DNA of 64,000 bases from Salipiger abyssi (lineage in GTDB: Bacteria; Pseudomonadota; Alphaproteobacteria; Rhodobacterales; Rhodobacteraceae): the NCBI RefSeq assembly GCF_001975705.1, contig NZ_CP015093.1:3666501-3730500 (forward strand), read 5' to 3'. The number at the start of each line of letters is the position of its first letter. The first letter of the stretch is position 1. The notes under the pieces are model-generated. The model was not told where the DNA came from. It saw nothing but the letters and a program-made list of their open reading frames with translations, and searched no databases. Positions 1 through 64,000 of the stretch are shown one piece after another. The translations under genes were made by a program, and so were the position numbers.

Positions 1-287
1 GTATCGGGCAGCCAGCCCAGGAGGAAGCTGTCGCGGGTCAGCCAGTCGATGAAGATCTTGGGCTCGGTCCAGAACACCTGAACCAGCCATTTCCAGTATT
101 GTACCAGCGGCGGCTCGCCGAGGCCGAGCGCCTGGCGCATCTTCTCCTTCACCTCCGGCGGCACGGTGAGCGGCACCTGCGCCATGGGATCGCCGGGGGC
201 GAGCTGGAGGAGCATGAAGATCACGAAACTGATGAACAGAAGCGTCGGGATCGACAGGACCAGTCGTCGGGTTGCATAGGTCAGCAT
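1..287 (-). CDS. Peptide/oligopeptide ABC transporter permease, DppB/OppB type (3' part beyond window)
   Basis: The first 95 residues of an inner-membrane permease are visible; the gene continues past the window edge. It starts MLTYATRRLVLSIPTLLFIS, a basic N-terminus followed at once by a hydrophobic segment of about 20 residues and then LAPGDP. This is the typical N-terminus of DppB/OppB/GsiC-type permeases of the binding-protein-dependent family 5 peptide importers. It lies 104 nt downstream of the family 5 binding protein gene on the same strand, so binding protein and permease are probably one operon, while the ATPase is divergent. The family call is solid; the substrate (peptide, nickel or opine) cannot be read from the sequence. 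Confidence 0.85.
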   Translation of the reverse strand, partial: MLTYATRRLVLSIPTLLFISFVIFMLLQLAPGDPMAQVPLTVPPEVKEKMRQALGLGEPPLVQYWKWLVQVFWTEPKIFIDWLTRDSFLLGWLPD

Positions 288-341
288 GCGGCGCCTCGGG
301 TCATGAGTTCAGCTATCCTCCGGTTGGGGACTGGCGGGGGA

Positions 342-365
342 CGGGGCGGCAAAGCGGCCGCCCCG
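342..365. terminator. Intercistronic hairpin between binding-protein and permease genes
   Basis: Perfect 9-bp arms CGGGGCGGC and GCCGCCCCG surround a 6-nt loop. The T-rich side (GTTTTC) is on the plus strand, whereas the genes run on the minus strand. I infer a stabilising or attenuating hairpin that lets the binding protein be made in excess of the permease, rather than a full terminator. Confidence 0.55.
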
Positions 366-391
366 TTTTCGTCAGAGGTGTCAGGTGGCGA

Positions 392-2098
392 TCAGCCGTC
401 GATGCGGTACCAGTCGGCGGCGTTCCAGAGCTCGGAGTCCCAGGTGTTCAGGACCACGCCGCCCAGCGTGTTGGAATGCGCCGAGACGCGGCCACGGTCG
501 ACCAGCGGCACGATTGTCATCGTCTCCTTGGTCAGCATCTCGTTGAGCTTCTTGGCGATCTCGCCGCGCTTTTCCAGCTCGCCGGTCTTGGCCAGCTCGT
601 CGAGCAGCGCGTCGTATTCCGGGTCGCAGAAACGGTTGATGTTCTCGCCCTGCCACTGGCTCGACGGCTTCGGCTCGTTGCCGCAGCGATACATCGACAG
701 ATACGATTGCGGGTCGGTGCCGTCGAAGTTGTTGGCGTACATTTCCACGTCCGCATAGAACTTCTGGAACGTGTCGGGCGAGCCCGGGTCGCCGCCGAAG
801 AACACCGAGCTGTCGACATTGCGCAGTTCGGTTTCGACGCCGATCTGACTCCACCAGTCCTTGATCAGGGCCTGGAAGTCCTGGCGCACGGCGTTGGTCG
901 AGGTCTGATAGAGCAGCGACAGTTCCATGCCGTCCTTCTCGCGCACGCCGTCGCCGTCGGTGTCGGTCCAGCCGGACTCTTCCAGCAGCGCCTTGGCGCC
1001 TTCGAGATCCTGCGTCAGGCATTCCTCGTTGGGCGAGGCGTAGAGCTCCGGCGCGGGGACGAGGTTACAGGTCGGACGACCGGCCTGGCCATAGCCGATC
1101 TCGGTCAGAAGGCCGCGGTCGATGGCCATGGAGAGCGCCTTGCGCACGTTGAAATCCGACAGGATCGGGTGCGGATGCGCAACGGTGGAGCGCTCGCCCT
1201 CGGGCAGATCGGGCGAGGGATCGGTGAGGTTCATCTCGATCCGTTCCACCAGAGTACCGAAGGCCGAGACCGGCGTGCCGGTGCCGCCCTCGGACATCGA
1301 GGCGAGCACATCGGGGGCCAGCTGGAGGTTCCAGGCGTAATCGAACTCGCCGGTCTGAAGCACCGCGCGCGCCGCCGATTCCGCATCGCCGCCGCCTTTC
1401 AGCGTGGCGGTGGCAAAGGCGGGCTTCGCCGGATCACGGTAATTGGGGTTTGCCGAGAGCGAAATCACGTCGTTCGGCTTGAACTCGTCGACCACGAAGG
1501 GGCCGGTGCCGATCGGATAGAAATTCGCGTCGGTGCAGGACGAGGCATTGGCGCCGAGGCACTCCTCGAACTGCGCTTTCTGAAGGATCGGCGACTGGCC
1601 GCCCATGAAGGGGCCGTAGGGGTTCGGCATCGGCTTGTCGAAATTCACCACGACGGTCAGATCGTCCGGGGTTTCGATGCTTTCGACGCCGGTGAACTTG
1701 GCGAGCTGTGCGCAGCCGCCTTCGGGATGCATGCAGTATTCGCCGGTGAACTTCACATCCGCCGAGGTGACGGGGCTGCCGTCGGACCAGACGAGCCCGT
1801 CCTTCAGCGTCCAGGTGATCGAGGTCAGATCCTCGGACACGCCGCCGTTTTCGACGGTGGGGATCTCGGTGGCGAGATAGGGCACAAGCGCGCCGGTCTC
1901 GGTGTAACGGCCCAGCGGTTCCAACACCAGCGAGGCGGCCTCGATGTCCTTCGTCCCGCCCGAAAGATAGGGGGTCATGATGGACGGCGCCTGCCAGTAG
2001 ATGATGTTCACATGCCCGTCCTCGCCGCGCTCGGCAAAGGCGGCGGGGGCCAGCGCAGATGTGGCGACCGCCCCGAGCAAGAGGGTCTTGAGCGTCAT
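392..2098 (-). CDS. ABC transporter substrate-binding protein, family 5 (peptide type)
   Basis: A 568-aa periplasmic solute receptor of the SBP_bac_5 family. A Sec signal peptide of about 22 residues ends at AFA. The mature part has the family sequence, including a segment near residue 90 on the drug/peptide-type pattern (TWTLKDGLVWSDGSPVTSADV). An AAGGAG ribosome binding site lies 6 nt before the ATG and fixes the start. It delivers substrate to the permease encoded downstream; the double-ATPase gene is divergent across a 246-nt gap. Two M20 hydrolases and an amine/amino-acid oxidase nearby suggest that the import feeds hydrolysis and oxidation of an N-acyl or peptide-like compound. The substrate is inference; the family is clear. 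Confidence 0.9.
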   Translation of the reverse strand: MTLKTLLLGAVATSALAPAAFAERGEDGHVNIIYWQAPSIMTPYLSGGTKDIEAASLVLEPLGRYTETGALVPYLATEIPTVENGGVSEDLTSITWTLKDGLVWSDGSPVTSADVKFTGEYCMHPEGGCAQLAKFTGVESIETPDDLTVVVNFDKPMPNPYGPFMGGQSPILQKAQFEECLGANASSCTDANFYPIGTGPFVVDEFKPNDVISLSANPNYRDPAKPAFATATLKGGGDAESAARAVLQTGEFDYAWNLQLAPDVLASMSEGGTGTPVSAFGTLVERIEMNLTDPSPDLPEGERSTVAHPHPILSDFNVRKALSMAIDRGLLTEIGYGQAGRPTCNLVPAPELYASPNEECLTQDLEGAKALLEESGWTDTDGDGVREKDGMELSLLYQTSTNAVRQDFQALIKDWWSQIGVETELRNVDSSVFFGGDPGSPDTFQKFYADVEMYANNFDGTDPQSYLSMYRCGNEPKPSSQWQGENINRFCDPEYDALLDELAKTGELEKRGEIAKKLNEMLTKETMTIVPLVDRGRVSAHSNTLGGVVLNTWDSELWNAADWYRIDG

Positions 2099-2284
2099 GA
2101 GTCTCTCCTTGTTGGGCTGCCGGCCACGGGGACCGGCTTTTGGTTTTTATGGAGGGGAATCACCCGAGCCCCGGCCGCGTTTCACAAGCGTCCTGAGCGC
2201 CGCGACGATCCCCGTCGTGCCAATCATCGAAACAGAACCCGTCAAAATTGCAAGCGCTGCCTTGGCGGAAACCATCGCGGGGGT

Positions 2285-2314
2285 TTGACAGTTTGACGGG
2301 CCTGCCCGTAGCGT
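2285..2314 (+). promoter_or_regulatory. Weak sigma70-like promoter candidate for the double-ATPase gene
   Basis: A perfect TTGACA (2285-2290) is followed 18 nt later by a poor -10, TAGCGT (2309-2314), in the divergent region between the binding-protein and ATPase genes. The -10 is far from consensus, so this is a candidate only. Confidence 0.3.
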
Positions 2315-2344
2315 TTGCATTCATACATCTTCAGGAGTGCGCGC

Positions 2345-4165
2345 ATGCTCGACAACCCCATCGCCCGGATCGACCGCCTTCGGGTCGAGTTCGAAACAAA
2401 GGACGGCACCGTCGCGGGCGTCGAGGATGTGAGCTTTGACGTCAATGCGGGCGAGACCGTCTGCATCGTCGGCGAATCGGGATCGGGCAAATCGGTCTCG
2501 TCGCTGTCGCTGATGCGGCTCATCGAGTTCGGCGGCGGCGAGATCGCCAATGGCCGCCTGCTTTTTGATCGCAAAGAGGGCGGAGAGCTGGATCTCGCCA
2601 CCGCCGATCAGGATCTGATGCGCACGATCCGCGGCAATGAAATCGGCATGATCTTTCAGGAGCCGATGACCGCGCTGAACCCGGTCTTCACCGTGGGCCG
2701 GCAGCTCACCGAAGGGCTGCGCGTGCATCGCGGCATGACCCGTGAGCAGGCCGAGGCGCGGGCGCTCGAACTCTTGCAGCAGGTGCGAATCCCCGAGCCC
2801 GAGCGGCGGCTGAAGCAATATCCGCACGAGCTCTCGGGCGGCATGCGCCAGCGCGTGGTGATTGCCATGGCGCTGGCCTGCAAGCCGCGCCTGCTGATCG
2901 CCGACGAGCCGACCACGGCGCTCGACGTGACGATCCAGGCAGAGATTCTGGCACTGATGGACCGGCTGAAGCGCGAGACCGGCACGGCGGTGATGTTCAT
3001 CACCCATGACATGGCGGTGGTGGCGCAGATGGCCGACCGCGTGGTCGTCATGTTCCGCGGCAACAAGGTCGAGGAGGGCACCGCCGAGGAGATCTTCGAG
3101 CATCCGCAGCACCCCTATACCAAGGCGCTGCTGGCGGCCGTGCCCAAGCTCGGCGAGATGAAAGGCAAGGCGCTGCCCGAGCCGATGCGGCTGCTGGGCC
3201 GCGAGCAGGACGAGGTGAAGCCGATCCCCGGCACCGATAAGCCGCTGCTGACGGTCGAGGGGCTGACCACGCGCTTTCCGGTCAAGGGCGGGTTCTTTCG
3301 CCGCACCATCGCCAATGTGCATGCGGTCGAGGATCTGAACTTCGTGCTCAACAAGGGCCAGACCCTGAGCCTCGTGGGGGAATCGGGCTGCGGCAAGTCG
3401 ACGGCGGGCCGCTCGATCCTGCGGCTGGTGGAGCCGATGCGCGGGCGCGTCGATCTCGATGGCACCGATATCATGGGGCTGGGGCCCAACATGCTGCGCG
3501 ACGAGCGGCGGCAGATGCAGATGATCTTTCAGGACCCCTTTGCCTCGCTGAACCCGCAAATGAACCTCGCCGATCAGGTGGCCGAGCCGATGCGCAATTA
3601 CGGCACACATTCGGGATCGGAGATGATGGACCGGGTGGCGATGCTCTTCGACCGGGTGGAGCTGCCGCGCAGCTTTATGCGGCGTTTCCCGCACGAGCTG
3701 TCTGGCGGGCAGCGGCAACGGATCGCCATCGCCCGGGCGCTGGCGCTGAACCCAAAGCTGATCGTCTCGGACGAGGCGGTCTCGGCGCTGGACGTGTCGG
3801 TGCAGGCACAGGTGCTGAACCTGATGATGGAATTGCAGGCGGAGATGGGGCTCTCCTATCTCTTCATCAGCCACGACATGGCGGTGGTCGAACGGGTGAG
3901 CCACAAGGTGGGGGTGATGTATCTCGGGCGCATCGTCGAGATCGGCCCTCGCGCGGCGGTGTTCGAGAATCCGCAGCACCCCTATACCCAGGCGCTGATG
4001 AAGGCGGTGCCGATTGCCGACCCGCATATGCGGAAATCCGAAAAGGATCTGAATTTCAAACCGATTCCCTCTCCGATTCACCCGGTGGGATATGAGCCCG
4101 AGCCCAATGTCTATGACGAGGTGTCGCCCGGGCATTTCGTTCTGACTTCGGATAGCGGCTATTAA
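2345..4165 (+). CDS. ABC transporter, fused double ATP-binding protein (DppD-DppF/GsiA type)
   Basis: A 606-aa cytoplasmic ATPase made of two complete nucleotide-binding domains, equivalent to a DppD-DppF fusion. Each half has a Walker A (GESGSGKS near residue 50; GESGCGKS near residue 355), an ABC signature (LSGGMRQR; LSGGQRQR), a Walker B followed by DEPTTALD or DEAVSALD, and the oligopeptide-transporter C-terminal region (HPQHPYTKALL, NPQHPYTQALM). The start at 2345 was chosen because AGGAG at 2333-2337 sits 7 nt upstream; an in-frame ATG 30 nt earlier lacks such a site. It energises the importer whose binding protein and permease lie divergently upstream. Confidence 0.93.
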   Translation: MLDNPIARIDRLRVEFETKDGTVAGVEDVSFDVNAGETVCIVGESGSGKSVSSLSLMRLIEFGGGEIANGRLLFDRKEGGELDLATADQDLMRTIRGNEIGMIFQEPMTALNPVFTVGRQLTEGLRVHRGMTREQAEARALELLQQVRIPEPERRLKQYPHELSGGMRQRVVIAMALACKPRLLIADEPTTALDVTIQAEILALMDRLKRETGTAVMFITHDMAVVAQMADRVVVMFRGNKVEEGTAEEIFEHPQHPYTKALLAAVPKLGEMKGKALPEPMRLLGREQDEVKPIPGTDKPLLTVEGLTTRFPVKGGFFRRTIANVHAVEDLNFVLNKGQTLSLVGESGCGKSTAGRSILRLVEPMRGRVDLDGTDIMGLGPNMLRDERRQMQMIFQDPFASLNPQMNLADQVAEPMRNYGTHSGSEMMDRVAMLFDRVELPRSFMRRFPHELSGGQRQRIAIARALALNPKLIVSDEAVSALDVSVQAQVLNLMMELQAEMGLSYLFISHDMAVVERVSHKVGVMYLGRIVEIGPRAAVFENPQHPYTQALMKAVPIADPHMRKSEKDLNFKPIPSPIHPVGYEPEPNVYDEVSPGHFVLTSDSGY

Positions 4166-4174
4166 GCGGGCAGG

Positions 4175-4195
4175 CGCGGGGGCTCCGCCCCCGCG
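4175..4195 (+). terminator. GC-rich hairpin after the ABC ATPase gene
   Basis: Arms CGCGGGGGC and GCCCCCGCG (9 bp, perfect) enclose a 3-nt loop, starting 9 nt after the stop codon. There is no U-run, so it may act as a 3'-end stabiliser or a Rho-assisted terminator. A copy of the 22-nt dispersed repeat follows at 4282-4303. Confidence 0.5.
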
Positions 4196-4281
4196 ACCCC
4201 CGTTACGGTCGCGCTCGTTGACCGGGGCATCACCTGTGAAAAGGGGGGCGTTGCCCCTCGCGCGACGGGGCGCGCTCCCCC

Positions 4282-4303
4282 GAGTATTTGCGGAAAGATG
4301 AAA
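4282..4303 (+). repeat. Dispersed 22-nt 3'-UTR repeat, copy 1
   Basis: Begins GAGTATTT, then GCGG, then AAAGATGAAA. Nearly identical to the elements at 15903-15924, 47990-48011 and 59397-59418 (minus). It lies downstream of the ABC ATPase stop codon in the same orientation, after a GC-rich hairpin, and upstream of the argE-like gene. Confidence 0.8.
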
Positions 4304-4422
4304 CTGTCTTTTGACGGAAATTTGGGCGCGGCATGCGGTCGGGTGCCGGCTTTGCGCGCGGCGGGCTTGCGGGCCACTGCGGGCGGGCTTAGGTCATTGG
4401 TGAACGAACGAAGGACCCCAAA

Positions 4423-5589
4423 ATGCCGACCCGCCTGTCCCCGCGCGAGATCCTCGCGCATCTGGTGAGCTTTCCCACCGTCAGCCGCGACACCAACCTG
4501 CCGCTGATCGACTGGGTGGAGGGCTATCTGGGCGGCCACGGCATCGACAGCCACCGCCACTACAAGGAGGCCGAGCCCGATCTCAAGGCGGCGCTCTTTG
4601 CTCATGTGGGGCCGGAGGAGGAAGGTGGCGTGGTGCTCTCTGGGCACACGGATGTGGTGCCGGTCGACGGGCAGGAATGGACCTCCGATCCCTGGGCACT
4701 GACCGAGCGCGACGGCCGGCTCTACGGTCGCGGTTCCACCGATATGAAGGGCTTTGACGCGCTGGCGATCTGGGCGCTGGTCGAGGCGAAGCATCGCGGC
4801 GTGACGCGGCCCCTGCAACTGGCGCTGACCTATGACGAAGAGATCGGCTGCACCGGCGCCGCCGATCTGGTGGCGGCGATGCAGGGGGTGGTGCCCAAGG
4901 CGGCCTCGGCGATCATCGGTGAGCCGACGATGATCAAGGCGGTGACTGGTCACAAGGGCGGGGTGAATTTCTGGATCCATGTGCACGGGGTCGAGGTGCA
5001 CAGCTCGATCCTGCATACCGGCGTCTCGGCGATCATGTGGGGCGCGAAGCTCATCGAATGGGCCAATGCGCAGAACGCCGCCAATGCCGCCGCCACACCC
5101 GGCGAGATCGCGGCGCTTTTCGATCCGCCCTATACCAATGTGCATGTGGGCCAGATCCATGGCGGCACCGCGCACAACATCACCGCCAAGGATTGCGCGT
5201 TCGGCATGAGCTTTCGTGTCATCCCCGGCGAGGATCCGGAAGACTGGGCGCGGCGCCTGATGGAGGCGGTGACCGCGCTGGAGGCGGAGATGAAAGCGGT
5301 GCATCCCGATGCCTGGATCGAGGTCACGCGGATGTTCGATCTGCCGCCGCTGAGGCCCACCGAGGGCAACAGCGCCGAAGAGCTGGTGCGTCAGGTGACC
5401 GGCGACAACGGTGTGATGCAGGTGAGCTACGGCACCGAGGCCAGCCATTTTCAGGCCGGTGGCTATGACGCGGTGGTCTGCGGACCGAGCGACATCACCA
5501 TCGCCCACAAGCCCGACGAATATATCGAAATCTCGCAGCTCGACGCCGGGCAGCGCTTTATGGACGGTCTGCTGGAGCGGTTGCGATGA
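4423..5589 (+). CDS. M20 metallopeptidase, acetylornithine deacetylase-like (ArgE family)
   Basis: A 388-aa cytoplasmic zinc hydrolase of the M20/ArgE-DapE family that removes an acyl group from N-acyl amino acids. Visible metal and catalytic motifs are SGHTDVVP (His and Asp near residues 75-77), GRGSTDMKG (bridging Asp near residue 107) and TYDEEIGCTGA (Glu-Glu near 144), followed by the lid/dimerisation domain. AAGGA lies 7 nt before the ATG. It overlaps the following oxidoreductase gene by 4 nt (ATGA), indicating translational coupling. Its place between a peptide importer and a second M20 enzyme argues for a catabolic role rather than arginine synthesis, so argE is not assigned as the symbol. 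Confidence 0.88.
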   Translation: MPTRLSPREILAHLVSFPTVSRDTNLPLIDWVEGYLGGHGIDSHRHYKEAEPDLKAALFAHVGPEEEGGVVLSGHTDVVPVDGQEWTSDPWALTERDGRLYGRGSTDMKGFDALAIWALVEAKHRGVTRPLQLALTYDEEIGCTGAADLVAAMQGVVPKAASAIIGEPTMIKAVTGHKGGVNFWIHVHGVEVHSSILHTGVSAIMWGAKLIEWANAQNAANAAATPGEIAALFDPPYTNVHVGQIHGGTAHNITAKDCAFGMSFRVIPGEDPEDWARRLMEAVTALEAEMKAVHPDAWIEVTRMFDLPPLRPTEGNSAEELVRQVTGDNGVMQVSYGTEASHFQAGGYDAVVCGPSDITIAHKPDEYIEISQLDAGQRFMDGLLERLR

Positions 5590-6929
5590 TCTTTCCGTTC
5601 CGCGACGAGGGGCCCGTCGAGCACGATGGCCCGCTGCCCGAGGCATGCGATCTCGCGGTGATCGGCGGCGGGGTGATCGGCGTCTCGACGGCGCTTTACG
5701 CGGCGCGGGCGGGGCTGAACGTGGTGCTGCTGGAAAAGGGTCGGGTGGCCGCCGAGCAGAGCTCGCGCAACTGGGGCTGGATCCGCGTGCAGGGCCGCGA
5801 CATGGCCGAGATCCCGATTGCGCTCGAGGCGCAGGATCTCTGGCCGCAGCTCGACGCGGAGTGCGGCGGGCGGCTCGGCGTGACGCAGGTGGGCGTGAGC
5901 TATCTCGCCCGCAGCGACAAGGAGATGGCGGGCTTTGCCGGCTGGCTGGAAGAGGCCAGACCGCTCGGCGTGTCCTCGCATCTGCTGGATGCCGATGAGA
6001 CCAAAACGCTGCTCGGCGCCGGGGACAGCCCCTGGGTCGGCGCGCTGCATACGCCCACCGATATGAAGGGCGAGCCCTGGGTGGCGGTGCCGGAGCTGGC
6101 GCGGCTCGCAGTCTCCGAGGGCGCCACGATCCGGGAGCGCTGCGCCGTGCGCGGGCTCGACATGCAGGGCGGAAAGGTCGCCGGGGTCGTCACCGAGAAG
6201 GGCCGCATCGCCTGCACGCAGGTGGTTCTGGCGGGTGGGGCGTGGTCCTCGCTCTTCCTGCGCCGGCACGGGGTGCGCATCCCGCAACTCTCGGTGCGCT
6301 CCACCGCGATGGCGACGGAGCGGCTGCCGCAGGGGGTGAACACCGCGGCGGTCGACGATGCGCTGGCCTTTCGTCCACGCGATGACGGTGGCTACACGCT
6401 GGCGCCGGCAGGGTTTGCCGAGCTCTTCATCGGGCCGGATGCGTTTCGCGGGCTCAAGACCTATCTGCCGCTGGCGTTCACGGGCGATTTCGACGTGCAT
6501 CTGCGCGCGCCGGCGCCGGCAGGCTATCCGGATGCCTGGGGCACGCCGCGCCGCTGGGGTGACGGTGACGAGACGCCTTTCGAGCGCATGCGCATTCTCT
6601 CGCCCGAGCCCAACGCCGCCAAGGTCGCCGAGATGCGCCGGCGGTTCGGGCAGCATTTCCCGCAGATGGGCGAGGTGCCCCTGCAGGCCGCCTGGGCCGG
6701 GATGATCGACGTGATGCCCGATGTGGTGCCGGTGGTCGACCGGGTGCCGGAGCTGCCGGGGCTGATCGCGGTCACCGGCATGTGCGGCCACGGTTTCGGC
6801 ATCGGTCCCGCCTTCGGACGCATCGCCGCCGATATGGCGCAGGGGCGCGATCCCGGCCACGATCTGAGCCGCTTCCGCATCACTCGCTTTTCCGACGGCT
6901 CGAAACTGATCCCCGGACCCAATATCTGA
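5586..6929 (+). CDS. FAD-dependent oxidoreductase, DAO (D-amino acid oxidase/glycine oxidase) family
   Basis: A 447-aa flavoprotein with an N-terminal dinucleotide-binding motif (GGGVIG, near residue 28) and the DAO-family C-terminal motif GMCGHGFGIGP that closes the FAD site. Such enzymes oxidise amines or amino acids, passing electrons to oxygen or the respiratory chain. The segment SSRNWGWIR after the Rossmann fold resembles a subgroup found in amine and opine catabolic clusters (recalled, unverified). Its start overlaps the ArgE-like gene by 4 nt. Likely job: oxidise the amino compound released by the neighbouring hydrolases. The substrate is unknown. Confidence 0.87.
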   Translation: MIFPFRDEGPVEHDGPLPEACDLAVIGGGVIGVSTALYAARAGLNVVLLEKGRVAAEQSSRNWGWIRVQGRDMAEIPIALEAQDLWPQLDAECGGRLGVTQVGVSYLARSDKEMAGFAGWLEEARPLGVSSHLLDADETKTLLGAGDSPWVGALHTPTDMKGEPWVAVPELARLAVSEGATIRERCAVRGLDMQGGKVAGVVTEKGRIACTQVVLAGGAWSSLFLRRHGVRIPQLSVRSTAMATERLPQGVNTAAVDDALAFRPRDDGGYTLAPAGFAELFIGPDAFRGLKTYLPLAFTGDFDVHLRAPAPAGYPDAWGTPRRWGDGDETPFERMRILSPEPNAAKVAEMRRRFGQHFPQMGEVPLQAAWAGMIDVMPDVVPVVDRVPELPGLIAVTGMCGHGFGIGPAFGRIAADMAQGRDPGHDLSRFRITRFSDGSKLIPGPNI

Positions 6930-7008
6930 CATTCAGTCCGGCCGCGCTTGCCGCCCGCACCGGGCGGTGGCAGGCTTTTCACAAGATACGAGAACAGGAG
7001 CCACCGAC

Positions 7009-8172
7009 ATGCCCGTCAAGAACCGTTTCGCCGAGTTGCAGGACGAAATCACCGCCTGGCGACGCGATTTCCACGAAAACCCCGAGATCCTCTTCGACAC
7101 CCACCGTACCGCCGGCATCGTCGCTGAAAAGCTGCGCGACTTCGGCTGCGACGAGGTGACCGAGGGCATCGGACGCACCGGTGTGGTCGGTGTGATCAAG
7201 GGCAAGGCCAATGGTTCGGGCAAGGTGATCGGGCTGCGCGCCGATATGGACGCGCTGCCGATCCACGAGGCGACGGGGCTCGACTATGCCTCCAAGACGC
7301 CCGGCGCCATGCATGCCTGCGGCCATGACGGCCACACCGCCATGCTGCTGGGGGCGGCGAAATACCTCTCCGAGACGCGCAATTTCGACGGCACCGTGGT
7401 GGTGATCTTCCAGCCCGCCGAAGAGGGCGGCGCCGGCGGGCGCTTCATGTGCGAGGATGGGCTGATGGAGCGCTGGGGCATCCAGGAGGTCTATGGCATG
7501 CACAACTGGCCCGGCGTGCCCACCGGGCAGTTCGCCATCCGGCCCGGCGCCTTCTTTGCCGCCACCGACCAGTTCGAGATCACTGTGCATGGCAAGGGCG
7601 GCCACGCCGCCAAGCCGCATCAGGCCACCGACCCGCTGGTCGCGTCCGCGCATGTGGTGACCGCGCTGCAAAGCATCGTCAGCCGCAATTCCGACCCCGA
7701 CGATCAGATGGTGATCTCTGTCACCTCGATCGAGAGCTCGTCGAAGGCCTTCAACGTGATCCCCGCCGCCGTCACAATGCGCGGCACCATGCGCACCATG
7801 TCGAAGACGAACCGCGACCTCGGCGAGGAGCGGATCAAGGCGCTGGCCGCCGCCACTGCGCAGGCGCTCGGCTGCGAGGCCGAAATCAAATGGATTCCGG
7901 GCTATCCGGCGATGGTCAACAGCGAGGCGCAGACCGAGTTCGCCGCCGATGTGGCCGAGGCCATTGCCGGCGCCTGCGAGCGCGATGCGCCGATCACCAT
8001 GGGCGGCGAGGATTTCGCCTATATGCTGGAGGAACGCCCCGGCGCCTATATCCTCGTGGGCAACGGCCCCTCTGCCGATGTTCACAACCCCGAGTATAAC
8101 TTCAACGACGAGGCGATTCCCGCAGGCTGTTCGTGGTGGGCCGAGGTCGTGGAGCGGCGCATGCCTGCCTGA
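7009..8172 (+). CDS. M20 family amidohydrolase (hippurate hydrolase / IAA-amino acid hydrolase-like)
   Basis: A 387-aa member of the M20D amidohydrolases, which split N-acyl or aromatic-acyl amino acids. Motifs are ADMDALPI, MHACGHDGHTAML (metal ligands Cys, His), FQPAEEGGAGG (Glu-Glu), the dimerisation-domain HGKGGHAAKPH and a C-terminal GGEDFAYML. The start at 7009 has AGGAG 8 nt upstream; an earlier in-frame ATG at 6967 lacks a comparable site. Last gene of the catabolic block, 79 nt after the oxidoreductase. Two different M20 enzymes in one cluster suggest two amide bonds or two classes of substrate. Confidence 0.9.
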   Translation: MPVKNRFAELQDEITAWRRDFHENPEILFDTHRTAGIVAEKLRDFGCDEVTEGIGRTGVVGVIKGKANGSGKVIGLRADMDALPIHEATGLDYASKTPGAMHACGHDGHTAMLLGAAKYLSETRNFDGTVVVIFQPAEEGGAGGRFMCEDGLMERWGIQEVYGMHNWPGVPTGQFAIRPGAFFAATDQFEITVHGKGGHAAKPHQATDPLVASAHVVTALQSIVSRNSDPDDQMVISVTSIESSSKAFNVIPAAVTMRGTMRTMSKTNRDLGEERIKALAAATAQALGCEAEIKWIPGYPAMVNSEAQTEFAADVAEAIAGACERDAPITMGGEDFAYMLEERPGAYILVGNGPSADVHNPEYNFNDEAIPAGCSWWAEVVERRMPA

Positions 8173-8266
8173 AGCCTGTGCAGATGACGCTCGCTCACGA
8201 AAAGGTCAAAAAGATTCTGTAGGTTACATTTTTATTCTCACATTCAGATGTGTACCATCCTAGGGA

Positions 8267-8292
8267 CCGGCGCGGCGTCACACCCGCGCCGG
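8267..8292 (+). promoter_or_regulatory. Hairpin in the leader of the cytochrome c' gene
   Basis: Perfect 9-bp arms CCGGCGCGG and CCGCGCCGG with an 8-nt loop lie 40 nt upstream of the cytochrome c' ATG. A possible -10 (TACCAT, 8253-8258) just precedes it, which would place the hairpin at the 5' end of the mRNA. It could instead end transcription of the upstream amidohydrolase gene, but no U-run follows. Confidence 0.4.
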
Positions 8293-8332
8293 TTCTGTGT
8301 TCAACCCATGTAAAACAGGGATCTCATCCGAC

Positions 8333-8794
8333 ATGCGCAAGGTTCTCCTCTCAGCTTTGATCGCTGCCGTTCCCGCCACGATGGCACTGGCGCAAACCGC
8401 CGAAAACGAAACCGTCAAGGCGCGCCGCGCCTTCTACACCATGCTTGGCTTTGAAATGGGCGGTCTTGCCGCCATGGCGCAGGGCAAGGTCGATTACGAC
8501 GCCGAGGCCGCACAGGCGCATGCCGCCGACATGGTCACGCTGACCGGGCTTCACACGGCGGATTTCTATGCGCCGGGCACGTCGAAAGACGATCTGCCGG
8601 GCGAGACACGGGCGCTGCCGGTGATCTGGGAAGACATGGGCGCGTTCCAGGAAAAGGGTCAGGCCTTTGGTGCCGCCCTGGCAGAGCTCAACACCGCCGC
8701 CGGTGAAGGGCTCGACGCGCTGCGCCCCGCCGTGGGCAAGCTCGGCGGCGCCTGCAAGGCCTGCCATGACGATTTCCGTGCCGCGGATTTCTGA
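8333..8794 (+). CDS. Cytochrome c' / class II c-type cytochrome
   Basis: A 153-aa periplasmic haem protein. The N-terminus starts MRKVLLSALIAA and ends its Sec signal near MALAQ, residue 20. The rest is helical, and the single CxxCH haem site (CKACH, residues 141-145) is only eight residues from the C-terminus. That is the architecture of cytochrome c'/c-556 four-helix-bundle proteins, which bind NO or transfer electrons. The start at the ATG was preferred over an upstream in-frame GTG because the signal peptide begins there. It is followed 3 nt later by a cytochrome b gene, as expected for a c'/b561 redox pair. Confidence 0.9.
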   Translation: MRKVLLSALIAAVPATMALAQTAENETVKARRAFYTMLGFEMGGLAAMAQGKVDYDAEAAQAHAADMVTLTGLHTADFYAPGTSKDDLPGETRALPVIWEDMGAFQEKGQAFGAALAELNTAAGEGLDALRPAVGKLGGACKACHDDFRAADF

Positions 8795-8797
8795 GCC

Positions 8798-9400
8798 GTG
8801 AGCATCGCGGAAAACACCGGCCGGGGGGCAGCGCCCTCCGGTTCCGGAGACCGGCTCTGGGATCCGGTCGTGCGCGTCCTGCACTGGGCGCTGGTGATCG
8901 CCTTTGCCGCCGCCTGGGGGCTGGGCAAGTTCGGGCCGTCGCAGATGACGCTGCATTTCTATGCCGGCTACACCGTCGCCGGGATCGTGCTGCTGCGCGT
9001 GGTCTGGGGCTTTGTCGGGCCGCGCACCGCGCGGTTTGCGAGCTTTGTGAAGGGGCCGCGCGCGGTGCTGGCTTATGCCCGCCAGATGCCCGCGCGCAAG
9101 CCGTCCAATAGCTGGGGGCACAACCCGGTGGGCGCGCTCTTTGTCGTGGGCGTGCTGCTGGTGCTGGCCTTGCAGGTGCTCTCGGGGCTGCTGGCCGATC
9201 CGGAGGATTACGTCAATGTCGGGCCGCTGGCGCAATATGTCTCGGCGGATATCACCCGCAAGGCGCTGGCGCTGCACGAACCGCTCTCGACACTGCTGCT
9301 GATCATGGTGATCGGCCATATCGCCGCCATCGGCTTTTACCGCCGCTGGAAAGGCGAAGACCTGATCACGCCCATGATCACCGGTCGCAAGAAAGGGTAA
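8798..9400 (+). CDS. Cytochrome b561-type membrane protein
   Basis: A 200-aa integral membrane di-haem cytochrome b of the b561 bacterial/Ni-hydrogenase-like family. It begins at GTG directly after the cytochrome c' stop. Visible are WDPVVRVLHW (first haem-ligand His region, near residue 28), further hydrophobic segments with FVGPRTARFASFV and the segment HNPVGALFVVGVLLVLALQVLSG (shown here only in part as motif context), and a last helix starting at HEPLSTLLLIM. It probably passes electrons between the quinone pool and the preceding cytochrome c'. Confidence 0.85.
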   Translation: MSIAENTGRGAAPSGSGDRLWDPVVRVLHWALVIAFAAAWGLGKFGPSQMTLHFYAGYTVAGIVLLRVVWGFVGPRTARFASFVKGPRAVLAYARQMPARKPSNSWGHNPVGALFVVGVLLVLALQVLSGLLADPEDYVNVGPLAQYVSADITRKALALHEPLSTLLLIMVIGHIAAIGFYRRWKGEDLITPMITGRKKG

Positions 9401-9416
9401 GGCGGGGTTTCCCGCC
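9401..9416. terminator. Bidirectional terminator between cytochrome b and DUF2934 genes
   Basis: GGCGGG-GTTT-CCCGCC hairpin with GTTTT four nt downstream on the plus strand, between two convergent genes. Confidence 0.6.
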
Positions 9417-9430
9417 GCCCGTTTTGCCGC

Positions 9431-9703
9431 TCAGCCCTCGGATTTCGCCTTGGCCTTGCGCGGCTTGGGAGATTTTTTCTCGACGGTTTTCGCCTTTGCC
9501 TTGGGCTTTTCGGTCGCCGCCTTCGCCTTGGCGTCGGCCTTCTTCGCCGCCGGCTTGCGCTTGGGTTTCGGCGCGGCGTCGCTCAGGCTGGCGCTGGCCT
9601 CGGCCCAGTGCAGGGCCTGCTTGCCCTCCGGGCAGCCTTCGTTGAGCCACAGGAAATAGGCCGCTTCGGCGATCTGGGCCTCGGTGGGGGCGGCAGTGCT
9701 CAT
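9431..9703 (-). CDS. DUF2934 protein with Lys/Ala/Pro-rich histone H1-like tail
   Basis: A 90-aa protein. Residues 6-40 form a small DUF2934-like helical domain (EAAYFLWLNEGCPEGKQALHW). Residues 45-90 consist almost only of Lys, Ala and Pro with some Glu and Ser (KPKRKPAAKK, KAKAKTVEKK), like the tail of histone H1 or the HC1/AlgP class of bacterial DNA-binding proteins. The start at 9703 has GAGGA 8 nt upstream; an ATG two codons earlier is too close to that site. Likely a nucleoid-associated or nucleic-acid-binding protein (inference). It converges on the cytochrome b gene. Confidence 0.75.
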   Translation of the reverse strand: MSTAAPTEAQIAEAAYFLWLNEGCPEGKQALHWAEASASLSDAAPKPKRKPAAKKADAKAKAATEKPKAKAKTVEKKSPKPRKAKAKSEG

Positions 9704-9895
9704 CCGCATCTTCCTCATCTTTAAAGTGAGTCGTAAGCCCGGCGCAAAACCGGAGAGTGTCAGTGTGCCACAGCCGTGTCGCGGGGCAATGACGCGGCGG
9801 CATCCTTGCTGCGCCGCGTGACGATTTGCCCAACGGGATGGCACAGCCCGGCGCTTTGGGCTAAAGCCCGGGCAAAGCCGTTCGGAGACTGAGGC

Positions 9896-10696
9896 GTGAC
9901 GCAAAGAGCCAATATCATCTGCATCAAATGGGGCACGGCCTTTGGCCCGGAATATGTCAACCGCCTCTATTCCGGGGTGCGGCGGCACATGTCGCGCCCG
10001 ATCCGGTTCTTCTGCATGACCGAACAGGCCGAGGGTCTGCACCCGGATGTGGAGATCCTGCCGCTGCCGGTCGAGCCCTTTGCCGAGCCCATGGCCGCCG
10101 CGCTCGCCGTGGCGAACCGGCAGGGGGCGATGCGCAAGGTGTCGCTCTTCCGGCCCGGTCTGGTGCCGGATCTGGAGGGGCCGTTCCTCGGCTTCGATCT
10201 GGATGTGGTGATCACCGGATCGCTGGACGAGATCCACGATCTGGCGCCCGGCACCGTGGCGATGCGCCACGACTGGACGGAAAAGCGCAAGGGCCGGCCC
10301 ACCGGTCACGGCTCGGTCTTCCGCTTCGATCCGGCGCAGCACGGGTTTCTCTACGACGATCTGGCGGCCAATGCCTATGCAGAGGTGGAAAAGGCGCGCG
10401 GCTCCGAGCAGCGCTATACCAGCCACAAGGCGATGGATCGCGGCGTTTTCACCTATATCCCCGAGCCCTGGGTGGTGTCGTTCAAGTATGACTGCAACCC
10501 GTTCCCGGGCAACTGGCTGCACGCGCCGCGCCTGCCGGGCGATGCTCGCGTCGTCTGCTTCCACGGGCATCCGAAAATGACCGAGGCGCTCGACGGCTAC
10601 AATGGCAGCGTCATACGCCATTCCAAGCCCTGCGACTGGCTGCGCGAGCACTGGATAGAGCGGGCGGTCGCCGATCTCGGCACGGACTGGGCCTGA
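9896..10696 (+). CDS. Glycosyltransferase-like protein
   Basis: A 266-aa soluble protein starting at GTG. The sequence reads like a nucleotide-diphospho-sugar transferase: an N-terminal beta-strand (ANIICIKWGTAFG), a central acidic DLDVV following GPFLGF (a DxD-type metal/sugar-nucleotide site, near residue 101), and a C-terminal stretch with CFHGHPKM. Such proteins are common single genes in Roseobacter genomes. Acceptor and donor are unknown. The gene is monocistronic, divergent from the DUF2934 gene and followed by fabF. Confidence 0.6.
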   Translation: MTQRANIICIKWGTAFGPEYVNRLYSGVRRHMSRPIRFFCMTEQAEGLHPDVEILPLPVEPFAEPMAAALAVANRQGAMRKVSLFRPGLVPDLEGPFLGFDLDVVITGSLDEIHDLAPGTVAMRHDWTEKRKGRPTGHGSVFRFDPAQHGFLYDDLAANAYAEVEKARGSEQRYTSHKAMDRGVFTYIPEPWVVSFKYDCNPFPGNWLHAPRLPGDARVVCFHGHPKMTEALDGYNGSVIRHSKPCDWLREHWIERAVADLGTDWA

Positions 10697-10711
10697 GCGG
10701 GCTTCGAAGGC

Positions 10712-10741
10712 TTGCCCCGCCCCGCGCGGGCAGGGTAAGAG
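10712..10741 (+). promoter_or_regulatory. Possible sigma70 promoter of fabF-mltG
   Basis: TTGCCC (10712-10717), 18-nt spacer, TAAGAG (10736-10741), 38 nt upstream of the fabF start. The -10 match is moderate. Confidence 0.35.
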
Positions 10742-10779
10742 CGTGGCCACGAAAGAAGTCTGAGGGAAGGGCAGTGCGC

Positions 10780-12039
10780 ATGCGTCGCGTCGTTGTTACC
10801 GGGCTGGGGCTGGTCACACCCCTGGCAGACGGTGTGGAAAAGAGCTGGGAACGGATCCTTGACGGGCAGTCGGGCGCCGGCCCGATCACCGGGTTCGATC
10901 CCGAGGGGCTGGTCACGACCTATGCCTGCGAAGTGCCGCTTGGCGACGGGTCGGACGGCACCTTCAATGCCGACACCTACATGGAGCCGAAAGAGCAGCG
11001 CAAGGTCGACACCTTCATCCTCTTCGGCATGGCCGCCGCCGATCAGGCGGTGAAGGATTCGGGCTGGATGCCCACCGACAAGGAAGAGCTCGAACGCACC
11101 GGCGTTCTGATCGGCTCCGGCATCGGCGGGCTGAATTCCATCGCCAACACCGCCGTGATGATGGAGGCCAAGGGCCCGCGCCGCGTGTCGCCCTTCTTTG
11201 TGCCCGGTGCGCTGATCAACCTGATCTCCGGTCAGGTCTCGATCCGCTACGGCTTCAAGGGGCCGAACCATTCGGTGGTGACCGCCTGTTCCACCGGCGC
11301 CCATGCCATCGGCGACGCGATGCGGCTGATCAAATACGGCGATGCCGACGTGATGGTCGCGGGCGGCGCCGAGGCGGCGATCTGCAAGATCGGCATCGCC
11401 GGCTTCAACGCCTGCAAGGCGCTCTCGACCAAGCGCGCCGACGATCCGCAAAAGGCCAGCCGGCCCTATGACGCCGACCGCGACGGCTTCGTGATGGGCG
11501 AGGGCGCGGGCATCGTCGTGCTGGAGGAATACGAGCACGCCAAGGCGCGCGGCGCCAAGATCTATGCCGAAGTGCTGGGCTATGGCCTCTCGGGCGACGC
11601 CTACCACATCACCGCGCCCTCCGAGGATGGCGAGGGTGGCGAGCGCTCCATGCGCGCGGCGCTGAAGTCGGCCGGCCTGAGCCCGGAAGACATCGACTAT
11701 ATCAACGCGCACGGCACCTCGACCATGGCCGACACGATCGAGCTGGGCGCCGTCGAGCGGCTGCTGGGCGATCACGCGGCCAATGTCACCATGTCCTCGA
11801 CCAAATCCGCCACCGGCCACCTTCTGGGGGCGGCGGGCGCGATCGAGGCGATCTTCTCGATCCTGGCGATCCGCGATCAGGTCGCGCCGCCGACGATCAA
11901 CCTCGACAACCCGGCGGTGGAAACCCCCATCGACCTGGCGCCCAACGCCAAGCGCGAACGCAAGATCACCCATGCGCTGTCGAACTCCTTCGGCTTCGGC
12001 GGGACCAATGCCAGCGTGATCTTCGGAAAGGCCGAATAA
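10780..12039 (+). CDS. fabF: 3-oxoacyl-[acyl-carrier-protein] synthase II
   Basis: A 419-aa condensing enzyme that extends acyl-ACP with malonyl-ACP in fatty acid synthesis. The thiolase-fold catalytic set is present: Cys170 (TACSTGAH), His311 (NAHGTST), Lys342 (SSTKSATG) and His347 (GHLLG). The start MRRVVVTGLGL matches the family; an alternative GTG lies two codons earlier. The TAA stop is followed immediately by the ATG of mltG with no gap. An acpP gene often precedes fabF in this group, but here a glycosyltransferase-like gene does. Confidence 0.96.
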   Translation: MRRVVVTGLGLVTPLADGVEKSWERILDGQSGAGPITGFDPEGLVTTYACEVPLGDGSDGTFNADTYMEPKEQRKVDTFILFGMAAADQAVKDSGWMPTDKEELERTGVLIGSGIGGLNSIANTAVMMEAKGPRRVSPFFVPGALINLISGQVSIRYGFKGPNHSVVTACSTGAHAIGDAMRLIKYGDADVMVAGGAEAAICKIGIAGFNACKALSTKRADDPQKASRPYDADRDGFVMGEGAGIVVLEEYEHAKARGAKIYAEVLGYGLSGDAYHITAPSEDGEGGERSMRAALKSAGLSPEDIDYINAHGTSTMADTIELGAVERLLGDHAANVTMSSTKSATGHLLGAAGAIEAIFSILAIRDQVAPPTINLDNPAVETPIDLAPNAKRERKITHALSNSFGFGGTNASVIFGKAE

Positions 12040-13203
12040 ATGTGGCGAAGCGTCGCCTCCAACGCGCTGACCTTTCTGGTGGTGCTGGTCTTCCTGTTCG
12101 GCGGTGTGCTGATCTGGGCGCAGAACGAGTATTCGGCGGAAGGCCCGCTGGATGCGCCGATCTGCCTTCAGGTCAATCGCGGCAGCAACTTCACCCGCGT
12201 CTCCGAGGATCTGGAGGGGCAGGGCGCGATCTCGTCGGGAACGATCTTTCGCCTCGGCGCGGATTACGCCGACAAGACCAGCGATCTCAAGGCCGGCTCC
12301 TATCTGGTGCCCGAGCGCGCCTCGATGTCGGAGATCACCGAGATCGTCACCCGGGGCGGCGCCTCGACCTGCGGTACCGAGGTGGTCTACCGCATCGGTG
12401 TGACCCGCGCCGAGGTGCAGGTGCGCGAGCTCGACCCGTCCGTCGGGCGCTATGAGGAGGTGCTGGAATTCGATCCCGGCGCGGAGGAGATCCCGGCGGC
12501 CTATGAGGATTTCAAATCCGCCGTCGGCACCCGCTTCCGCATCGCGCTGGCCGAAGGCGTGACGAGCTGGCAGGTGGTCGAAGAGCTAAAGCAGGTCGAT
12601 GTGCTGGAGGGCGAGGTGGCAGAGCTGCCTGCCGAGGGCTCGCTGGCGCCCGACAGCTACGAGGTGGTCGTGGGCGACGACCGCGCCGGGTTGATCGAGC
12701 GCATGCAGAACGCGCAGGAGGTCATCCTCGCCGAAGCCTGGGCCAACCGTGCCGAGGGGCTGCCCTACGCGACGCCGGAGGAGGCGCTGACCATGGCCTC
12801 CATCGTCGAGAAGGAGACCGGCGGCGCCGAGGAACGCCCGCTGGTGGCCAGCGTCTTCGTCAACCGGCTGGAGCGTGGCATGCGGCTGCAAACCGACCCG
12901 ACGGTGATCTACGGCATCACCCAGGGAGAGGGGCCGCTGGGGCGCGGTCTGCGCCAGTCGGAGCTGCGCCGCGAGACGCCCTACAACACCTATGTGATCG
13001 CCGGCCTGCCGCCGACGCCCATCGCCAACCCGGGCCGCGCCAGTATCGAGGCGGCGCTGAATCCGGCGGAGTCCGACTACATCTACTTCGTCGCCAAGAC
13101 GCTCGATCCGGCGGACGGGCACAATTTCGCGGAAACGCTCGACGCGCATAACCGCAATGTCGCCGCCTATCGCCGGCTCGAGGCGGAGCAGGCGAACCAG
13201 TAA
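12040..13203 (+). CDS. mltG: Endolytic murein transglycosylase MltG (YceG-like)
   Basis: A 387-aa inner-membrane lytic transglycosylase that cuts nascent glycan strands. One N-terminal membrane helix (about residues 5-26) is followed by LysM-like and YceG domains. The catalytic region ASIVEKETG carries the conserved Glu near residue 255, followed by the family motifs VFVNRL, LQTDPTVIYG and NTYVIAGLPPTPI-ANPG. Directly abuts fabF, a coupling common in this family (known). A gap of 117 nt without a gene follows. Confidence 0.94.
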   Translation: MWRSVASNALTFLVVLVFLFGGVLIWAQNEYSAEGPLDAPICLQVNRGSNFTRVSEDLEGQGAISSGTIFRLGADYADKTSDLKAGSYLVPERASMSEITEIVTRGGASTCGTEVVYRIGVTRAEVQVRELDPSVGRYEEVLEFDPGAEEIPAAYEDFKSAVGTRFRIALAEGVTSWQVVEELKQVDVLEGEVAELPAEGSLAPDSYEVVVGDDRAGLIERMQNAQEVILAEAWANRAEGLPYATPEEALTMASIVEKETGGAEERPLVASVFVNRLERGMRLQTDPTVIYGITQGEGPLGRGLRQSELRRETPYNTYVIAGLPPTPIANPGRASIEAALNPAESDYIYFVAKTLDPADGHNFAETLDAHNRNVAAYRRLEAEQANQ

Positions 13204-13320
13204 GGCATCTGCCTGCATTCAGGGCAGCTCAGAGAACGGCGGGCGGGATCGGGCAACCGGTTCCGCCCGTTGCCGTTTCTCCGGCTTGGGGGCGCGCGCA
13301 GGCTCTGCTAAGGCAGGGCG

Positions 13321-14217
13321 ATGTCGCAGGATCGGATCGTTCTTATCGCCACGCTGATCGTGGCCGTGACCGGGGTGCTCTGGGGGGTCTACTGGCTGCC
13401 GGTGCGCGCCATGGTGGCGCGTGGCCTGCCCGGCGCCTGGGGCACGGTGCTGGCCACCTCGGTGGCCTGTCTGGCGCTGTCGCCGTTCGTGCTGTGGCGC
13501 TGGCGCGATGTGCTCCGGGCAGGGCCGGTGGCGCTCGGGTCGATTGCGCTCGGAGGCGCGGCCTTCACGCTCTATTCCATTGGGCTGGTCTATGGCCGGG
13601 TGGCGATCATCATCCTGCTCTATTTCCTCACGCCGGTCTGGAGCACGCTGATCGGTCGCTATGTCATGGGCTGGCACACGCCGGCGCTGCGCGTCGTGGC
13701 GATCGGTCTGGGGATTCTCGGCCTCGTGGTGATGCTGAGCGCCGGCGGCGAGGCGCCGCTGCCGCGCGGCGCGGGCGAATGGATGGCGCTGATCGCGGGG
13801 GTGATGTGGGCGCTCGGCACCACCGGCATCCGCGCCAGATCGACGCTGGGGCCGGGACCGGCAACCTGCGTCTTCGCCGCCGGGGCGACGGTGACCGGGC
13901 TGGTGCTGGCGCCGTTCTTCGATCCCTGGCCGGCGGGGCTGTCGCTCTGGGGTGATGCCGGGCTCATCGGGCTGGGGCTGGTGACCGGCATTGTCTGGTG
14001 GGGGCTGTCGCTGGCGATGCTGATGTGGGCGACGCTGCGGCTCGATCCGGCGCGGGTCGGCATCCTGATGCAGACCGAGGTTCTGGTCGGCGCGCTCTCG
14101 GCGGCGCTGCTGGCGGGAGAACACCTGCACCCGCTGGAGATCGCCGGCGGCGCGCTGGTGGTCGCGGCGGGTCTGCTCGAGGTCTGGCCGGTGCGGCGGC
14201 GGGCGCGGGCGCTGTAG
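13321..14217 (+). CDS. EamA/DMT-family transporter
   Basis: A 298-aa membrane protein with about ten hydrophobic segments arranged as two EamA repeats, typical of drug/metabolite exporters (RhaT, YdcZ types). The repeats are divided near residue 150; the first ends around GLVVMLSAGG. Each contains the Gly- and Trp-rich helices of the family. The substrate cannot be told. Its stop lies 26 nt before the -35 of the cysS leader transcript. Confidence 0.85.
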   Translation: MSQDRIVLIATLIVAVTGVLWGVYWLPVRAMVARGLPGAWGTVLATSVACLALSPFVLWRWRDVLRAGPVALGSIALGGAAFTLYSIGLVYGRVAIIILLYFLTPVWSTLIGRYVMGWHTPALRVVAIGLGILGLVVMLSAGGEAPLPRGAGEWMALIAGVMWALGTTGIRARSTLGPGPATCVFAAGATVTGLVLAPFFDPWPAGLSLWGDAGLIGLGLVTGIVWWGLSLAMLMWATLRLDPARVGILMQTEVLVGALSAALLAGEHLHPLEIAGGALVVAAGLLEVWPVRRRARAL

Positions 14218-14243
14218 AGCCGGCCGGCACCGGGGGATACGAC

Positions 14244-14273
14244 TGGACAGGGCGGGCACGATGCCGCTATAGA
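14244..14273 (+). promoter_or_regulatory. Strong sigma70-type promoter of the cysS leader
   Basis: TGGACA (14244-14249), 18-nt spacer, TATAGA (14268-14273). The expected transcription start, 6-7 nt downstream of the -10, falls at 14279-14280, that is, on the A of the leader peptide ATG. This implies a leaderless leader ORF. Confidence 0.7.
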
Positions 14274-14279
14274 GCCGCC

Positions 14280-14327
14280 ATGACCACGCAAGCGACCCTC
14301 ATCCGGATTTGCTGCATTACCTGCTGA
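14280..14327 (+). CDS. Cysteine-rich leader peptide (candidate attenuator peptide for cysS)
   Basis: A 15-aa [18 protein letters not shown], ending in TGA and lying 100 nt upstream of cysteinyl-tRNA synthetase. Three of its last five residues are cysteine (codons TGC TGC ATT ACC TGC), the arrangement expected if ribosome stalling at Cys codons reports charged tRNA-Cys. The predicted transcription start coincides with its ATG. Two mutually close hairpins follow (14332-14349; 14352-14403). No other reason is apparent for a Cys-rich microORF at this place. Function is inference; the ORF, promoter and hairpins are visible directly. Confidence 0.72.
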
Positions 14328-14331
14328 CATC

Positions 14332-14403
14332 TGTCGGGTCCTCCCGACAAACGGCGGGCCGGTCTTCTATTCCCATCCAGAACCGAAGTTGCTACTCCCG
14401 CCG
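14332..14403 (+). promoter_or_regulatory. Structured cysS leader (two hairpins after the leader ORF)
   Basis: Hairpin 1: TGTCGGG-TCCT-CCCGACA (14332-14349), starting 5 nt after the leader stop. Hairpin 2: CGGCGGG (14352-14358) with CCCGCCG (14397-14403), with inner pairs CGGT/ACCG (14360-14363 with 14382-14385). It ends 12 nt before the cysS AAGGAG. There is no U-run, so control could be of ribosome access or Rho-dependent rather than intrinsic termination. Confidence 0.5.
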
Positions 14404-14427
14404 CGACCCTGTGCCAAGGAGCGCGCT

Positions 14428-15789
14428 ATGGACATCTGGCTGACCAATTCCCGCACCCGCAAGAAGGAGCGCTTCGAGCCCATCGATGCGGAGAACGTGC
14501 GGATCTATGTCTGCGGCCCCACAGTCTATGACCGGGCGCATCTGGGCAATGCCCGGCCCGCCATCGTCTTCGACGTGCTGTTCCGGCTGATGCGGCAGGT
14601 CTACGGGCCCGATCACGTCACCTATGTGCGCAACTTCACCGATGTGGACGACAAGATCAACGCGCGGGCCGAGGCCTCGGGGCGCAGCATCGGCGAGATC
14701 ACCGCCGAGACCACGCAATGGTATCTCGACGATATGGCCGCCGTGGGGGTGATGCAGCCCACCCATATGCCGCGCGCCACCGAATATATCTCTCAGATGA
14801 TCGCGATGATCTCGGATCTGATCGAGCGCGGCCATGCCTATGAGGCCGAGGGCCATGTGCTCTTTGCGGTGGAGAGCTACACGCAATACGGCGCGCTGTC
14901 GGGCCGTTCGGTCGACGATATGATCGCCGGCGCAAGGGTCGAGGTGGCGCCCTACAAGCGCAACCCGATGGATTTCGTGCTGTGGAAACCGTCTTCGCCG
15001 GAGCTGCCGGGCTGGGACAGCCCCTGGGGCCGCGGGCGTCCGGGCTGGCATATCGAGTGCTCGGCGATGAGCTACGAGCTGCTGGGGGCGAGTTTCGACA
15101 TTCATGGCGGCGGCAACGATCTGATGTTCCCGCATCACGAGAACGAGATCGCCCAGAGCTGCTGCGCCCATCCCGAGGGCGGCTTTGCCAGGGTCTGGCT
15201 GCACAATGAGATGTTGCAGGTCGAGGGCAAGAAGATGTCCAAATCCCTGGGCAATTTCTTCACCGTGCACGATCTGCTGGAACAGGGCGTGCCGGGTGAG
15301 GTGATCCGTTTCGTGATGCTCTCGACCCATTATCGCCGGCCGATGGACTGGACGGCGGAAAAGGCGGCGCAGGCAGAGGCGGTGCTGCGCAAATGGCGCG
15401 GGCTGGTGGACGGTGTCGAGGCTGGGCCGGTGCCCGAGGCGGTGCTGGCGGCGCTGGCCGACGATCTCAACACCGCCGGCGCGATTGCCGAGCTGCACCG
15501 GCTGGCGGGTGCCGGTGAGGCCCCGGCCCTGAAGGCCGGGGCGGGTCTTCTGGGGCTGCTGACGCCGGAGCTGGGCGCCTGGGCCGAGGCCTCGGTGGAT
15601 CTCTCGGAGCTGGCGGCGCGGCTGGCGGAGCTGCGTGCGCAGGCGATGCAGAGCAAGGATTTCTCCGAGGTGGATCGGATGAAGACGGCGCTGATCGAAG
15701 CGGGCGTCGAGGTGCGTATGTCGAAAGCCGGGGTGGAGCTGCTGCCCGGTGCCGGGTTTGACGCGGCGAAGCTGGAGGGCCTGTCGTGA
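14428..15789 (+). CDS. cysS: Cysteinyl-tRNA synthetase
   Basis: A 453-aa class I aminoacyl-tRNA synthetase that charges tRNA-Cys. Seen are the start [14 protein letters not shown], the zinc-binding [17 protein letters not shown] with the HIGH-type motif HLGN, the second zinc region with [18 protein letters not shown], and the KMSKS loop (KKMSKSLGN). AAGGAG sits 6 nt before the ATG. An upstream cysteine-rich leader peptide and hairpins suggest control by cysteine availability. Downstream is a double palindrome that could act as a terminator. Confidence 0.97.
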
Positions 15790-15795
15790 GGCCGG

Positions 15796-15841
15796 GCAAC
15801 TCTTTTCGAAAAGAGTTGCAAATTCCTCTCAAGGAATTTGC
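15796..15841. repeat. Tandem double palindrome, copy 1 (possible terminator of cysS)
   Basis: First palindrome GCAACTCTTTTC/GAAAAGAGTTGC (15796-15819, perfect). Second palindrome arms GCAAATTCCT and AGGAATTTGC with loop CTCA (15818-15841). The two share the GC at the junction. It starts 6 nt after the cysS stop and is closely similar to the element at 34183-34226. Confidence 0.8.
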
Positions 15842-15902
15842 TGCGATGTTGGTGCTGGTGACGCCAGCTACCGCTGCTGCGCCTGGTGGCCTGGCCAGCG
15901 GG

Positions 15903-15924
15903 GAGTATTTGCGGAAAGATGAAA
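15903..15924 (+). repeat. Dispersed 22-nt repeat, copy 2 (its end merges with the cimA ribosome binding site)
   Basis: Begins GAGTATTT, then GCGG, then AAAGATGAAA; identical in these blocks to copy 1. The last bases run into AAGGAGG (15923-15929), the ribosome binding site 7 nt before the cimA ATG. Confidence 0.8.
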
Positions 15925-15936
15925 GGAGGGGGCGTC

Positions 15937-17559
15937 ATGGCTAAGGAGCGCCTCTATCTCTACGACACCACCCTGCGCGACGGGCAGCAGACCCAGGGCG
16001 TGCAGTTCTCCACCGGGGAGAAGCTGCGGATCGCCGAGGCGCTTGATGCGCTCGGGGTCGATTACATCGAGGGCGGCTGGCCCGGCGCCAACCCCACCGA
16101 CAGCGCGTTTTTCGACACGGTGGAGGCGACGCGCGCCACCATGACCGCCTTTGGCATGACCAAGCGGGCCGGGCGCTCGGCAGAAAATGACGACGTGCTG
16201 GCCGCCGTGCTGAATGCCGGGACTCCGGCGGTCTGTCTGGTGGGCAAGACCCATGATTACCACGTCACCGCGGCGCTGGGGATCACGCTTGAAGAGAATA
16301 TCGAGAATATCCGCGCCTCGCTTGCTCATATCGTGGCGCAGGGCCGCGAGGCGCTGTTCGATGCGGAGCATTTTTTCGACGGCTGGAAGGCCAACGCGTC
16401 TTATGCGCTGGACTGCCTGAAAGCCGCCCTTGAGGCCGGTGCGCGCTGGATCGTGCTTTGCGACACCAATGGTGGCACGTTGCCGCATGAGATCCATGAC
16501 ATCGTGAAAGAGGTGATCGCCGGCGGCATCCCCGGTGCGCGGCTGGGCATCCACACCCATAACGACACCGAGAACGCGGTTGCGGGGTCGCTCGCGGCGG
16601 TGGATGCCGGCGTGCGGCAGGTGCAGGGTACGCTGAACGGGCTGGGCGAGCGCTGCGGCAATGCCAATCTCACCTCGCTGATCCCCACGCTGCTGCTCAA
16701 GGAGCCCTATGCCAGCGCCTATGAGACCGGCATCGCGCATGCGGCGCTGGAGGGGCTGACCCAGACCTCGCGCATGCTCGACGAGGTGCTGAACCGCGTG
16801 CCGATGCGGCAGGCGCCCTATGTCGGCTCCTCCGCCTTTGCCCACAAGGCGGGGCTGCATGCCAGCGCCATCCTCAAGGATCCGACGACCTACGAGCATA
16901 TCGACCCGGGCGCGGTGGGCAATCGCCGCGTCATCCCGATGTCGAACCAGGCCGGCCAGTCGAACCTGCGCCGCCGGCTCGCCGAGGCGGGGCTCGAGGT
17001 CGAAAAGGGCGATCCGGCGCTGGCCCGCATCCTCGAAACCATCAAGGCGCGCGAGGCCGAGGGCTATACCTACGACACCGCGCAGGCGAGTTTCGAGATC
17101 CTCGCGCGCGAGGCGCTGGGGCGGCTGCCGGACTTCTTCGAGGTCAAGCGCTACCGGGTCACCATCGAGCGGCGCAAGAACAAGTACGACAAGATGGTCT
17201 CGCTCTCCGAGGCCGTGGTCGTGGTGAAGGTCGACGGGGTGAAGAAGCTCTCGGTCTCCGACAGTCTCGACACCGACGGGCACGACCGGGGGCCGGTCAA
17301 CGCGCTCTCCAAGGCGCTGGCCAAGGATCTCGGCCCCTATCAGGCGGTGATCGACGACATGCGGCTGGTGGATTTCAAGGTGCGCATCACCCAGGGCGGC
17401 ACCGAGGCGGTCACCCGCGTGATCATCGACAGCCAGGACGGCGCGGGCCGGCGCTGGCAGACCGTGGGGGTGAGCGCGAACATAGTGGATGCGTCTTTCG
17501 AGGCGCTGCTCGACGCGGTGCGCTGGAAGCTGATCCGCGATTGCGGAGAGACCGCGTGA
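15937..17559 (+). CDS. cimA: (R)-citramalate synthase
   Basis: A 540-aa enzyme of the LeuA family that condenses pyruvate with acetyl-CoA to citramalate, a threonine-independent route to 2-oxobutanoate and isoleucine. The HMGL-like TIM barrel starts with YDTTLRDGQQTQG (residues 8-20) and holds the metal ligands in GIHTHNDTENAV. The C-terminal regulatory LeuA-dimer domain ends in VRWKLIRD. Length and the QTQGVQFS segment fit TIGR00977-type citramalate synthase better than isopropylmalate or homocitrate synthase. The start was chosen by the AAGGAGG 7 nt upstream. The next gene overlaps its stop by 1 nt. Confidence 0.9.
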   Translation: MAKERLYLYDTTLRDGQQTQGVQFSTGEKLRIAEALDALGVDYIEGGWPGANPTDSAFFDTVEATRATMTAFGMTKRAGRSAENDDVLAAVLNAGTPAVCLVGKTHDYHVTAALGITLEENIENIRASLAHIVAQGREALFDAEHFFDGWKANASYALDCLKAALEAGARWIVLCDTNGGTLPHEIHDIVKEVIAGGIPGARLGIHTHNDTENAVAGSLAAVDAGVRQVQGTLNGLGERCGNANLTSLIPTLLLKEPYASAYETGIAHAALEGLTQTSRMLDEVLNRVPMRQAPYVGSSAFAHKAGLHASAILKDPTTYEHIDPGAVGNRRVIPMSNQAGQSNLRRRLAEAGLEVEKGDPALARILETIKAREAEGYTYDTAQASFEILAREALGRLPDFFEVKRYRVTIERRKNKYDKMVSLSEAVVVVKVDGVKKLSVSDSLDTDGHDRGPVNALSKALAKDLGPYQAVIDDMRLVDFKVRITQGGTEAVTRVIIDSQDGAGRRWQTVGVSANIVDASFEALLDAVRWKLIRDCGETA

Positions 17560-18275
17560 TGGATCTGCCGGCGGAGTTCCTGACGCTGTACAGCCGGCTC
17601 GACCGGCAGGGGCCGGGCCTCTCCGGCGATGCGATCTGGGCGCTGGAGCGGCTCGGGCTCTCGGGTCCGCTCGCGGTCTGCGATGCGGGCTGCGGCACCG
17701 GCGCCGATTGCGAGACGCTGGCCCGCGCGCTGCCCCGGGCGCGGATCGAGGGGGTGGAGGCGGTGCCGGCCTTTGTCGCGGCGGCGCAGCCCCGGCTGGC
17801 GGATCTGCCCAACGCCACCGTGCGTCTGGGCGATATGGGCGCGCTGGAGGGGCCTTACGATCTGATCTGGTCTGCCGGCGCGATCTATTTCCTCGGTGTG
17901 ACCGAGGGGCTGCGCGCCTGGCGCGAGGCGCTGGCGCCGGGCGGGGCTGTGGCGTTTTCGCAAGGCGTTCTGCTCAGCGAGGACGAGCCGCAGGCGGTGC
18001 GCGATTTCTGGGCGCCGGAGCCGGAAATCATCACCTGCGAGGGCGTTCTGGACCAGGTCTCCGACGCGGGCTTCGAGGTGATCGACAGCAAGCTGCTCAT
18101 CGGCGCGCCCTGGGCCGCCTATTACGACAGCCTTTCTGTGCAGATCGCGGCGCTGCGCCCGGGCGCAAGCGCGGCGATGGCAGAGGTGCTGGACGGCGCG
18201 GAACGGGAAATCGCGCTCTGGCGGCAGGCACCCGAGCGCATCGCCTATCTTCTGGTGCTGGCGCGGCCCCGCTGA
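17559..18275 (+). CDS. Class I SAM-dependent methyltransferase
   Basis: A 238-aa protein with a Rossmann-like SAM-binding fold: motif I is VCDAGCGTGADC (near residue 45), followed by an acidic ribose-binding region (IEGVEAVP), LGDMGAL and DLIWSAGAIYFLG. Resembles the small-molecule or ubiquinone-type methyltransferase family. The ATG overlaps the cimA stop (TGATGG), so the two are co-translated. The substrate is unknown. Codon use is like its neighbours'. Confidence 0.8.
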   Translation: MDLPAEFLTLYSRLDRQGPGLSGDAIWALERLGLSGPLAVCDAGCGTGADCETLARALPRARIEGVEAVPAFVAAAQPRLADLPNATVRLGDMGALEGPYDLIWSAGAIYFLGVTEGLRAWREALAPGGAVAFSQGVLLSEDEPQAVRDFWAPEPEIITCEGVLDQVSDAGFEVIDSKLLIGAPWAAYYDSLSVQIAALRPGASAAMAEVLDGAEREIALWRQAPERIAYLLVLARPR

Positions 18276-18313
18276 CCCTTTCCTTTGCAGCGCAAGCGGC
18301 TTAGGTGCAGCGC

Positions 18314-19090
18314 ATGGAATTCGATGACGATCTGACCGCCTGCGCCAGCCTAGTGGAGCGCGGCGACCCCGACCGCTTCGCCGCCGCCATGGCGGCGCCG
18401 GTGCCGGCGCGCGCGGTGCTGTTCCCGCTCTATGCCTTCAATCTCGAGGTCGCCCGCGCGCCCTGGGTCACGCAGGAAAGCACCATCGCCGAGATGCGGC
18501 TGCAATGGTGGCGCGACGCGCTGGAGGAGATCCGGGGCGGCGGCAAGGTGCGGCGGCACGAGGTGGTGACGCCGCTTTCCCGGGTGCTCGATGCGGAAAG
18601 CGCGGCGCTGCTCGACCGGCTGGTCGGCGCCCGGCGCTGGGACATCTACCGCGATCCGTTCGAGGATGCGGCGCATTTCACCCGCTATCTCGAAGAGACC
18701 TCCGGCCATCTGTTGCTTGCCGCCGGTCGCGCGCTTGGCGGCATGCCGGAGGCGGTGGCGCGGGATGCGGGCTATGCGGCGGGGCTGGCGCAGTTCCTGC
18801 GCGCGGTGCCGGAGCTCGAAGCCAACGGGCGCGTGCCGCTGGTCGATGGCCGCCCGGAGGCGGTGGCGGCGCTGGCGCAGGAAGGGCTGGCACGGCTGGC
18901 GCGGGCGCGCAAAGGGCTGAGGGACGTGGCGCGCCCGGCGCGGGCGGCGCTGCTGGCGGGCTGGCAGGCCGGGCCGCTGCTGCGGCAGGCGGCGCAGGCG
19001 CCGGGCAGGGTGGCCGAAGGCACGCTTCAGCTCTCGGAATTCCGCCGCCGCGCCCGGCTTCTGCGGCTGGCGGCGACCGGCGGGATCTAA
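18314..19090 (+). CDS. Squalene/phytoene synthase family protein, NDUFAF6-like
   Basis: A 258-aa all-helical isoprenoid-synthase-fold protein. Family features are the opening ACASLVERGDPDRF, VLFPLYAFNLEVAR, and RLQWWRDALEEI. The region ETSGHLLLAAGRALGG replaces the second aspartate-rich motif, and no DxxxD prenyl-diphosphate-binding motif is visible. That loss is typical of NDUFAF6/COQ-type members linked to respiratory complex I assembly rather than carotenoid synthesis (known for the family). A GTG three codons earlier is an alternative start. Converges on gltA with a shared terminator. Confidence 0.75.
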   Translation: MEFDDDLTACASLVERGDPDRFAAAMAAPVPARAVLFPLYAFNLEVARAPWVTQESTIAEMRLQWWRDALEEIRGGGKVRRHEVVTPLSRVLDAESAALLDRLVGARRWDIYRDPFEDAAHFTRYLEETSGHLLLAAGRALGGMPEAVARDAGYAAGLAQFLRAVPELEANGRVPLVDGRPEAVAALAQEGLARLARARKGLRDVARPARAALLAGWQAGPLLRQAAQAPGRVAEGTLQLSEFRRRARLLRLAATGGI

Positions 19091-19105
19091 GACACCGTCC
19101 CACGA

Positions 19106-19133
19106 AAAAGGCCGCCCCGGGAGGCGGCCTTTT
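19106..19133. terminator. Strong bidirectional Rho-independent terminator
   Basis: AAAAGGCCGCC arm and GGCGGCCTTTT arm around a 6-nt centre, between the convergent squalene/phytoene-synthase-like gene and gltA. A-run and T-run serve the two directions. Confidence 0.9.
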
Positions 19134-19153
19134 GTCTGTGCCGTGAGCGGCGC

Positions 19154-20452
19154 TCAGCGGTTCTCGATATCCACGTATTCGCGGATGGTGTTGCCGAGAT
19201 AGAGCTGGCGCGGACGGCCGATCTTGTGCTGCGGATCGGCGAGCTGCTCTTTCCACTGCGACACCCAGCCGACGGTGCGCGACAGCGCAAAGATCGGCGT
19301 GAACATCGAGGTCGGGAAGCCCATCGCCTCGAGAATGATGCCCGAATAGAAATCGACATTCGGGAACAGTTTCTTCTCGGCGAAATAGGGATCGGCCAGC
19401 GCCTGCTGTTCGAGCTCCTTCGCGGTGGCGAGGATCGGGTTGTTCTCGATCCCCATCAGGTCGAGCACCTCGTCGGCGGATTGCTTCATCACCGTCGCGC
19501 GCGGATCGAAGTTCTTGTAGACGCGGTGGCCGAAGCCCATCAGGCGGAACGGGTCGTTCTTGTCCTTGGCGCGGGCGATGTATTCCGGGATCTTGTCCGG
19601 CGAGCCGATCTCTTTCAGCATCTCCAGGCAGGCCTGGTTGGCGCCACCATGGGCGGGACCCCAGAGGCAGGCGATGCCGGCGGCGATACAGGCGAAGGGG
19701 TTGGCGCCCGAGGACGAGGCCAGACGCACCGTCGAGGTCGAGGCGTTCTGCTCGTGATCGGCGTGCAGGGTAAAGATCCGGTCCATGGCGCGGCTCAGGA
19801 TCGGGTCGACGTCGTAACGCTCCGCCGGCACCGAGAAGCACATGTGCAGGAAGTTCGCCGCGTAATCGAGATCGTTGCGCGGATACACGAAGGGTTGGCC
19901 GATGGAGTACTTATAGGCCATCGCCGCGATGGTCGGCATCTTGGCGATCAGACGGTGGCTGGCGATCTCGCGCTGGCGCGGGTCGCTGATATCGGTGCTG
20001 TCGTGATAGAAGGCCGACATGGCGCCGACCACACCCACCATGGTTGCCATCGGATGCGCATCGCGGCGGAAGCCGCGGAAGAAGTTGTGCATCTGCTCAT
20101 GGATCATGGTGTGGCGGGTGATGGTGTTCTCGAATTTCTCGAGTTCCGCCGCCGAGGGAAGCTCGCCGTAAAGCAGCAGGTAGCAGACTTCCAGGTAGTG
20201 CGACTTTTCCGCCAGCTGGTCGATCGGATAGCCCCGGTGCAGCAGCTCGCCCTTGTCACCGTCGATGAAGGTGATGGTGCTGTCGCAGCTTGCGGTCGAG
20301 GTGAAGCCGGGATCGTAGGTGAAGACGCCCGCCTGGGCATAGAGCTTGCGGATGTCGACCACGTCCGGGCCGGCGGTCGGCGAGTAAACCGGCAGCTCGA
20401 CGCTCTTGTCGTCGATTGTCAGCGTTGCGGATTTCGTCGGAGTGTCAGCCAT
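19154..20452 (-). CDS. gltA: Citrate synthase
   Basis: A 432-aa type II citrate synthase that condenses oxaloacetate and acetyl-CoA in the citric acid cycle. Visible are [15 protein letters not shown] (His of the oxaloacetate site), the segment [15 protein letters not shown] with a catalytic His, and [15 protein letters not shown] (oxaloacetate-binding His and Arg, with the catalytic Asp following in the family pattern). Length fits the hexameric Gram-negative form. A single gene between a bidirectional terminator and gltX, with a 107-nt upstream gap from gltX. Confidence 0.97.
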
Positions 20453-20559
20453 GCTTCTGCGTTCCTTTCGAAAAGGCCTGGGCGCAGGGTGCGCCGCGGC
20501 GGTCTATTTCTTTCTCACATGGCCTAACGAGCCGTTTCAGGAAACGCTCTTTCAGGCCT

Positions 20560-21966
20560 TTACCCCGTCTCAGAGGTCGCTGCGTGCTCAATCCGGCGAA
20601 GCGATTCATCCTTCCCGAGCACAAGCATCATGTCGAAAACGCTCGGAGTCACCGCGCGCCCCGCAAGCGCAGCGCGCAGGGGGCCGGCAAGCTTGCCGAA
20701 TTTGGTCCCCTGATCCTCTGCGAATGCGGCCGTGGCAGCTTCGAGCTCTTCCCGCGACCAGCTAGCATTTTGCAGATGCGGCGTCAACGCAACCAGTATA
20801 CCACGGGATACAGGATCCAGCGCCTTCCGCGCCTTCTCATCCGGCTCAACCGGCGTATCCGTCAGGATAAAATGCGCTTTTTCAAGCAGTTCCGGGAAAG
20901 TCTTGGCGCGCTCTTTCAGACAGTACATGCCGCGCGCCATACCGTCGCGCTGACCTTCGGTCAGAGGCGTTTCACCGGTCACCGAGAGATAGGCGTCGAT
21001 TTCTTGCAGCAGCGCAGCATCGTCCGAGGCGGCGATATGCTGGCCGCAGAGATTCTCCAGCTTCTTGAAATCGAACCGCGCCGGAGACTTGCCGATTCCC
21101 CCCAGATCGAACCATTCGGTCGCCTGTGCGTCGGTAAAGAATTCGTCATCGCCATGGCTCCAGCCGAGCCGGGCGAGGTAATTGCGCATGCCCGCTGCCG
21201 GGTAGCCCATCTTCTGATATTCGTCGACACCGAGCGCGCCGTGGCGTTTCGACAGCTTCTTGCCGTCCGGCCCGTGGATCAGCGGGATATGCGCCCAGAC
21301 CGGCACGTCCCAGCCCATGGCGCTGTAGATGCCCATCTGCCGTGCCGCGTTGTTCAGGTGATCGTCCCCCCGGATCACATGGGTCACGCCCATGTCGTGG
21401 TCGTCGACGACGACCGCCAGCATATAGACCGGGGTGCCATCGGAACGTAACAGGATCATGTCGTCGAGCTGATCGTTGCGGATCACCACGCGGCCCTGCA
21501 CCTGATCCTCGATCACCGTCTCGCCCTCCTGCGGCGTCTTCAGCCGGATCACATAGGGCGCATCGGGGTGGGTCGCGGGATCGGCATCGCGCCAGGGGCT
21601 CTGGAACAGGGTCGAGCGGCCCTCTTCCTTCGCTTTTTCGCGAAATGCCGAAATCTCCTCCTGGGTGGAGAAACACTTATAGGCCGCACCCTTGGCCAGC
21701 AGCTCCTGGGCCACCTCGGCATGGCGGGCGGCGCCTTCGAACTGGCTGACCACATCGCCGTCATGGTCGAGCCCGAGCCAGTCGAGCCCTTGCAGAATCG
21801 CCGCGGTCGCCTCGGGGGTCGAGCGCGCGCGGTCGGTGTCTTCGATGCGCAGCAGGAATTTCCCGCCGCGGCCACGGGCGTAGAGCCAGTTGAACAGCGC
21901 CGTGCGCGCGCCGCCAATATGCAGAAAGCCGGTGGGCGACGGCGCGAAACGGGTGACGACGGACAT
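20560..21966 (-). CDS. gltX: Glutamyl-tRNA synthetase
   Basis: A 468-aa class I synthetase charging tRNA-Glu. It begins [19 protein letters not shown], with the HIGH motif as HIGG, and has KLSKRHG as the KMSKS motif near residue 240, followed by the anticodon-binding helical domain. The start is supported by GAGAGG nine nt upstream. A longer open frame extends far upstream but covers comEC antisense, so it is not coding. Divergent from comEC over 78 nt. Confidence 0.96.
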
Positions 21967-21971
21967 GCGGA

Positions 21972-21987
21972 TTAACCTCTCGGTAAC
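21972..21987. promoter_or_regulatory. CtrA-like site in the gltX-comEC divergent region
   Basis: TTAA-N7-GTAAC (21972-21987), one mismatch from the alphaproteobacterial CtrA consensus TTAA-N7-TTAAC. A further TTAACC half-site lies at 22017-22022, 23 nt before the comEC start. CtrA control of competence genes is known in Rhodobacterales; binding here is inference. Confidence 0.35.
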
Positions 21988-22044
21988 CATGGAGGGGGTA
22001 GCGTTTGCGGCGTTCCTTAACCAGCGGACGGGGCAGGGGCAAGT

Positions 22045-24111
22045 ATGCGGCAGATCGCAGCATGGCTCGCGGCAGGGCTTATCCGGCAGCGCGGGCATCT
22101 GTTTTCCTGGGCGCCGGTGGCGCTTGGTGGCGGGATCGGCCTGTACTTTGCGCTGCCCGCAGAGCCGCCGGTCTGGGGTCTGGTGCTGGCGGGCGGGGTC
22201 GGGGCGGCCCTGCTGGCGCTGTCGCGGCGGCTGGGGGTGGGGCACGCGCCCCTGGCCGTCGCCGCAGGGCTGATCGCGCTGGGGCTGGCGCTGGCCGGCG
22301 CCCGCGCCCATCTGCTGGCCGGGCCGCAGCTCGGCTTTCGCTATTACGGCCCGATCGAGGGGCGCATCACCGCCATCGACCGCTCCGCCTCGGACGCGCT
22401 GCGCCTCACGCTCGACCGAGTGGTGCTGGAGCGCATGGCGCCCGGCGACACGCCGACGCGCGTGCGCGTCTCGCTTCATGGCACACAGGGCTTTCACAGG
22501 CCGTTTCCGGGCGAGACGGTGATCCTGACCGGCCATCTCTCGCCGCCCGGCGGCGCAGTGGAGCCCGGCGGCTTCGATTTCCGCCGCCACGCCTGGTTTC
22601 TGCGCCTGGGCGCGGTCGGCTACACCCGCACGCCGCTGCTGCTGCTGGACCCCGCGCAGGGCGGTCAGCATGTGCTGCGCGCCCGCATGTGGCTCTCGGC
22701 GCGGGTGCAGGCGAAACTGCCGGGCGAGGCCGGTGCCTTTGCCGCCGCGATCATGACCGGCGACCGCTCCGGCATCGGGCAGGAGGCGCTGGACGCGCTG
22801 CGCCACAGCAACCTGGCGCATCTTCTGGCGATCTCCGGCCTGCATATGGGGCTGCTCGCGGGCTTCGTCTTTTCCGCCACGCGGCTGGGCCTGCTGCTGC
22901 ACCCGGTGAGCCGGCATTTCTGGCCGGGAAAAAAGCTCGCCGCCGGCGTCGCACTTGTCGCCGCTGCCGGCTATCTGGCGCTCTCGGGCGGAAATGTCGC
23001 GACAGAGCGCGCCTTTGTCATGGTGGCGGTGATGCTGATGGCGGTGATCTTCGACCGCCGGGCGCTGTCTCTGCGCGCCGTAGCGCTGGCGGCGCTGATC
23101 GTGCTGCTGCTGCGCCCCGAGGCGCTGCTCGGCCCGGGCTTCCAGATGTCCTTTGCCGCCACCGTCGCGCTGGTGAGCGTCTTCGGCCTGCTGCGCCGGC
23201 TCACAATCGAGCGCCGGGCGCCGGGCTGGGCACGGCCCGTCATGGCGCTGGTGGTGTCCTCGGTCACCGCCTCACTCGCCACCGCGCCCGTCGCCATGGC
23301 GCATTTCAACCTGCTGTCGCATTACGGGCTGGCGGCAAACCTTGCGGCGGTGCCGCTGATGGGTCTGCTGGTCGTCCCGATGGCGGTGGTAGCGGCGCTG
23401 CTCATGCCGCTTGGGCTCGACGGGCTGGCGCTGGCGGTGATGCGCCCCGGGCTCGACTGGATCCTCGCGGTGGCGCGCACCGTCTCGGGATGGGAGGAAT
23501 CGCTCGGCCATATCGTCGCGCCGGGGCCCTTGGTGTTGCCGCTGCTGGCGCTCGGCGGGCTCACGCTCTGCCTCTGGCAGGGGCGCGGCCGCTCGGCCGG
23601 ACTGGCCCCCATGGTGCTGGCGGCGGCGCTCTGGAGCCTCGCCGTGCGGCCCGACATCCTGATCGCCGATACCGGCACGCTGGTGGGCGCGATGACGGAG
23701 CGTGGCCGGGCACTCTCGCGTGAAAGCGGGTCGGGCTTTCTCGCCGGGGTCTGGCTGGAGAATGACGGGCAGGCGGGCGGGCAGGAACAGGCCGCGGCGC
23801 TCTGGCCCGGCGGGCGCGAGAACCGCACGGCGCGGATCTCGCTGGCGGGGTTGCGCCTGACCCATCTTCAGGGCAAACGCGCGGCGGGCGGCTTTGCCGG
23901 CTGCGACGGGCCGGAGCTGGTGGTCTCCAGCGTCGATCTGCCGGCGATGCCCGGCTGCGATGTCTACGACCCGAAACGCCTGCGCGGCACCGGCGCCGTG
24001 GCGATCTGGCTGGAGCCCGAGGGCCGCGCGTGGTCACCGCCGCAGGGCGGCGGCTCTGGCACGGCACTCAGTAGGTGCGGATCAGCCCGACGAGCTTGCC
24101 CTGAACCTTGA
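22045..24111 (+). CDS. comEC: ComEC/Rec2 family DNA-uptake channel protein
   Basis: A 688-aa polytopic inner-membrane protein. An N-terminal DUF4131-like part has several helices and an OB-type segment ([13 protein letters not shown]). The Competence domain contains [14 protein letters not shown] and the characteristic [14 protein letters not shown]. The C-terminus after residue 540 shows a degraded extracellular region ([14 protein letters not shown]) without the metallo-beta-lactamase HxHxDH motif, as in shorter alphaproteobacterial forms. It would transport single-stranded DNA into the cytoplasm. The last 44 nt overlap lexA antisense. Confidence 0.88.
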
Positions 24112-24763
24112 CGGCCCCCACGGGCAGCACACGCGATTCATAGGCCGGGTTGGCGGCCTCAAGCACGATCATCTCGCCCTTGCGGCGAAAGCGCTTCAGC
24201 GTCGCCTCATAGCCCTCGACCTGCGCCACCACGATATCGCCGGCCTCGGCAGAGGCGGCTTCGCGGATGATCACCACATCGCCATCGTTGATCCCGGCCT
24301 CGATCATGGAATCGCCTTTGACTTCAAGCGCATAGTGGCGGGCATTGCTGGAGAGCATGGCGCCGGGCACGGCGATGTTGGGCGGGTTGTCGGCGATGGA
24401 CTGGATCGGTTCGCCGGCAGCGATGCGGCCCAGCAGCGGCAGTTCCAGCGCCTCGATGGTCGAGACCGGCTGCGCATTGCCGGGGCGGCTGTCGGGCCGG
24501 TCCCCGTCGATCACCTGAGGCGCGAATCCCGAGCGCTTGCCGCCGAGGCTTTCCGGCAGCTTCACGATTTCGATGGCGCGCGCCCTGTGTGCCAGACGGC
24601 GGATGAAGCCGCGCTCCTCCAGCGCGGTGATAAGCCGGTGAATGCCGGATTTGGAGCGCAGATCCAGCGCCTCCTTCATCTCGTCAAAGCTCGGCGGCAC
24701 GCCGTCGCGCTGCATCCGCTTGTTGATGAAATCGAGTAGATCAAGCTGTTTCCTGGTCAGCAT
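24068..24763 (-). CDS. lexA: SOS-response repressor LexA
   Basis: A 231-aa repressor and self-cleaving protease. The N-terminal winged helix starts [13 protein letters not shown]. The cleavage site is Ala116-Gly117 (GRIAAGEPI), the catalytic Ser152 is in VKGDSMIE and Lys190 in EATLKRF. Upstream lies a perfect GTTC-N7-GTTC operator overlapping its own -10, so it is autoregulated. It is downstream of moeA on the same strand with an 83-nt gap that carries its promoter. A second LexA box in this window controls a radical SAM gene at 33 kb. Confidence 0.97.
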
Positions 24764-24796
24764 GCGCGCCGCTCCCCGCCGGTTTACCTCCCTTTT

Positions 24797-24825
24797 GTTC
24801 TACGCATGTTCTCTTTTTGTGTCAA
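24797..24825 (-). promoter_or_regulatory. lexA promoter with LexA (SOS) box
   Basis: On the minus strand TTGACA (24820-24825), a 17-nt spacer, then TAGAAC (24797-24802). The SOS box GTTC-N7-GTTC reads on the plus strand at 24797-24811 and covers the -10. A degenerate third repeat, GTGT, follows after another 7 nt on the plus strand. Confidence 0.88.
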
Positions 24826-24846
24826 CATGCTGAGGGGACCTCCGGA

Positions 24847-26013
24847 TCAGATGCGCACGATCTCCACCAGCTCGCCGGCGGCCCGGGCCGGATCGTTCGG
24901 CGGGCGGACAACCAGCGCATCGGCGGCGCCGAGCACGCTCAGGAGCGAGCTGTCCTGGCGCTCGAAAACGCTGACGCCGGCAGTGCCGAGCCGGGCGCGC
25001 ATGTAATGCTCGCGCGGGCCGTTGGCGGGGATGGCGCGGGCCAGCGGCAGGCTCTCGCGCGGCGCGGGTTCGCTGCCCAGCCCGAGCATGGCGCGGATCA
25101 CAGGCGCCATGAAGATATGCCCGCAAACCATTGCCGATACGGGATTTCCCGGAAGACCAAGCATCATCGCATCGCCCAGGCGGCCCGACATAAGCGGCTT
25201 GCCCGGGCGCATGGCGACCTTGTGAAAAGCGCGCTCCAGCCCGAGATCGCCTGCCACCTTGGCAACCAGATCGCGGTCGCCCACCGAGGCGCCGCCGATG
25301 GTGATCACCAGGTCCGCGTCATCGGCCAGCCCCAGCACCGTCTGCAACGAGGCTTCGCTGTCGCGCGCGATGGGCAGGAGACGCGGCTCGGCGCCCAGCT
25401 CCTGCAACAGCGCATAGAGGCCGAAGGTGTTCGAGGCGATGATCTGGTCGGGACCGGGCGTCTCTCCCGGCATCACCAGCTCGTCGCCGGTGGAGATCAG
25501 CGCCACTTTCGGGCGCCGCGCGACGGGAACCTGCGCGATGTTCATCGCGGCCAGCAGAGCGATATCCTGAGGCGTGAGGCGGCGCGGGGCGGAGACGGTC
25601 TCGCCGGCGCGAAAATCATTGCCGTAAGGGCGGATATTGTCGCCATTGCCGAGCCGGTCGGTGATCAGGATTTCGTCGCCGTTGCGATCGACATCCTCCT
25701 GAATGACAACGGTTTTCACACCGTCCGGTACCGGCGCACCGGTGAAGATACGCACAGCCTCGCCAGGCCCGACCGAGCCGGTGAAGCGTTCCCCGGCGGC
25801 GGCCTCGCCGATGACGCGCAGGCGCATGCCCGGCGCGGCTTCGGTCACGCCATAACCATCCATGGCGGAGGCGGCGAAAGGCGGCTGGTCGCGCTGCGCG
25901 GTGACGGGGCGGGCAAGCACGCGCCCGGCGGCCTGCTGGAGCGGCACCTCTTCGGCCTCCAGCGGTGTCACCAGAGCGAAAAGCCGGTCGAGCGCTTCGG
26001 AGACAGAGATCAT
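24847..26013 (-). CDS. moeA: Molybdopterin molybdenumtransferase MoeA
   Basis: A 388-aa enzyme that inserts molybdate into adenylylated molybdopterin. Seen are the opening [22 protein letters not shown] (domain III start), [15 protein letters not shown], the MPT-binding domain with STGDELV and [13 protein letters not shown], and [11 protein letters not shown]. The start overlaps moaC by 4 nt (ATGA). Molybdenum cofactor genes in the trp-lexA block are usual in Rhodobacterales. Confidence 0.95.
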
Positions 26014-26486
26014 GTCGCCTCGTACCGGCCTGATTTTCCACCGTCTTTCAGGATCACGCGGATGCCGCCGATCTCCATCGCCTTATCCACCGCCTTGGCC
26101 ATGTCATAGACCGTCAGCGCCGCGGTCGAGACCGCCGTCAGCGCCTCCATCTCGACACCGGTCTGGCCGGTGGTCTTGACCGTCGCCTCGATGCGCAGCC
26201 CGGGCAGCGCGGCGTCGGGGGTCAGCTCGACCGAAACCTTGGTGACCGGCAGCGGGTGGCAGAGCGGGATCAGCTCGGGCGTCTTCTTGGCGCCCATGAT
26301 GCCGGCGAGCCGTGCGACGCTGACGACATCACCCTTCTTTGCGCGGCCTTCGGTAATGATTTCAAAGGTCTCCGGCGCCATCTTTACCCATCCCTCGGCG
26401 GTGGCGATGCGCGCGGTCACGGCTTTGTCGGAGACATCGACCATATGCGCGTCGCCCTTGGCGTCGAAATGGCTGAGCCCGCTCAT
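26010..26486 (-). CDS. moaC: Cyclic pyranopterin monophosphate synthase MoaC
   Basis: A 158-aa enzyme that, with MoaA, turns GTP into cyclic pyranopterin monophosphate, the first molybdopterin precursor. Seen are the start [34 protein letters not shown] with its conserved Lys, PLCHPLPV and, near the C-terminus, [12 protein letters not shown]. Overlaps both neighbours (trpC upstream, moeA downstream) by 4 nt, so translation is coupled through the whole run trpG to moeA. Confidence 0.96.
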
Positions 26487-27286
26487 GCCGCCACCGGATC
26501 CCTGAGCAGCGCGCGGGTGGCGGTCTCCACATCGGCCTGCCGCATCAGGCTCTCGCCGATGAGGAAGGTGCGGGCGCCGCAAGCGGCCATATCGGCAAGA
26601 TCTGCGGGCGTGTTGAGCCCGCTTTCGGAGATCAGCAGACGCGCGCCCGGCACGGCTTTGGACAGCTCGCGCGTCGTCTCAAGAGTGGTCTTGAAGGTTT
26701 TGAGATTGCGGTTGTTTATCCCGATGAGAGGAGACTTCAGATCGAGCGCACGGTCCAGCTCGGCGGCGTCATGCACCTCGATCAGCGCGTCCATGCCCCA
26801 GCCGAACGCGGCGTCTTCGAGTTCCGCCGCCTGCGCGTCGGAGACGCTGGCCATGATGATCAGGATACAGTCTGCCCCGAGCGCGCGGGCCTCGGCCACC
26901 TGATAGGTGTCGTACATGAAATCCTTGCGCAGCGCCGGCAGCGCCGTGGCCGCGCGGGCCTCGGTCAGGAAGGATTTGGCGCCTTGAAAGGAGGGGGTAT
27001 CGGTCAGGACCGAGAGGCAGGTGGCACCGCCCAGCTCATAGGCGCGGGCCAGCGTCGCGGGATGAAAATCTTCTCGAATCAATCCCTTGGAGGGCGAGGC
27101 TTTCTTGACCTCGGCGATCAGCCCGTAGCCGCTGGCCGATGCCTCGCGTAACGCCTTGGCGAAGGGGCGCACCGGCGTGGCGGCGCGCGCCTCGGCCTCG
27201 ACCTCCGCCAGCGGTTTTGCGGCTTTGTCGGCGGCGATCTCTTCCAGCTTGTAGGCCTTGATCTTGTCGAGGATCGTCTGGGTCAT
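26483..27286 (-). CDS. trpC: Indole-3-glycerol phosphate synthase
   Basis: A 267-aa TIM-barrel enzyme closing the indole ring in tryptophan synthesis. Key features are [15 protein letters not shown] (catalytic Lys), [38 protein letters not shown] and [11 protein letters not shown] (phosphate site). A longer open frame upstream is excluded because the chosen ATG overlaps the ung stop by 4 nt and begins the usual N-terminus ([14 protein letters not shown]). It is separated from trpD by the ung gene, an unusual order. Confidence 0.95.
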
Positions 27287-27927
27287 GGCGTCGTCCAGTT
27301 TATCGGCGTGTCGCCCCTTGCAATAAGCCACTCGTTGACGCGGGAAAAGGGGCGCGATCCGAAAAAGCCGCGCCGTGCGGAAAGCGGCGAGGGATGAGCC
27401 GAGCGCAGGATCAGGTGATCGGGCCCGTGGATATGTTTGGCAAAGCCCTGCGCATGGTTGCCCCAGAGGATGAAGGCGCGGGGATGTTCGGAAAGGCTTT
27501 CAATCACTTGCGCGGTGAGTTTCGACCAGCCGAGCCTGGCATGCGCACCGGCGCTGCCGGCGGGCACGGTGAGCGCGGTGTTGAGCAGCAGCACGCCCTG
27601 CGCCGCCCAGAAGCGTAGATCGCCATTCGGCGGGCAGGCGCCGAACTCCTCCTGCAACTCCTTGTAGATATTGCTCAGCGAGCGCGGCAGCGGGCGCACA
27701 TCGGGCGCGACGGAAAAGGCCAGCCCATGGGCGTGGCCGGGGGTCGGGTAGGGATCCTGACCGAGGATCACCACGCGCACCGCCTCAGGCGCGCAGGCGT
27801 CGAGCGCGGCAAAGATCTGCGGCGCGGGCGGCAGGATCTGGCGCCCGTCCTCAGCCAGCGCGGCCTCGATACGCGGCAGATCCTGCGTAAAGAAGGGCAG
27901 ATGCGCCCAGGCCGGCGGCGGGGTCAT
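27283..27927 (-). CDS. ung: Uracil-DNA glycosylase, family 1
   Basis: A 214-aa DNA repair enzyme that removes uracil from DNA. The water-activating motif GQDPYP (catalytic Asp58) and the minor-groove loop HPSPLSA (catalytic His178) are both intact; LLLNTALTV and FILWGNHAQ are other family motifs. It overlaps trpD and trpC by 4 nt each, so it is embedded in the tryptophan operon and would be translated with it. Confidence 0.95.
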
Positions 27928-28946
27928 GCCGCCTGTTGCGTGGCCTCGGCGAGCGCCGTGACCTTGGCCTTTGCGGCGCCGCTGTCGATGCTCTGGGTGG
28001 CCATGGCGACGCCTTCGCGCAGATCGGCGGCCTTGCCCGCCACCACCAGCGCGGCGGCGGCGTTGAGCAGCACCGCGTCGCGATAGGCGGTCTTGGCGCC
28101 ATCGAGCAGGGCGCGAAAGGCCTCGGCGTTCTCGGCCGGCGTGCCGCCGACGATCTCCTCGAACGGGTGTTCGGGCAGGCCGGCATCCTCGGGATGCAGC
28201 TCGACCTCGCGCACGGAGCCGTCCTCTTCCAGCGACGAGACCCAGCTCATGCCGGAAATCGCCAGCTCGTCGGTGCCGTCGGAGCCATGCACCAGCCAGG
28301 CGCGTTCGGAGCCGAGCCGGCCCAGCGTTTCGGCCATGGGCCGCAGCAGGTCGCGGGAAAACGCGCCCGTAAGCTGGCGTTTAACACCCGCCGGGTTGGT
28401 CAGCGGCCCGAGAATGTTGAAGATCGTGCGCGTGCCGAGCTCCATGCGCACCGGCGCCACATGTTTCATCGCCGGGTGATGCATCGGCGCCATCATGAAG
28501 CAGATGCCGACCTTGTCGAGAATCGGCGCGATGGCGCTGGCGGGCAGCATCACCTCGATGCCCATCTGCCCGAGCGCATCCGCGGCGCCGGATTTCGACG
28601 ACAGGTTGCGGTTGCCGTGCTTGGCGACGGTGACGCCGGCGCCGGCCACCACAAAGGCCGTGGCGGTGGAGATGTTCAGCGTGCCCTTGCCGTCGCCACC
28701 GGTGCCGACGATGTCCATGGCGTCGGCGGGGGCGGCGACCGGGTTGCACTTGGCGCGCATCACGCCGGCGGCGGCGGCGTATTCGTCCACCGTTTCGCCG
28801 CGCGTGCGCAGGGCCATCAGCAGCCCGCCCATCTGCGCCGGGGTCGCTTCGCCGTCGAACAGCACTTCAAAGGCGGCCTCGGCCTCCTCGCCGGTCAGCG
28901 GACGGGTGGCGGCGGTGCCGATCAACGGCTTCAGGCGGTCGCTCAT
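27924..28946 (-). CDS. trpD: Anthranilate phosphoribosyltransferase
   Basis: A 340-aa type III phosphoribosyltransferase joining anthranilate to PRPP. Motifs: [16 protein letters not shown] (PRPP pyrophosphate site), [29 protein letters not shown] and [13 protein letters not shown]. Overlaps trpG by 4 nt upstream and ung by 4 nt downstream. Standard length. Confidence 0.96.
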
Positions 28947-29524
28947 GCGGGGACTTTCATCGTATTCAGGAAGTTCTGGATCAGCGCGTGCCCATGCTCC
29001 GAGGCGATGCTCTCGGGGTGGAACTGCACGCCGTGGATCGGCAGCTCGCGGTGGCGCAGCCCCATGATGGTGCCGTCCTCGAGCCAGGCATTGACCTCCA
29101 GCGTCTCGGGCAGGCTGTCGCGGTCGACCACCAGCGAGTGATAGCGCGTCGCGTCGAAGGGCGAGGGCAGGCCGGAGAACACGCCGGTGGCGTCGTGATG
29201 TACGCGGCCCATCTTGCCATGCACGATCTCGGAATGCTGCACGACCTTGCCGCCAAAGGCCTGGCCGATGGCCTGATGGCCGAGACAGACCCCGAAGAGC
29301 GGCGTGCGCGTCTCGGCGGCGGCCTCGGTCAGCGCCAGGCAGATTCCCGCCTGATCCGGATCGCAGGGCCCGGGGCTCAGCAGGATGCCCGCCGGTTTCA
29401 TCGCCATGGCCTGCTGCACATCCAGCGCGTCGTTGCGCCAGACCTGCACATCGACGCCCAGCTCGCCCACATAGTGCACGAGGTTGTAGGTAAAGCTGTC
29501 ATAGTTGTCGATGAGCAGGAGCAT
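28943..29524 (-). CDS. trpG: Anthranilate synthase component II (glutamine amidotransferase)
   Basis: A 193-aa class I glutaminase that supplies ammonia to TrpE, and often to PabB as well. The catalytic triad is visible: Cys80 in GVCLGHQ, His169 and Glu171 in QFHPESIAS. It begins with [18 protein letters not shown]; an in-frame ATG 45 nt upstream adds a non-family tail and is less likely. First visible gene of the trp run; trpE is not in the window. Divergent from the polysaccharide deacetylase gene. Confidence 0.94.
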
Positions 29525-29661
29525 GGTATTCTCGGGGCTGGAAGGCAGGTCGATCTCGGGGCTATACATGCGCCCGGATACGGTGCAGCGTCAAGGGCAT
29601 GCGCCGCGGCAAAGGTCCGGAAAACGGGCCGCTGTGCAGTTGGCAGAGAAGGGCAGAGGCG

Positions 29662-31209
29662 ATGGCACGAGGGTTTCTGGCAGGCGCGATCTGGGGCGTT
29701 GTGGTCTCGGCGGTCGGGGCCGGGGCGCTGTCGGTGGCGATGGGGCCGCCGGAGCGCAAGATTGCGCCGGCCGCGCCGGTGACCGAGGCGCCGCTTCCCG
29801 GGACAGAGAATGCTGCCGCCGGGGACGGACTGCCGGAGGCGGCGCCCGAGATGGACACGCCCGTATCGGGGCCCGCGCCGGAGGAAAGCGGCGGCGAGGA
29901 TATGCTGGCCGGGGAGGCCGCGCCCGAGCTGGAGAGCGAGGATTCGGTTGCGTTGAGCGATCCGGCGCCGGCGCCGGCCCCTGTCGCGCCCGCAGAGACC
30001 GACACCGTTCTGAAGCCCGACACACCCGCCGGCATGGCGGAGGTGGAGGCCGAGCCTGCCCCGGCGCTGCCCGAGGCGGACAACACGCCGCCAGAGGCAG
30101 CCACCGAGCTCGACACACCCGCCGCGCCGGAAACGCCCGCCGATGCCGCGCCGGTCGCCGGCGCCGGAATGAGCGAGAGCCCGCAGCGCGCCGACGCCAC
30201 CCCGCCGGGCTCTCCGGCGCAGGAGGCGGCGCCGGAGATGGAAACCAGCAGCGCCGAACCGCCGCTGCCGGCACCGCTCGATGATCCGGAAAACACACCC
30301 GCAGAGGTGGATTCGCCCGAGGTCGAGCCAGAAGCGCCGGAGTCCGAACCGTCGCAGATCGCCACGGACGATGATGCCGAAGAGGACGCGGAAACGCGCC
30401 CCTCGGTCGGTACGCCCGCCGGCTCTCTGATCGGCCGCGAGGGCGCGGTGCCGACCGGACGGCTGCCCAGCGTCGCGGATGAGGCCGCAGAGGGTGACGA
30501 CGCGCCTGCCGCAGCGTCCGGAGACCTGCCGCCGCTGGAGCGCTTTGCCGCCGATCCCGGCGCTGTGCCGGACGGGCCGCGCATGGCGATTGTGCTCATC
30601 GACGACGGCAGCGGCCCGCTCGGGCCCGATACGGTGGGCGAATTCCCGTTTCCGGTGAGTTTCGCGCTGACGCCCTCGCATCCCGACGTGGCGGCGACGG
30701 CGGTGGCCTATCGCGCCGGCGGCTTCGAGGTGCTGACCATGGCCGGCGTGCCCGAGGGCGCGCGCGCCGCCGATGTCGAGGTGTCGCTCGAAGGCGCGCT
30801 CGGTGCTGTACCCGAAGCAATCGGCGTGCTCGAGGATCCGGAAGAGGGGCTGCAAGCCTCGCGTGCGGTCTCGGAGCAGGCGGCGCAGTTCCTGCAAGCG
30901 TCGGGCCACGGGCTGGTGATGCTGCCCAAGGGGCTCAACACCGGCCAGGCGCTGGCGCAGCGCGAGGGCGTGCCCGCGGTGACCGTGTTCCGCGATTTCG
31001 ACGGCGAGGGGCAAGACCCGCGCGTCATGCGCCGCTTTCTCGACCAGGCCGCCTTCAAGGCGCGGCAGGAGGGCGCGGTGGTGATGCTGGGACGGCTGCG
31101 CGCCGATACGGTTTCGGCACTGTTGCTCTGGGGGCTTCAGGACCGCGCCAGCAGCGTGGCGCTGGTGCCGGTCTCGCTGTTGCTGCAAGAGAGCGTCGCG
31201 GCGGAGTAG
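29662..31209 (+). CDS. Divergent polysaccharide deacetylase family protein (YibQ type) with long acidic linker
   Basis: A 515-aa envelope protein. An N-terminal membrane anchor or signal (ARGFLAGAIWGVVVSAVGAG, residues 2-21) is followed by about 260 residues very rich in Glu, Pro, Ala and Thr/Ser. The C-terminal domain from about residue 307 (MAIVLIDDGSGPLG, SFALTPSHP, MLPKGLNT, VFRDFDGEG) matches the divergent polysaccharide deacetylase/DUF610 family. The Asp-Asp of the first motif is present; activity on a glycan is inferred. Such proteins often accompany murein hydrolase activators. Converges on the DUF1638 gene with only 8 nt between. Confidence 0.8.
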   Translation: MARGFLAGAIWGVVVSAVGAGALSVAMGPPERKIAPAAPVTEAPLPGTENAAAGDGLPEAAPEMDTPVSGPAPEESGGEDMLAGEAAPELESEDSVALSDPAPAPAPVAPAETDTVLKPDTPAGMAEVEAEPAPALPEADNTPPEAATELDTPAAPETPADAAPVAGAGMSESPQRADATPPGSPAQEAAPEMETSSAEPPLPAPLDDPENTPAEVDSPEVEPEAPESEPSQIATDDDAEEDAETRPSVGTPAGSLIGREGAVPTGRLPSVADEAAEGDDAPAAASGDLPPLERFAADPGAVPDGPRMAIVLIDDGSGPLGPDTVGEFPFPVSFALTPSHPDVAATAVAYRAGGFEVLTMAGVPEGARAADVEVSLEGALGAVPEAIGVLEDPEEGLQASRAVSEQAAQFLQASGHGLVMLPKGLNTGQALAQREGVPAVTVFRDFDGEGQDPRVMRRFLDQAAFKARQEGAVVMLGRLRADTVSALLLWGLQDRASSVALVPVSLLLQESVAAE

Positions 31210-31217
31210 GGCGTGGC

Positions 31218-31862
31218 TTAGTGCCCGCCGGCCCAGCGTGCCATCCGGGTTTCGAGATCGCCGTAGCCGGTAAACCGGCGCTCGAAGCGCAGGCCCAGCC
31301 GTGTTGCATGCGCCTCTGCCAGCGCGGTCAGCGCCGGATCGTCGGTCTGCGCCTGATAGACCAGCGTTTCGTAATTGCCGAAATACATCTCGCGCAGCTG
31401 CGGGTGGCGGTCGAGCCCGAGCGGCTTCCAGACGAAGGCGTCGAACTGGCGCACCAGGAAATCGGTGAGATAGAAGCTCGTCGGCTCGTCATATTGCGCG
31501 AAACGGTCGAGCCCCTCGTAGAAGGCATAGCAATGCGGGCCGGGCACCATCTCGACCCCCAGCGCGTCGCAAGCCGTCTGCAAGCGCCCGCCGGTGCCGC
31601 AATCGGCATAGACCACGCAGATGCGCGCATAGTCGTCGCGATGCGCCTCGACCGCGTCGCGCACCGCATCGGTGATCTTTTCGGGATGGTTGTGCAGGAT
31701 CGCGGGCAGGCAGGTGAGATCGAGATGGTCCCAGCCGTGCCGGTCGCGAAGCGCGAGAATCTCGCGGGCGAGGGCGCCGCAGGCAATCAGCAGGATACGG
31801 CCCGCACCAGAGGCGGCAAGGCCCCGATGCGTCAGCCCCGTATCGTCAGGCGTGCCCGTCAT
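31218..31862 (-). CDS. DUF1638 domain-containing protein
   Basis: A 214-aa protein of the DUF1638 family (PF07796), which in other bacteria occurs next to corrinoid proteins and methyltransferases. Visible: RILLIACGALAREI, LTCLPAILHNHPEKI, YADCGTGGRLQ and GPHCYAFYEG. The three Cys (near residues 28, 50 and 88) with nearby His and Asp could be metal or corrinoid ligands (inference). Lies at the end of a minus-strand run with a 57-aa membrane protein and the corrinoid protein of the split methionine synthase. Confidence 0.82.
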   Translation of the reverse strand: MTGTPDDTGLTHRGLAASGAGRILLIACGALAREILALRDRHGWDHLDLTCLPAILHNHPEKITDAVRDAVEAHRDDYARICVVYADCGTGGRLQTACDALGVEMVPGPHCYAFYEGLDRFAQYDEPTSFYLTDFLVRQFDAFVWKPLGLDRHPQLREMYFGNYETLVYQAQTDDPALTALAEAHATRLGLRFERRFTGYGDLETRMARWAGGH

Positions 31863-32019
31863 CCGCAGTGACCGGTGCCATGGCCCAGCGCAACACCAGC
31901 GCCAGAACCAGAAGCATCGGGATCACCGTACCGGCGCCCCAGGAGAGCAACGCCCAGATGGTCAGCCCGGCAAGCGCCAGAACCGCGATGATCAGGGTCA
32001 CGAGATGTGTCACTGGCAT
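31846..32019 (-). CDS. Small 57-aa membrane protein
   Basis: Starts MPVTHLVTLIIAVLALAGL with AAGGAG seven nt upstream of the ATG (8 to the end of the longer GGAGT). Two hydrophobic segments (residues 4-24 and 27-46) are followed by a short acidic tail (TADDGHA). Its 3' end overlaps the DUF1638 start by 17 nt, so the two are probably co-translated. No function recognised; placement between the corrinoid protein and DUF1638 suggests a membrane link for that system. Confidence 0.65.
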   Translation of the reverse strand: MPVTHLVTLIIAVLALAGLTIWALLSWGAGTVIPMLLVLALVLRWAMAPVTADDGHA

Positions 32020-32174
32020 TATCGACTCCTTTGCCCCATAGAAGATAGGGGCTTGGGGCTTGAGAATAAAGCCAATTCCCTGCGGATCGGTGAATTCTGC
32101 CGAGATTCTGCGCGGGCGTCGGGGCAAAAGGGCTCATTTCGGAGGCAACCGGAGCGTGTATGCACTGCGCGAAA

Positions 32175-32195
32175 GGCCGGCCATGGCGGCCGGCC
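32175..32195 (-). terminator. Terminator-like hairpin after the corrinoid protein gene
   Basis: Two GGCCGGCC arms (32175-32182, 32188-32195) around a 5-nt loop, followed on the minus strand by TTTCG. Lies 14 nt after the corrinoid gene stop. Confidence 0.6.
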
Positions 32196-32209
32196 CGGGG
32201 CCTGGCGTT

Positions 32210-32914
32210 TCAGCCGGCGGCGCGCTGGTTGTGGCGCCGCGTGATCAGGTCCTTGGCGGTTTCCACAGCCACGGCGGCGTCGCGACAATAGGCGTCGGCG
32301 CCGATGGCCTTGCCGAACTCCTCGTTGAGCGGTGCGCCGCCCACCAGCACCAGGTAATCCTCGCGGATGCCCTGTTCGATCATCGCGTCGATCACCACCT
32401 TCATATAGGGCATGGTGGTGGTCAGCAGCGCCGACATGCCGATGATGTCGGGCTTTTCCGCCGCCGCCGCCTCGATATAATTCTCCACCGGGTTGTTGAT
32501 GCCGAGATCGACCACCTCGAAACCGGCGCCCTCCATCATCATGGCGACGAGGTTCTTGCCGATATCGTGGATGTCGCCCTTGACGGTGCCGATCACCATC
32601 TTGCCAATCGTCGGCGCACCGGTTTCGGCCAGCAGCGGTTTCAGGATCGCCATGCCGCCCTTCATCGCGTTGGCGGCCAGAAGCACCTCGGGCACGAAGA
32701 GGATGCCGTCGCGGAAATCGTGGCCGACGATGGTCATGCCGCCGACCAGTGCCTCGGTCAGGATGCGGTAGGGGGCCCAGCCGCGTTCGAGCAGGATGTT
32801 CACAGCCTCCTCGATCTCGTCCTTCATGCCGTCATAGAGATCGTCGAACATCTGTTCGACCAGCTCTTCGTCGTTCAGTTCGCTGAGGATGATGTCGTCT
32901 TCCTGATCGGACAT
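32210..32914 (-). CDS. Corrinoid (B12-binding) methyltransferase protein, split methionine synthase module
   Basis: A 234-aa cytoplasmic methyl carrier. Residues 10-95 form the helical cap domain (B12-binding 2). Residues 104-230 form the Rossmann cobalamin domain with GDIHDIGKN, where His116 is the lower cobalt ligand, then the SALLTTTMPYM and VGGAPLN motifs. It matches the B12 segment of MetH and MtbC-type proteins. With the separate homocysteine and pterin methyltransferases at 34.5-36.7 kb it should rebuild a three-part cobalamin methionine synthase, as reported for Phaeobacter (from memory). The start was chosen at MSDQEDD; the longer frame overlaps the divergent promoter. Confidence 0.9.
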   Translation of the reverse strand: MSDQEDDIILSELNDEELVEQMFDDLYDGMKDEIEEAVNILLERGWAPYRILTEALVGGMTIVGHDFRDGILFVPEVLLAANAMKGGMAILKPLLAETGAPTIGKMVIGTVKGDIHDIGKNLVAMMMEGAGFEVVDLGINNPVENYIEAAAAEKPDIIGMSALLTTTMPYMKVVIDAMIEQGIREDYLVLVGGAPLNEEFGKAIGADAYCRDAAVAVETAKDLITRRHNQRAAG

Positions 32915-33041
32915 GCGCGATTCCCTGCTGCTGTCGTGGCGTGCCACGGGGGATGATCCCCAAGTCCTGCGGCCTGAGAGACCAGCGCGCTTGGATATTT
33001 GCGACACGCGCCGCGCCGCCTGCGACCTTGGCGCGCATGCC

Positions 33042-33070
33042 TTGCCAGTGTTCATGATATGTTCTAATAT
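33042..33070 (+). promoter_or_regulatory. LexA-controlled promoter of the PA0069-type radical SAM gene
   Basis: TTGCCA (33042-33047), 17-nt spacer, TAATAT (33065-33070). The spacer holds a perfect GTTC-ATGATAT-GTTC SOS box (33050-33064). The predicted start of transcription falls at 33076-33078, on the ATG, so the mRNA is probably leaderless; no ribosome binding site is seen. Confidence 0.82.
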
Positions 33071-33077
33071 TTTCTTT

Positions 33078-34163
33078 ATGACCGACAGCCCCCGATCCGT
33101 CGCGCCCGAGCGCCGCCGCGCCCGTGGCGCCGCCAGCCGCGAGACCGGGCGGTTCGAGCGGCTGCATTACGAGGACACGCATGACGGCTGGGAGATCGAG
33201 GAGGAGCTGGTGCCGCTGCGCACCGAGATCCGCGAGGAGCGACCGCGCAGCCTGATCAATTATGTGCGCTCGCCGGATCTGCCCTTCGACCGCACGATCA
33301 ACCCCTATCGCGGCTGCGAGCATGGCTGCATCTACTGCTTCGCGCGGCCCAGCCACGCCTATCTCGGGCTCTCGCCAGGGCTCGATTTCGAAACCCGGCT
33401 GGTGGCGCGACCAGAGGCGCCGCAAATGCTCGAGCGTGAACTGCGGGCGAAGCGTTACAAGGTGGCGCCGCTGGCAATCGGCACCAATACCGACCCCTAC
33501 CAGCCGGCGGAGCGCGACCGGCGCATCATGCGCGGCTGTCTGGAGGTGCTGCGGGACTTCCGCCACCCGCTGGCCATCGTCACCAAGGGCGCGCTGGTGG
33601 AACGCGATATCGACATTCTGGGCGAGATGGCGGCAGAGGGGCTGGTGCGGGTGGGAATCTCGGTCACCACGCTGGATGCGGATCTGGCGCGAAAGATGGA
33701 GCCGCGTGCGCCCTCGCCGCGCCGGCGGCTGGCGGCGATCCGGCGGCTCAGCGCAGCGGGGATCCCGGTGCGGGTCATGGCCTCGCCCATCGTGCCGGCG
33801 CTGAGCGATCCCGAGCTTGAGCGTATCCTGGAGGCCGGGGCGGAAGCGGGGGCGACGGCGGCGAGCTGGATCATGCTGCGGCTGCCGCTGGAGGTGGCGC
33901 CGCTCTGGCGCGCCTGGCTGGAGGAGCATTATCCGGGCCGTGCGGCGCGGGTGATGGCGCGGCTGCGCGAGATGCATGGCGGGCAGGACTATTCATCGCG
34001 CTGGCATCACCGGATGCGCGGCGAGGGGCCTTATGCAGAGATCGTGGCGCAGCGCTTCGACAAGGCGGCGCGGCGGCTGGGGCTCGATGCGGAACAACCG
34101 CGCCTGCGCTGCGATCTGTTCCGGGTGCCGGCGCGGGCAGGGGATCAGCTGAGCCTGTTCTGA
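33078..34163 (+). CDS. PA0069 family radical SAM protein (SplB-like)
   Basis: A 361-aa iron-sulfur SAM enzyme. The cluster motif is C80-EHG-C84-IY-C87, following TINPYRG. The sequence is of the Rv2578c/PA0069 type, related to spore photoproduct lyase. No substrate is established for the family as far as I know. The promoter carries a perfect LexA operator, so a DNA-damage role is likely (inference). It is transcribed against the surrounding methyl-transfer genes and ends at a double palindrome shared with the convergent 76-aa gene. Confidence 0.88.
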   Translation: MTDSPRSVAPERRRARGAASRETGRFERLHYEDTHDGWEIEEELVPLRTEIREERPRSLINYVRSPDLPFDRTINPYRGCEHGCIYCFARPSHAYLGLSPGLDFETRLVARPEAPQMLERELRAKRYKVAPLAIGTNTDPYQPAERDRRIMRGCLEVLRDFRHPLAIVTKGALVERDIDILGEMAAEGLVRVGISVTTLDADLARKMEPRAPSPRRRLAAIRRLSAAGIPVRVMASPIVPALSDPELERILEAGAEAGATAASWIMLRLPLEVAPLWRAWLEEHYPGRAARVMARLREMHGGQDYSSRWHHRMRGEGPYAEIVAQRFDKAARRLGLDAEQPRLRCDLFRVPARAGDQLSLF

Positions 34164-34182
34164 GCGCTGTACTGAGCGCGGC

Positions 34183-34226
34183 CAAATCTCTTCGAAGAGA
34201 TTTGCAAATTCCTTCGAAGGAATTTG
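34183..34226. repeat. Tandem double palindrome, copy 2 (between convergent genes)
   Basis: Two perfect 22-nt palindromes in direct contact: CAAATCTCTTC/GAAGAGATTTG (34183-34204) and CAAATTCCTTC/GAAGGAATTTG (34205-34226). Same design and near-identical second half as 15796-15841. Position between converging stops suggests termination in both directions. Confidence 0.85.
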
Positions 34227-34242
34227 GTTCCGAGCACCGCCG

Positions 34243-34473
34243 TCAGCGCAGAATCCTCACCGCATCGCGGTTGCAGAAGACGATGATCTGCCCGGCATTC
34301 TCGACCGCGCGAAAGCCGCGCCGATCGAGCTCGGCCAGGAACCTCTCGCGCCCGACGATCCGCTCGATATCCCGGGTGCTGCGCCGCACGACACCGCCCG
34401 AGGCCGCCGCGCGCGAGGCGAAGAGATGGCCGAGCCAGCGGTCGGGCGAGATCGGAAGCGGCATGTCTTTCAT
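34243..34473 (-). CDS. Conserved-looking hypothetical protein, 76 aa
   Basis: Begins MKDMPLPISPDRWLGHLFAS and contains RRSTRDIERIVGRERFLAELDRR-like basic/acidic helices (residues 30-52), then FRAVENAGQIIVFCNRD. AAGG lies about 9 nt before the ATG. Related short proteins in Rhodobacteraceae are sometimes labelled phosphoribosylanthranilate isomerase, which the length rules out. It follows the homocysteine methyltransferase gene by 35 nt on the same strand, so it may belong to that operon. Function unknown. Confidence 0.65.
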   Translation of the reverse strand: MKDMPLPISPDRWLGHLFASRAAASGGVVRRSTRDIERIVGRERFLAELDRRGFRAVENAGQIIVFCNRDAVRILR

Positions 34474-34508
34474 GCCGCCAGCCTTGCACATGGATGGTAA
34501 AATAAACC

Positions 34509-35525
34509 TTACCCGCGACGCCGCCCCCGGCGCTCGCGTTTCGGCGCGCCGCTGGTATCGCCGGTGCCATCGCTTTCCGAGCTGAACCCGCCCAGCGCCT
34601 CCGCCACGGTCTCCAGCGTCGGACGCGGGCCTTTGGGGCGGGTCTCCAGCGCGTGGCGCATGGCGCGCAGATGCTCCGGCATGGTGCCGCAGCAACCGCC
34701 GATGATCCGCGCCCCGGCATCGCGCGCCAGCACCGCATATTCCCCCATCAGTTCCGGCGTGCCGTTGTAATGGATATGCCCGTCCTCGTAGCGCGGGATG
34801 CCGGCATTGCCCTTGGCGATGATCGGCCGTTCGGTGCCGGTGGCGGCAAAGCCCAGCACCGTGCGCATCAGATCCGAGGCGCCGACGCCGCAATTGGCCC
34901 CGAAGGCGATGGGTGGGTTCGGCAGGGCCTCGACCAGATTCACAAACGCCTCCGAGGTCAGACCCATCATCGTGCGCCCGGCGGTGTCAAAGCTCATGGT
35001 GCCGCACCAGGGCATGCCCACATTGGCAAAGGCCTCGGCGGCGGCGCGGAACTCCTCGGGCGCCGAGATCGTCTCGACCCAGAGCACATCGGCGCCGCCC
35101 TCCTTGAGCCCGGTGGCGGTCTCTTCGAACATCTCCACCGCCGCCTCGTGGCTGAGTGTGCCGACGGCGCCCATGATCTCGCCGGTGGGCCCGACCGAGC
35201 CCGCCACCACCACCTTGCGCCCGGCGGCATCGGCCACCTCGCGGCCCAGCTCCGCGGCCATGCGCGACAGCTCGCGGGCGCGGTGGGCGGCATCGTGCAG
35301 CTTCAGCCGCGAGGCATTGGCGCCGAAACTGTTGGTCAGGAACAGGTCAGAGCCCGCCTCCACCGCGTCGCGATAGAGCTTGCGGATGCGGTCGGGGTGA
35401 TCCTCGTTCCAGAATTCCGGCGCATCGCCCGAGCTCAGCCCCATATTGAAGAGGTTGGTGCCGGTCGCCCCGTCGGCCATCAGCCAGTCGCGGGTGGAGA
35501 GCATCTCGGTCAGTGCGTCGGTCAT
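34509..35525 (-). CDS. Homocysteine S-methyltransferase (split methionine synthase module / BmtB-like)
   Basis: A 338-aa zinc enzyme equal to the N-terminal module of MetH. It takes a methyl group from the methylcorrinoid protein (or betaine-type donor) to homocysteine. Zinc ligands are Cys212 (GANCGVG) and Cys278-Cys279 (IIGGCCGTMPEH); the substrate region is LMADGATGTNLFNMGL. The last 11 residues are a basic tail (KRERRGRRRG at the end). It lies 135 nt downstream of the pterin methyltransferase with a hairpin between. Betaine-homocysteine methyltransferase is the usual database label; the context favours the split MetH. Confidence 0.88.
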   Translation of the reverse strand: MTDALTEMLSTRDWLMADGATGTNLFNMGLSSGDAPEFWNEDHPDRIRKLYRDAVEAGSDLFLTNSFGANASRLKLHDAAHRARELSRMAAELGREVADAAGRKVVVAGSVGPTGEIMGAVGTLSHEAAVEMFEETATGLKEGGADVLWVETISAPEEFRAAAEAFANVGMPWCGTMSFDTAGRTMMGLTSEAFVNLVEALPNPPIAFGANCGVGASDLMRTVLGFAATGTERPIIAKGNAGIPRYEDGHIHYNGTPELMGEYAVLARDAGARIIGGCCGTMPEHLRAMRHALETRPKGPRPTLETVAEALGGFSSESDGTGDTSGAPKRERRGRRRG

Positions 35526-35617
35526 CGTGTCTGCCTCTGGTCTGTTTTTCCGGCGCCGCCCGGGCGGGCCGCGCCCAGCGCCGTCATACTGGCGCGGGTC
35601 TGAAGGAAAGGCAAAGA

Positions 35618-35637
35618 CGGGGCGCAGATCCGCCCCG
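35618..35637 (-). terminator. Intercistronic hairpin between pterin and homocysteine methyltransferase genes
   Basis: Arms CGGGGCG and CGCCCCG around a 6-nt loop. On the minus strand the bases after it are TCTTTGCC. The hairpin lies between homocysteine methyltransferase (start 35525) and the stop of the pterin methyltransferase (35661), so it may end or attenuate the upstream transcript. Confidence 0.5.
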
Positions 35638-35660
35638 CCTCTGCGATCCTCTTGCTCTGC

Positions 35661-36728
35661 TCAGGCGCGGCGGCGGCGTCCACCGCCCCGGCGCCCGCCG
35701 CGACCGCCAGCCGCTGCCTCGCCGCCGGCCTCCAGCGCCTTGTTGAAGGCGATCCAGGCGCCGCCATGCGGATCCTGGTTGACCAGCAGGTTGGCAGCGC
35801 GGATCGCGGCCATTTCCGAGCCCGGTTTCGAGCGGGTGGAGCCCATGCCGAACAGCGTCACGAAGGTCTCGTCATCCATGTCCTCCGGCAGGATCACCCC
35901 CGCCGCCGCAACCTCTTCGCGCTTGGCGGCGATCTTGCTCTGGGCGACGGGCAGGGCGACCGGGTTCATGATCGCCGAGGTCATGCCGGCGCCGATGGCC
36001 ATGGGCAGGAAGGCGTTGTTGACGCCATGCCGGTTGGGCAGGCCGAAGGAGATGTTCGACGCGCCGCAGGTGGTGTTCACCCCCAGCTCCTCGCGCAGGC
36101 GGCGCACGAGGGCAAAGACCTGCTGGCCGGCGGTGGCCATGGCGCCGATGGGCATCACCAGCGGGTCGACCACGATGTCATGCGCGGGAACGCCGAAATC
36201 GGCGGCGCGCTCGACGATCTTTTTCGCCACGGCAAAGCGCACGTCGGGATCTTCGGAAATGCCGGTGTCGTCGTTGGAGATCGCCACCACCGGCACGTTG
36301 TATTTCTTGACCAGCGGCAGCACCAGCTCCAGCCGCTCTTCCTCGCCGGTGACCGAGTTCAGCAGCGGGCGGCCATTGGCGGCCTCGAGCCCCGCCTCCA
36401 GCGCGCCAGGCACTGAGCTGTCGATGCAGAGCGGCACATCCACCAGCCCCTGCACCAGCTCGACGATGGAGCGCATCAGCGGCGGTTCGGTCTCGTTCGG
36501 GTTGGGATTGGAGTTGTAGACCACGCCCGCATTGATATCGAGCACGCCGGCCCCGGCGGCGACCTGCGCCAGCGCGTCCTTTTCCACGGTCGAGAAATCG
36601 CCGGCCTCAAGCTCGGCTGCGAGTTTCTTGCGGCCGGTGGGGTTGATGCGCTCGCCGATCACGCAGAACGGCTCGTCAAAGCCGATGGTGACGGTCTTGG
36701 TCTGGGACTCGAGAACGGTCCTGGTCAT
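35661..36728 (-). CDS. Methyltetrahydrofolate:corrinoid methyltransferase (pterin-binding module, split methionine synthase)
   Basis: A 355-aa TIM-barrel pterin-binding enzyme, equal to the second module of MetH. It moves the methyl group of 5-methyltetrahydrofolate to the corrinoid protein. Motifs: VIGERINPTGRKKL (residues 23-36), VLDINAGVV, PLCIDSSVPGAL, LLNSVTGEEERL and CGASNISFGLPNRH. The final 20 residues are almost only Gly and Arg (RGGRRGGG, RRRRA). Overlaps the HAD phosphatase gene by 4 nt. Confidence 0.9.
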   Translation of the reverse strand: MTRTVLESQTKTVTIGFDEPFCVIGERINPTGRKKLAAELEAGDFSTVEKDALAQVAAGAGVLDINAGVVYNSNPNPNETEPPLMRSIVELVQGLVDVPLCIDSSVPGALEAGLEAANGRPLLNSVTGEEERLELVLPLVKKYNVPVVAISNDDTGISEDPDVRFAVAKKIVERAADFGVPAHDIVVDPLVMPIGAMATAGQQVFALVRRLREELGVNTTCGASNISFGLPNRHGVNNAFLPMAIGAGMTSAIMNPVALPVAQSKIAAKREEVAAAGVILPEDMDDETFVTLFGMGSTRSKPGSEMAAIRAANLLVNQDPHGGAWIAFNKALEAGGEAAAGGRGGRRGGGRRRRA

Positions 36729-37387
36729 GATGTGGTCTCTCCCTCAATACGTGCCAGAAGCCCCGGCAGCGCGTCATCCCTGAAATCGGTGATCGTGGCC
36801 TTTGCGCCCGCCTCGCGCAGCCGGTCGGGCGCCAGCCCCGAGCAGATGCCGATGGCGAAGGCGCCGGAGCGCGACGCGGCGCGCATGCCGCTCTGGCTGT
36901 CCTCGAAGGCGATGCAATCCTGCGGCCGCACGCCCAGCCGCCGCATCGCTTCGAGATAAGGCTCCGGATCGGGCTTGCCGCGCGCGCATTCGTCGCCGAT
37001 CACGAGCACGTCGAAATAGCCGTCGAGCCCGATGGCGCGCATCATATGCTCGGCATTGTCGCGCGGCGCGTTGGTCACCACCGCCACCGCCCAGCCCTCG
37101 CGCGCCGCCCGGTCGAGCAGCTCTTTCGCGCCGGGCATCGGCGGCGTGCCGGGGCTCAGCCGGGCGCGAAACCGCGCCTCCTTTTCGGCGGCCAGCGCCT
37201 GCGCGTCCTCGCCCGGAAAGAGCTGCGGAAAGATCTCGGCATTATGCGCGCCGTGGATCTTCCGGTGATAGATCTCTTCGGAATAGGGCAGGCCACGCTC
37301 GGCAAAGAACTCGCCGAACACCGCGATATGCAGCGGATCGGAGACCAGCAGCGTGCCGTCGAGATCGAAGAGGAGCGCTTTGGTCAT
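36725..37387 (-). CDS. HAD-family phosphatase (phosphoglycolate phosphatase/beta-phosphoglucomutase-like)
   Basis: A 220-aa HAD subfamily IA hydrolase. Motif I is LFDLDGTLLVSD (nucleophile Asp8), motif II VVTNAPRDN, motif III Lys in RGKPDPEPYLEAM, and motif IV FEDSQSGMRAA. A helical cap lies between motifs I and II. It is translationally coupled to the pterin methyltransferase (ATGA overlap) and 21 nt downstream of metF. The substrate is unknown; the coupling hints at clearing a phosphorylated by-product of C1 or sulfur amino acid metabolism. Confidence 0.86.
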   Translation of the reverse strand: MTKALLFDLDGTLLVSDPLHIAVFGEFFAERGLPYSEEIYHRKIHGAHNAEIFPQLFPGEDAQALAAEKEARFRARLSPGTPPMPGAKELLDRAAREGWAVAVVTNAPRDNAEHMMRAIGLDGYFDVLVIGDECARGKPDPEPYLEAMRRLGVRPQDCIAFEDSQSGMRAASRSGAFAIGICSGLAPDRLREAGAKATITDFRDDALPGLLARIEGETTS

Positions 37388-37408
37388 GCCCGTGCCGCTC
37401 CCCGCCGC

Positions 37409-38332
37409 TCAGACCGCGCGCGCGGCGGGCAGGGCGGAGGCGCCGCCGTGATCCGACGCCCAGGTCGCACAGGTCTTGATCCCGCCGAGCGGGAAGAGAT
37501 GCGCCTGCTCGATGGGGAAGTCCGGATCGGCGGCCTTCTTCGCGGCGAGCTCGGCGGCGAGTTCGGTGGGCTCATAGGGCAGCAGCAGCTTGCCGACATC
37601 GAGCGCGCGTTTCTGGAGCACGCGCAGCGACGGACCGACGCCGCAGGCGACGGCGAACTTGATCAGCGTCTGAAGCTTGGCGGGGCCGGCGAGCCCGATA
37701 TGGATCGGCAGGGTCACGCCCGCGTCGCGCAGCCGCTGGCCCCAGGCGAGGATCGGCTCAGCCTCGAAGGCGAACTGCGTCACCAGCGCCATGCGCGCAT
37801 CGGTGCGCTCGGAGAAGTCCTGCTTCCAGCGCGCCGCCTGCATGACGGTGTCGTCGCCGCCATCGGGGTCGATATCGCGGTTGCCCTCGGGGTGGCCCGC
37901 CACATGCAGCCGGTCAAATCCCGCCTTGTCGAAAAGCCCGGTCTCCAGCAGCTGCATGGAGGAATGGAAATCACCTTTGGGCGTATCGACGCCGCCGGCG
38001 AGGATCAGCCCTTGGTGCACGCCGGCCTCGCCCTGATAGCGGGCGATCCAGTCGGCCAGCATCGCTTTGTCCGAGATGATCCGGGCGGGGAAATGCGGCA
38101 TGACCTCAAAGCCTTCGCCGGCCAGCCGTCTGGCGGTATCGACCATCTCCTCGATGGGCGTGCCGTCGATATGCGCGATATAGACCCGGGTGCCCCGGGG
38201 CAGGAGGGCGCGGAAATCCTCGACCTTGGCGGCGGTGCGCGGCATCACCTCGATGGAATAGCCCGCAAGGAAGCTTTCCAGCGAGGCACCGGGCACGGCC
38301 GGTTTCGGTTTGCGGAAGTTCAGAAGGGCCAT
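37409..38332 (-). CDS. metF: Methylenetetrahydrofolate reductase
   Basis: A 307-aa flavoprotein TIM barrel that reduces 5,10-methylene- to 5-methyltetrahydrofolate, the methyl donor for the pterin methyltransferase encoded next to it. Features: SIEVMPRTAAKVEDF, VYIAHIDGTPIEEM, ILAGGVDTPKGDFHSS, and VAGHPEGNRDI. AAGGA lies 8 nt before the chosen ATG; in-frame starts further upstream would overlap the preceding gene. The sequence belongs to the short alphaproteobacterial MetF group rather than the E. coli type. Confidence 0.87.
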   Translation of the reverse strand: MALLNFRKPKPAVPGASLESFLAGYSIEVMPRTAAKVEDFRALLPRGTRVYIAHIDGTPIEEMVDTARRLAGEGFEVMPHFPARIISDKAMLADWIARYQGEAGVHQGLILAGGVDTPKGDFHSSMQLLETGLFDKAGFDRLHVAGHPEGNRDIDPDGGDDTVMQAARWKQDFSERTDARMALVTQFAFEAEPILAWGQRLRDAGVTLPIHIGLAGPAKLQTLIKFAVACGVGPSLRVLQKRALDVGKLLLPYEPTELAAELAAKKAADPDFPIEQAHLFPLGGIKTCATWASDHGGASALPAARAV

Positions 38333-38349
38333 CCAGCGGTTCCTTATGC

Positions 38350-38658
38350 TCATCTCGGGGCGTGCGCCCAACCGTCATTGCCGATCAGGGCCTTCAGCCG
38401 GTCCCGATCATACTCAGTGTCGATCCGTGCGGCCTCGGCCTCGGCCAGCGCCTGCGGATCGCCCTCCGCCGAAACGGGATCGCCCTTGCGCCATTCGGCG
38501 AGATAGGCGTCGGTGTCCGACGCGCCCACCTTCATCGCCGCGCGGTCGATCGCCTGCTCGAACCGTTCGGGCAGCGCGGCCTTGGCGCCCCGGCGGCCGC
38601 GGCCGACGATGACCTGCGCCGGGATGTCGCGCCAGTAGACAATGGTGACCTCGGGCAT
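38350..38658 (-). CDS. PF13769-type 'virulence factor' protein, 102 aa
   Basis: Starts MPEVTIVYWRDIPAQVIVGR and includes GRRGAKAALPERFEQAIDRA and DAYLAEWRKGD, the pattern of the small Virulence_fact family found beside methylenetetrahydrofolate reductase in alphaproteobacteria. It ends with an acidic-to-basic helix (EAEAARIDTEYDRDRLKAL). First gene of the minus-strand metF/HAD/pterin unit. The virulence label is historical; a role in cobalamin-folate methyl transfer seems more likely (inference). Confidence 0.8.
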   Translation of the reverse strand: MPEVTIVYWRDIPAQVIVGRGRRGAKAALPERFEQAIDRAAMKVGASDTDAYLAEWRKGDPVSAEGDPQALAEAEAARIDTEYDRDRLKALIGNDGWAHAPR

Positions 38659-38857
38659 GATCTGCGATTCCCCTGATCCGGTCCTTCCTGTTTAGCGGCG
38701 CAGGACCGCCTGTCAGGGTCGGATTTCGACACAAGCGGCATAAGGAGCGACGTCGCAGCCCTTCGCCGCGCGGGCCGGTGGCCGCGATTGTGCGCGTTTG
38801 CGCGATCATGCTAGGCTGAGATCGTTAAGCTTTCGGAAAGAAAGGCCGGGCAGGGGT

Positions 38858-39556
38858 ATGGTTATCGCGGTCGATGCGCACAGGATCGCCTATATGGCGC
38901 TGCCCAAGGCCGGCTGTTCCACCGTCAAGGCGGCGCTCGCCAAGATCGACCCCGCCGTGACCCTGCCGCCCGAAGATCAGCGCGACGTCACGACCTGGCA
39001 CCGGATCTATCCGACCCGGCGCTTTCGCCCGCATCGCTGGGAGCGCTACGAGACCTACTGGCGGTTCTGCGTCGTGCGCGACCCGCTCAAGCGGCTGCTT
39101 TCCGTCTACACCAACCGGGTGGTGGAGTTCCGCGATCTGCACAATTGCCGCAAGATCCTGCGCGGGCGCGTCGATCTGCCCAAAGACCCCGATCCGGATT
39201 TCTTTTTCCAGAACCTGCGCGCCTACGTGCAGGCCTCTTCTGCGATCAAGCATCATGCCATGCCGGCCTGGCTGTTTCTCGGGCCGGATCTGCGCCGCTA
39301 CGACCGGATCTACCGCACCGCCGAGCTGAGCCGGTTCGGGCTAGATCTGGCAGAGCGCACGGGGCTGCCGGTCGACATCGCGCAGGAGAATTCCAGCACC
39401 GCGAGGCTCGGCCTGGCGGATCTGCGCCCCGAGACCCACGCGGCGATCCGCGACTATCTCGACGACGAATACGGCTATCTGTCGGATTTCTTCGACAATC
39501 CCTTCGCCCGGGACCAGCATGTCTCTTGCACGGTGCCGCGCCCCCGCGTATCCTAG
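38858..39556 (+). CDS. Sulfotransferase family 2 protein
   Basis: A 232-aa enzyme that would transfer sulfate from PAPS to a carbohydrate or lipid acceptor. The PAPS 5'-phosphosulfate loop is MALPKAGCSTVKAAL (residues 12-26). The 3'-phosphate motif is FCVVRDPLKRLLSVYTN (near residue 70). The C-terminus resembles carbohydrate-type sulfotransferases of Roseobacters. No signal peptide is seen, so it is cytoplasmic. The start is the ATG closest to the conserved region. Single gene, followed by ppx/gppA. Confidence 0.85.
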   Translation: MVIAVDAHRIAYMALPKAGCSTVKAALAKIDPAVTLPPEDQRDVTTWHRIYPTRRFRPHRWERYETYWRFCVVRDPLKRLLSVYTNRVVEFRDLHNCRKILRGRVDLPKDPDPDFFFQNLRAYVQASSAIKHHAMPAWLFLGPDLRRYDRIYRTAELSRFGLDLAERTGLPVDIAQENSSTARLGLADLRPETHAAIRDYLDDEYGYLSDFFDNPFARDQHVSCTVPRPRVS

Positions 39557-39588
39557 AGCCAACTTAAAATTCGGAAAGGCGCACGAAA

Positions 39589-40701
39589 ATGGCGCCCAGG
39601 CGTCCCAGAGGTGCGGGCGCTTTCCCGAAACCGGTCGAGAGCCCCGCGCCGATACCGCCCGATCCAAATGCGCTCTATGCCGCGCTGGATCTGGGTACGA
39701 ACAGTTGCCGCATGTTGATTGCCCAGCCAAAGGGCAGCCAATTCCATGTGGTCGACTCATTCTCGAAATCCGTTCAGCTCGGGCATGGCCTTGAGCGGAG
39801 CGGGCGGCTTTCGCGTGCCTCGATGACGCGCACCATCGGCGCGCTGCGGGTCTGTCAGCAAAAGATCAGGCGGCATAATGTGACCCATATGCGGCTGGTG
39901 GCGACCGAGGCCTGCCGCCGGGCACAGAACGCGCGCGATTTCATCCGGCAGGTGCGCCGCGAGACCGGGCTCTCGCTCGAAATCATCCAGCCGGAGGAGG
40001 AGGCGCGGCTTGCGGTGATTTCCTGCGCGCCGCTGGTCTCGACCCGGACCGAGCAGCTTCTGGTGGTCGATATCGGCGGCGGCTCGACCGAGCTGGTCTG
40101 GATCGACCTCTCTTCCGTGCCCCGGCGCGACCGTCCGGCGGCGATCATGCGGCTGCATGCGGGTTTTCACCCGCCCGAAAGCCCGTTTCCGGCGGCCAAG
40201 GTGGTCGACTGGATCTCGGTGCCGCTGGGGGTGGCGACGCTGCGCGACCAGTTCTCCGATGTCGAGGACGATGCGGCGCGCTATGCGCTGATGAGCTGGT
40301 TCTTCGAAGAGCAGCTCTCGGAATTCGCCCCTTACAAGGATGTGCAGGCGCGCGAGGGCTTCCAGATCGTCGGCACCAGCGGCACGGTCACCACGGTGGC
40401 GGCCTCGCATCTCGGGCTGCGGCGCTACGACCGCACCAAGGTGGACGGGCTGCGCATGTCGTCGGACCAGATCGAGGCGGTGATCCAGCGCTATCTCGAT
40501 CTGGGGCCGGTGGGGCGGCGGCGCGATCCGCGTATCGGCCAGGACCGGCAGACGCTGATCATGTCCGGCGCGGCGATCCTCCAGGCGCTGCTGCGGCTCT
40601 GGCCGACCGACCGGCTGTCGGTCGCCGACCGGGGGCTGCGCGAGGGGCTGCTTTATGCCCAGATGTCCGCCGATGGCGTGCTGGAGGACGGGCCGCTCTG
40701 A
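39589..40701 (+). CDS. ppx: Exopolyphosphatase / guanosine pentaphosphate phosphatase family protein
   Basis: A 370-aa ASKHA-fold phosphatase. The N-terminal phosphate loop is YAALDLGTNSCRMLIA (residues 26-41), followed by VDIGGGSTELVWI (second loop) and GTSGTVTTVA (third). Acts on polyphosphate or pppGpp in the stringent response. Shorter than E. coli Ppx (about 500 aa) but normal for the alphaproteobacterial type. An rRNA methyltransferase gene often follows in relatives; here ssb is convergent instead. Confidence 0.88.
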   Translation: MAPRRPRGAGAFPKPVESPAPIPPDPNALYAALDLGTNSCRMLIAQPKGSQFHVVDSFSKSVQLGHGLERSGRLSRASMTRTIGALRVCQQKIRRHNVTHMRLVATEACRRAQNARDFIRQVRRETGLSLEIIQPEEEARLAVISCAPLVSTRTEQLLVVDIGGGSTELVWIDLSSVPRRDRPAAIMRLHAGFHPPESPFPAAKVVDWISVPLGVATLRDQFSDVEDDAARYALMSWFFEEQLSEFAPYKDVQAREGFQIVGTSGTVTTVAASHLGLRRYDRTKVDGLRMSSDQIEAVIQRYLDLGPVGRRRDPRIGQDRQTLIMSGAAILQALLRLWPTDRLSVADRGLREGLLYAQMSADGVLEDGPL

Positions 40702-40788
40702 GCCTCTCCGGCGCATGTCAGGCAAAAGAAAAGGCCCGGGCTCCATGAGGAGCGCCGAGCCATTCTTATCTTGCCGGAGTGGTCTGGC

Positions 40789-41310
40789 TCAGAACGGGAT
40801 CTCGTCGTCGAGATCGCGCGAGGGCGCCCGCGACGGGCCGGAGCCGCCGCCGCCCGAGTAATCGTCGCGACCGCCGCCGTAACCACCGCCGCCGCCGCTA
40901 CCGCCACCGCTGTAGCCGCCGCCCGAGCCACCGAAATCACCGCCGCCGCCACCGCCGCCACGGCTGTCGAGCAGCGTCAGCTCGCCGCGATAGGGGCGCA
41001 GCACCACTTCGGTGCTGTAGCGGTCCTGACCCGACTGGTCCTGCCATTTGCGCGTTTCGAGCTGGCCTTCGAGATAGACCTTGGAGCCTTTGCGCAGATA
41101 TTGCTCGGCGATGCGCGCCAGCGGTTCCGAGAAGATCGCCACCTGATGCCATTCGGTGCGTTCGCGCCGCTCGCCGGTGTTGCGGTCTTTCCAGTTTTCG
41201 GAGGTGGCGATGCGCAGGTTGCAGACCTTGCCGCCATTCTGGAAGGTGCGCACCTCCGGGTCCGCGCCCAGATTGCCCACCAGGATCACCTTGTTCACAG
41301 AGCCGGCCAT
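40789..41310 (-). CDS. ssb: Single-stranded DNA-binding protein
   Basis: A 173-aa OB-fold protein that coats single-stranded DNA in replication and repair. Residues 1-112 form the OB domain ([19 protein letters not shown], followed by LRIATSENW and [15 protein letters not shown]). Then a linker of about 50 residues is nearly pure Gly with Ser and Tyr. The C-terminal hexapeptide DDEIPF binds partner proteins. No LexA box is seen upstream, unlike in bacteria where ssb is paired with uvrA. Convergent with ppx, divergent from the lytic transglycosylase gene. Confidence 0.97.
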
Positions 41311-41453
41311 GTCATCCTCGCTGTCTCGTCCGATTCTTTCCCCGCAGGGTTTCGACGAGCCTTACACAGCCCCGTCCCGCTGCGCCACCGCATCCTGCCG
41401 GAAACTTGATTAACAAGCGGTAAGCGACGGATTGCCCGCGCTTCGGGCAAAGG

Positions 41454-41482
41454 CTGGCACATTCCTGCTCAGTCTGTATAGT
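41454..41482 (+). promoter_or_regulatory. Sigma70-like promoter of the lytic transglycosylase gene
   Basis: CTGGCA (41454-41459), 17-nt spacer, TATAGT (41477-41482), 37 nt upstream of the start codon. Confidence 0.5.
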
Positions 41483-41518
41483 CGCGCGAAGGGAAAAAGG
41501 GACAGGATTGGGTACCTC

Positions 41519-42136
41519 ATGCGGGTTCTGCAACGTCATGCGCTGCCGGCACTGCTATGCGCCGGGATCTTTGCCACGGCCGCACAGGCGGATACGATCT
41601 CAACCAAGAACCGGGTCAAATTGTTCCGCAAACAGACCAGCGTTCTCGATACGCGCGCTTCGGAACAGTATCGCAGCTCGGTGCGGCTCCAGCCGCCGTC
41701 GGTGGTCACGCCGACGAAATGGGGCCCGATGGGCGGCGACGAGGGCCGCGTGCCGGTCTATCGCGGGCGCTATGACGGGCCTTACGCAGATATGGCCCGG
41801 GTCGCGGCGCGGCGCCATGGTGTGCCCGAGGATCTCTTTTTGCGGCTGGTGAAGCAGGAATCGAATTTCAACCCGCGCGCAAAATCCCACAAGGGCGCCA
41901 TCGGGCTGGCGCAGCTCATGCCCTTCACTGCCCGCCAGCTCGGGGTGAACCCCAACGACCCGGCGCAGAATCTCGAAGGCGGGGCGCGCTATCTCAAGGC
42001 GCAATATGCGAAATTCGGCTCCTGGCGGCTGGCGCTCGCCGCCTATAACGCGGGGCCGGGCGCGGTCGAGAAACATGGCGGCGTGCCGCCCTATCGCGAG
42101 ACCCGCAACTACGTGAAGATCATCTGGGGCAGCTGA
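41519..42136 (+). CDS. Lytic murein transglycosylase, SLT family
   Basis: A 205-aa periplasmic enzyme. A Sec signal (to about AAQA, residue 23) is followed by a 65-residue linker and the SLT lysozyme-like domain from residue 90. The catalytic Glu lies in [14 protein letters not shown], followed by [19 protein letters not shown] and [13 protein letters not shown]. It cuts the glycan strands of peptidoglycan. The chosen start gives a proper signal peptide; the longer open frame adds residues that do not fit. Monocistronic. Confidence 0.88.
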
Positions 42137-42183
42137 GGCCGCCCCCGGTCGATCACAATTTCCGACTAAAACCCTCTGAAAAA

Positions 42184-42197
42184 TTGACCGAGGTCAA
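42184..42197 (+). promoter_or_regulatory. FNR/CRP-family binding site upstream of cytochrome c peroxidase
   Basis: Perfect palindrome TTGAC-CGAG-GTCAA, the form bound by FNR, FnrL and DNR-type regulators (consensus TTGAT-N4-ATCAA). Its centre is 58 nt upstream of the start codon. An AAGGAGGGG tract following it is not the ribosome binding site (too far). Confidence 0.6.
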
Positions 42198-42248
42198 GGA
42201 GGGGTATAGGAGGGCGTGCATTCTTGCTCCCGAATTGGAGACGCATGC

Positions 42249-43397
42249 ATGAAACCCGCCCCGATCCTCAGCCTCGCCGTTCTTGCCGCGCTTACCGCCG
42301 GGCTCAGCGCCACGGCGCTGCGCTCGACCGAGCCGGGGCCGCCGCAGAGCATCGAGGCACTTGGCGAGGCGTTGTTCTTCGACACCGATCTCTCGGCGAA
42401 CCGCACCCAGAGCTGCGCGACCTGTCACGATCCGGCCTTTGCTTTTGCCGATCCGCGTGGCGCCGCCTCGACTGGCGATGACGGCAGCTCTTTCGGCGAC
42501 CGCAACGCGCCCACCGCCACCTATGCCGCCTATGCGCCGGCCTTCGGGCAGGATGAGGACGGGCAATGGATGGGCGGGCTCTTTCATGACGGGCGCGCCG
42601 CCACGCTGGAGGAGCAGGCCGGCGGGCCGCCGCTCAACCCGATCGAGATGGGCATGGCCGACAAGGGCGCGGTGCTGGCGCGGCTGCGCGAAAAGCCCGA
42701 ATATCAGGCAGCCTTTCCGGCGCTCTTCGGCAAGGGCGTGCTGGAGGATGAAGAGGCCGCCTATGACGCCATGACCCGCGCCATCGCGGCGTTTGAACGG
42801 CAGCCGGAATTTGCGCCCTTCGATTCGAAATACGACCGGTTTCTGCGCGGCGAGGCAGAGCTGACGCAGGAGGAAGAGCTGGGGCGGCTGCTGTTCTTCT
42901 CGCAGCAATTCACCAACTGCAATCTGTGCCATCAGCTGCGCCGCAGCGCCATCGACCCGGAAGAGACCTTCTCCGACTACCATTATTACAATCTCGGGGT
43001 GCCGGAGAACACCGATCTGCGCGCGCTCAACGGGGTCGAGATCGCCGATGCCGGGCTGCGCGCCAATCCCGGGGTGGAGGACAGGCCCGATACCGCGGGG
43101 CGCTACCGCACGCCGACGCTGCGCAACGTCGCGGTGACGGGGCCTTACATGCATAACGGCGTGTTCGAGGATCTGCGCACGGTCATCCTGTTCTACAACA
43201 GCTACAACACCCGCAACGAGGCGCGGAAGATCAACCCGGAGACCGGGGAGCCCTTTGCCGCGCCGGAGATCGCCGAGAACATCGCCATGGAGGAGCTGAC
43301 CGAGGGGCCGGCGCTCGACGACAAGCGCATCGACGCGCTGGTGGCGTTTCTCGAGACGCTGACGGATGCGCGCTATGAGGGGTTGCTGGAGGAGTAG
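42249..43397 (+). CDS. Di-haem cytochrome c peroxidase (MauG/CcpA family)
   Basis: A 382-aa periplasmic enzyme that reduces hydrogen peroxide with electrons from cytochrome c. The signal peptide is about 22 residues. Two haem sites are seen: CATCH at 56-60 (low-potential, peroxide-binding) and CNLCH at 224-228 (electron-entry haem). The C-terminal region TPTLRNVAVTGPYMHNGVF is a family signature. GGAG lies 8 nt before the ATG. An FNR-type palindrome upstream suggests induction at low oxygen, as known for bacterial cytochrome c peroxidases. Confidence 0.93.
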   Translation: MKPAPILSLAVLAALTAGLSATALRSTEPGPPQSIEALGEALFFDTDLSANRTQSCATCHDPAFAFADPRGAASTGDDGSSFGDRNAPTATYAAYAPAFGQDEDGQWMGGLFHDGRAATLEEQAGGPPLNPIEMGMADKGAVLARLREKPEYQAAFPALFGKGVLEDEEAAYDAMTRAIAAFERQPEFAPFDSKYDRFLRGEAELTQEEELGRLLFFSQQFTNCNLCHQLRRSAIDPEETFSDYHYYNLGVPENTDLRALNGVEIADAGLRANPGVEDRPDTAGRYRTPTLRNVAVTGPYMHNGVFEDLRTVILFYNSYNTRNEARKINPETGEPFAAPEIAENIAMEELTEGPALDDKRIDALVAFLETLTDARYEGLLEE

Positions 43398-43438
43398 GCC
43401 AAATCCCCGCACCCAGGCCCGGAATCAAGCCGAAGGCG

Positions 43439-43580
43439 CCGGGCCCAGCGGCTGCCCGTCCGGGCGGGCTGCCGCTTTGGCGACGTCAGCGCTGAGTTGC
43501 GAGGTCTTTCGGACTTGGTGGGGATAAAGTACTGGATTCTGCGGCCATTGCGGCACCCCACGGGCAGCCGCTGGGCCCGG
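43439..43580. repeat. 142-bp segment bounded by near-perfect 21-bp inverted repeats
   Basis: Left arm CCGGGCCCAGCGGCTGCCCG plus T (43439-43459) is the exact complement of the right arm at 43560-43580 (A, then CGGGCAGCCGCTGGGCCCGG). A further G:C pair extends it by one on the outside. The 100-nt interior holds no clear gene. It lies between the cytochrome c peroxidase stop and the stop of a convergent transporter gene. Could be a MITE-like unit or a long terminator stem. Confidence 0.65.
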
Positions 43581-43629
43581 CTCCCGTTGCGCGGAAGTCA
43601 AAGGGTTGGCTGGAACGATGTTTACCGCC

Positions 43630-45291
43630 TCACGACAGGCCCAGCTTGTAGAGATGGATCTCGAAGGACGGATGCATCTCGGCGCCGGTCACGCCGGGCC
43701 GGAAATGGCGGTAGAGCGAGCGCCAATAGGGCTGCACGATCACCGCATCCTCCTGCAACAGCCGTTCGATCCGCGCCATCACCTCGCGGCGCGTCTCGGC
43801 ATCGGCGACGGTCAGCGCCTCGGCGACCAGCGCGTCGAACGCGGGATTGGCATAGCCGCTCTCGTTCCAGGGCTCGCCGGAGCGATAGGCCAGCGCCAGC
43901 ACCTGAATGCCGAGCGGGCGGTGGTTCCACTCGGTGACCGAGAGCGGATAGGCCGTCCAGTCGGACCAGAAGCGTGAGCCGGGCAGCACCGTGCGGCGGA
44001 CCTTGAGCCCGGCATCGCGCAGCATTGCCGCCGCCGCATCGCCGCTGCGCATGGTCAGCCCGTCGTCGAGCGTGATCAGCTCGTGTTCGAAGGCTGCCAG
44101 CCCGGCCTCTTCCATCAGCGGCAGGGCGGCGGCGGGGTCGTATTCCGTTGGGCCGATATCGGCGTAATCGGGATGCACCGGGGCGACATGATGGTTCTGC
44201 GCCACGGTGCCGAGGCCGGAATGGCCGAGCTCCAGACAGATTTCATTGTCGATGGCCAGTTGCAGCGCCTTGCGGACGCGGCGGTCCGCATAGGGCGCGC
44301 GCCCATCCACGAGTGCGGTCTGGTTTGCGCGCAGCACCACTGTGGAGCCTGTAGAGACCTCCGAGCGCTGCCAGCCGATCTGATCGCCCAGCGCGATGAA
44401 ATCGCCGATATTCTCGTAGAGCATGTCGATCTCGCCGCGCTCGGCGGCAGCGAGCCAGCTTGCCGGATCGGTGCCGTAATCGAGAAACTCGATGCGCTCC
44501 AGCGTGGCGCCGCCAAAGCCCTCGGCCCGTGCGCCCCACCAGTCATGGGCGTGATTGCGCACCAGCACCGCGCGCTCGCCGGGCCGCACGGTTTCCGGCA
44601 GGTAGGGGCCGGTGCCGATGGGGGTGTCCAGCATGGTCTCGGGGCTGTGGCTGGCATGAACCACCGCGGCGGGATAATCGGCGAGGTTCACCATCAGCGC
44701 CACATCCGGGGCGGCGAGGCGCAGGCGCAGGGTCAGGTCGTCCTCGACGGTGACCGCGCCGTCGCGCAGCTTGCCGGTCTCGCGGTCGACCAGCGCCGCC
44801 AGCCGCCCGGCCATGGAATTGCCCTCGGCATCGCGGTCGCACCAGTAGTGGAACATGCGCGCGACATCGGCGGCGGTGAAAGGCTCGCCGGTGTTCCAGG
44901 TCACGCCGGGGCGGATATGCAGCCGGTACTCGGTGGCGTCGTCATTGGCCTCCCAGCGCTCCAGAAGCATGCCGCGCACGCTGCCGTCGCGATTGTACTC
45001 GACGAGATATTCCAGCCAGCCCCGGGTGATATTGGCGATTTCCGACCAGTCGGCGGTGCGCGGATCCTTGAGCGGGCGCACCTCCGTCTGGATCCGCAGC
45101 ACCGCGTCCTCGGCCCCTTGCGGCGCCTCCTCCGCGCGGGCCGGCGCCGCGAGCCCGCCCAGCGCATAGGCGCTCGCGGTCCCGAGCCCCAGCGCGGTGA
45201 CCCTTGTCAGGAACTCGCGCCGGCCGAGCTTTCCCTCGGCCAGCTCGCGGGCATAGAGCGATGCGGCCGGGTGTATCTCCGGTTGCGTCAT
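43630..45291 (-). CDS. ABC transporter substrate-binding protein, family 5, Tat-exported
   Basis: A 553-aa periplasmic binding protein of the peptide type. The N-terminus has a twin-arginine motif (GRREFLTRVTALGLG, residues 23-37) and a hydrophobic stretch ending at APARA near residue 52, so it is exported folded. The mature region has family 5 features (GVTWNTGEPFTAADV, PIGTGPYLP). No permease or ATPase gene is next to it; an AraC-type regulator lies 93 nt upstream on the same strand. It may work with a transporter encoded elsewhere, or act as a sensor. Substrate unknown. Confidence 0.88.
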   Translation of the reverse strand: MTQPEIHPAASLYARELAEGKLGRREFLTRVTALGLGTASAYALGGLAAPARAEEAPQGAEDAVLRIQTEVRPLKDPRTADWSEIANITRGWLEYLVEYNRDGSVRGMLLERWEANDDATEYRLHIRPGVTWNTGEPFTAADVARMFHYWCDRDAEGNSMAGRLAALVDRETGKLRDGAVTVEDDLTLRLRLAAPDVALMVNLADYPAAVVHASHSPETMLDTPIGTGPYLPETVRPGERAVLVRNHAHDWWGARAEGFGGATLERIEFLDYGTDPASWLAAAERGEIDMLYENIGDFIALGDQIGWQRSEVSTGSTVVLRANQTALVDGRAPYADRRVRKALQLAIDNEICLELGHSGLGTVAQNHHVAPVHPDYADIGPTEYDPAAALPLMEEAGLAAFEHELITLDDGLTMRSGDAAAAMLRDAGLKVRRTVLPGSRFWSDWTAYPLSVTEWNHRPLGIQVLALAYRSGEPWNESGYANPAFDALVAEALTVADAETRREVMARIERLLQEDAVIVQPYWRSLYRHFRPGVTGAEMHPSFEIHLYKLGLS

Positions 45292-45384
45292 GCGGTTCTC
45301 CTCCTGGCCACGCAGGACCGATCTGCCACCCGCGCCGATGAAAGCCCGGATCGGGCTTTCGGGGCAAGGGGTTTTGCGCGGCGC

Positions 45385-46209
45385 TCAGCGGTGATGGGCG
45401 ACGCGGCTGCCGGACGCGCGGGTGCCGCGGCGGATCTCGGTCGGCGAGAGGCCGGTATGGCTGCGGATGAAGCGGGTGAAATAGGGCGCGCTGTGAAAGC
45501 CCAGATCGCTGGCGATGCGGTTCACCGGCGGCGCCGGATGGCTCAGCAGCCGGTGCGCCTCGTGCAGCTTGCGCTCGGCCAGCATGGCGGCGGCGGTCAT
45601 GCCGCAGGCGGCGCGGGCGGTGCGGGTGAGATGGGTCGCGGTGACGCCGAGCGCCGCCGCGTAATCCGACACCCCCCGGTCGCTGCGGAATCCCGCACAG
45701 AGCGCGCCGCTGAAGAGCCGCATCAGCCGCTGCCCGGCGCTGTCGCGCCGCGTGTCCTGGGTGCCGGCGGCGATCTGGCGGTGCAGCCAGACCGCGACCA
45801 GCCGCGCATGCGCGTCGAGCGCCTCGGTCAGCATGGCGCGGCCCTGACCCGCCTCGCGCAGCATCGCGTCGAGCTCGGCGGTGAGCTCGGCCTGGGCGAA
45901 TCCCTCGCGGATGCGCAGATGCAGCGGCTCGCCGGGGAAAAACCCGGTGAGCCCTGCCGGGCAATGCATCAGCATGCCGAGGCTCTGCGGCCCGGTCTCC
46001 AGCGAAAACAGCGTCCCGGCGGGCAGGAAGAGCGCATTATGCGGCCCGAGCCCGCGCCGCGTGCCGTCGACGATCACCCGGCCCTGGCCCCGCGTCAGCC
46101 AGAGCAGCGTATGCTCGGCCCGGTCGTGCAGCAGCCGGTATTGCCAGCCCGAGACCTGACCCAGCGAGACGACGCGCGCCGGCGCCCCGGTCTGGGCGGC
46201 GGCGCTCAT
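45385..46209 (-). CDS. AraC family transcriptional regulator
   Basis: A 274-aa regulator. The N-terminal cupin-like effector domain is visible ([33 protein letters not shown]). The C-terminal tandem helix-turn-helix begins near residue 175 ([17 protein letters not shown]) and ends with the AraC signature [25 protein letters not shown] (given as separate blocks). It overlaps miaA by 4 nt and is upstream of the orphan binding protein gene, which it probably regulates. Confidence 0.88.
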
Positions 46210-47102
46210 GCGCCCACCTCTGCCGGGCTGAGCGTCGGCCAGCCCTTCATGCGGGCGCGGAACCAGGTGCGCTGGCGCTTGGCGAATTGCCGTGTGAGCA
46301 CGGTGGCGCGGGTGGTGACCTCGTCCAGTGGCATCTCGCCGCGCAGATGCGCCATCAGCTCCGCCGCGCCGATGGCCTTGGCCGAGGGCAGGGCGGGCGA
46401 CCAGTCGGGGAGGTTGGCCCGCGCCTCGTCGAGCGCGCCGCTGCGCAGCATCTTGCGGAACCGCGTCTCGATGCGGGTGTCGAGCCAGTCCTTGGGCGCA
46501 TCGAAGAGGATGGGCTGCGCCTCGGCGAGCGGCAGCAGCGGCGGCGGCGTCTCGGCCTGCCAGGCGGCAATGCCGCGCCCGGTGGCGCGCAGCACCTCCC
46601 AGGCGCGCTGCACGCGCATGGGGTTGGCCAGGTCGATGCGGGCGCGGGTCTCGGGGTCGAGTTCGGCCACCATCGCCGCGAGCTCGCCGGCCTCGAGCCG
46701 CGCCATGGCCTCTGCGCGGATTTCCGGCGGGGTGGCGGGGATCTCGGCCAGCCCCTCGGTCAGCGCGGTGAAATAGAGCCCGGTGCCGCCGACGATAATA
46801 GGCCGCTCCGGCCCCGCCAGCAGCGGCACCAGATCGCGCAGCCACTCGCCCACCGAATAGGCATGATCGCCCGGCACATGACCGTAAAGCCGGTGCGGTG
46901 CGCGCAATTCCTCGGCCTCCGAAGGCCGCGCGGTCAGCACCCTCCAGTCGGAAAACACCTGGATCGCATCGGCATTGACGATCACACCGCCCTGATTTTC
47001 CGCGATTTCCAGCGCGAGCGCGGATTTGCCGCTGGCGGTCGGTCCCGCGATCAGCACCGGGCGCCGGGGATCGGGCGCCAGCCGGGTCAGAATATCGGCC
47101 AC
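46206..47102 (-). CDS. miaA: tRNA dimethylallyltransferase
   Basis: A 298-aa enzyme adding a dimethylallyl group to A37 of tRNAs that read UNN codons. P-loop GPTASGKSA (residues 20-28), then [32 protein letters not shown] and [14 protein letters not shown]. The start is GTG, chosen because GGAGG lies 5-7 nt upstream and the family N-terminus begins there; the much longer open frame crosses pyrH antisense. Overlaps the AraC regulator gene by 4 nt. Divergent from pyrH over 99 nt. Confidence 0.94.
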
Positions 47103-47201
47103 CGCGCCCTCCTTCGCGCCCTCCGCTGCGGCATTGCAGCCGCAGAGGTTTTCCGCCACATATGGCGCCGATCCTAGACCCCCTCGCCGATGGAGCGCAA
47201 C

Positions 47202-47930
47202 ATGACCGACACCTCGCAGACCACCTTCAAGCGCGTGTTGCTGAAAATCTCGGGCGAGGCGCTGATGGGCGACCAGGGCTACGGGCTGCATCCGCCGACC
47301 GTGGAACGCATCGCCCGCGAGGTGAAATCGGTGCACGACATGGGCGTCGAGATCTGCATGGTCATCGGCGGCGGCAACATCTTTCGCGGGCTTGCGGGCT
47401 CGGCACAGGGGATGGAGCGGACCACCGCCGATTACATGGGCATGCTGGCCACCGTGATGAACGCGCTGGCGATGCAGTCGGCGCTGGAAGAGCATGGCGT
47501 CTTCACCCGGGTGATCACTGCCATTCGCATGGACGAGGTGGCCGAGCCCTATATCCGCCGCCGCGCGGTCCGCCACCTGGAGAAGAAGCGGGTCTGCATC
47601 TTTGCCGCCGGCACCGGCAACCCCTATTTCACCACCGATACCGCCGCGACGCTGCGCGCCAACGAGATGGCTTGCGAGGCGATCTTCATGGGCAAGAACG
47701 GCGTGGACGGGGTCTATGACAAGGACCCGATGAAGCATGACGACGCGGTGCGCTTCGACAAGATCAGCTATGACGACGTGCTGGCCAAGCATCTCAAGGT
47801 GATGGACGCCTCGGCGATTGCGCTGGCGCGGGACAACCACCTGCCGATCATCGTGTTCTCGCTCGACGAGCCGGGCGGGTTCAAGGGCATTCTGGCGGGC
47901 GAGGGCACCTATACCACCGTGCATGGCTGA
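47202..47930 (+). CDS. pyrH: Uridylate kinase
   Basis: A 242-aa amino-acid-kinase-fold enzyme that phosphorylates UMP. Features: [62 protein letters not shown] and [15 protein letters not shown] lies 6 nt before the chosen ATG; a second ATG four codons earlier is weaker. It is the first gene of the envelope cluster, but a terminator hairpin follows it before frr. Confidence 0.96.
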
Positions 47931-47947
47931 GCAGCGGAGACGGTAGC

Positions 47948-47970
47948 GGCACCGGCCCGGCGCCGGTGCC
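47948..47970 (+). terminator. Terminator hairpin after pyrH
   Basis: Arms GGCACCGGC and GCCGGTGCC around a 5-nt loop, 17 nt after the pyrH stop; a TTGTTTTTTG tract lies 11 nt after the stem. Copy 3 of the 22-nt repeat starts at the end of that T-tract. Confidence 0.65.
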
Positions 47971-47989
47971 TCGGCAGATGTTGTTTTTT

Positions 47990-48011
47990 GAGTATTTTCA
48001 GAAAGATGAAG
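47990..48011 (+). repeat. Dispersed 22-nt 3'-UTR repeat, copy 3
   Basis: GAGTATTT, then TCAG, then AAAGATGAAG. Two to four bases differ from copies 1 and 2. It lies downstream of pyrH and its terminator hairpin, in the orientation of pyrH. Confidence 0.75.
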
Positions 48012-48133
48012 GGTGAAGGGCTGCGCGCTTGCCCGCTGCGAGGCGGCGGAGCCGAGGCAAAGCGCTATACATCCGGGCGCGCCTGTCCTAGAAAGCGGGC
48101 GGAACGACAAACACCTGAGCGGGCAAGACCAAC

Positions 48134-48697
48134 ATGTCAGAAGATTTCGAACTCGACACCGACGATCTCAAGCGCCGCATGGATGGCGCCATGTCGAACC
48201 TGCGCACGGAATTCGCCTCGCTGCGCACCGGGCGGGCCTCGGCCTCGATGCTGGAGCCGGTGATGGTCGACGCCTATGGCGCGATGACCCCGATCAACCA
48301 GGTCGGCACGGTGAACGTGCCCGAGCCGCGCATGGTGACGGTCAATGTCTGGGACAAGGGGCTCGTCGGCAAGGTCGAGAAGGCGATCCGCGAGAGCGGG
48401 CTCGGCATCAACCCGCAGCTCAACGGCACCATCATCATGCTGCCGATCCCCGAGCTGAACGAGGAGCGCCGCCGCGAATTGGGCAAAGTTGCCGGGCAAT
48501 ATGCCGAACACGCGCGTGTCGCGATTCGCAACGTGCGCCGCGATGGCATGGACCAGATCAAGAAGGCCAAATCCGACGGCATGTCGGAGGACGACCAGAA
48601 GTTCTGGGAGACCGAAGTGCAGGAGCTGACCGACACCTATATCAAGAAGGTGGACGAGGCGCTCGAGCACAAGCAGGAAGAGATCATGCAGGTCTGA
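48134..48697 (+). CDS. frr: Ribosome recycling factor
   Basis: A 187-aa protein that splits post-termination ribosomes with EF-G. Near-complete family match: [16 protein letters not shown] at the N-terminus, [47 protein letters not shown] in order, [17 protein letters not shown] and the C-terminal helix [17 protein letters not shown]. Follows pyrH after 203 nt with a hairpin and a repeat between, so it may have its own promoter. Confidence 0.97.
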
Positions 48698-48738
48698 TCC
48701 GGACCGGCGGTGCCAGAAGGTAAAGGGAGGGGCCGGGT

Positions 48739-49464
48739 ATGCCCAAACCGATCCGCGACGGCGCCGGTCCGCGCCATGTGGCGATCATCATGGACGGCAA
48801 CGGCCGCTGGGCGCAGCGCCGCGGCCGGCCACGGCTGTTCGGCCATCACGCCGGCGCGAAGCGGGTGCGCGAAATCGTCGAGGCCTGCCCCGATATCGGC
48901 GTGAAATACCTGACGATCTTCGCCTTTTCGACCGAGAACTGGCGCCGCACGCAATCCGAGGTGGCGGGGCTCATGAGCCTGTTTCGCCGCTATATCACCA
49001 AGGAAGCCCGCGCGCTGCGTGAAGAGAACGTGCGGGTGCGCTTTATCGGCGACCGGGTGCGGCTCGACGACAAGCTGGTGACGCTGATGGACGAGCTGGA
49101 GCTGATGACCGCCGATTGCACCGGCGTGAATCTCACCATCGCGATCAATTACGGCGGCCGCGACGAGGTGGCGCGCGCCACCAAGCGGCTGGCCGAGGAC
49201 GTGGCGGCGGGCAAGCTCGACCCGGCGTCGGTCAACGAGGAGACGCTGCCGAAATATCTCGACACCTGCGTGCTGCCCGACCCCGATCTGGTGATCCGCA
49301 CCAGCGGCGAGGCGCGGATCTCGAATTTCCTGCTCTGGCAGTCGGCCTACGCGGAATACGAGTTCGTCGATACGCTCTGGCCCGATTTCGGCGCCGGCGA
49401 GTTCGGCAAGCTGGTCGGTGCCTATGGCACCCGCGACCGCCGCTACGGGGGCGTGAAGGCATGA
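48739..49464 (+). CDS. uppS: Isoprenyl transferase (undecaprenyl diphosphate synthase)
   Basis: A 241-aa cis-prenyltransferase making the C55 carrier lipid for peptidoglycan and O-antigen. Motifs: HVAIIMDGNGRWAQRRG (catalytic Asp), GHHAGAKRVREIV, FAFSTENWRR and, near the end, PDLVIRTSGEARISNFLLWQ. AAGGGAGG precedes the start. Overlaps cdsA by 4 nt. Confidence 0.97.
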   Translation: MPKPIRDGAGPRHVAIIMDGNGRWAQRRGRPRLFGHHAGAKRVREIVEACPDIGVKYLTIFAFSTENWRRTQSEVAGLMSLFRRYITKEARALREENVRVRFIGDRVRLDDKLVTLMDELELMTADCTGVNLTIAINYGGRDEVARATKRLAEDVAAGKLDPASVNEETLPKYLDTCVLPDPDLVIRTSGEARISNFLLWQSAYAEYEFVDTLWPDFGAGEFGKLVGAYGTRDRRYGGVKA

Positions 49465-50249
49465 CCGCGTCGCGCTGGACGGATCTGCGGCCCCGGGTGA
49501 TCTCGGCGGCGGGGCTGATCGTCATCGGCCTCGGCGCGGTCTGGCTCGGCGGGATCTTCTGGCGCGGGCTGATCGCGCTCAGCTGCGGCGTGATGGTCTG
49601 GGAACTGGTGCAGATGCTCGACACAGCGCGGCAGCGCTCGTCCCGGGTGCTGGCGCTGGTGGCCGGCAGCTGCGCGCTGGCGGCGATCTACCTGCCGCCG
49701 GCGCTGGCGCTGCCACTCTTGCTGCTGCCCTCGATGGCGGGTTTCGGCCAGATGGAGCGCGGCGGCGTGACCTATTCGGTCTTTACCGCGCTGATCATGC
49801 TGGCGGGGTACGGCATCATGGCGCTGCGCTCGGATTTCGGCCTGACCTGGATGCTGTGGATGGTGCTGGTGGTCGTGGTCACCGATGTCGCGGGCTATTT
49901 CGCCGGGCGCGCCATTGGCGGGCCGAAGCTCTGGCCGCGCGTCAGCCCGAAGAAGACCTGGTCGGGCGCCGTGGCCGGCTGGACCGGCGCCGCCGTGGTC
50001 GGGCTGCTCTTTGCCGGCACGACGCATGCGGGGCCGGGGCTGGCAGGGGTCTCCATCGCGATCTCCATGGCCAGCCAGATCGGCGATATCGCCGAGAGTG
50101 CCATCAAGCGGCGGGCAGGGGTCAAGGACAGCTCGGCGCTGCTGCCGGGCCATGGCGGGCTGCTCGACCGGTTCGACGGCATGCTGGGCGCGGCGCTGTT
50201 CCTGCTGATCGCCGGGCAGATCGTGGATTTCCCGCCGGGGGTGGAATGA
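49461..50249 (+). CDS. cdsA: Phosphatidate cytidylyltransferase
   Basis: A 262-aa polytopic membrane enzyme that makes CDP-diacylglycerol. About seven hydrophobic segments, the motif VSPKKTWSGAVAGW (near residue 163), and the signature SAIKRRAGVKDSSALLPGHGG followed by LLDRFDG near the C-terminus. Overlaps uppS upstream and dxr downstream by 4 nt each. Confidence 0.95.
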   Translation: MTASRWTDLRPRVISAAGLIVIGLGAVWLGGIFWRGLIALSCGVMVWELVQMLDTARQRSSRVLALVAGSCALAAIYLPPALALPLLLLPSMAGFGQMERGGVTYSVFTALIMLAGYGIMALRSDFGLTWMLWMVLVVVVTDVAGYFAGRAIGGPKLWPRVSPKKTWSGAVAGWTGAAVVGLLFAGTTHAGPGLAGVSIAISMASQIGDIAESAIKRRAGVKDSSALLPGHGGLLDRFDGMLGAALFLLIAGQIVDFPPGVE

Positions 50250-51412
50250 GGCGCATCAGTATTTTCGGCGCCACCGGGTCGATCGGACAAAGCACCATCG
50301 ACCTGATCGCGCGCGACCCGGAAACTTATCATGTCGTCGCGCTGAGCGGTGGCAGGAACGTCGCGCAACTGGCGGAAGACGCACGCAAACTCAACGCCGA
50401 GATCGCGGTGACCGCCGAGGTGGCACGGCTGTCCGAGCTGCGCGAGCGGCTGGCCGGCAGCGGTGTCGAGGCGGCGGCCGGAGAGGCCGCGCTGATCGAG
50501 GCGGCGCGGCGCCCTGCGGATTGGGTGATGTCGGCCATCGTCGGCGCGGCGGGGCTGCCGCCGGGGCTCGCGGCGCTGGAGCAGGGCGCAACGCTGGCGC
50601 TGGCCAACAAGGAAAGCATGGTCTGCGCCGGACCGCTGGTGATGCAGACCGCGCGCGCCCATGGCGGCGCGGTGCTGCCGGTGGACAGCGAGCATTCGGC
50701 GGTGTTTCAGGCGCTGATCGGCGAGGATATCGCCGCGGTCGAGCGGGTGATCATCACCGCCAGCGGCGGCGCCTTCCGCGACTGGCCGCTGGAAAAGCTG
50801 GCCGGCGCGACGCCCGAAGAGGCCGCGACCCATCCCAACTGGGACATGGGACAGCGGATCACCATCGACAGCGCGTCCATGTTCAACAAGGCTCTGGAAG
50901 TTATAGAGACCAAAGAGTTTTTCGATATCGACCCGGCGCTGATCGAAGTGCTGGTGCATCCCGAATCGATGATCCACGCGCTGGTCGGTTTTCGCGACGG
51001 CGCGCTGATGGCCCATGTCGGGCCGCCCGATATGCGCCACGCCATCGGCTTCGCGCTGCATTACCCCGAGCGCAAGACGCTGCCGGTGGCGCGGCTCGAT
51101 CTCGTCAAGCTCGGTCAGTTCACCTTCCGCAACGCCTGCGAAACGCGCTGGCCGGCGCTGCGGCTGGCACGCGAGGTCATGGCGGCTGGCGGGCTCGCAG
51201 GGGCGGTGTTCAACGCCGCCAAGGAGCGCGCGCTCGACGCGTTTATCGCGCGGCGCATCGGGTTTCTGCGCATGGCGGAGGTTGTTGAAGAAACACTTAA
51301 CCGTGTTTCGGCGCAAAGCGGCCTCATTACTGCCGGCATCACCCTTGATAACGTGCGTGCCGCAGACCATTTCGCCCGTGTGACCGCGGACGAGATCATT
51401 ACCCAAGATTGA
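50246..51412 (+). CDS. dxr: 1-deoxy-D-xylulose 5-phosphate reductoisomerase
   Basis: A 388-aa enzyme of the MEP isoprenoid pathway, converting DXP to MEP with NADPH. Motifs: ISIFGATGSIGQSTIDLI (nucleotide fold), LANKESMVCAG, LPVDSEHSAVFQAL (metal-binding Asp/Glu), ITASGGAFRDWP and IDSASMFNKALE. ATGA overlap with cdsA. Provides precursors for the product of uppS two genes earlier. Confidence 0.97.
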   Translation: MRRISIFGATGSIGQSTIDLIARDPETYHVVALSGGRNVAQLAEDARKLNAEIAVTAEVARLSELRERLAGSGVEAAAGEAALIEAARRPADWVMSAIVGAAGLPPGLAALEQGATLALANKESMVCAGPLVMQTARAHGGAVLPVDSEHSAVFQALIGEDIAAVERVIITASGGAFRDWPLEKLAGATPEEAATHPNWDMGQRITIDSASMFNKALEVIETKEFFDIDPALIEVLVHPESMIHALVGFRDGALMAHVGPPDMRHAIGFALHYPERKTLPVARLDLVKLGQFTFRNACETRWPALRLAREVMAAGGLAGAVFNAAKERALDAFIARRIGFLRMAEVVEETLNRVSAQSGLITAGITLDNVRAADHFARVTADEIITQD

Positions 51413-51424
51413 GAGGCAGAGCTT

Positions 51425-52768
51425 TTGGACATCACCCAAATGATCCCGCAATTCGGTGGCGTGCTCTACACGCTGGTCGCTTTCGTGATCGCGCTGTCGA
51501 TCATCGTGGCCATCCACGAATACGGTCATTACATCGTCGGGCGCTGGACCGGGATCGAGGCGGATGTCTTTTCGCTGGGCTTCGGGCCGGTGATCTGGTC
51601 GCGCCATGACAAGCGCGGCACGAAATGGCAGATCGCGGCGCTGCCCTTTGGCGGTTACGTAAAGTTTCGCGGCGATTCGAATGCCAGCGGCGGGGCCGAT
51701 CTCGACGCCATGTCGCATATGTCGGACGAAGAGCTGCGCCACACGATGAACGGTGCGCCGATCTGGGCGCGGGCGGCGACCGTCGCCGCCGGGCCGGTGT
51801 TCAACTTCATCCTCACGATCCTGATCTTTACCGGCATCTTCATGGTGCAGGGCAAGGTGACCGAGCCCTTCACCGTGGGCGAGCTGCGCGCGCTGCCGGT
51901 GGCGCAGGATCTGCGCGAAGGCGACGTGATTCTCGAAATCGGCGGTGAGCCGCTGCCCGATTTCACCGATAGCGAGGCGTTCGGGGACTTCATGGAGGCG
52001 CTGCCGCATCAGGCGGTACTGCCTTATACGGTAGAGCGCGACGGGCAGGCGACGGAGGTCGATGGCCCCTATGTCTATCCGCCCATCGCCACGCAGATCG
52101 TGCCGCGCTCGGCGGCCTACGAGGCGGGGCTGGAGCCGGGCGACATCATCACCGCCATCGACGGCGACGAGGCCTATGCCTTTGACCAGCTCAAGGAAAA
52201 GGTCGAGGGATCCGAAGGCGCGCCGCTTGCACTGACCGTCTGGCGCGACGGCGAAGAGCTGTCCGTCGAGATGACCCCCAAACGCACCGACGAACCGCTG
52301 CCCGAGGGTGGCTATCAGACCGTCTACCGCATCGGTATCGTCGGCGGGCTGGCCTTTGAGCCGGCGACCGGCATGGTCGGCCCCGTCGAGGCCTTTACCG
52401 GCGGGGTGGAGCGGACCTGGTCGATCATCACCGGCTCGCTCTCGGGGCTGTGGAACATGATCGTCGGCAATATCTCTTCCTGCAACCTCTCCGGCCCCAT
52501 CGGAATCGCCCAGACCTCCGGCGCCATGGCCAGCCAGGGCGGGCAGAGCTTCATCACCTTCATCGCGGTGCTCTCCACCGCCGTGGGGCTGCTCAACCTG
52601 TTCCCGGTGCCGGTGCTCGATGGCGGGCATCTGGTGTTCCACGCCTGGGAGGCGGTGCGCGGGCGCCCGCCGTCGGACCGTGCGCTGAACGTGATGATGT
52701 CGATCGGTCTGGTGCTGATCCTGGGGCTCATGGCCTTTGCCCTGACCAACGATCTGTTCTGCCCGTAA
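51425..52768 (+). CDS. rseP: RIP metalloprotease RseP (site-2 protease)
   Basis: A 447-aa integral membrane zinc protease acting in envelope-stress signalling and on signal-peptide remnants. The active site HEYGH is at 31-35 and the third ligand is in LDGGH (398-402). Two PDZ-type regions lie between, one including ATQIVPRSAAYEAGLEPGDI. The start is TTG with AGAGG 7 nt upstream. A palindromic hairpin follows the stop at 52779-52808. Confidence 0.94.
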   Translation: MDITQMIPQFGGVLYTLVAFVIALSIIVAIHEYGHYIVGRWTGIEADVFSLGFGPVIWSRHDKRGTKWQIAALPFGGYVKFRGDSNASGGADLDAMSHMSDEELRHTMNGAPIWARAATVAAGPVFNFILTILIFTGIFMVQGKVTEPFTVGELRALPVAQDLREGDVILEIGGEPLPDFTDSEAFGDFMEALPHQAVLPYTVERDGQATEVDGPYVYPPIATQIVPRSAAYEAGLEPGDIITAIDGDEAYAFDQLKEKVEGSEGAPLALTVWRDGEELSVEMTPKRTDEPLPEGGYQTVYRIGIVGGLAFEPATGMVGPVEAFTGGVERTWSIITGSLSGLWNMIVGNISSCNLSGPIGIAQTSGAMASQGGQSFITFIAVLSTAVGLLNLFPVPVLDGGHLVFHAWEAVRGRPPSDRALNVMMSIGLVLILGLMAFALTNDLFCP

Positions 52769-52778
52769 CCGGTCCCGG

Positions 52779-52808
52779 CGCGCTGGCGAATGCCCAATTG
52801 CCAGCGCG
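52779..52808 (+). terminator. Hairpin downstream of rseP
   Basis: Perfect 9-bp arms CGCGCTGGC and GCCAGCGCG with a 12-nt loop, 10 nt after the rseP stop. There is no U-run; could be an mRNA 3' end or processing signal separating rseP from bamA. Confidence 0.5.
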
Positions 52809-52880
52809 ACGATGCCGCAATTCAGCCACATTGGACCTCTATTTTAGAGACTGGAAACCACCAGCTACCAGTGTGCCAAT

Positions 52881-53006
52881 ATGCAAACGATTCAGTCCGG
52901 ATATCATAGCCTCGGCCTCCTGCTCAGCATCAACTGGGACCGTCTGCTTTACGTCTTCACGATCATCGCGGCGTTGTATTTCGGTGCCTTTCTGGGATCG
53001 CTTTAA
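52881..53006 (+). CDS. 41-aa single-pass membrane microprotein
   Basis: ORF of 41 aa between rseP and bamA, beginning MQTIQSGYHSLGLLLSINW and ending GAFLGSL. It has one hydrophobic helix (residues about 22-39, with small residues) preceded by a WDRLLY amphipathic segment, and a TAA stop. The composition looks protein-like and differs from random GC-rich frames. I recall similar short proteins in Roseobacter genomes, not verified. No clear ribosome binding site is seen, which lowers confidence. Function unknown; position suggests a link to the outer-membrane assembly operon. Confidence 0.6.
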   Translation: MQTIQSGYHSLGLLLSINWDRLLYVFTIIAALYFGAFLGSL

Positions 53007-53086
53007 AGACAGGGCGCTTCGGCTTTTGACAAGCCGCGCCGATCCCGATACTCACGTTGAAAAATACGGCGGAGTGGATCGGCAGT

Positions 53087-55450
53087 ATGACCAACGGGCT
53101 TTGGGGAAACCGTTCCCCGCGTTTTAAGCGCATTTTCAAAACCAGTACCTCGCTCGCGGCGGTTTCTGTCGCGATTTCAATGGCTTTCACGGCGCTTCCG
53201 GAACCGGCAGAGGCACAGACCTTCTCGTTCAGCAATGTCTCGATCGAGGGCAATCAGCGCATCGAGCCGGGCACCATTCTGAGCTATGCCGGCATTGCGC
53301 GCGGCGCCCCCGTCAGCGCCGCCCAGCTCAACGATGCCTATCAGCGTATTTCCGCCTCGGGCCTCTTCGAAACCGTGGAGATCCTGCCGCAGGGCAACAC
53401 GCTGGTGATCCGGGTCGTGGAATACCCGACGATCAACCGCATCGCCTTCGAGGGCAACAGCCGCATGAAGGACGAGGATCTGGCGCAGATCGTGCGGTCG
53501 CAGTCGCGCCGCGTCTACAGCCCGAGCGTCGCCGAGCAGGACGCGCAGTCCATTGCCGAGGCCTATACCCAGCAGGGCCGTGTCTCCGCCCGGGTGACGC
53601 CCAAGCTGATCAAGCGCTCCGAGAACCGCGTCGATCTGGTCTATGAGATCTTCGAGGGCGGCGTGACCGAGATCGAGCGCATCGGTTTCGTCGGCAACGA
53701 CGCCTATTCCGACCGGCGCCTGCGCCGGGTGCTGGAAACCAAGCAGGCCGGCCTGCTGCGCGCGATCATCCGCTCCGATACGTTCATCGAGGACCGCATC
53801 GCCTTCGACCGCCAGCTGCTTCAGGATTTCTACGCCTCGCGCGGTTATGTCGATTTCCGCATCACCGGTGTGAATGCCGAGCTGGCCGAGGAGCGCGACG
53901 GCTATTTCGTGACCTTCAATGTCGAGGAAGGGCAGCAGTTCTCCTTCGGCGACGTGACGGTGTCGTCCGATCTGGCCGAGGTCGATCCCGAGCTGTTCCA
54001 GAGCGTCGTTAAGCTCAAATCCGGCAAGACCTATTCGCCCTCGCTGGTCGAGAACGAGATCGCCCGGCTTGAGCGGCTCGCCGTGCAGGAGGGGCTGAAC
54101 TTCGTCCGCGTCGACCCGCGTGTCACCCGCAACGACCGCGACCTGACGCTCGATGTGGAATTCATGCTCACCCGTGGCCCGCGCGTCTTTGTCGAACGCA
54201 TCGACATCGAGGGCAACACCACCACGCTCGACCGCGTGGTGCGCCGCCAGTTCGACACCGCAGAGGGCGACCCGTTCAATCCGCGTGCCATTCGCGAGGC
54301 TGCGGAACGCATCCGGGCGCTGGGATATTTCGCCGACGCCAATGTCGAGGCCCGCGAAGGCACCACGCCGCAGCAGGTGGTGATCGACGTGAATGTCGAT
54401 GAACAGCCCACCGGCGCCATCGGTTTCGGTGGCTCCTATTCGACAACCAGCGGCTTCGGCGCGGCGATCTCCTTCCGCGAGACCAACTTTCTGGGCCGCG
54501 GCCAGATCCTCTCGCTGGGCATCAACACCGCCTCCTCGGCGTCGAGCTACAATTTCAACTTTGTCGAGCCGGCCTTCCTGGGCCGTGACGTCGCCTTCGG
54601 TCTCGCACTCGGGTATACCGAGACGGACAACGAATACGCCGAGTTCGACACAGCCGAGGGCGAGTTCCGCCCCAGCTTCAGCTTTCCGATCTCGGAAAAC
54701 AGCCGTCTGAGCCTGCGCTACACCGCGCGGTACACGGATATTTCGAATACCGACGACGACGATGCCGGCCAGGTCATCCGCGCCGAAGAGGAGGATGGCA
54801 GCCGCATCGACAGCAGCATCGGCTATACGTTCAGCTATGACACGCGGCGCACCGGGTTGAACCCGAATGCCGGTGTGCTGCTGGAGTTTGGCCAGGATTT
54901 CGGCGGCGTCGGCGGCGACACCAGCTTCATCAAGACCAACCTGCGCGCGGTCGCGCAGACCAAGGTCTGGAACGAAGAGGTCACGCTGCGCGCCTCTTTC
55001 GAGGCCGGGGCACTGCATTATTCCAGCGGCGAAAGCCGGGTCACCGATCGGTACCTGCTGAGCGATTCCACCATGCGCGGCTTCGAATACGGCGGCATCG
55101 GCCCGCGCGAATACGATTCCACCACCGATGTCGATGACGGCCTTGGCGGCAACTATTTCGCCGTGGCGCGGCTCGAGGCGGAATTCCCCATCGGTCTGCC
55201 TGAGGAATACGGTATCTCTGGCGGTGTCTTCTACGATATCGGCTCGGTCTGGGGGCTGTCGGATTCCACCAAGGATTCGACCACGAACAAGATCCTCTAT
55301 GACGAGTTCAAGGCCCGACAGGTGGTTGGCGTCTCGGTGTTCTGGGACTCTGCCTTCGGCCCGCTGCGGCTGAACTTCTCGCGCCCGGTGCAAAAGGAAG
55401 AGCACGACCGCGAACAGAATTTCAGCCTGTCGATCTCGACCGAGTTCTGA
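53087..55450 (+). CDS. bamA: Outer membrane protein assembly factor BamA
   Basis: A 787-aa outer-membrane protein that inserts beta-barrel proteins. A long N-terminal segment with a signal peptide ends near PAEAQ (about residue 43). Five POTRA domains follow (starting FSFSNVSIEGNQRIEPG, residues about 46-385, with IERIGFVGNDAYSD and VERIDIEGNTTTLDRV among them). The barrel includes GFGGSYSTTSGF and ends in the C-terminal Phe (SISTEF). A TTG ten codons upstream is an alternative start. Placed after rseP and before skp, as in most proteobacteria. Confidence 0.95.
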   Translation: MTNGLWGNRSPRFKRIFKTSTSLAAVSVAISMAFTALPEPAEAQTFSFSNVSIEGNQRIEPGTILSYAGIARGAPVSAAQLNDAYQRISASGLFETVEILPQGNTLVIRVVEYPTINRIAFEGNSRMKDEDLAQIVRSQSRRVYSPSVAEQDAQSIAEAYTQQGRVSARVTPKLIKRSENRVDLVYEIFEGGVTEIERIGFVGNDAYSDRRLRRVLETKQAGLLRAIIRSDTFIEDRIAFDRQLLQDFYASRGYVDFRITGVNAELAEERDGYFVTFNVEEGQQFSFGDVTVSSDLAEVDPELFQSVVKLKSGKTYSPSLVENEIARLERLAVQEGLNFVRVDPRVTRNDRDLTLDVEFMLTRGPRVFVERIDIEGNTTTLDRVVRRQFDTAEGDPFNPRAIREAAERIRALGYFADANVEAREGTTPQQVVIDVNVDEQPTGAIGFGGSYSTTSGFGAAISFRETNFLGRGQILSLGINTASSASSYNFNFVEPAFLGRDVAFGLALGYTETDNEYAEFDTAEGEFRPSFSFPISENSRLSLRYTARYTDISNTDDDDAGQVIRAEEEDGSRIDSSIGYTFSYDTRRTGLNPNAGVLLEFGQDFGGVGGDTSFIKTNLRAVAQTKVWNEEVTLRASFEAGALHYSSGESRVTDRYLLSDSTMRGFEYGGIGPREYDSTTDVDDGLGGNYFAVARLEAEFPIGLPEEYGISGGVFYDIGSVWGLSDSTKDSTTNKILYDEFKARQVVGVSVFWDSAFGPLRLNFSRPVQKEEHDREQNFSLSISTEF

Positions 55451-55451
55451 G

Positions 55452-56054
55452 ATGGCAGGGCTGTTTCGGCTCTGGGCGCTGGCGCTTGGGCTGAGCTTTT
55501 CCTGCGTCGCGGCTGCGGCGCAGGACAGCGTGCAGCCCGGCGTCGTACAGAGCCAGATTCTGACGGTGGAGATCGACCGGCTGTTTGCCGAGAGCGCCTA
55601 TGGCCAGCGCATCACCCGCATGCTCGAGGCCGAAGGCTCTGAGATCGCGGCGGAAAACCGGCGCATCGAGGCAGAGCTTACGGCCGAGGAAAAGGATCTC
55701 ACCGAAAAGCGCGCGACGCTGAGCCCGTCGGAGTTCCGCGCGCTGGCCGAAGCCTTCGACCAGAAGGTGCAGGAGCTGCGCCGCGAGCAGGACACCAAGG
55801 CACGCTCGCTCGGCAATCTCTCGGAAGAGCGCCGCCGCCAGTTCCTCGCCGCCGCCGAGCCGGTGCTGGCGCAGCTCATGCGCGAGGCCGGCGCGGCGGT
55901 GATCCTCGACAAGCGCACGGTGTTCCTGTCCGCCGGGGTGATCGACATCACCGACACAGCCATCGCCAGGATCGACGCCGCCATCGGCGACGGTGCGCCG
56001 CAGGGCGAGACCGGCGGCACGGCCACCGAAGAGGCGCCCGCCGCGCAGGAATAG
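55452..56054 (+). CDS. skp: OmpH/Skp family periplasmic chaperone
   Basis: A 200-aa protein with a Sec signal (cleaved near AAAAQ, residue 24) and then a coiled-coil-rich domain. Features include VEIDRLFAESAYGQRI, a long charged coiled coil (residues 55-130, rich in Glu, Lys and Arg) and the C-terminal beta part VILDKRTVFLSAGVIDITD. It carries unfolded outer-membrane proteins to BamA. It starts 1 nt after the bamA stop. Confidence 0.92.
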   Translation: MAGLFRLWALALGLSFSCVAAAAQDSVQPGVVQSQILTVEIDRLFAESAYGQRITRMLEAEGSEIAAENRRIEAELTAEEKDLTEKRATLSPSEFRALAEAFDQKVQELRREQDTKARSLGNLSEERRRQFLAAAEPVLAQLMREAGAAVILDKRTVFLSAGVIDITDTAIARIDAAIGDGAPQGETGGTATEEAPAAQE

Positions 56055-56150
56055 CGCCCCGCGCGGTGTGGCGGCAGCCACGGCGCAGCTTGCCCCAACG
56101 CCGCGCTATTGCTAGGGACGTCTGCGATAAATGGAGTTGAAAGGCCAAGA

Positions 56151-56612
56151 ATGACCGAGCCCCTGCTTTCCGCGGATATCGATCTTATCCTGCGCATCCT
56201 GCCGCATCGTTACCCGTTCCTGCTGGTGGACCGGGTGGTCGATATCGACGGCTACAAATCCGCGGTCGGCATCAAGAACGTCACGATGAACGAGCCGCAT
56301 TTCCAGGGGCATTTCCCGGGTCAGCCGATCATGCCGGGCGTCACCATCGTCGAGGCGATGGCGCAGACCACAGCGGTGATGGTGGGGGTCGCGCTGGATC
56401 TCGCCGACAAGGATCTCAAGGTCTATTTCATGTCCATCGACAAGTGCAAATTCCGCCGCATGGTGCGCCCCGGCGACCAGCTCCGCATGACGCTCAATAC
56501 GCTGCGCGGGCGCCCTGGCGGCAAGATCTGGAAATTCGGCGGCGTGGCCGAGGTCGATGGCGAGATGGCCACCGAGGTCGAATTCACCGCGATGATGGAC
56601 CTGCCGACGTGA
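56151..56612 (+). CDS. fabZ: 3-hydroxyacyl-[acyl-carrier-protein] dehydratase FabZ
   Basis: A 153-aa hot-dog-fold dehydratase of fatty acid synthesis. Motif [13 protein letters not shown], followed by the catalytic His in [15 protein letters not shown] and Glu in TIVEAMAQ. The start codon was chosen at the family N-terminus ([15 protein letters not shown]), 42 nt inside the longer open frame. Overlaps lpxA by 4 nt (GTGA), coupling fatty acid and lipid A synthesis as is common. Confidence 0.96.
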
Positions 56613-57397
56613 CCCAGCCGGAGATCCATCCCAGCGCCTATGTCGAAGAGGGTGCGCAGATCGGCGACGGCTGCCGCATCGGCCCGTTCTGCCATGTCGG
56701 TCCGCAGGCCGTCCTGGGCAAAGGCGTCGAGCTGAAATCGCATGTGGTGGTCACCGGCGAGACCGAGATCGGCGACGAGACGATCATCTTTCCGTTTTCG
56801 GTGATCGGAGAGATCCCGCAGGATCTCAAGTTCAAGGGCGAAAAGACCCGTCTGGTGATCGGCAAGCGCAACCGCATCCGCGAGCATGTCACCATGAACT
56901 GCGGCACCGAGGGTGGCGGCGGCGTCACCCGCGTCGGCGACGACGGGCTGTTCATGGCGGGCTGCCATGTGGCGCATGACGCGCAGGTGGGCGACCGGGT
57001 GATCCTGGTCAACCACGCATCGGTCGCCGGCCATTGCGTGCTCGAGGACGACGTGATCGTCGGCGGTCTTTCCGGCGTGCACCAATGGGTGCGCATCGGG
57101 CGCGGCGCGATCATCGGCGCAGTCACCATGGTGACCAACGACGTCATTCCCTACGGTCTGGTACAGGCGCCGCGCGGCAAGCTCGACGGGCTGAACCTCG
57201 TCGGCCTCAAGCGCAAGGGCGTCAGCCGCAGCGACATCACCGCGCTGCGCGCCGCCTTCCAGATGCTGGCACAGGGCGAGGGCGCCTTTGCCGACCGCGC
57301 CAGACGGCTCGGCGACGAGACCCAGAGCGCCTATGTGCGCGAGATCGTCGCCTTCATCCTCGGCGACAGCGACCGCCACTTCCTGACGCCGGGCTGA
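56609..57397 (+). CDS. lpxA: Acyl-ACP:UDP-N-acetylglucosamine O-acyltransferase LpxA
   Basis: A 262-aa left-handed beta-helix enzyme, the first step of lipid A synthesis. GTG start. Hexapeptide repeats run from [14 protein letters not shown] to [13 protein letters not shown]; catalytic His is in [14 protein letters not shown]. The C-terminal helical domain starts after [10 protein letters not shown]. The GTGA overlap with fabZ fixes the start. The genuine substrate chain length cannot be told. Confidence 0.96.
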
Positions 57398-57402
57398 GCC
57401 CG

Positions 57403-58191
57403 GTGCTGGCGCTGATCGCCGGGCAGGGCGCCCTGCCGCGCGCGGTGGCCGAGGCCGCGCCCGAGCCGCCGCTGATCTGCGCGCTGGAGCCCTACCGCCC
57501 CGAGGGGCTCGACGTGGACAAGAGCTTCCGCATCGAGCGTCTGGGCGGCTTCCTGCACTGGCTGAAGGCGCGCGGCGTCACGCGGATCTGCATGTGCGGC
57601 CGGGTGCGCCGCCCCGAGATCCGGTTCACGCGGCTCGACTGGCGCACGGCGCTGATGCTGCCCGCCATCCGCCGCGCGATCCGGCGCGGCGATGACGGCG
57701 CGCTGCGCATCGTCATCAGCCTGCTCGAAGAGGCGGGATTCGAGGTGGTGGGCGCGCATGAGGTGGCGCCGGCGCTGCTGATGCCGGAGGGCGTGGCGAC
57801 CCGCGCGCAGCCGGGGCCGGATCTGGCGCGCGACATAGCGCTGGCCGACCGGATCAGCGTCGATCAGGGCCGCGCCGATCTCGGCCAGGCCTGCGTGATC
57901 CGTGAGGGTCGCGTGGTGGTGCAGGAAGACGATGCCGGCACCGACGCCATGCTGGCGCGCCTGCCCGAAGCCGCCCCCGGCACCGGCGGCATTCTCTTCA
58001 AGGGGCCGAAATTCCGCCAGGAGCGCCGCGCCGATCTGCCGGTGATCGGGCCGAATACCGCCAAAGGCGCCATTCGCGCCGGGCTTTCCGGCATCGTCAT
58101 CGACGCGCGCGGGGTCATGGTGCTCGACCGGCCCGCGCTGCTCCGCCGGCTGGATGAGGCCGGTCTCTTTCTTCTGGCACGGAAGGTCTGA
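57403..58191 (+). CDS. lpxI: UDP-2,3-diacylglucosamine diphosphatase LpxI
   Basis: A 262-aa enzyme that replaces LpxH in alphaproteobacteria, splitting UDP-2,3-diacylglucosamine to lipid X. GTG start 5 nt after lpxA. Family sequence includes ALIAGQGALPRAVAEAA, SFRIERLGGFLHWLK, VCIREGRVVV-type strand (seen as CVIREGRVVVQED), GTDAMLARL and IDARGVMVLDRPAL. Lies between lpxA and lpxB, where LpxI is expected in this order. Confidence 0.94.
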   Translation: MLALIAGQGALPRAVAEAAPEPPLICALEPYRPEGLDVDKSFRIERLGGFLHWLKARGVTRICMCGRVRRPEIRFTRLDWRTALMLPAIRRAIRRGDDGALRIVISLLEEAGFEVVGAHEVAPALLMPEGVATRAQPGPDLARDIALADRISVDQGRADLGQACVIREGRVVVQEDDAGTDAMLARLPEAAPGTGGILFKGPKFRQERRADLPVIGPNTAKGAIRAGLSGIVIDARGVMVLDRPALLRRLDEAGLFLLARKV

Positions 58192-58194
58192 CCC

Positions 58195-59355
58195 ATGCAT
58201 GTCTTCGTGATCGCGGGCGAGCCTTCGGGCGACAGGCTGGGGGCTGCGCTGATGGCCGGGCTCAGGGGCAGGGTGCCCGATATCCGCTTCACCGGCATCG
58301 GCGGCGAGCGCATGCTGGGCGAGGGGCTCGACAGCCTGTTTCCCATGGACGAGATCTCGATCATGGGCATCGCCGAGATCCTTGCGCAATACCGCCACCT
58401 CAAGCGCCGCATCCGCGAGACCGCCGAGGCGGTGATCGCCGCAAAGCCCGATGTGTTGGTCACCGTCGATCTGCCGGAATTCTCGCTGCGCGTGGCCAAG
58501 CTGGTCAAGGCGCGCTCCGATATCCGCGTGGTGCATTACGTGGCGCCCACGGTCTGGGCTTGGCGCCCGGGGCGTGCGGCAAAGATGGCGCGTCATGTGG
58601 ATCAGGTGCTGGCGCTGCTGCCGTTCGAGCCGCCCTATATGCAGGCTGCCGGCATGCGCTGCGATTTTGTCGGCCACCCGGTGGTGACCGACCCGCAGGC
58701 GAGCGCCGCCGAGGTGGCGGCGTTCCGCGCCCGCCACGGGCTGGGCGAGGCGCCGCTGGCGCTGATGCTGCCGGGCTCTCGGCGCTCCGAGGTGACGCGG
58801 CTGGCGCCGGTCTTCGGCGAGGTCGCCGCGCGGCTGCACCGCGACCGCCCCGATCTGCGGTTGGTGCTCCCGGCGGCGGCGGCGGTGGCGGGGCTGGTGC
58901 GCGAGCTCTGCGCCGGCTGGCCGGGCGCACCGCTGATCCTCGATCCCGCGCGCCTGGGCGACGCGATGGCGACAGAGAAACGCGCGGCCTTTGCCGCCGC
59001 GGATGTGGCGCTGGCGGCCTCCGGCACGGTCTCGCTGGAGCTGGCGGCGGCGGGCACGCCGATGGTGGTGGCCTACGATATGGGCTTTCTGTCGCGCCAG
59101 ATCATCGGGCGGCTGCTGCGCGTCGACACGGTGACGCTGGTCAATCTGGTCTCCGAGACCCGCGCGGTGCCGGAATTCATCGGCGAGGCCTGCCGCCCCG
59201 ATCCCATCGCAAAGGCGCTGCTAGGCGTGCTCGACGCGCCGCAGGAGCAGGCCCGCGCCATGCAGCTCACCATGGAGCGGCTCGGACGCGGCGGCCCGCC
59301 GCCGGGCGAACGCGCCGCCGACGCGGTACTCTCCGGCCTCGCAAACGCGACCTGA
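58195..59355 (+). CDS. lpxB: Lipid-A-disaccharide synthase LpxB
   Basis: A 386-aa glycosyltransferase (GT19) that joins UDP-diacylglucosamine with lipid X. Family features: FVIAGEPSGDRLGAALM, FTGIGGERMLGEGL, VLVTVDLPEFSLRVA, VAPTVWAWRPGRAAKM, LPGSRRSEV and, late, GTVSLELAAAGTPMVVAY. ATG 3 nt after lpxI. Last gene of the envelope block; a terminator follows. Confidence 0.96.
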   Translation: MHVFVIAGEPSGDRLGAALMAGLRGRVPDIRFTGIGGERMLGEGLDSLFPMDEISIMGIAEILAQYRHLKRRIRETAEAVIAAKPDVLVTVDLPEFSLRVAKLVKARSDIRVVHYVAPTVWAWRPGRAAKMARHVDQVLALLPFEPPYMQAAGMRCDFVGHPVVTDPQASAAEVAAFRARHGLGEAPLALMLPGSRRSEVTRLAPVFGEVAARLHRDRPDLRLVLPAAAAVAGLVRELCAGWPGAPLILDPARLGDAMATEKRAAFAAADVALAASGTVSLELAAAGTPMVVAYDMGFLSRQIIGRLLRVDTVTLVNLVSETRAVPEFIGEACRPDPIAKALLGVLDAPQEQARAMQLTMERLGRGGPPPGERAADAVLSGLANAT

Positions 59356-59363
59356 CCGAAAAA

Positions 59364-59391
59364 GGCGCGGCCCCTTATGAGGTGCCGCGCC
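59364..59391. terminator. Bidirectional terminator between lpxB and purU
   Basis: GGCGCGG...CCGCGCC stem with inner CCTT/AGG pairing. On the minus strand it is followed by a TTTTT run. Genes on both sides converge on it. Confidence 0.75.
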
Positions 59392-59396
59392 CGCAT

Positions 59397-59418
59397 CTTC
59401 ATCTTTCTGCAAATACTC
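59397..59418 (-). repeat. Dispersed 22-nt 3'-UTR repeat, copy 4
   Basis: On the minus strand GAGTATTT, then GCAG, then AAAGATGAAG. It sits 25 nt downstream of the purU stop, in the orientation of purU, between that stop and the terminator hairpin. Confidence 0.8.
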
Positions 59419-59443
59419 AACCCCGGCGCCGCAGGCGCCGCGC

Positions 59444-60328
59444 TCAGCCCATGCGCTCGGAGGCGTAGCTGCCCGGCGAGGCCGGGAACACCACCGTCTT
59501 GTTGCCGTTCAGGAACACCCGCCGGTGGATATGCGCGTGGATCGCCCGGGCCAGCACCGAGGCCTCCACATCGCGCCCCAGCGACACGTAATCCTCGGGC
59601 GACTGCGCATGCGTCACCCGCACCGTGTCCTGCTCGATGATCGGGCCTTCGTCGAGATCGGCGGTCACGTAATGCGACGTCGCGCCGATGAGCTTCACCC
59701 CCCGCTCGAACGCCTGCTTGTACGGGTTCGCGCCCTTGAAGGACGGCAGGAAGGAGTGGTGGATATTGATGATCCGTCCCGACATCTTCTGACACATTTC
59801 ATCCGAGAGGATCTGCATGTAGCGCGCAAGCACCACCAGCTCGGCGCCGGTTTCCTCGACCACCTCCATGATGCGGCGCTCGGCCTGCGGCTTGTTCTCC
59901 TTGGTGACCTTGATGCAGTGGAAGGGGATGTCGTGGTTCACCACCACCTTCTGATAGTCCATGTGGTTCGAGATCACCGCCACGATGTCGATCGGCAGCG
60001 CGCCGATGCGCCAGCGATAGAGCAGGTCGTTGAGACAATGGCCGAAGCGCGAGACCATGATGATGACCTTCATCTTCTGGCTCTCGTCGTGGAAGGCGTA
60101 GTCCATGCCCAGCGTCCCGGCGACATCGGCAAAGGCGCTCTCCAGCATGGCGAGATCGGCACCGGTCTCGCTCTGGAAGCTCACCCGCATGAAGAAATTG
60201 CCGGTCTCCAGATCGTCGAACTGGGCGCTGTCGGTGATATTGCAGCCCTGTTCGGCGAGGAACGTGGCGATGGCGGCCACGATGCCGCGGGTCGAAGGGC
60301 ATTTGACGGTCAGGGCGTAGGAGCTCAT
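59444..60328 (-). CDS. purU: Formyltetrahydrofolate deformylase
   Basis: A 294-aa enzyme releasing formate from 10-formyltetrahydrofolate, which balances one-carbon pools. An N-terminal ACT domain (residues 3-85, ALTVKCPSTRGIVAAIATF) is followed by the formyltransferase fold with INIHHSFLPSFKGANPY (catalytic His) and TSHYVTADLDEGPIIEQD (catalytic Asp). The start at MSSYALTV is at the usual N-terminus; longer reading adds a non-family tail. Divergent from the GH13 gene. Confidence 0.95.
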   Translation of the reverse strand: MSSYALTVKCPSTRGIVAAIATFLAEQGCNITDSAQFDDLETGNFFMRVSFQSETGADLAMLESAFADVAGTLGMDYAFHDESQKMKVIIMVSRFGHCLNDLLYRWRIGALPIDIVAVISNHMDYQKVVVNHDIPFHCIKVTKENKPQAERRIMEVVEETGAELVVLARYMQILSDEMCQKMSGRIINIHHSFLPSFKGANPYKQAFERGVKLIGATSHYVTADLDEGPIIEQDTVRVTHAQSPEDYVSLGRDVEASVLARAIHAHIHRRVFLNGNKTVVFPASPGSYASERMG

Positions 60329-60506
60329 CCGGCGGATCCTGTAAAAGGGTGGGTTGTCGCTGCGGGTCTGGGTGGCGCGCGCGGCGTCCGGCGTCAAGCC
60401 CGCTCTCTGCCTCTAGCCGGTATTCCGCGCAGCGCGCGGCCCGGGCGCGACCTGATCCGGTCAGCCAGCGACATGCTGCACCGCAACGGCGGGGTGACGG
60501 GGACAT

Positions 60507-60528
60507 TTGACTTGTGAAAGCGCTTTGA
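60507..60528 (+). promoter_or_regulatory. LacI-family operator and -35 upstream of the GH13 gene
   Basis: TGAAAGCGCTTTGA (60515-60528) is one base from the LacI/GalR-type palindrome TGAAAnCGnTTTCA and contains the perfect core AAAGCGCTTT. It starts 2 nt after a -35-like TTGACT (60507-60512), so it would lie in the promoter spacer. The remaining 60329-60640 region, 312 nt, holds nothing else recognised. Confidence 0.55.
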
Positions 60529-60640
60529 ACGTCTTAACCGGAAAGGAGCGGCTTGCCGCAAAAGGGTCGCGGGGGCAAAATTCTCCGCCTCGCCGGGCCG
60601 AGCGGCCTCCGTCAGACCACCCTACGCCAAAAGAGATTTC

Positions 60641-62374
60641 ATGACCGAGAGCTCCTTCAGCGCCAGATTGTCCGAACTGCTCCGCTTCATCTATCCCGAG
60701 CTGGACGCCCATATTCTCACCAGCCAGGTGATCGAGGCGTTCTGGCCCGAAGAGAAGCACCGCCGCAAACAGCCGCGCAAGCCGGGCAACAATCTCTGGA
60801 CGCAGAACGACGCGGTGCTGATCACCTATGGCGACAGCCTGATCGACGGTTTTCACAAGCCGCTCGACCTGATGCATGATTTCCTGCTCACCCATATGAA
60901 GGGCGTGGTGAACGGGGTGCATATCCTGCCGTTCTTTCCCTTCACCTCCGATGACGGGTTCGCGGTCACCGATTACCGCAAGGTGAATCCGCAGCTCGGC
61001 GAATGGTCGGACATCACCCGCATCAGCTCCGAATTCCACCTGATGTCGGATCTGGTGCTGAACCACGTTTCCAGCCAGGGGGTGTGGTTCAACGCCTACC
61101 GGCAGGGGCAGGCGCCCTATGACAAGTTCTTTTTCGAGGCCGATCCGTCCGACGATGTCTCGATGGTGGTGCGCCCGCGCACCACGCCGCTCCTGCAGGA
61201 GGTCGAGACGGCGATGGGCACCCGGTATGTCTGGTGCACCTTCAGCCACGACCAGATCGACCTGGATTTCCGCAATCCCGAGGTGCTGTTGGAGATCATT
61301 CGCATCATCCGGCTGCATATCGACATGGGGGTGCGGATCATCCGGCTGGATGCGGTGGCCTTCCTGTGGAAGCAGCTCGGCACCAACTGCATCCACCTGC
61401 CGCAGACCCATGCGGTGATCCAGCTCATGCGGCTGCTGATGGATTACACCACCGAGACGGTGATCCTGCTGACCGAGACCAATGTGCCCAAGGCCGAGAA
61501 CCTCAGCTATTTCGGCCGGCGCAACGAGGCGCATGTGGTCTACAACTTCCCGCTGCCGCCGCTGATCCTGCACGCGATGATGTCGGGCAGCGCGAAATAC
61601 CTGATCGACTGGCAGCGCACCATGCCACCGGCGCCGCTGGGCTGTGCCTATCTCAACTTCACCGCCAGCCATGACGGCATCGGCATGCGCCCCGCCGAGG
61701 GGCTGCTGCCGCCGCCCGAGATCGGCCAGGTGATCGACACGATACGCGAGATCGGCGGGCTGGTCTCGATGCGCTCGCTGCCCGGTGGCGGCGAGGCGCC
61801 CTATGAGCTCAACTGCTCGTATTTCGAGGCGATGGGGCGCACCTTCCAGGGCGCCGACGATCATCACTTCGCGCGCTTCCTCTGCTCGCAGACCATCATG
61901 ATGTCGCTGGAGGGGATCCCGGCCTTCTACATCCATTCCATGCTGGCCACGCCCAACGATCTCGAGGCGGTGGAGCGGCGCGGCATGAACCGGGCGATCA
62001 ACCGCCACCGCTGGAACTATCCCGAGCTTCAGGAGCGGCTCGCCGATCCGGAAAGCTTGCACGCACGGGTGCTGGCGGCGCTGTCGGAGCGGCTGAAGCT
62101 GCGCGCCGAGCAGCCGGGCTTTCACCCCAACGCGACGCAGTTCACGCTGAATCTCGACCAGCGCATCTTTGGCCTCTGGCGTCAGTCGCTCGACCGCGCG
62201 CAGTCGATCTTTGCGCTGCACAATGTCAGCGGCGAGACGATCGAGATCCCGGCGGGCGATCTCAACCTGATCGCCGACGAGAAGTGGGTCGACCTTTTGA
62301 GCGGCGAAGAGGTCACGGCAGGCGCGGTGGAGATGGCACCCTATCAGTGCCGCTGGATCACCAACTTGGTCTGA
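60641..62374 (+). CDS. GH13 family glycoside phosphorylase (sucrose/glucosylglycerate phosphorylase-like, subfamily 18)
   Basis: A 577-aa (beta/alpha)8 enzyme. The catalytic nucleophile is Asp237 (RIIRLDAVAFLWK) and the acid/base is Glu279 (LLTETNVP); a transition-state Asp is in TASHDGIGMRP. The start HILPFFPFTSDDGFAVTDY is typical of subfamily GH13_18, whose members split sucrose, glucosylglycerol or glucosylglycerate with phosphate. No signal peptide, so cytoplasmic. No sugar transporter is next to it. A LacI-type operator upstream suggests sugar induction. The exact substrate cannot be read from sequence. Confidence 0.82.
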   Translation: MTESSFSARLSELLRFIYPELDAHILTSQVIEAFWPEEKHRRKQPRKPGNNLWTQNDAVLITYGDSLIDGFHKPLDLMHDFLLTHMKGVVNGVHILPFFPFTSDDGFAVTDYRKVNPQLGEWSDITRISSEFHLMSDLVLNHVSSQGVWFNAYRQGQAPYDKFFFEADPSDDVSMVVRPRTTPLLQEVETAMGTRYVWCTFSHDQIDLDFRNPEVLLEIIRIIRLHIDMGVRIIRLDAVAFLWKQLGTNCIHLPQTHAVIQLMRLLMDYTTETVILLTETNVPKAENLSYFGRRNEAHVVYNFPLPPLILHAMMSGSAKYLIDWQRTMPPAPLGCAYLNFTASHDGIGMRPAEGLLPPPEIGQVIDTIREIGGLVSMRSLPGGGEAPYELNCSYFEAMGRTFQGADDHHFARFLCSQTIMMSLEGIPAFYIHSMLATPNDLEAVERRGMNRAINRHRWNYPELQERLADPESLHARVLAALSERLKLRAEQPGFHPNATQFTLNLDQRIFGLWRQSLDRAQSIFALHNVSGETIEIPAGDLNLIADEKWVDLLSGEEVTAGAVEMAPYQCRWITNLV

Positions 62375-62381
62375 CTCGTCA

Positions 62382-62401
62382 GGCGGTGCCGCATTTCCGC
62401 C
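62382..62401 (+). terminator. Weak terminator after the GH13 gene
   Basis: GGCGG and CCGCC arms (extending to AGGCGG/CCGCCT) with a 10-nt loop, followed by TTTCT. Confidence 0.4.
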
Positions 62402-63106
62402 TTTCTGCTCGAAGGTTTCGCCAGAGAATCCGATTCGCGTCTTTTTTTCGTCGAATGATTCGCATTTTTTGGACGGCGGGCCGTGGCATTGGCGTCCAAT
62501 CCCTTCCGCTAGGGTAGATTGACCACGCTGCCGGAACAGAGATCGCCACATTTTCCGCAAAGGTCCTAAGAAATCGCGTCACGGCACGGCGCCCGCGAAC
62601 TGTTTCCCACGCCCCGACAATATGCCGCGTATCGGCCGTGACGGCGATGCCAGACGGCCTTGTTTTATTGAGGAAGAGGCAGGGGCAACCCCTCCGAAAC
62701 CGGAAACAATGCTCTCAAATGCGCCCCGGAACACCTTTGAAAATTTGGTGAAAACTTGCCGATCATCCGACCGATACGCCCCTTTTGCGCCATTTTCCGC
62801 TTTGAGTGGATGCGCAGCGGCCTTATTAATTCCTCAAGCCCAACTGGGGGGTGAAGACTGCTGGCCACGGGGGCGGCCGCTGAACTGTCTTGCATCCGCA
62901 TGGATGCGTTAGGGACGCGCAAGGGGAGAAGCCCCGCCGCCGCCACGGCGTTCTTTGTCCACGTAGAATGTGGGTTGAGGCACGCGATCCCGACGCAGAC
63001 CTTGCAGGCATGACGAGCGACGAAACCAGGCGGCACAGTGCTGTGCTGCCACCGTGGAAGCGGTTCGGGGGCCTGTCCCCGTCTGACGTAATGAGGGTCG
63101 AAAACA
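62402..63106. other. Non-coding stretch of about 700 nt with structured leader of the adhesin-like gene
   Basis: No convincing gene in either strand. The first half is less GC-rich and has T-runs (62450-62480). The last 250 nt before the ATG are palindrome-rich: GCATCC-GCAT-GGATGC (62890-62905 area), a 10-bp stem GGCGGCACAG/CTGTGCTGCC with one G:U pair (63029-63050), and CGGGG-GCCTGT-CCCCG (63066-63081). A GAGGG lies 9 nt before the start codon. Short open frames in this stretch show no protein-like signal. Confidence 0.5.
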
Positions 63107-64000
63107 ATGGCTGATCTGGTTCTGGATTGGAGCGCGCTCGGCGCTTACGGCACCAACCTTGACGACACCGCGCCCGATGGGGTGAGCGCCACCGTCGATA
63201 CCGGCGGCGTGGCCGTCGACATCACATTTACCGCGCAGGACGACGAGGCCCAGGCCTTTACCGTCACCTATGACGGTTACGTGCCCGAGGGATCCGACTT
63301 CGATCCCAATTCGCACCTCAAGCTGTTCGGCACCGGCGGTGACGGCGGCGGCACCGTGTCCTCGACCTCAACCACCGTGCTCGATTTCCGCGCCAGCAAC
63401 GACACTTACGGCGATTCGGTTGAGAATGTTTCGTTCCTGCTGAACGACGTCGATGGCGGCACGGGCGGCGATCTCGGCGATCTGGCCGAATATGCCCGCC
63501 TGCTTGGCGGCGAGGGCGAAAGCTTTCAGGACAATGTGACCATTCTCGCCTACGACGCCGAGGGCAACCCGGTCGAGGTGAACATGACCGCGCTCGGCGG
63601 CGGCACCAGCCTGAGCGGCGATACGGCCACCGGCGACGAGGTCACGTCCTTCGCGGAGCAGGACGGCACCGTTCAGGTGAACATCGCCGGGCCGGTTTCG
63701 CGCATCGAGGTCGTTTACGAGAACGGTGGCAACTCCACGCAGGGTGTGCTGATCTCCGACGTCAACTTCTCGACCACCGACAGCGGCGACGACATGCCGG
63801 TGGCGGTTGACGATGCGGTGACCACCGATGAGGACGTGGCCGTCGTGATCGACGTGCTGGCCAATGACAGCGATCCGCAGGGCGATCCGCTGACCGTGAC
63901 CGGCGCCACCGCGACCAACGGCACCGTGACGGTCAACGATGACAACACGCTGACCTTTACGCCCGATGCCGATTACAACGGCCCGGCGGATATCACCTAC
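63107..64000 (+). CDS. Large cadherin/Ig-like repeat surface protein (5' part, continues beyond window)
   Basis: 298 codons are open to the window edge. It starts [15 protein letters not shown] with no signal peptide, is strongly acidic (many Asp, Gly, Thr) and includes a unique N-terminal domain of about 220 residues ([19 protein letters not shown]). From about residue 230 comes a bacterial Ig/cadherin-like repeat: [19 protein letters not shown], then [17 protein letters not shown] and, at the edge, [15 protein letters not shown]. This is the start of the tandem repeats in RTX-type adhesins or secreted matrix proteins, exported by type I secretion with a C-terminal signal (inference). The rest is not visible. 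Confidence 0.82.

Follow-up and report, generated by a model that had tools for sequence, protein, structure and literature searches.

The closest described relative of the element analyzed here is uORFC-8-2 (Brewer et al. 2021, RNA Biol., PMC8632094), a motif with 145 examples that lies upstream of cysS and, according to the article's text, occurs in Rhodobacterales only.

Leaderless poly-Cys upstream ORFs (uORFs) are also found in mycobacteria, where they precede cysA2, nirA and Rv0485 (Shell 2015, PMC4633059; PMC9031893, PMC13236596). As these sources present them in their accessible text, they resemble the cysS element in being leaderless and cysteine-responsive, in having Cys codons near the 3' end and in preceding sulfur genes. 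They differ in that the genes are other than cysS, the control is summarized as translational, and a 5'-end helix goes unmentioned in that text.

Within the Alphaproteobacteria, the best match in design is trpL/rnTrpL of Sinorhizobium meliloti, for which the accessible text reports transcription from the AUG of a 14-aa leader peptide and ribosome-mediated transcription attenuation, but with Trp codons and trpE as the gene (PMC7298713, PMC10117765). A pattern search for trpL, intended for a comparison of 5'-end helices, found no trpL in four genomes. Leaderless messages of Bradyrhizobium japonicum are reported to have an extended -10 sequence, TGnTA, upstream (PMC4842269), and more than 60% of published alphaproteobacterial promoters, as given in the text of PMC8407463, have no T at -7.

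We analyzed a window of 64,000 nucleotides from Salipiger abyssi (NZ_CP015093.1, positions 3,666,501 to 3,730,500). A first-pass annotation of this sequence had proposed a leaderless, Cys-rich leader peptide that controls cysS, and knew of no description of one in Rhodobacteraceae. The element fits a motif that has already been described in Rhodobacterales, uORFC-8-2, in its position upstream of cysS, AUG-started uORF, tandem Cys codons, two stems and proposed attenuation (PMC8632094), and cysteine attenuation itself is not new. The published motif ends in a run of U. Several points differ from the text of that article. Tandem Cys codons are usually at positions 14 and 15 in uORFC-8-2, whereas they are at 11 and 12 in the window and begin at residues 8-10 in 68 of the 84 uORFs that have them; this is compatible with membership, since the article says "usually". 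Its text describes a third helix as rare and without covariation, whereas here a helix at the 5' end is present in 100 of 110 predicted folds and covaries; from the text alone the two may or may not be the same helix. That text does not use the term leaderless, and the element found here also occurs in a rhizobial order.

In the open-access literature, with uORFC-8-2 represented by its text, we found no description of a conserved leaderless spacing or of a 5'-end helix as a covarying part. The same search found none of a GCGGG:CCCGC stem that covaries and excludes a terminator arm, of a second promoter, or of rhizobial members. The word cysS is also absent from the main texts of two rhizobial start-site papers and of a ribosome-profiling paper. 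With the present analysis, what stood as a catalogue entry becomes a switch whose helices have names and can be tested.

Organization of the cysS leader

A gene for an EamA-type transporter (Pfam EamA) ends at 14217 and is followed, after a 210-bp gap, by cysS (Pfam tRNA-synt_1e). The features of this gap are listed in Table 1. Every element that the first-pass annotation had placed around the start of the leader is present at its position: the promoter with its expected start on the ATG, the 15-codon ORF with three Cys among its final five residues, and cysS with its own AAGGAG. The predicted +1 is the A of the uORF ATG, and with this start the first T of the -10 box is at -12, i.e., 12 nt 5' of the ATG.

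Table 1. Features of the cysS leader in the window
Feature	Position	Strand	Basis
Distal promoter: TGGACA 14244-14249, N18, TATAGA 14268-14273	14244..14273	+	sequence; logo of 143 uORFs
Cys uORF, putatively leaderless, 15 codons, ATG 14280, stop TGA 14325-14327	14280..14327	+	
uORF Cys codons	14310-14312, 14313-14315, 14322-14324	+	3 Cys among final 5 residues
Left arm of P0, GACC, starting at G of AUG (message nt 3-6)	14282..14285	+	window fold; covariation among relatives
Left arm of P2, CCTGCTG (spans final Cys codon, enters stop codon)	14320..14326	+	fold; weak covariation, z 3.5
Lineage-specific hairpin TGTCGGG 14332-14338 / CCCGACA 14343-14349, inserted inside P2	14332..14349	+	
Shared arm CGGCGGG: partner of P2 left arm (terminator form) or of 14397-14403 (P3 form)	14352..14358	+	
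P0 right arm GGTC, base of predicted three-way junction	14361..14364	+	covariation, window fold
U-rich tract TTCTATT immediately 3' of P0	14365..14371	+	T-richness in relatives
Putative proximal cysS promoter: TTCCCA 14370-14375, 17-nt spacer, TACTCC 14393-14398 after TTGC (extended -10)	14370..14398	+	
Right arm of P3, CCCGCCG; would replace P2 left arm as partner of 14352-14358	14397..14403	+	z 8.4, collapsed 4.3; fold
cysS Shine-Dalgarno AAGGAG	14416..14421	+	sequence
cysS, cysteinyl-tRNA synthetase, 453 aa, presumed controlled gene	14428..15789	+	Pfam PF01406 E 3.5e-115

Conservation of the Cys uORF

We collected 190 regions upstream of cysS, 177 from the same family and 13 from other families of the class; three of them are shorter than 300 nt (92, 185 and 259). 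The 177 family loci are among the best matches of 286 genomes and form a non-random sample. By a strict rule, i.e., an ATG-started ORF of 8-20 codons with at least two Cys in its last nine residues that ends 70-190 nt 5' of cysS, 143 of these 177 best-match loci carry the uORF. The same rule is passed by three of 177 reverse complements and by 1-5 of 177 sequences in each of ten Markov shuffles, and a chance ORF is ruled out by this comparison. A looser count finds the uORF in 158 of 190 regions; for comparison, 23 of 190 reverse strands and 233 of 1900 base-shuffled sequences qualify. None of the 13 cysS loci from other families passes the strict two-Cys rule.

Among the 34 family loci outside the strict set, 14 have a related uORF (11 with a single Cys) and 20 have none by the rules used. 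Loci without a Cys uORF, among them L234, L239, L250, L251 and the 20 of the family, could be used to map gain and loss on a tree. The first-pass annotation had named disappearance of the ORF from close relatives as evidence against its reading, and this did not occur: all 20 loci of the genus keep the uORF and pass the strict rule, and all 20 genomes match the element model. The genome of the window itself has a single strong match, before cysS (E 5.5e-13), and no strong match before any other gene (next best E 0.69). No Rfam 15 family matches the region, either at the gathering score or at E 5, and a known RNA family was dismissed on that ground.

The Cys codons are conserved features of the peptide. 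The tandem in the window (TGC TGC, 14310-14315) has its counterpart in 84 of 110 genera. The last residue is Cys in 56 of 110 peptides and otherwise R, G, A, T or others, and the number of Cys per uORF, where at least two were required, ranges from 2 to 4.

A separate feature of these peptides is their isoleucine content. Isoleucine is their commonest residue (29%, against 22% for cysteine, in 110 genera), and uORFs of the rhizobial order look Ile-rich as well. Cys sensing does not account for this richness.

Evidence for a leaderless start

A logo anchored on the ATG of the 143 uORFs has T at -35 in 81%, T at -12 in 59%, A at -11 in 65% and C or T at -1 in 98% of the sequences. SD-like 4-mers precede 17 of the 143 uORFs, against 96 of 143 cysS starts. 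Because the promoter logo is locked to the ATG and few uORFs have such 4-mers, the uORF message is predicted to be leaderless, with its 5' end at the A of the AUG. A consensus scan of 14180-14480 called no promoter at threshold; the scan demands a T at the last -10 position, which is absent here. The weak -7 position of the uORF promoters agrees with what the text of PMC8407463 gives for alphaproteobacterial promoters.

Covarying helices

Helices were evaluated by the best ungapped pairing of two segments, comparing each segment's own partner with partners shuffled among 110 genera, for 28 segment pairs. The tests omit 14 of the 143 strict uORFs, which have no anchored GCGGR...YCCGC, and same-genus rows other than that of the window, leaving 110 rows, of which 101 without an insertion were used for the stop-codon segment. 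These scores ignore relatedness except in two additional tests. In the first, arms were collapsed to one row per distinct sequence. In the second, limiting shared descent, each genus was paired with its most similar partner differing in both arms, with similarity measured on the leader itself.

A helix that involves the predicted 5' end of the message, missed by the first-pass annotation, is conserved in these tests. This helix, P0, joins the first 14 nt of the message to the 13 nt after GCGGG and has the highest score of the 28 pairs (13.71 vs 10.69 shuffled, z 14.2). After collapse on the left or the right arm it still has z 11.2 and 10.4, and in the nearest-neighbor test the own pairing exceeded the cross pairing in 45 cases vs 5 (5 ties, p 2e-9). 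Its arms change together: AAG AGC occurs with GCTCTTT in 9 of 10 cases, AAC CGT and AAC CGG mostly with CCGGTT, and AAC GGN mostly with CCGTT. Pairing begins with the G of AUG in 53 of the 100 leaders that could be scored, and further 5' in 22. P0 is predicted in the folds of 100 of 110 leaders, and the complete three-helix junction in 65 of 110. The P0 of the window (GACC:GGTC) has just 4 bp.

The second outstanding pair is P3, formed by the flanks of GCGGG and CCCGC (z 8.4), for which the collapsed test gives z 4.3 and the nearest-neighbor test 30 vs 9 (16 ties). P2, which pairs the stop-codon segment with GCGGG, covaries weakly (z 3.5, 101 rows); in the window it is CCTGCTG:CGGCGGG and contains the inserted hairpin. 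Pairing of message nt 9-22 to the P0 right segment scored z 3.9 and segment pair A-K z 3.0; all other pairs had z of at most 2.3.

These comparisons point to GCGGG as an arm common to P2 and P3. In separate predicted folds of the window, 14352-14358 pairs with either 14320-14326 or 14397-14403, so that the two helices would be mutually exclusive and share one arm. The 3' half of the leader folds alone as P3 in 109 of 110 sequences; full-length folds have P3 in 79 and P2 in 20 of 110. The 93-nt leader of the window has a predicted fold of -33.6 kcal/mol (z -3.4; none of 200 shuffles as good), and the 57-nt second stem (P3) alone is unremarkable there (z -1.6; 13 of 200 shuffles as good).

The first-pass annotation had described two close hairpins before cysS and proposed an alignment of Rhodobacteraceae loci. 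Both stems are present and the second, P3, covaries in that comparison, in which the Cys codons are also conserved; the first is a lineage insertion missing from 114 of 129 relatives, where the gap between stop codon and GCGGG is just 6-12 nt, and as a conserved part it is ruled out. Folding predicts two further stems in some sequences, one inside P3 and one, P1, that includes the Cys codons. Neither covaries (M-Y z -0.1, H-K z -1.8, R-K z 0.1), and both were set aside.

RNAalifold on a MAFFT alignment (A1, 79 of 97 sequences) yielded three pairs only, which we ascribe to a misaligned 5' arm and to register shifts of P0. The covariance model built from this alignment, R1, is therefore mainly a sequence model.

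Members outside the family

Among named loci, 28 have the uORF: 19 are Rhodobacteraceae-type records (e.g., Roseovarius, Sulfitobacter, Marivita), which we take to belong to Rhodobacterales, two are alphaproteobacterial MAGs, and seven, with a Cys uORF before cysS, are from Rhizobium, Ensifer, Mesorhizobium, Devosia and Bradyrhizobium. The P0 test omits seven of the 28 without GCGGR (six of them rhizobial); in the other 21, none of which overlaps the first set, P0 has z 5.8 and no shuffle of 1000 reached its score.

We then took 90 of the 96 cysS places listed from a sample of the order to which one Rhizobium leguminosarum genome belongs. The rule here asked for one or more Cys within the ten final residues of the uORF and for TTGA[CT] 28-40 nt 5' of the ATG. 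It was passed by 62 of 90 loci, against 0 of 90 on the reverse strand and 0.5 of 90 in shuffles; among the 62, L431 at least does not resemble the others. Across 54 distinct 5' ends, P0 scored 15.42 vs 12.58 (z 8.2), and a control segment scored -0.1. A single Cys is present in 27 of the 62 uORFs, with sequences such as IICG or ICGIII. Occurrence of this design before cysS in a rhizobial order suggests a range wider than that reported.

Other details were seen in these loci, e.g., L338, L392 and L395. The uORF stop is TAG in 50 of 62, often within GCTAGC...GCTGGC, and the predicted P0 extends to 10-12 pairs if G-U is included.

Model R1 gave strong matches in 4 of 289 genomes of the class, all of the window's own family, and weak matches (E 3.9e-4 to 0.01) in 25 others. 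One weak match, in a genome of another family, lies 86 nt 5' of cysS, holds the uORF MSNAHTIFICPIICR and is probably real. The remaining weak matches, for which the cysS positions are listed in part, are taken as chance.

A proposed model of attenuation and its alternatives

The main reading is that the element is a ribosome-mediated cysteine attenuator of cysS, to which we assign a probability of about two in three. The comparative support for it is good. In its favor, the codons fit the gene, i.e., Cys codons precede the gene for cysteinyl-tRNA synthetase. The first-pass proposal that a Cys leader peptide controls cysS is also backed by the conserved uORF and Cys codons, the promoter-ATG spacing and the two covarying or conserved RNA helices.

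From these comparisons we infer the following start site, stalling, termination, direction of control and default state. RNA polymerase would start at the A of the leader AUG, and a 70S ribosome would load once the 5' end emerges. With ample Cys-tRNA, the ribosome would reach the UGA and depart, the stop region would pair with GCGGG (P2) and the freed 5' end with the bases right after GCGGG (P0), such that the start region would form the base of the terminator through P0. The P2/P0 junction and the U-rich tract would then end transcription. With scarce Cys-tRNA, a ribosome waiting on the Cys codons would cover the left arm of P2 and transcription would continue; GCGGG could then pair with the later CCCGC (P3), holding the read-through form. 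If no ribosome is present, the off form would be the default. A second promoter just downstream would supply basal cysS.

The part played by P3 in this switch is a guess. Its right arm is made after the U tract, and P3 alone therefore cannot prevent termination there; P0 and P3 might also coexist as a pseudoknot around a stalled ribosome. Several observations speak against an attenuator: the short P0 of the window, the imperfect U tract with no terminator called by the scan, weak covariation of P2, the absence of P1, the predominance of P3 over P2 in full-length folds, the lack of such a uORF in 20 of the 177 loci of the family, the fall of P3 to z 4.3 when arms are collapsed and its unremarkable fold in the window.

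A more specific version seems to us evenly poised between right and wrong. Here the start codon would be part of one terminator arm, and loading of the first ribosome and closure of the terminator base would be mutually exclusive, so that each message would be read once by a ribosome racing RNA polymerase. The element would then represent an old alphaproteobacterial form of attenuator, common to Rhodobacterales and the rhizobial order, adjoining a second promoter not subject to it. Should the start codon indeed lie within the terminator, leaderless initiation would gain a clear regulatory purpose, which bears on why Alphaproteobacteria retain leaderless leader peptides. The element could also serve as a cysteine-sensing reporter.

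How transcription would end is the point on which the first alternative departs. The first-pass annotation saw no U-run and considered a Rho-dependent or translational output. Its statement on the U-run was slightly too strong, as TTCTATT adjoins the predicted junction, but the tract is imperfect and the consensus scan of 14180-14480 called no terminator at threshold; the 3' U-run of uORFC-8-2 may correspond to this tract, and relatives are U-rich there on average. With the same sensor, the pyrimidine-rich stretch after GCGGG might instead be a Rho loading site gated by P3 and the ribosome. This C/U-rich stretch is present, the covarying P3 would enclose it and thereby acquire a job, and the text of a report on S. 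meliloti (PMC12218461) gives an example of a uORF attenuator that probably depends on Rho. Yet the eight bases after P0 contain on average 4.21 T vs 1.58 in the background (in the 100 of 110 leaders whose base helix could be scored), as intrinsic termination asks, and the pairing of the 5' end in P0 would be left without a clear use. We regard a Rho-dependent output as unlikely, although worth keeping in view.

A different question is raised by the block downstream of the tract, which looks like a second promoter, in the window about 22 nt 5' of cysS, that would bypass the attenuator. A loose box, TTYC-N15-19-TTGNTA, occurs in 103 of the 143 strict-uORF loci vs 2.46 expected and in 19 of the other 34 family loci vs 0.40 expected (14 of these 34 have a weaker uORF). 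Of the 20 uORF-less loci of the family, 8 retain the strict box, TTTYCA-N13-TTGNYA, whereas shuffles predict none; 28 of the 143 uORF loci have it as well. Its spacing is fixed at 17 nt, and the -10 is TAAGCC in most loci, with no T at -7. Could this block be a promoter and nothing else, with P3 simply its GC-rich stretch and P0/P2 alone making up the switch? Persistence of the box where the uORF is missing and its fixed spacing favor this, but the GCGGG and CCCGC flanks covary in all three tests given above, and conservation of the CGC part is lower among the 10 loci that have a box and no uORF, as RNA pairing predicts. We consider this improbable; in the main reading the block would act as a promoter alongside the attenuator.

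In translational attenuation, alternative folds would hide or free the Shine-Dalgarno sequence of cysS, as is reported for the mycobacterial Cys uORFs. The closest functional precedent, the leaderless Cys uORFs of Mycobacterium smegmatis, is summarized as translational in the accessible text of PMC9031893 and PMC13236596. Where the left arm of P3 is absent, the Shine-Dalgarno sequence is predicted to pair most often with CCCGC (summed pair probability 163 of about 363); adding the left arm increases access by over 0.1 in 29 of 110 loci and lowers it in 15. These pairing results slightly reduced our confidence in the attenuator mechanism. However, the Shine-Dalgarno segment does not covary with the upstream segments tested (C-D z 1.0, Gl-D 0.8, R-D -1.1, K-D -2.1, A-D -2.3) and mean predicted access is nearly equal, 0.41 vs 0.45 (0.34 vs 0.35 in the window). 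Shine-Dalgarno masking, one form of the translational output raised in the first-pass annotation, thus finds little support and is quite improbable.

Finally, action in trans of the peptide or of a short terminated leader RNA, with control of cysS secondary, has a precedent in the same class in peTrpL/rnTrpL of S. meliloti, as far as the text of those reports goes, but is very improbable here; against it speak the variation of the peptide in its last residue and Cys number, the single Cys in 27 of 62 rhizobial-order uORFs and the one strong element match, before cysS, in the genome of the window.

Sequences downstream of cysS

A perfect palindrome, CAACTCTTTTCGAAAAGAGTTG, lies at 15797-15818 just 3' of cysS and occurs at five places in the genome. 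It is followed by a second inverted repeat, AAATTCCT...AGGAATTT. The next gene, at 15937-17556, encodes HMGL-like, homocitrate-synthase-type and LeuA dimerisation domains, a domain set like that of citramalate or isopropylmalate synthases.
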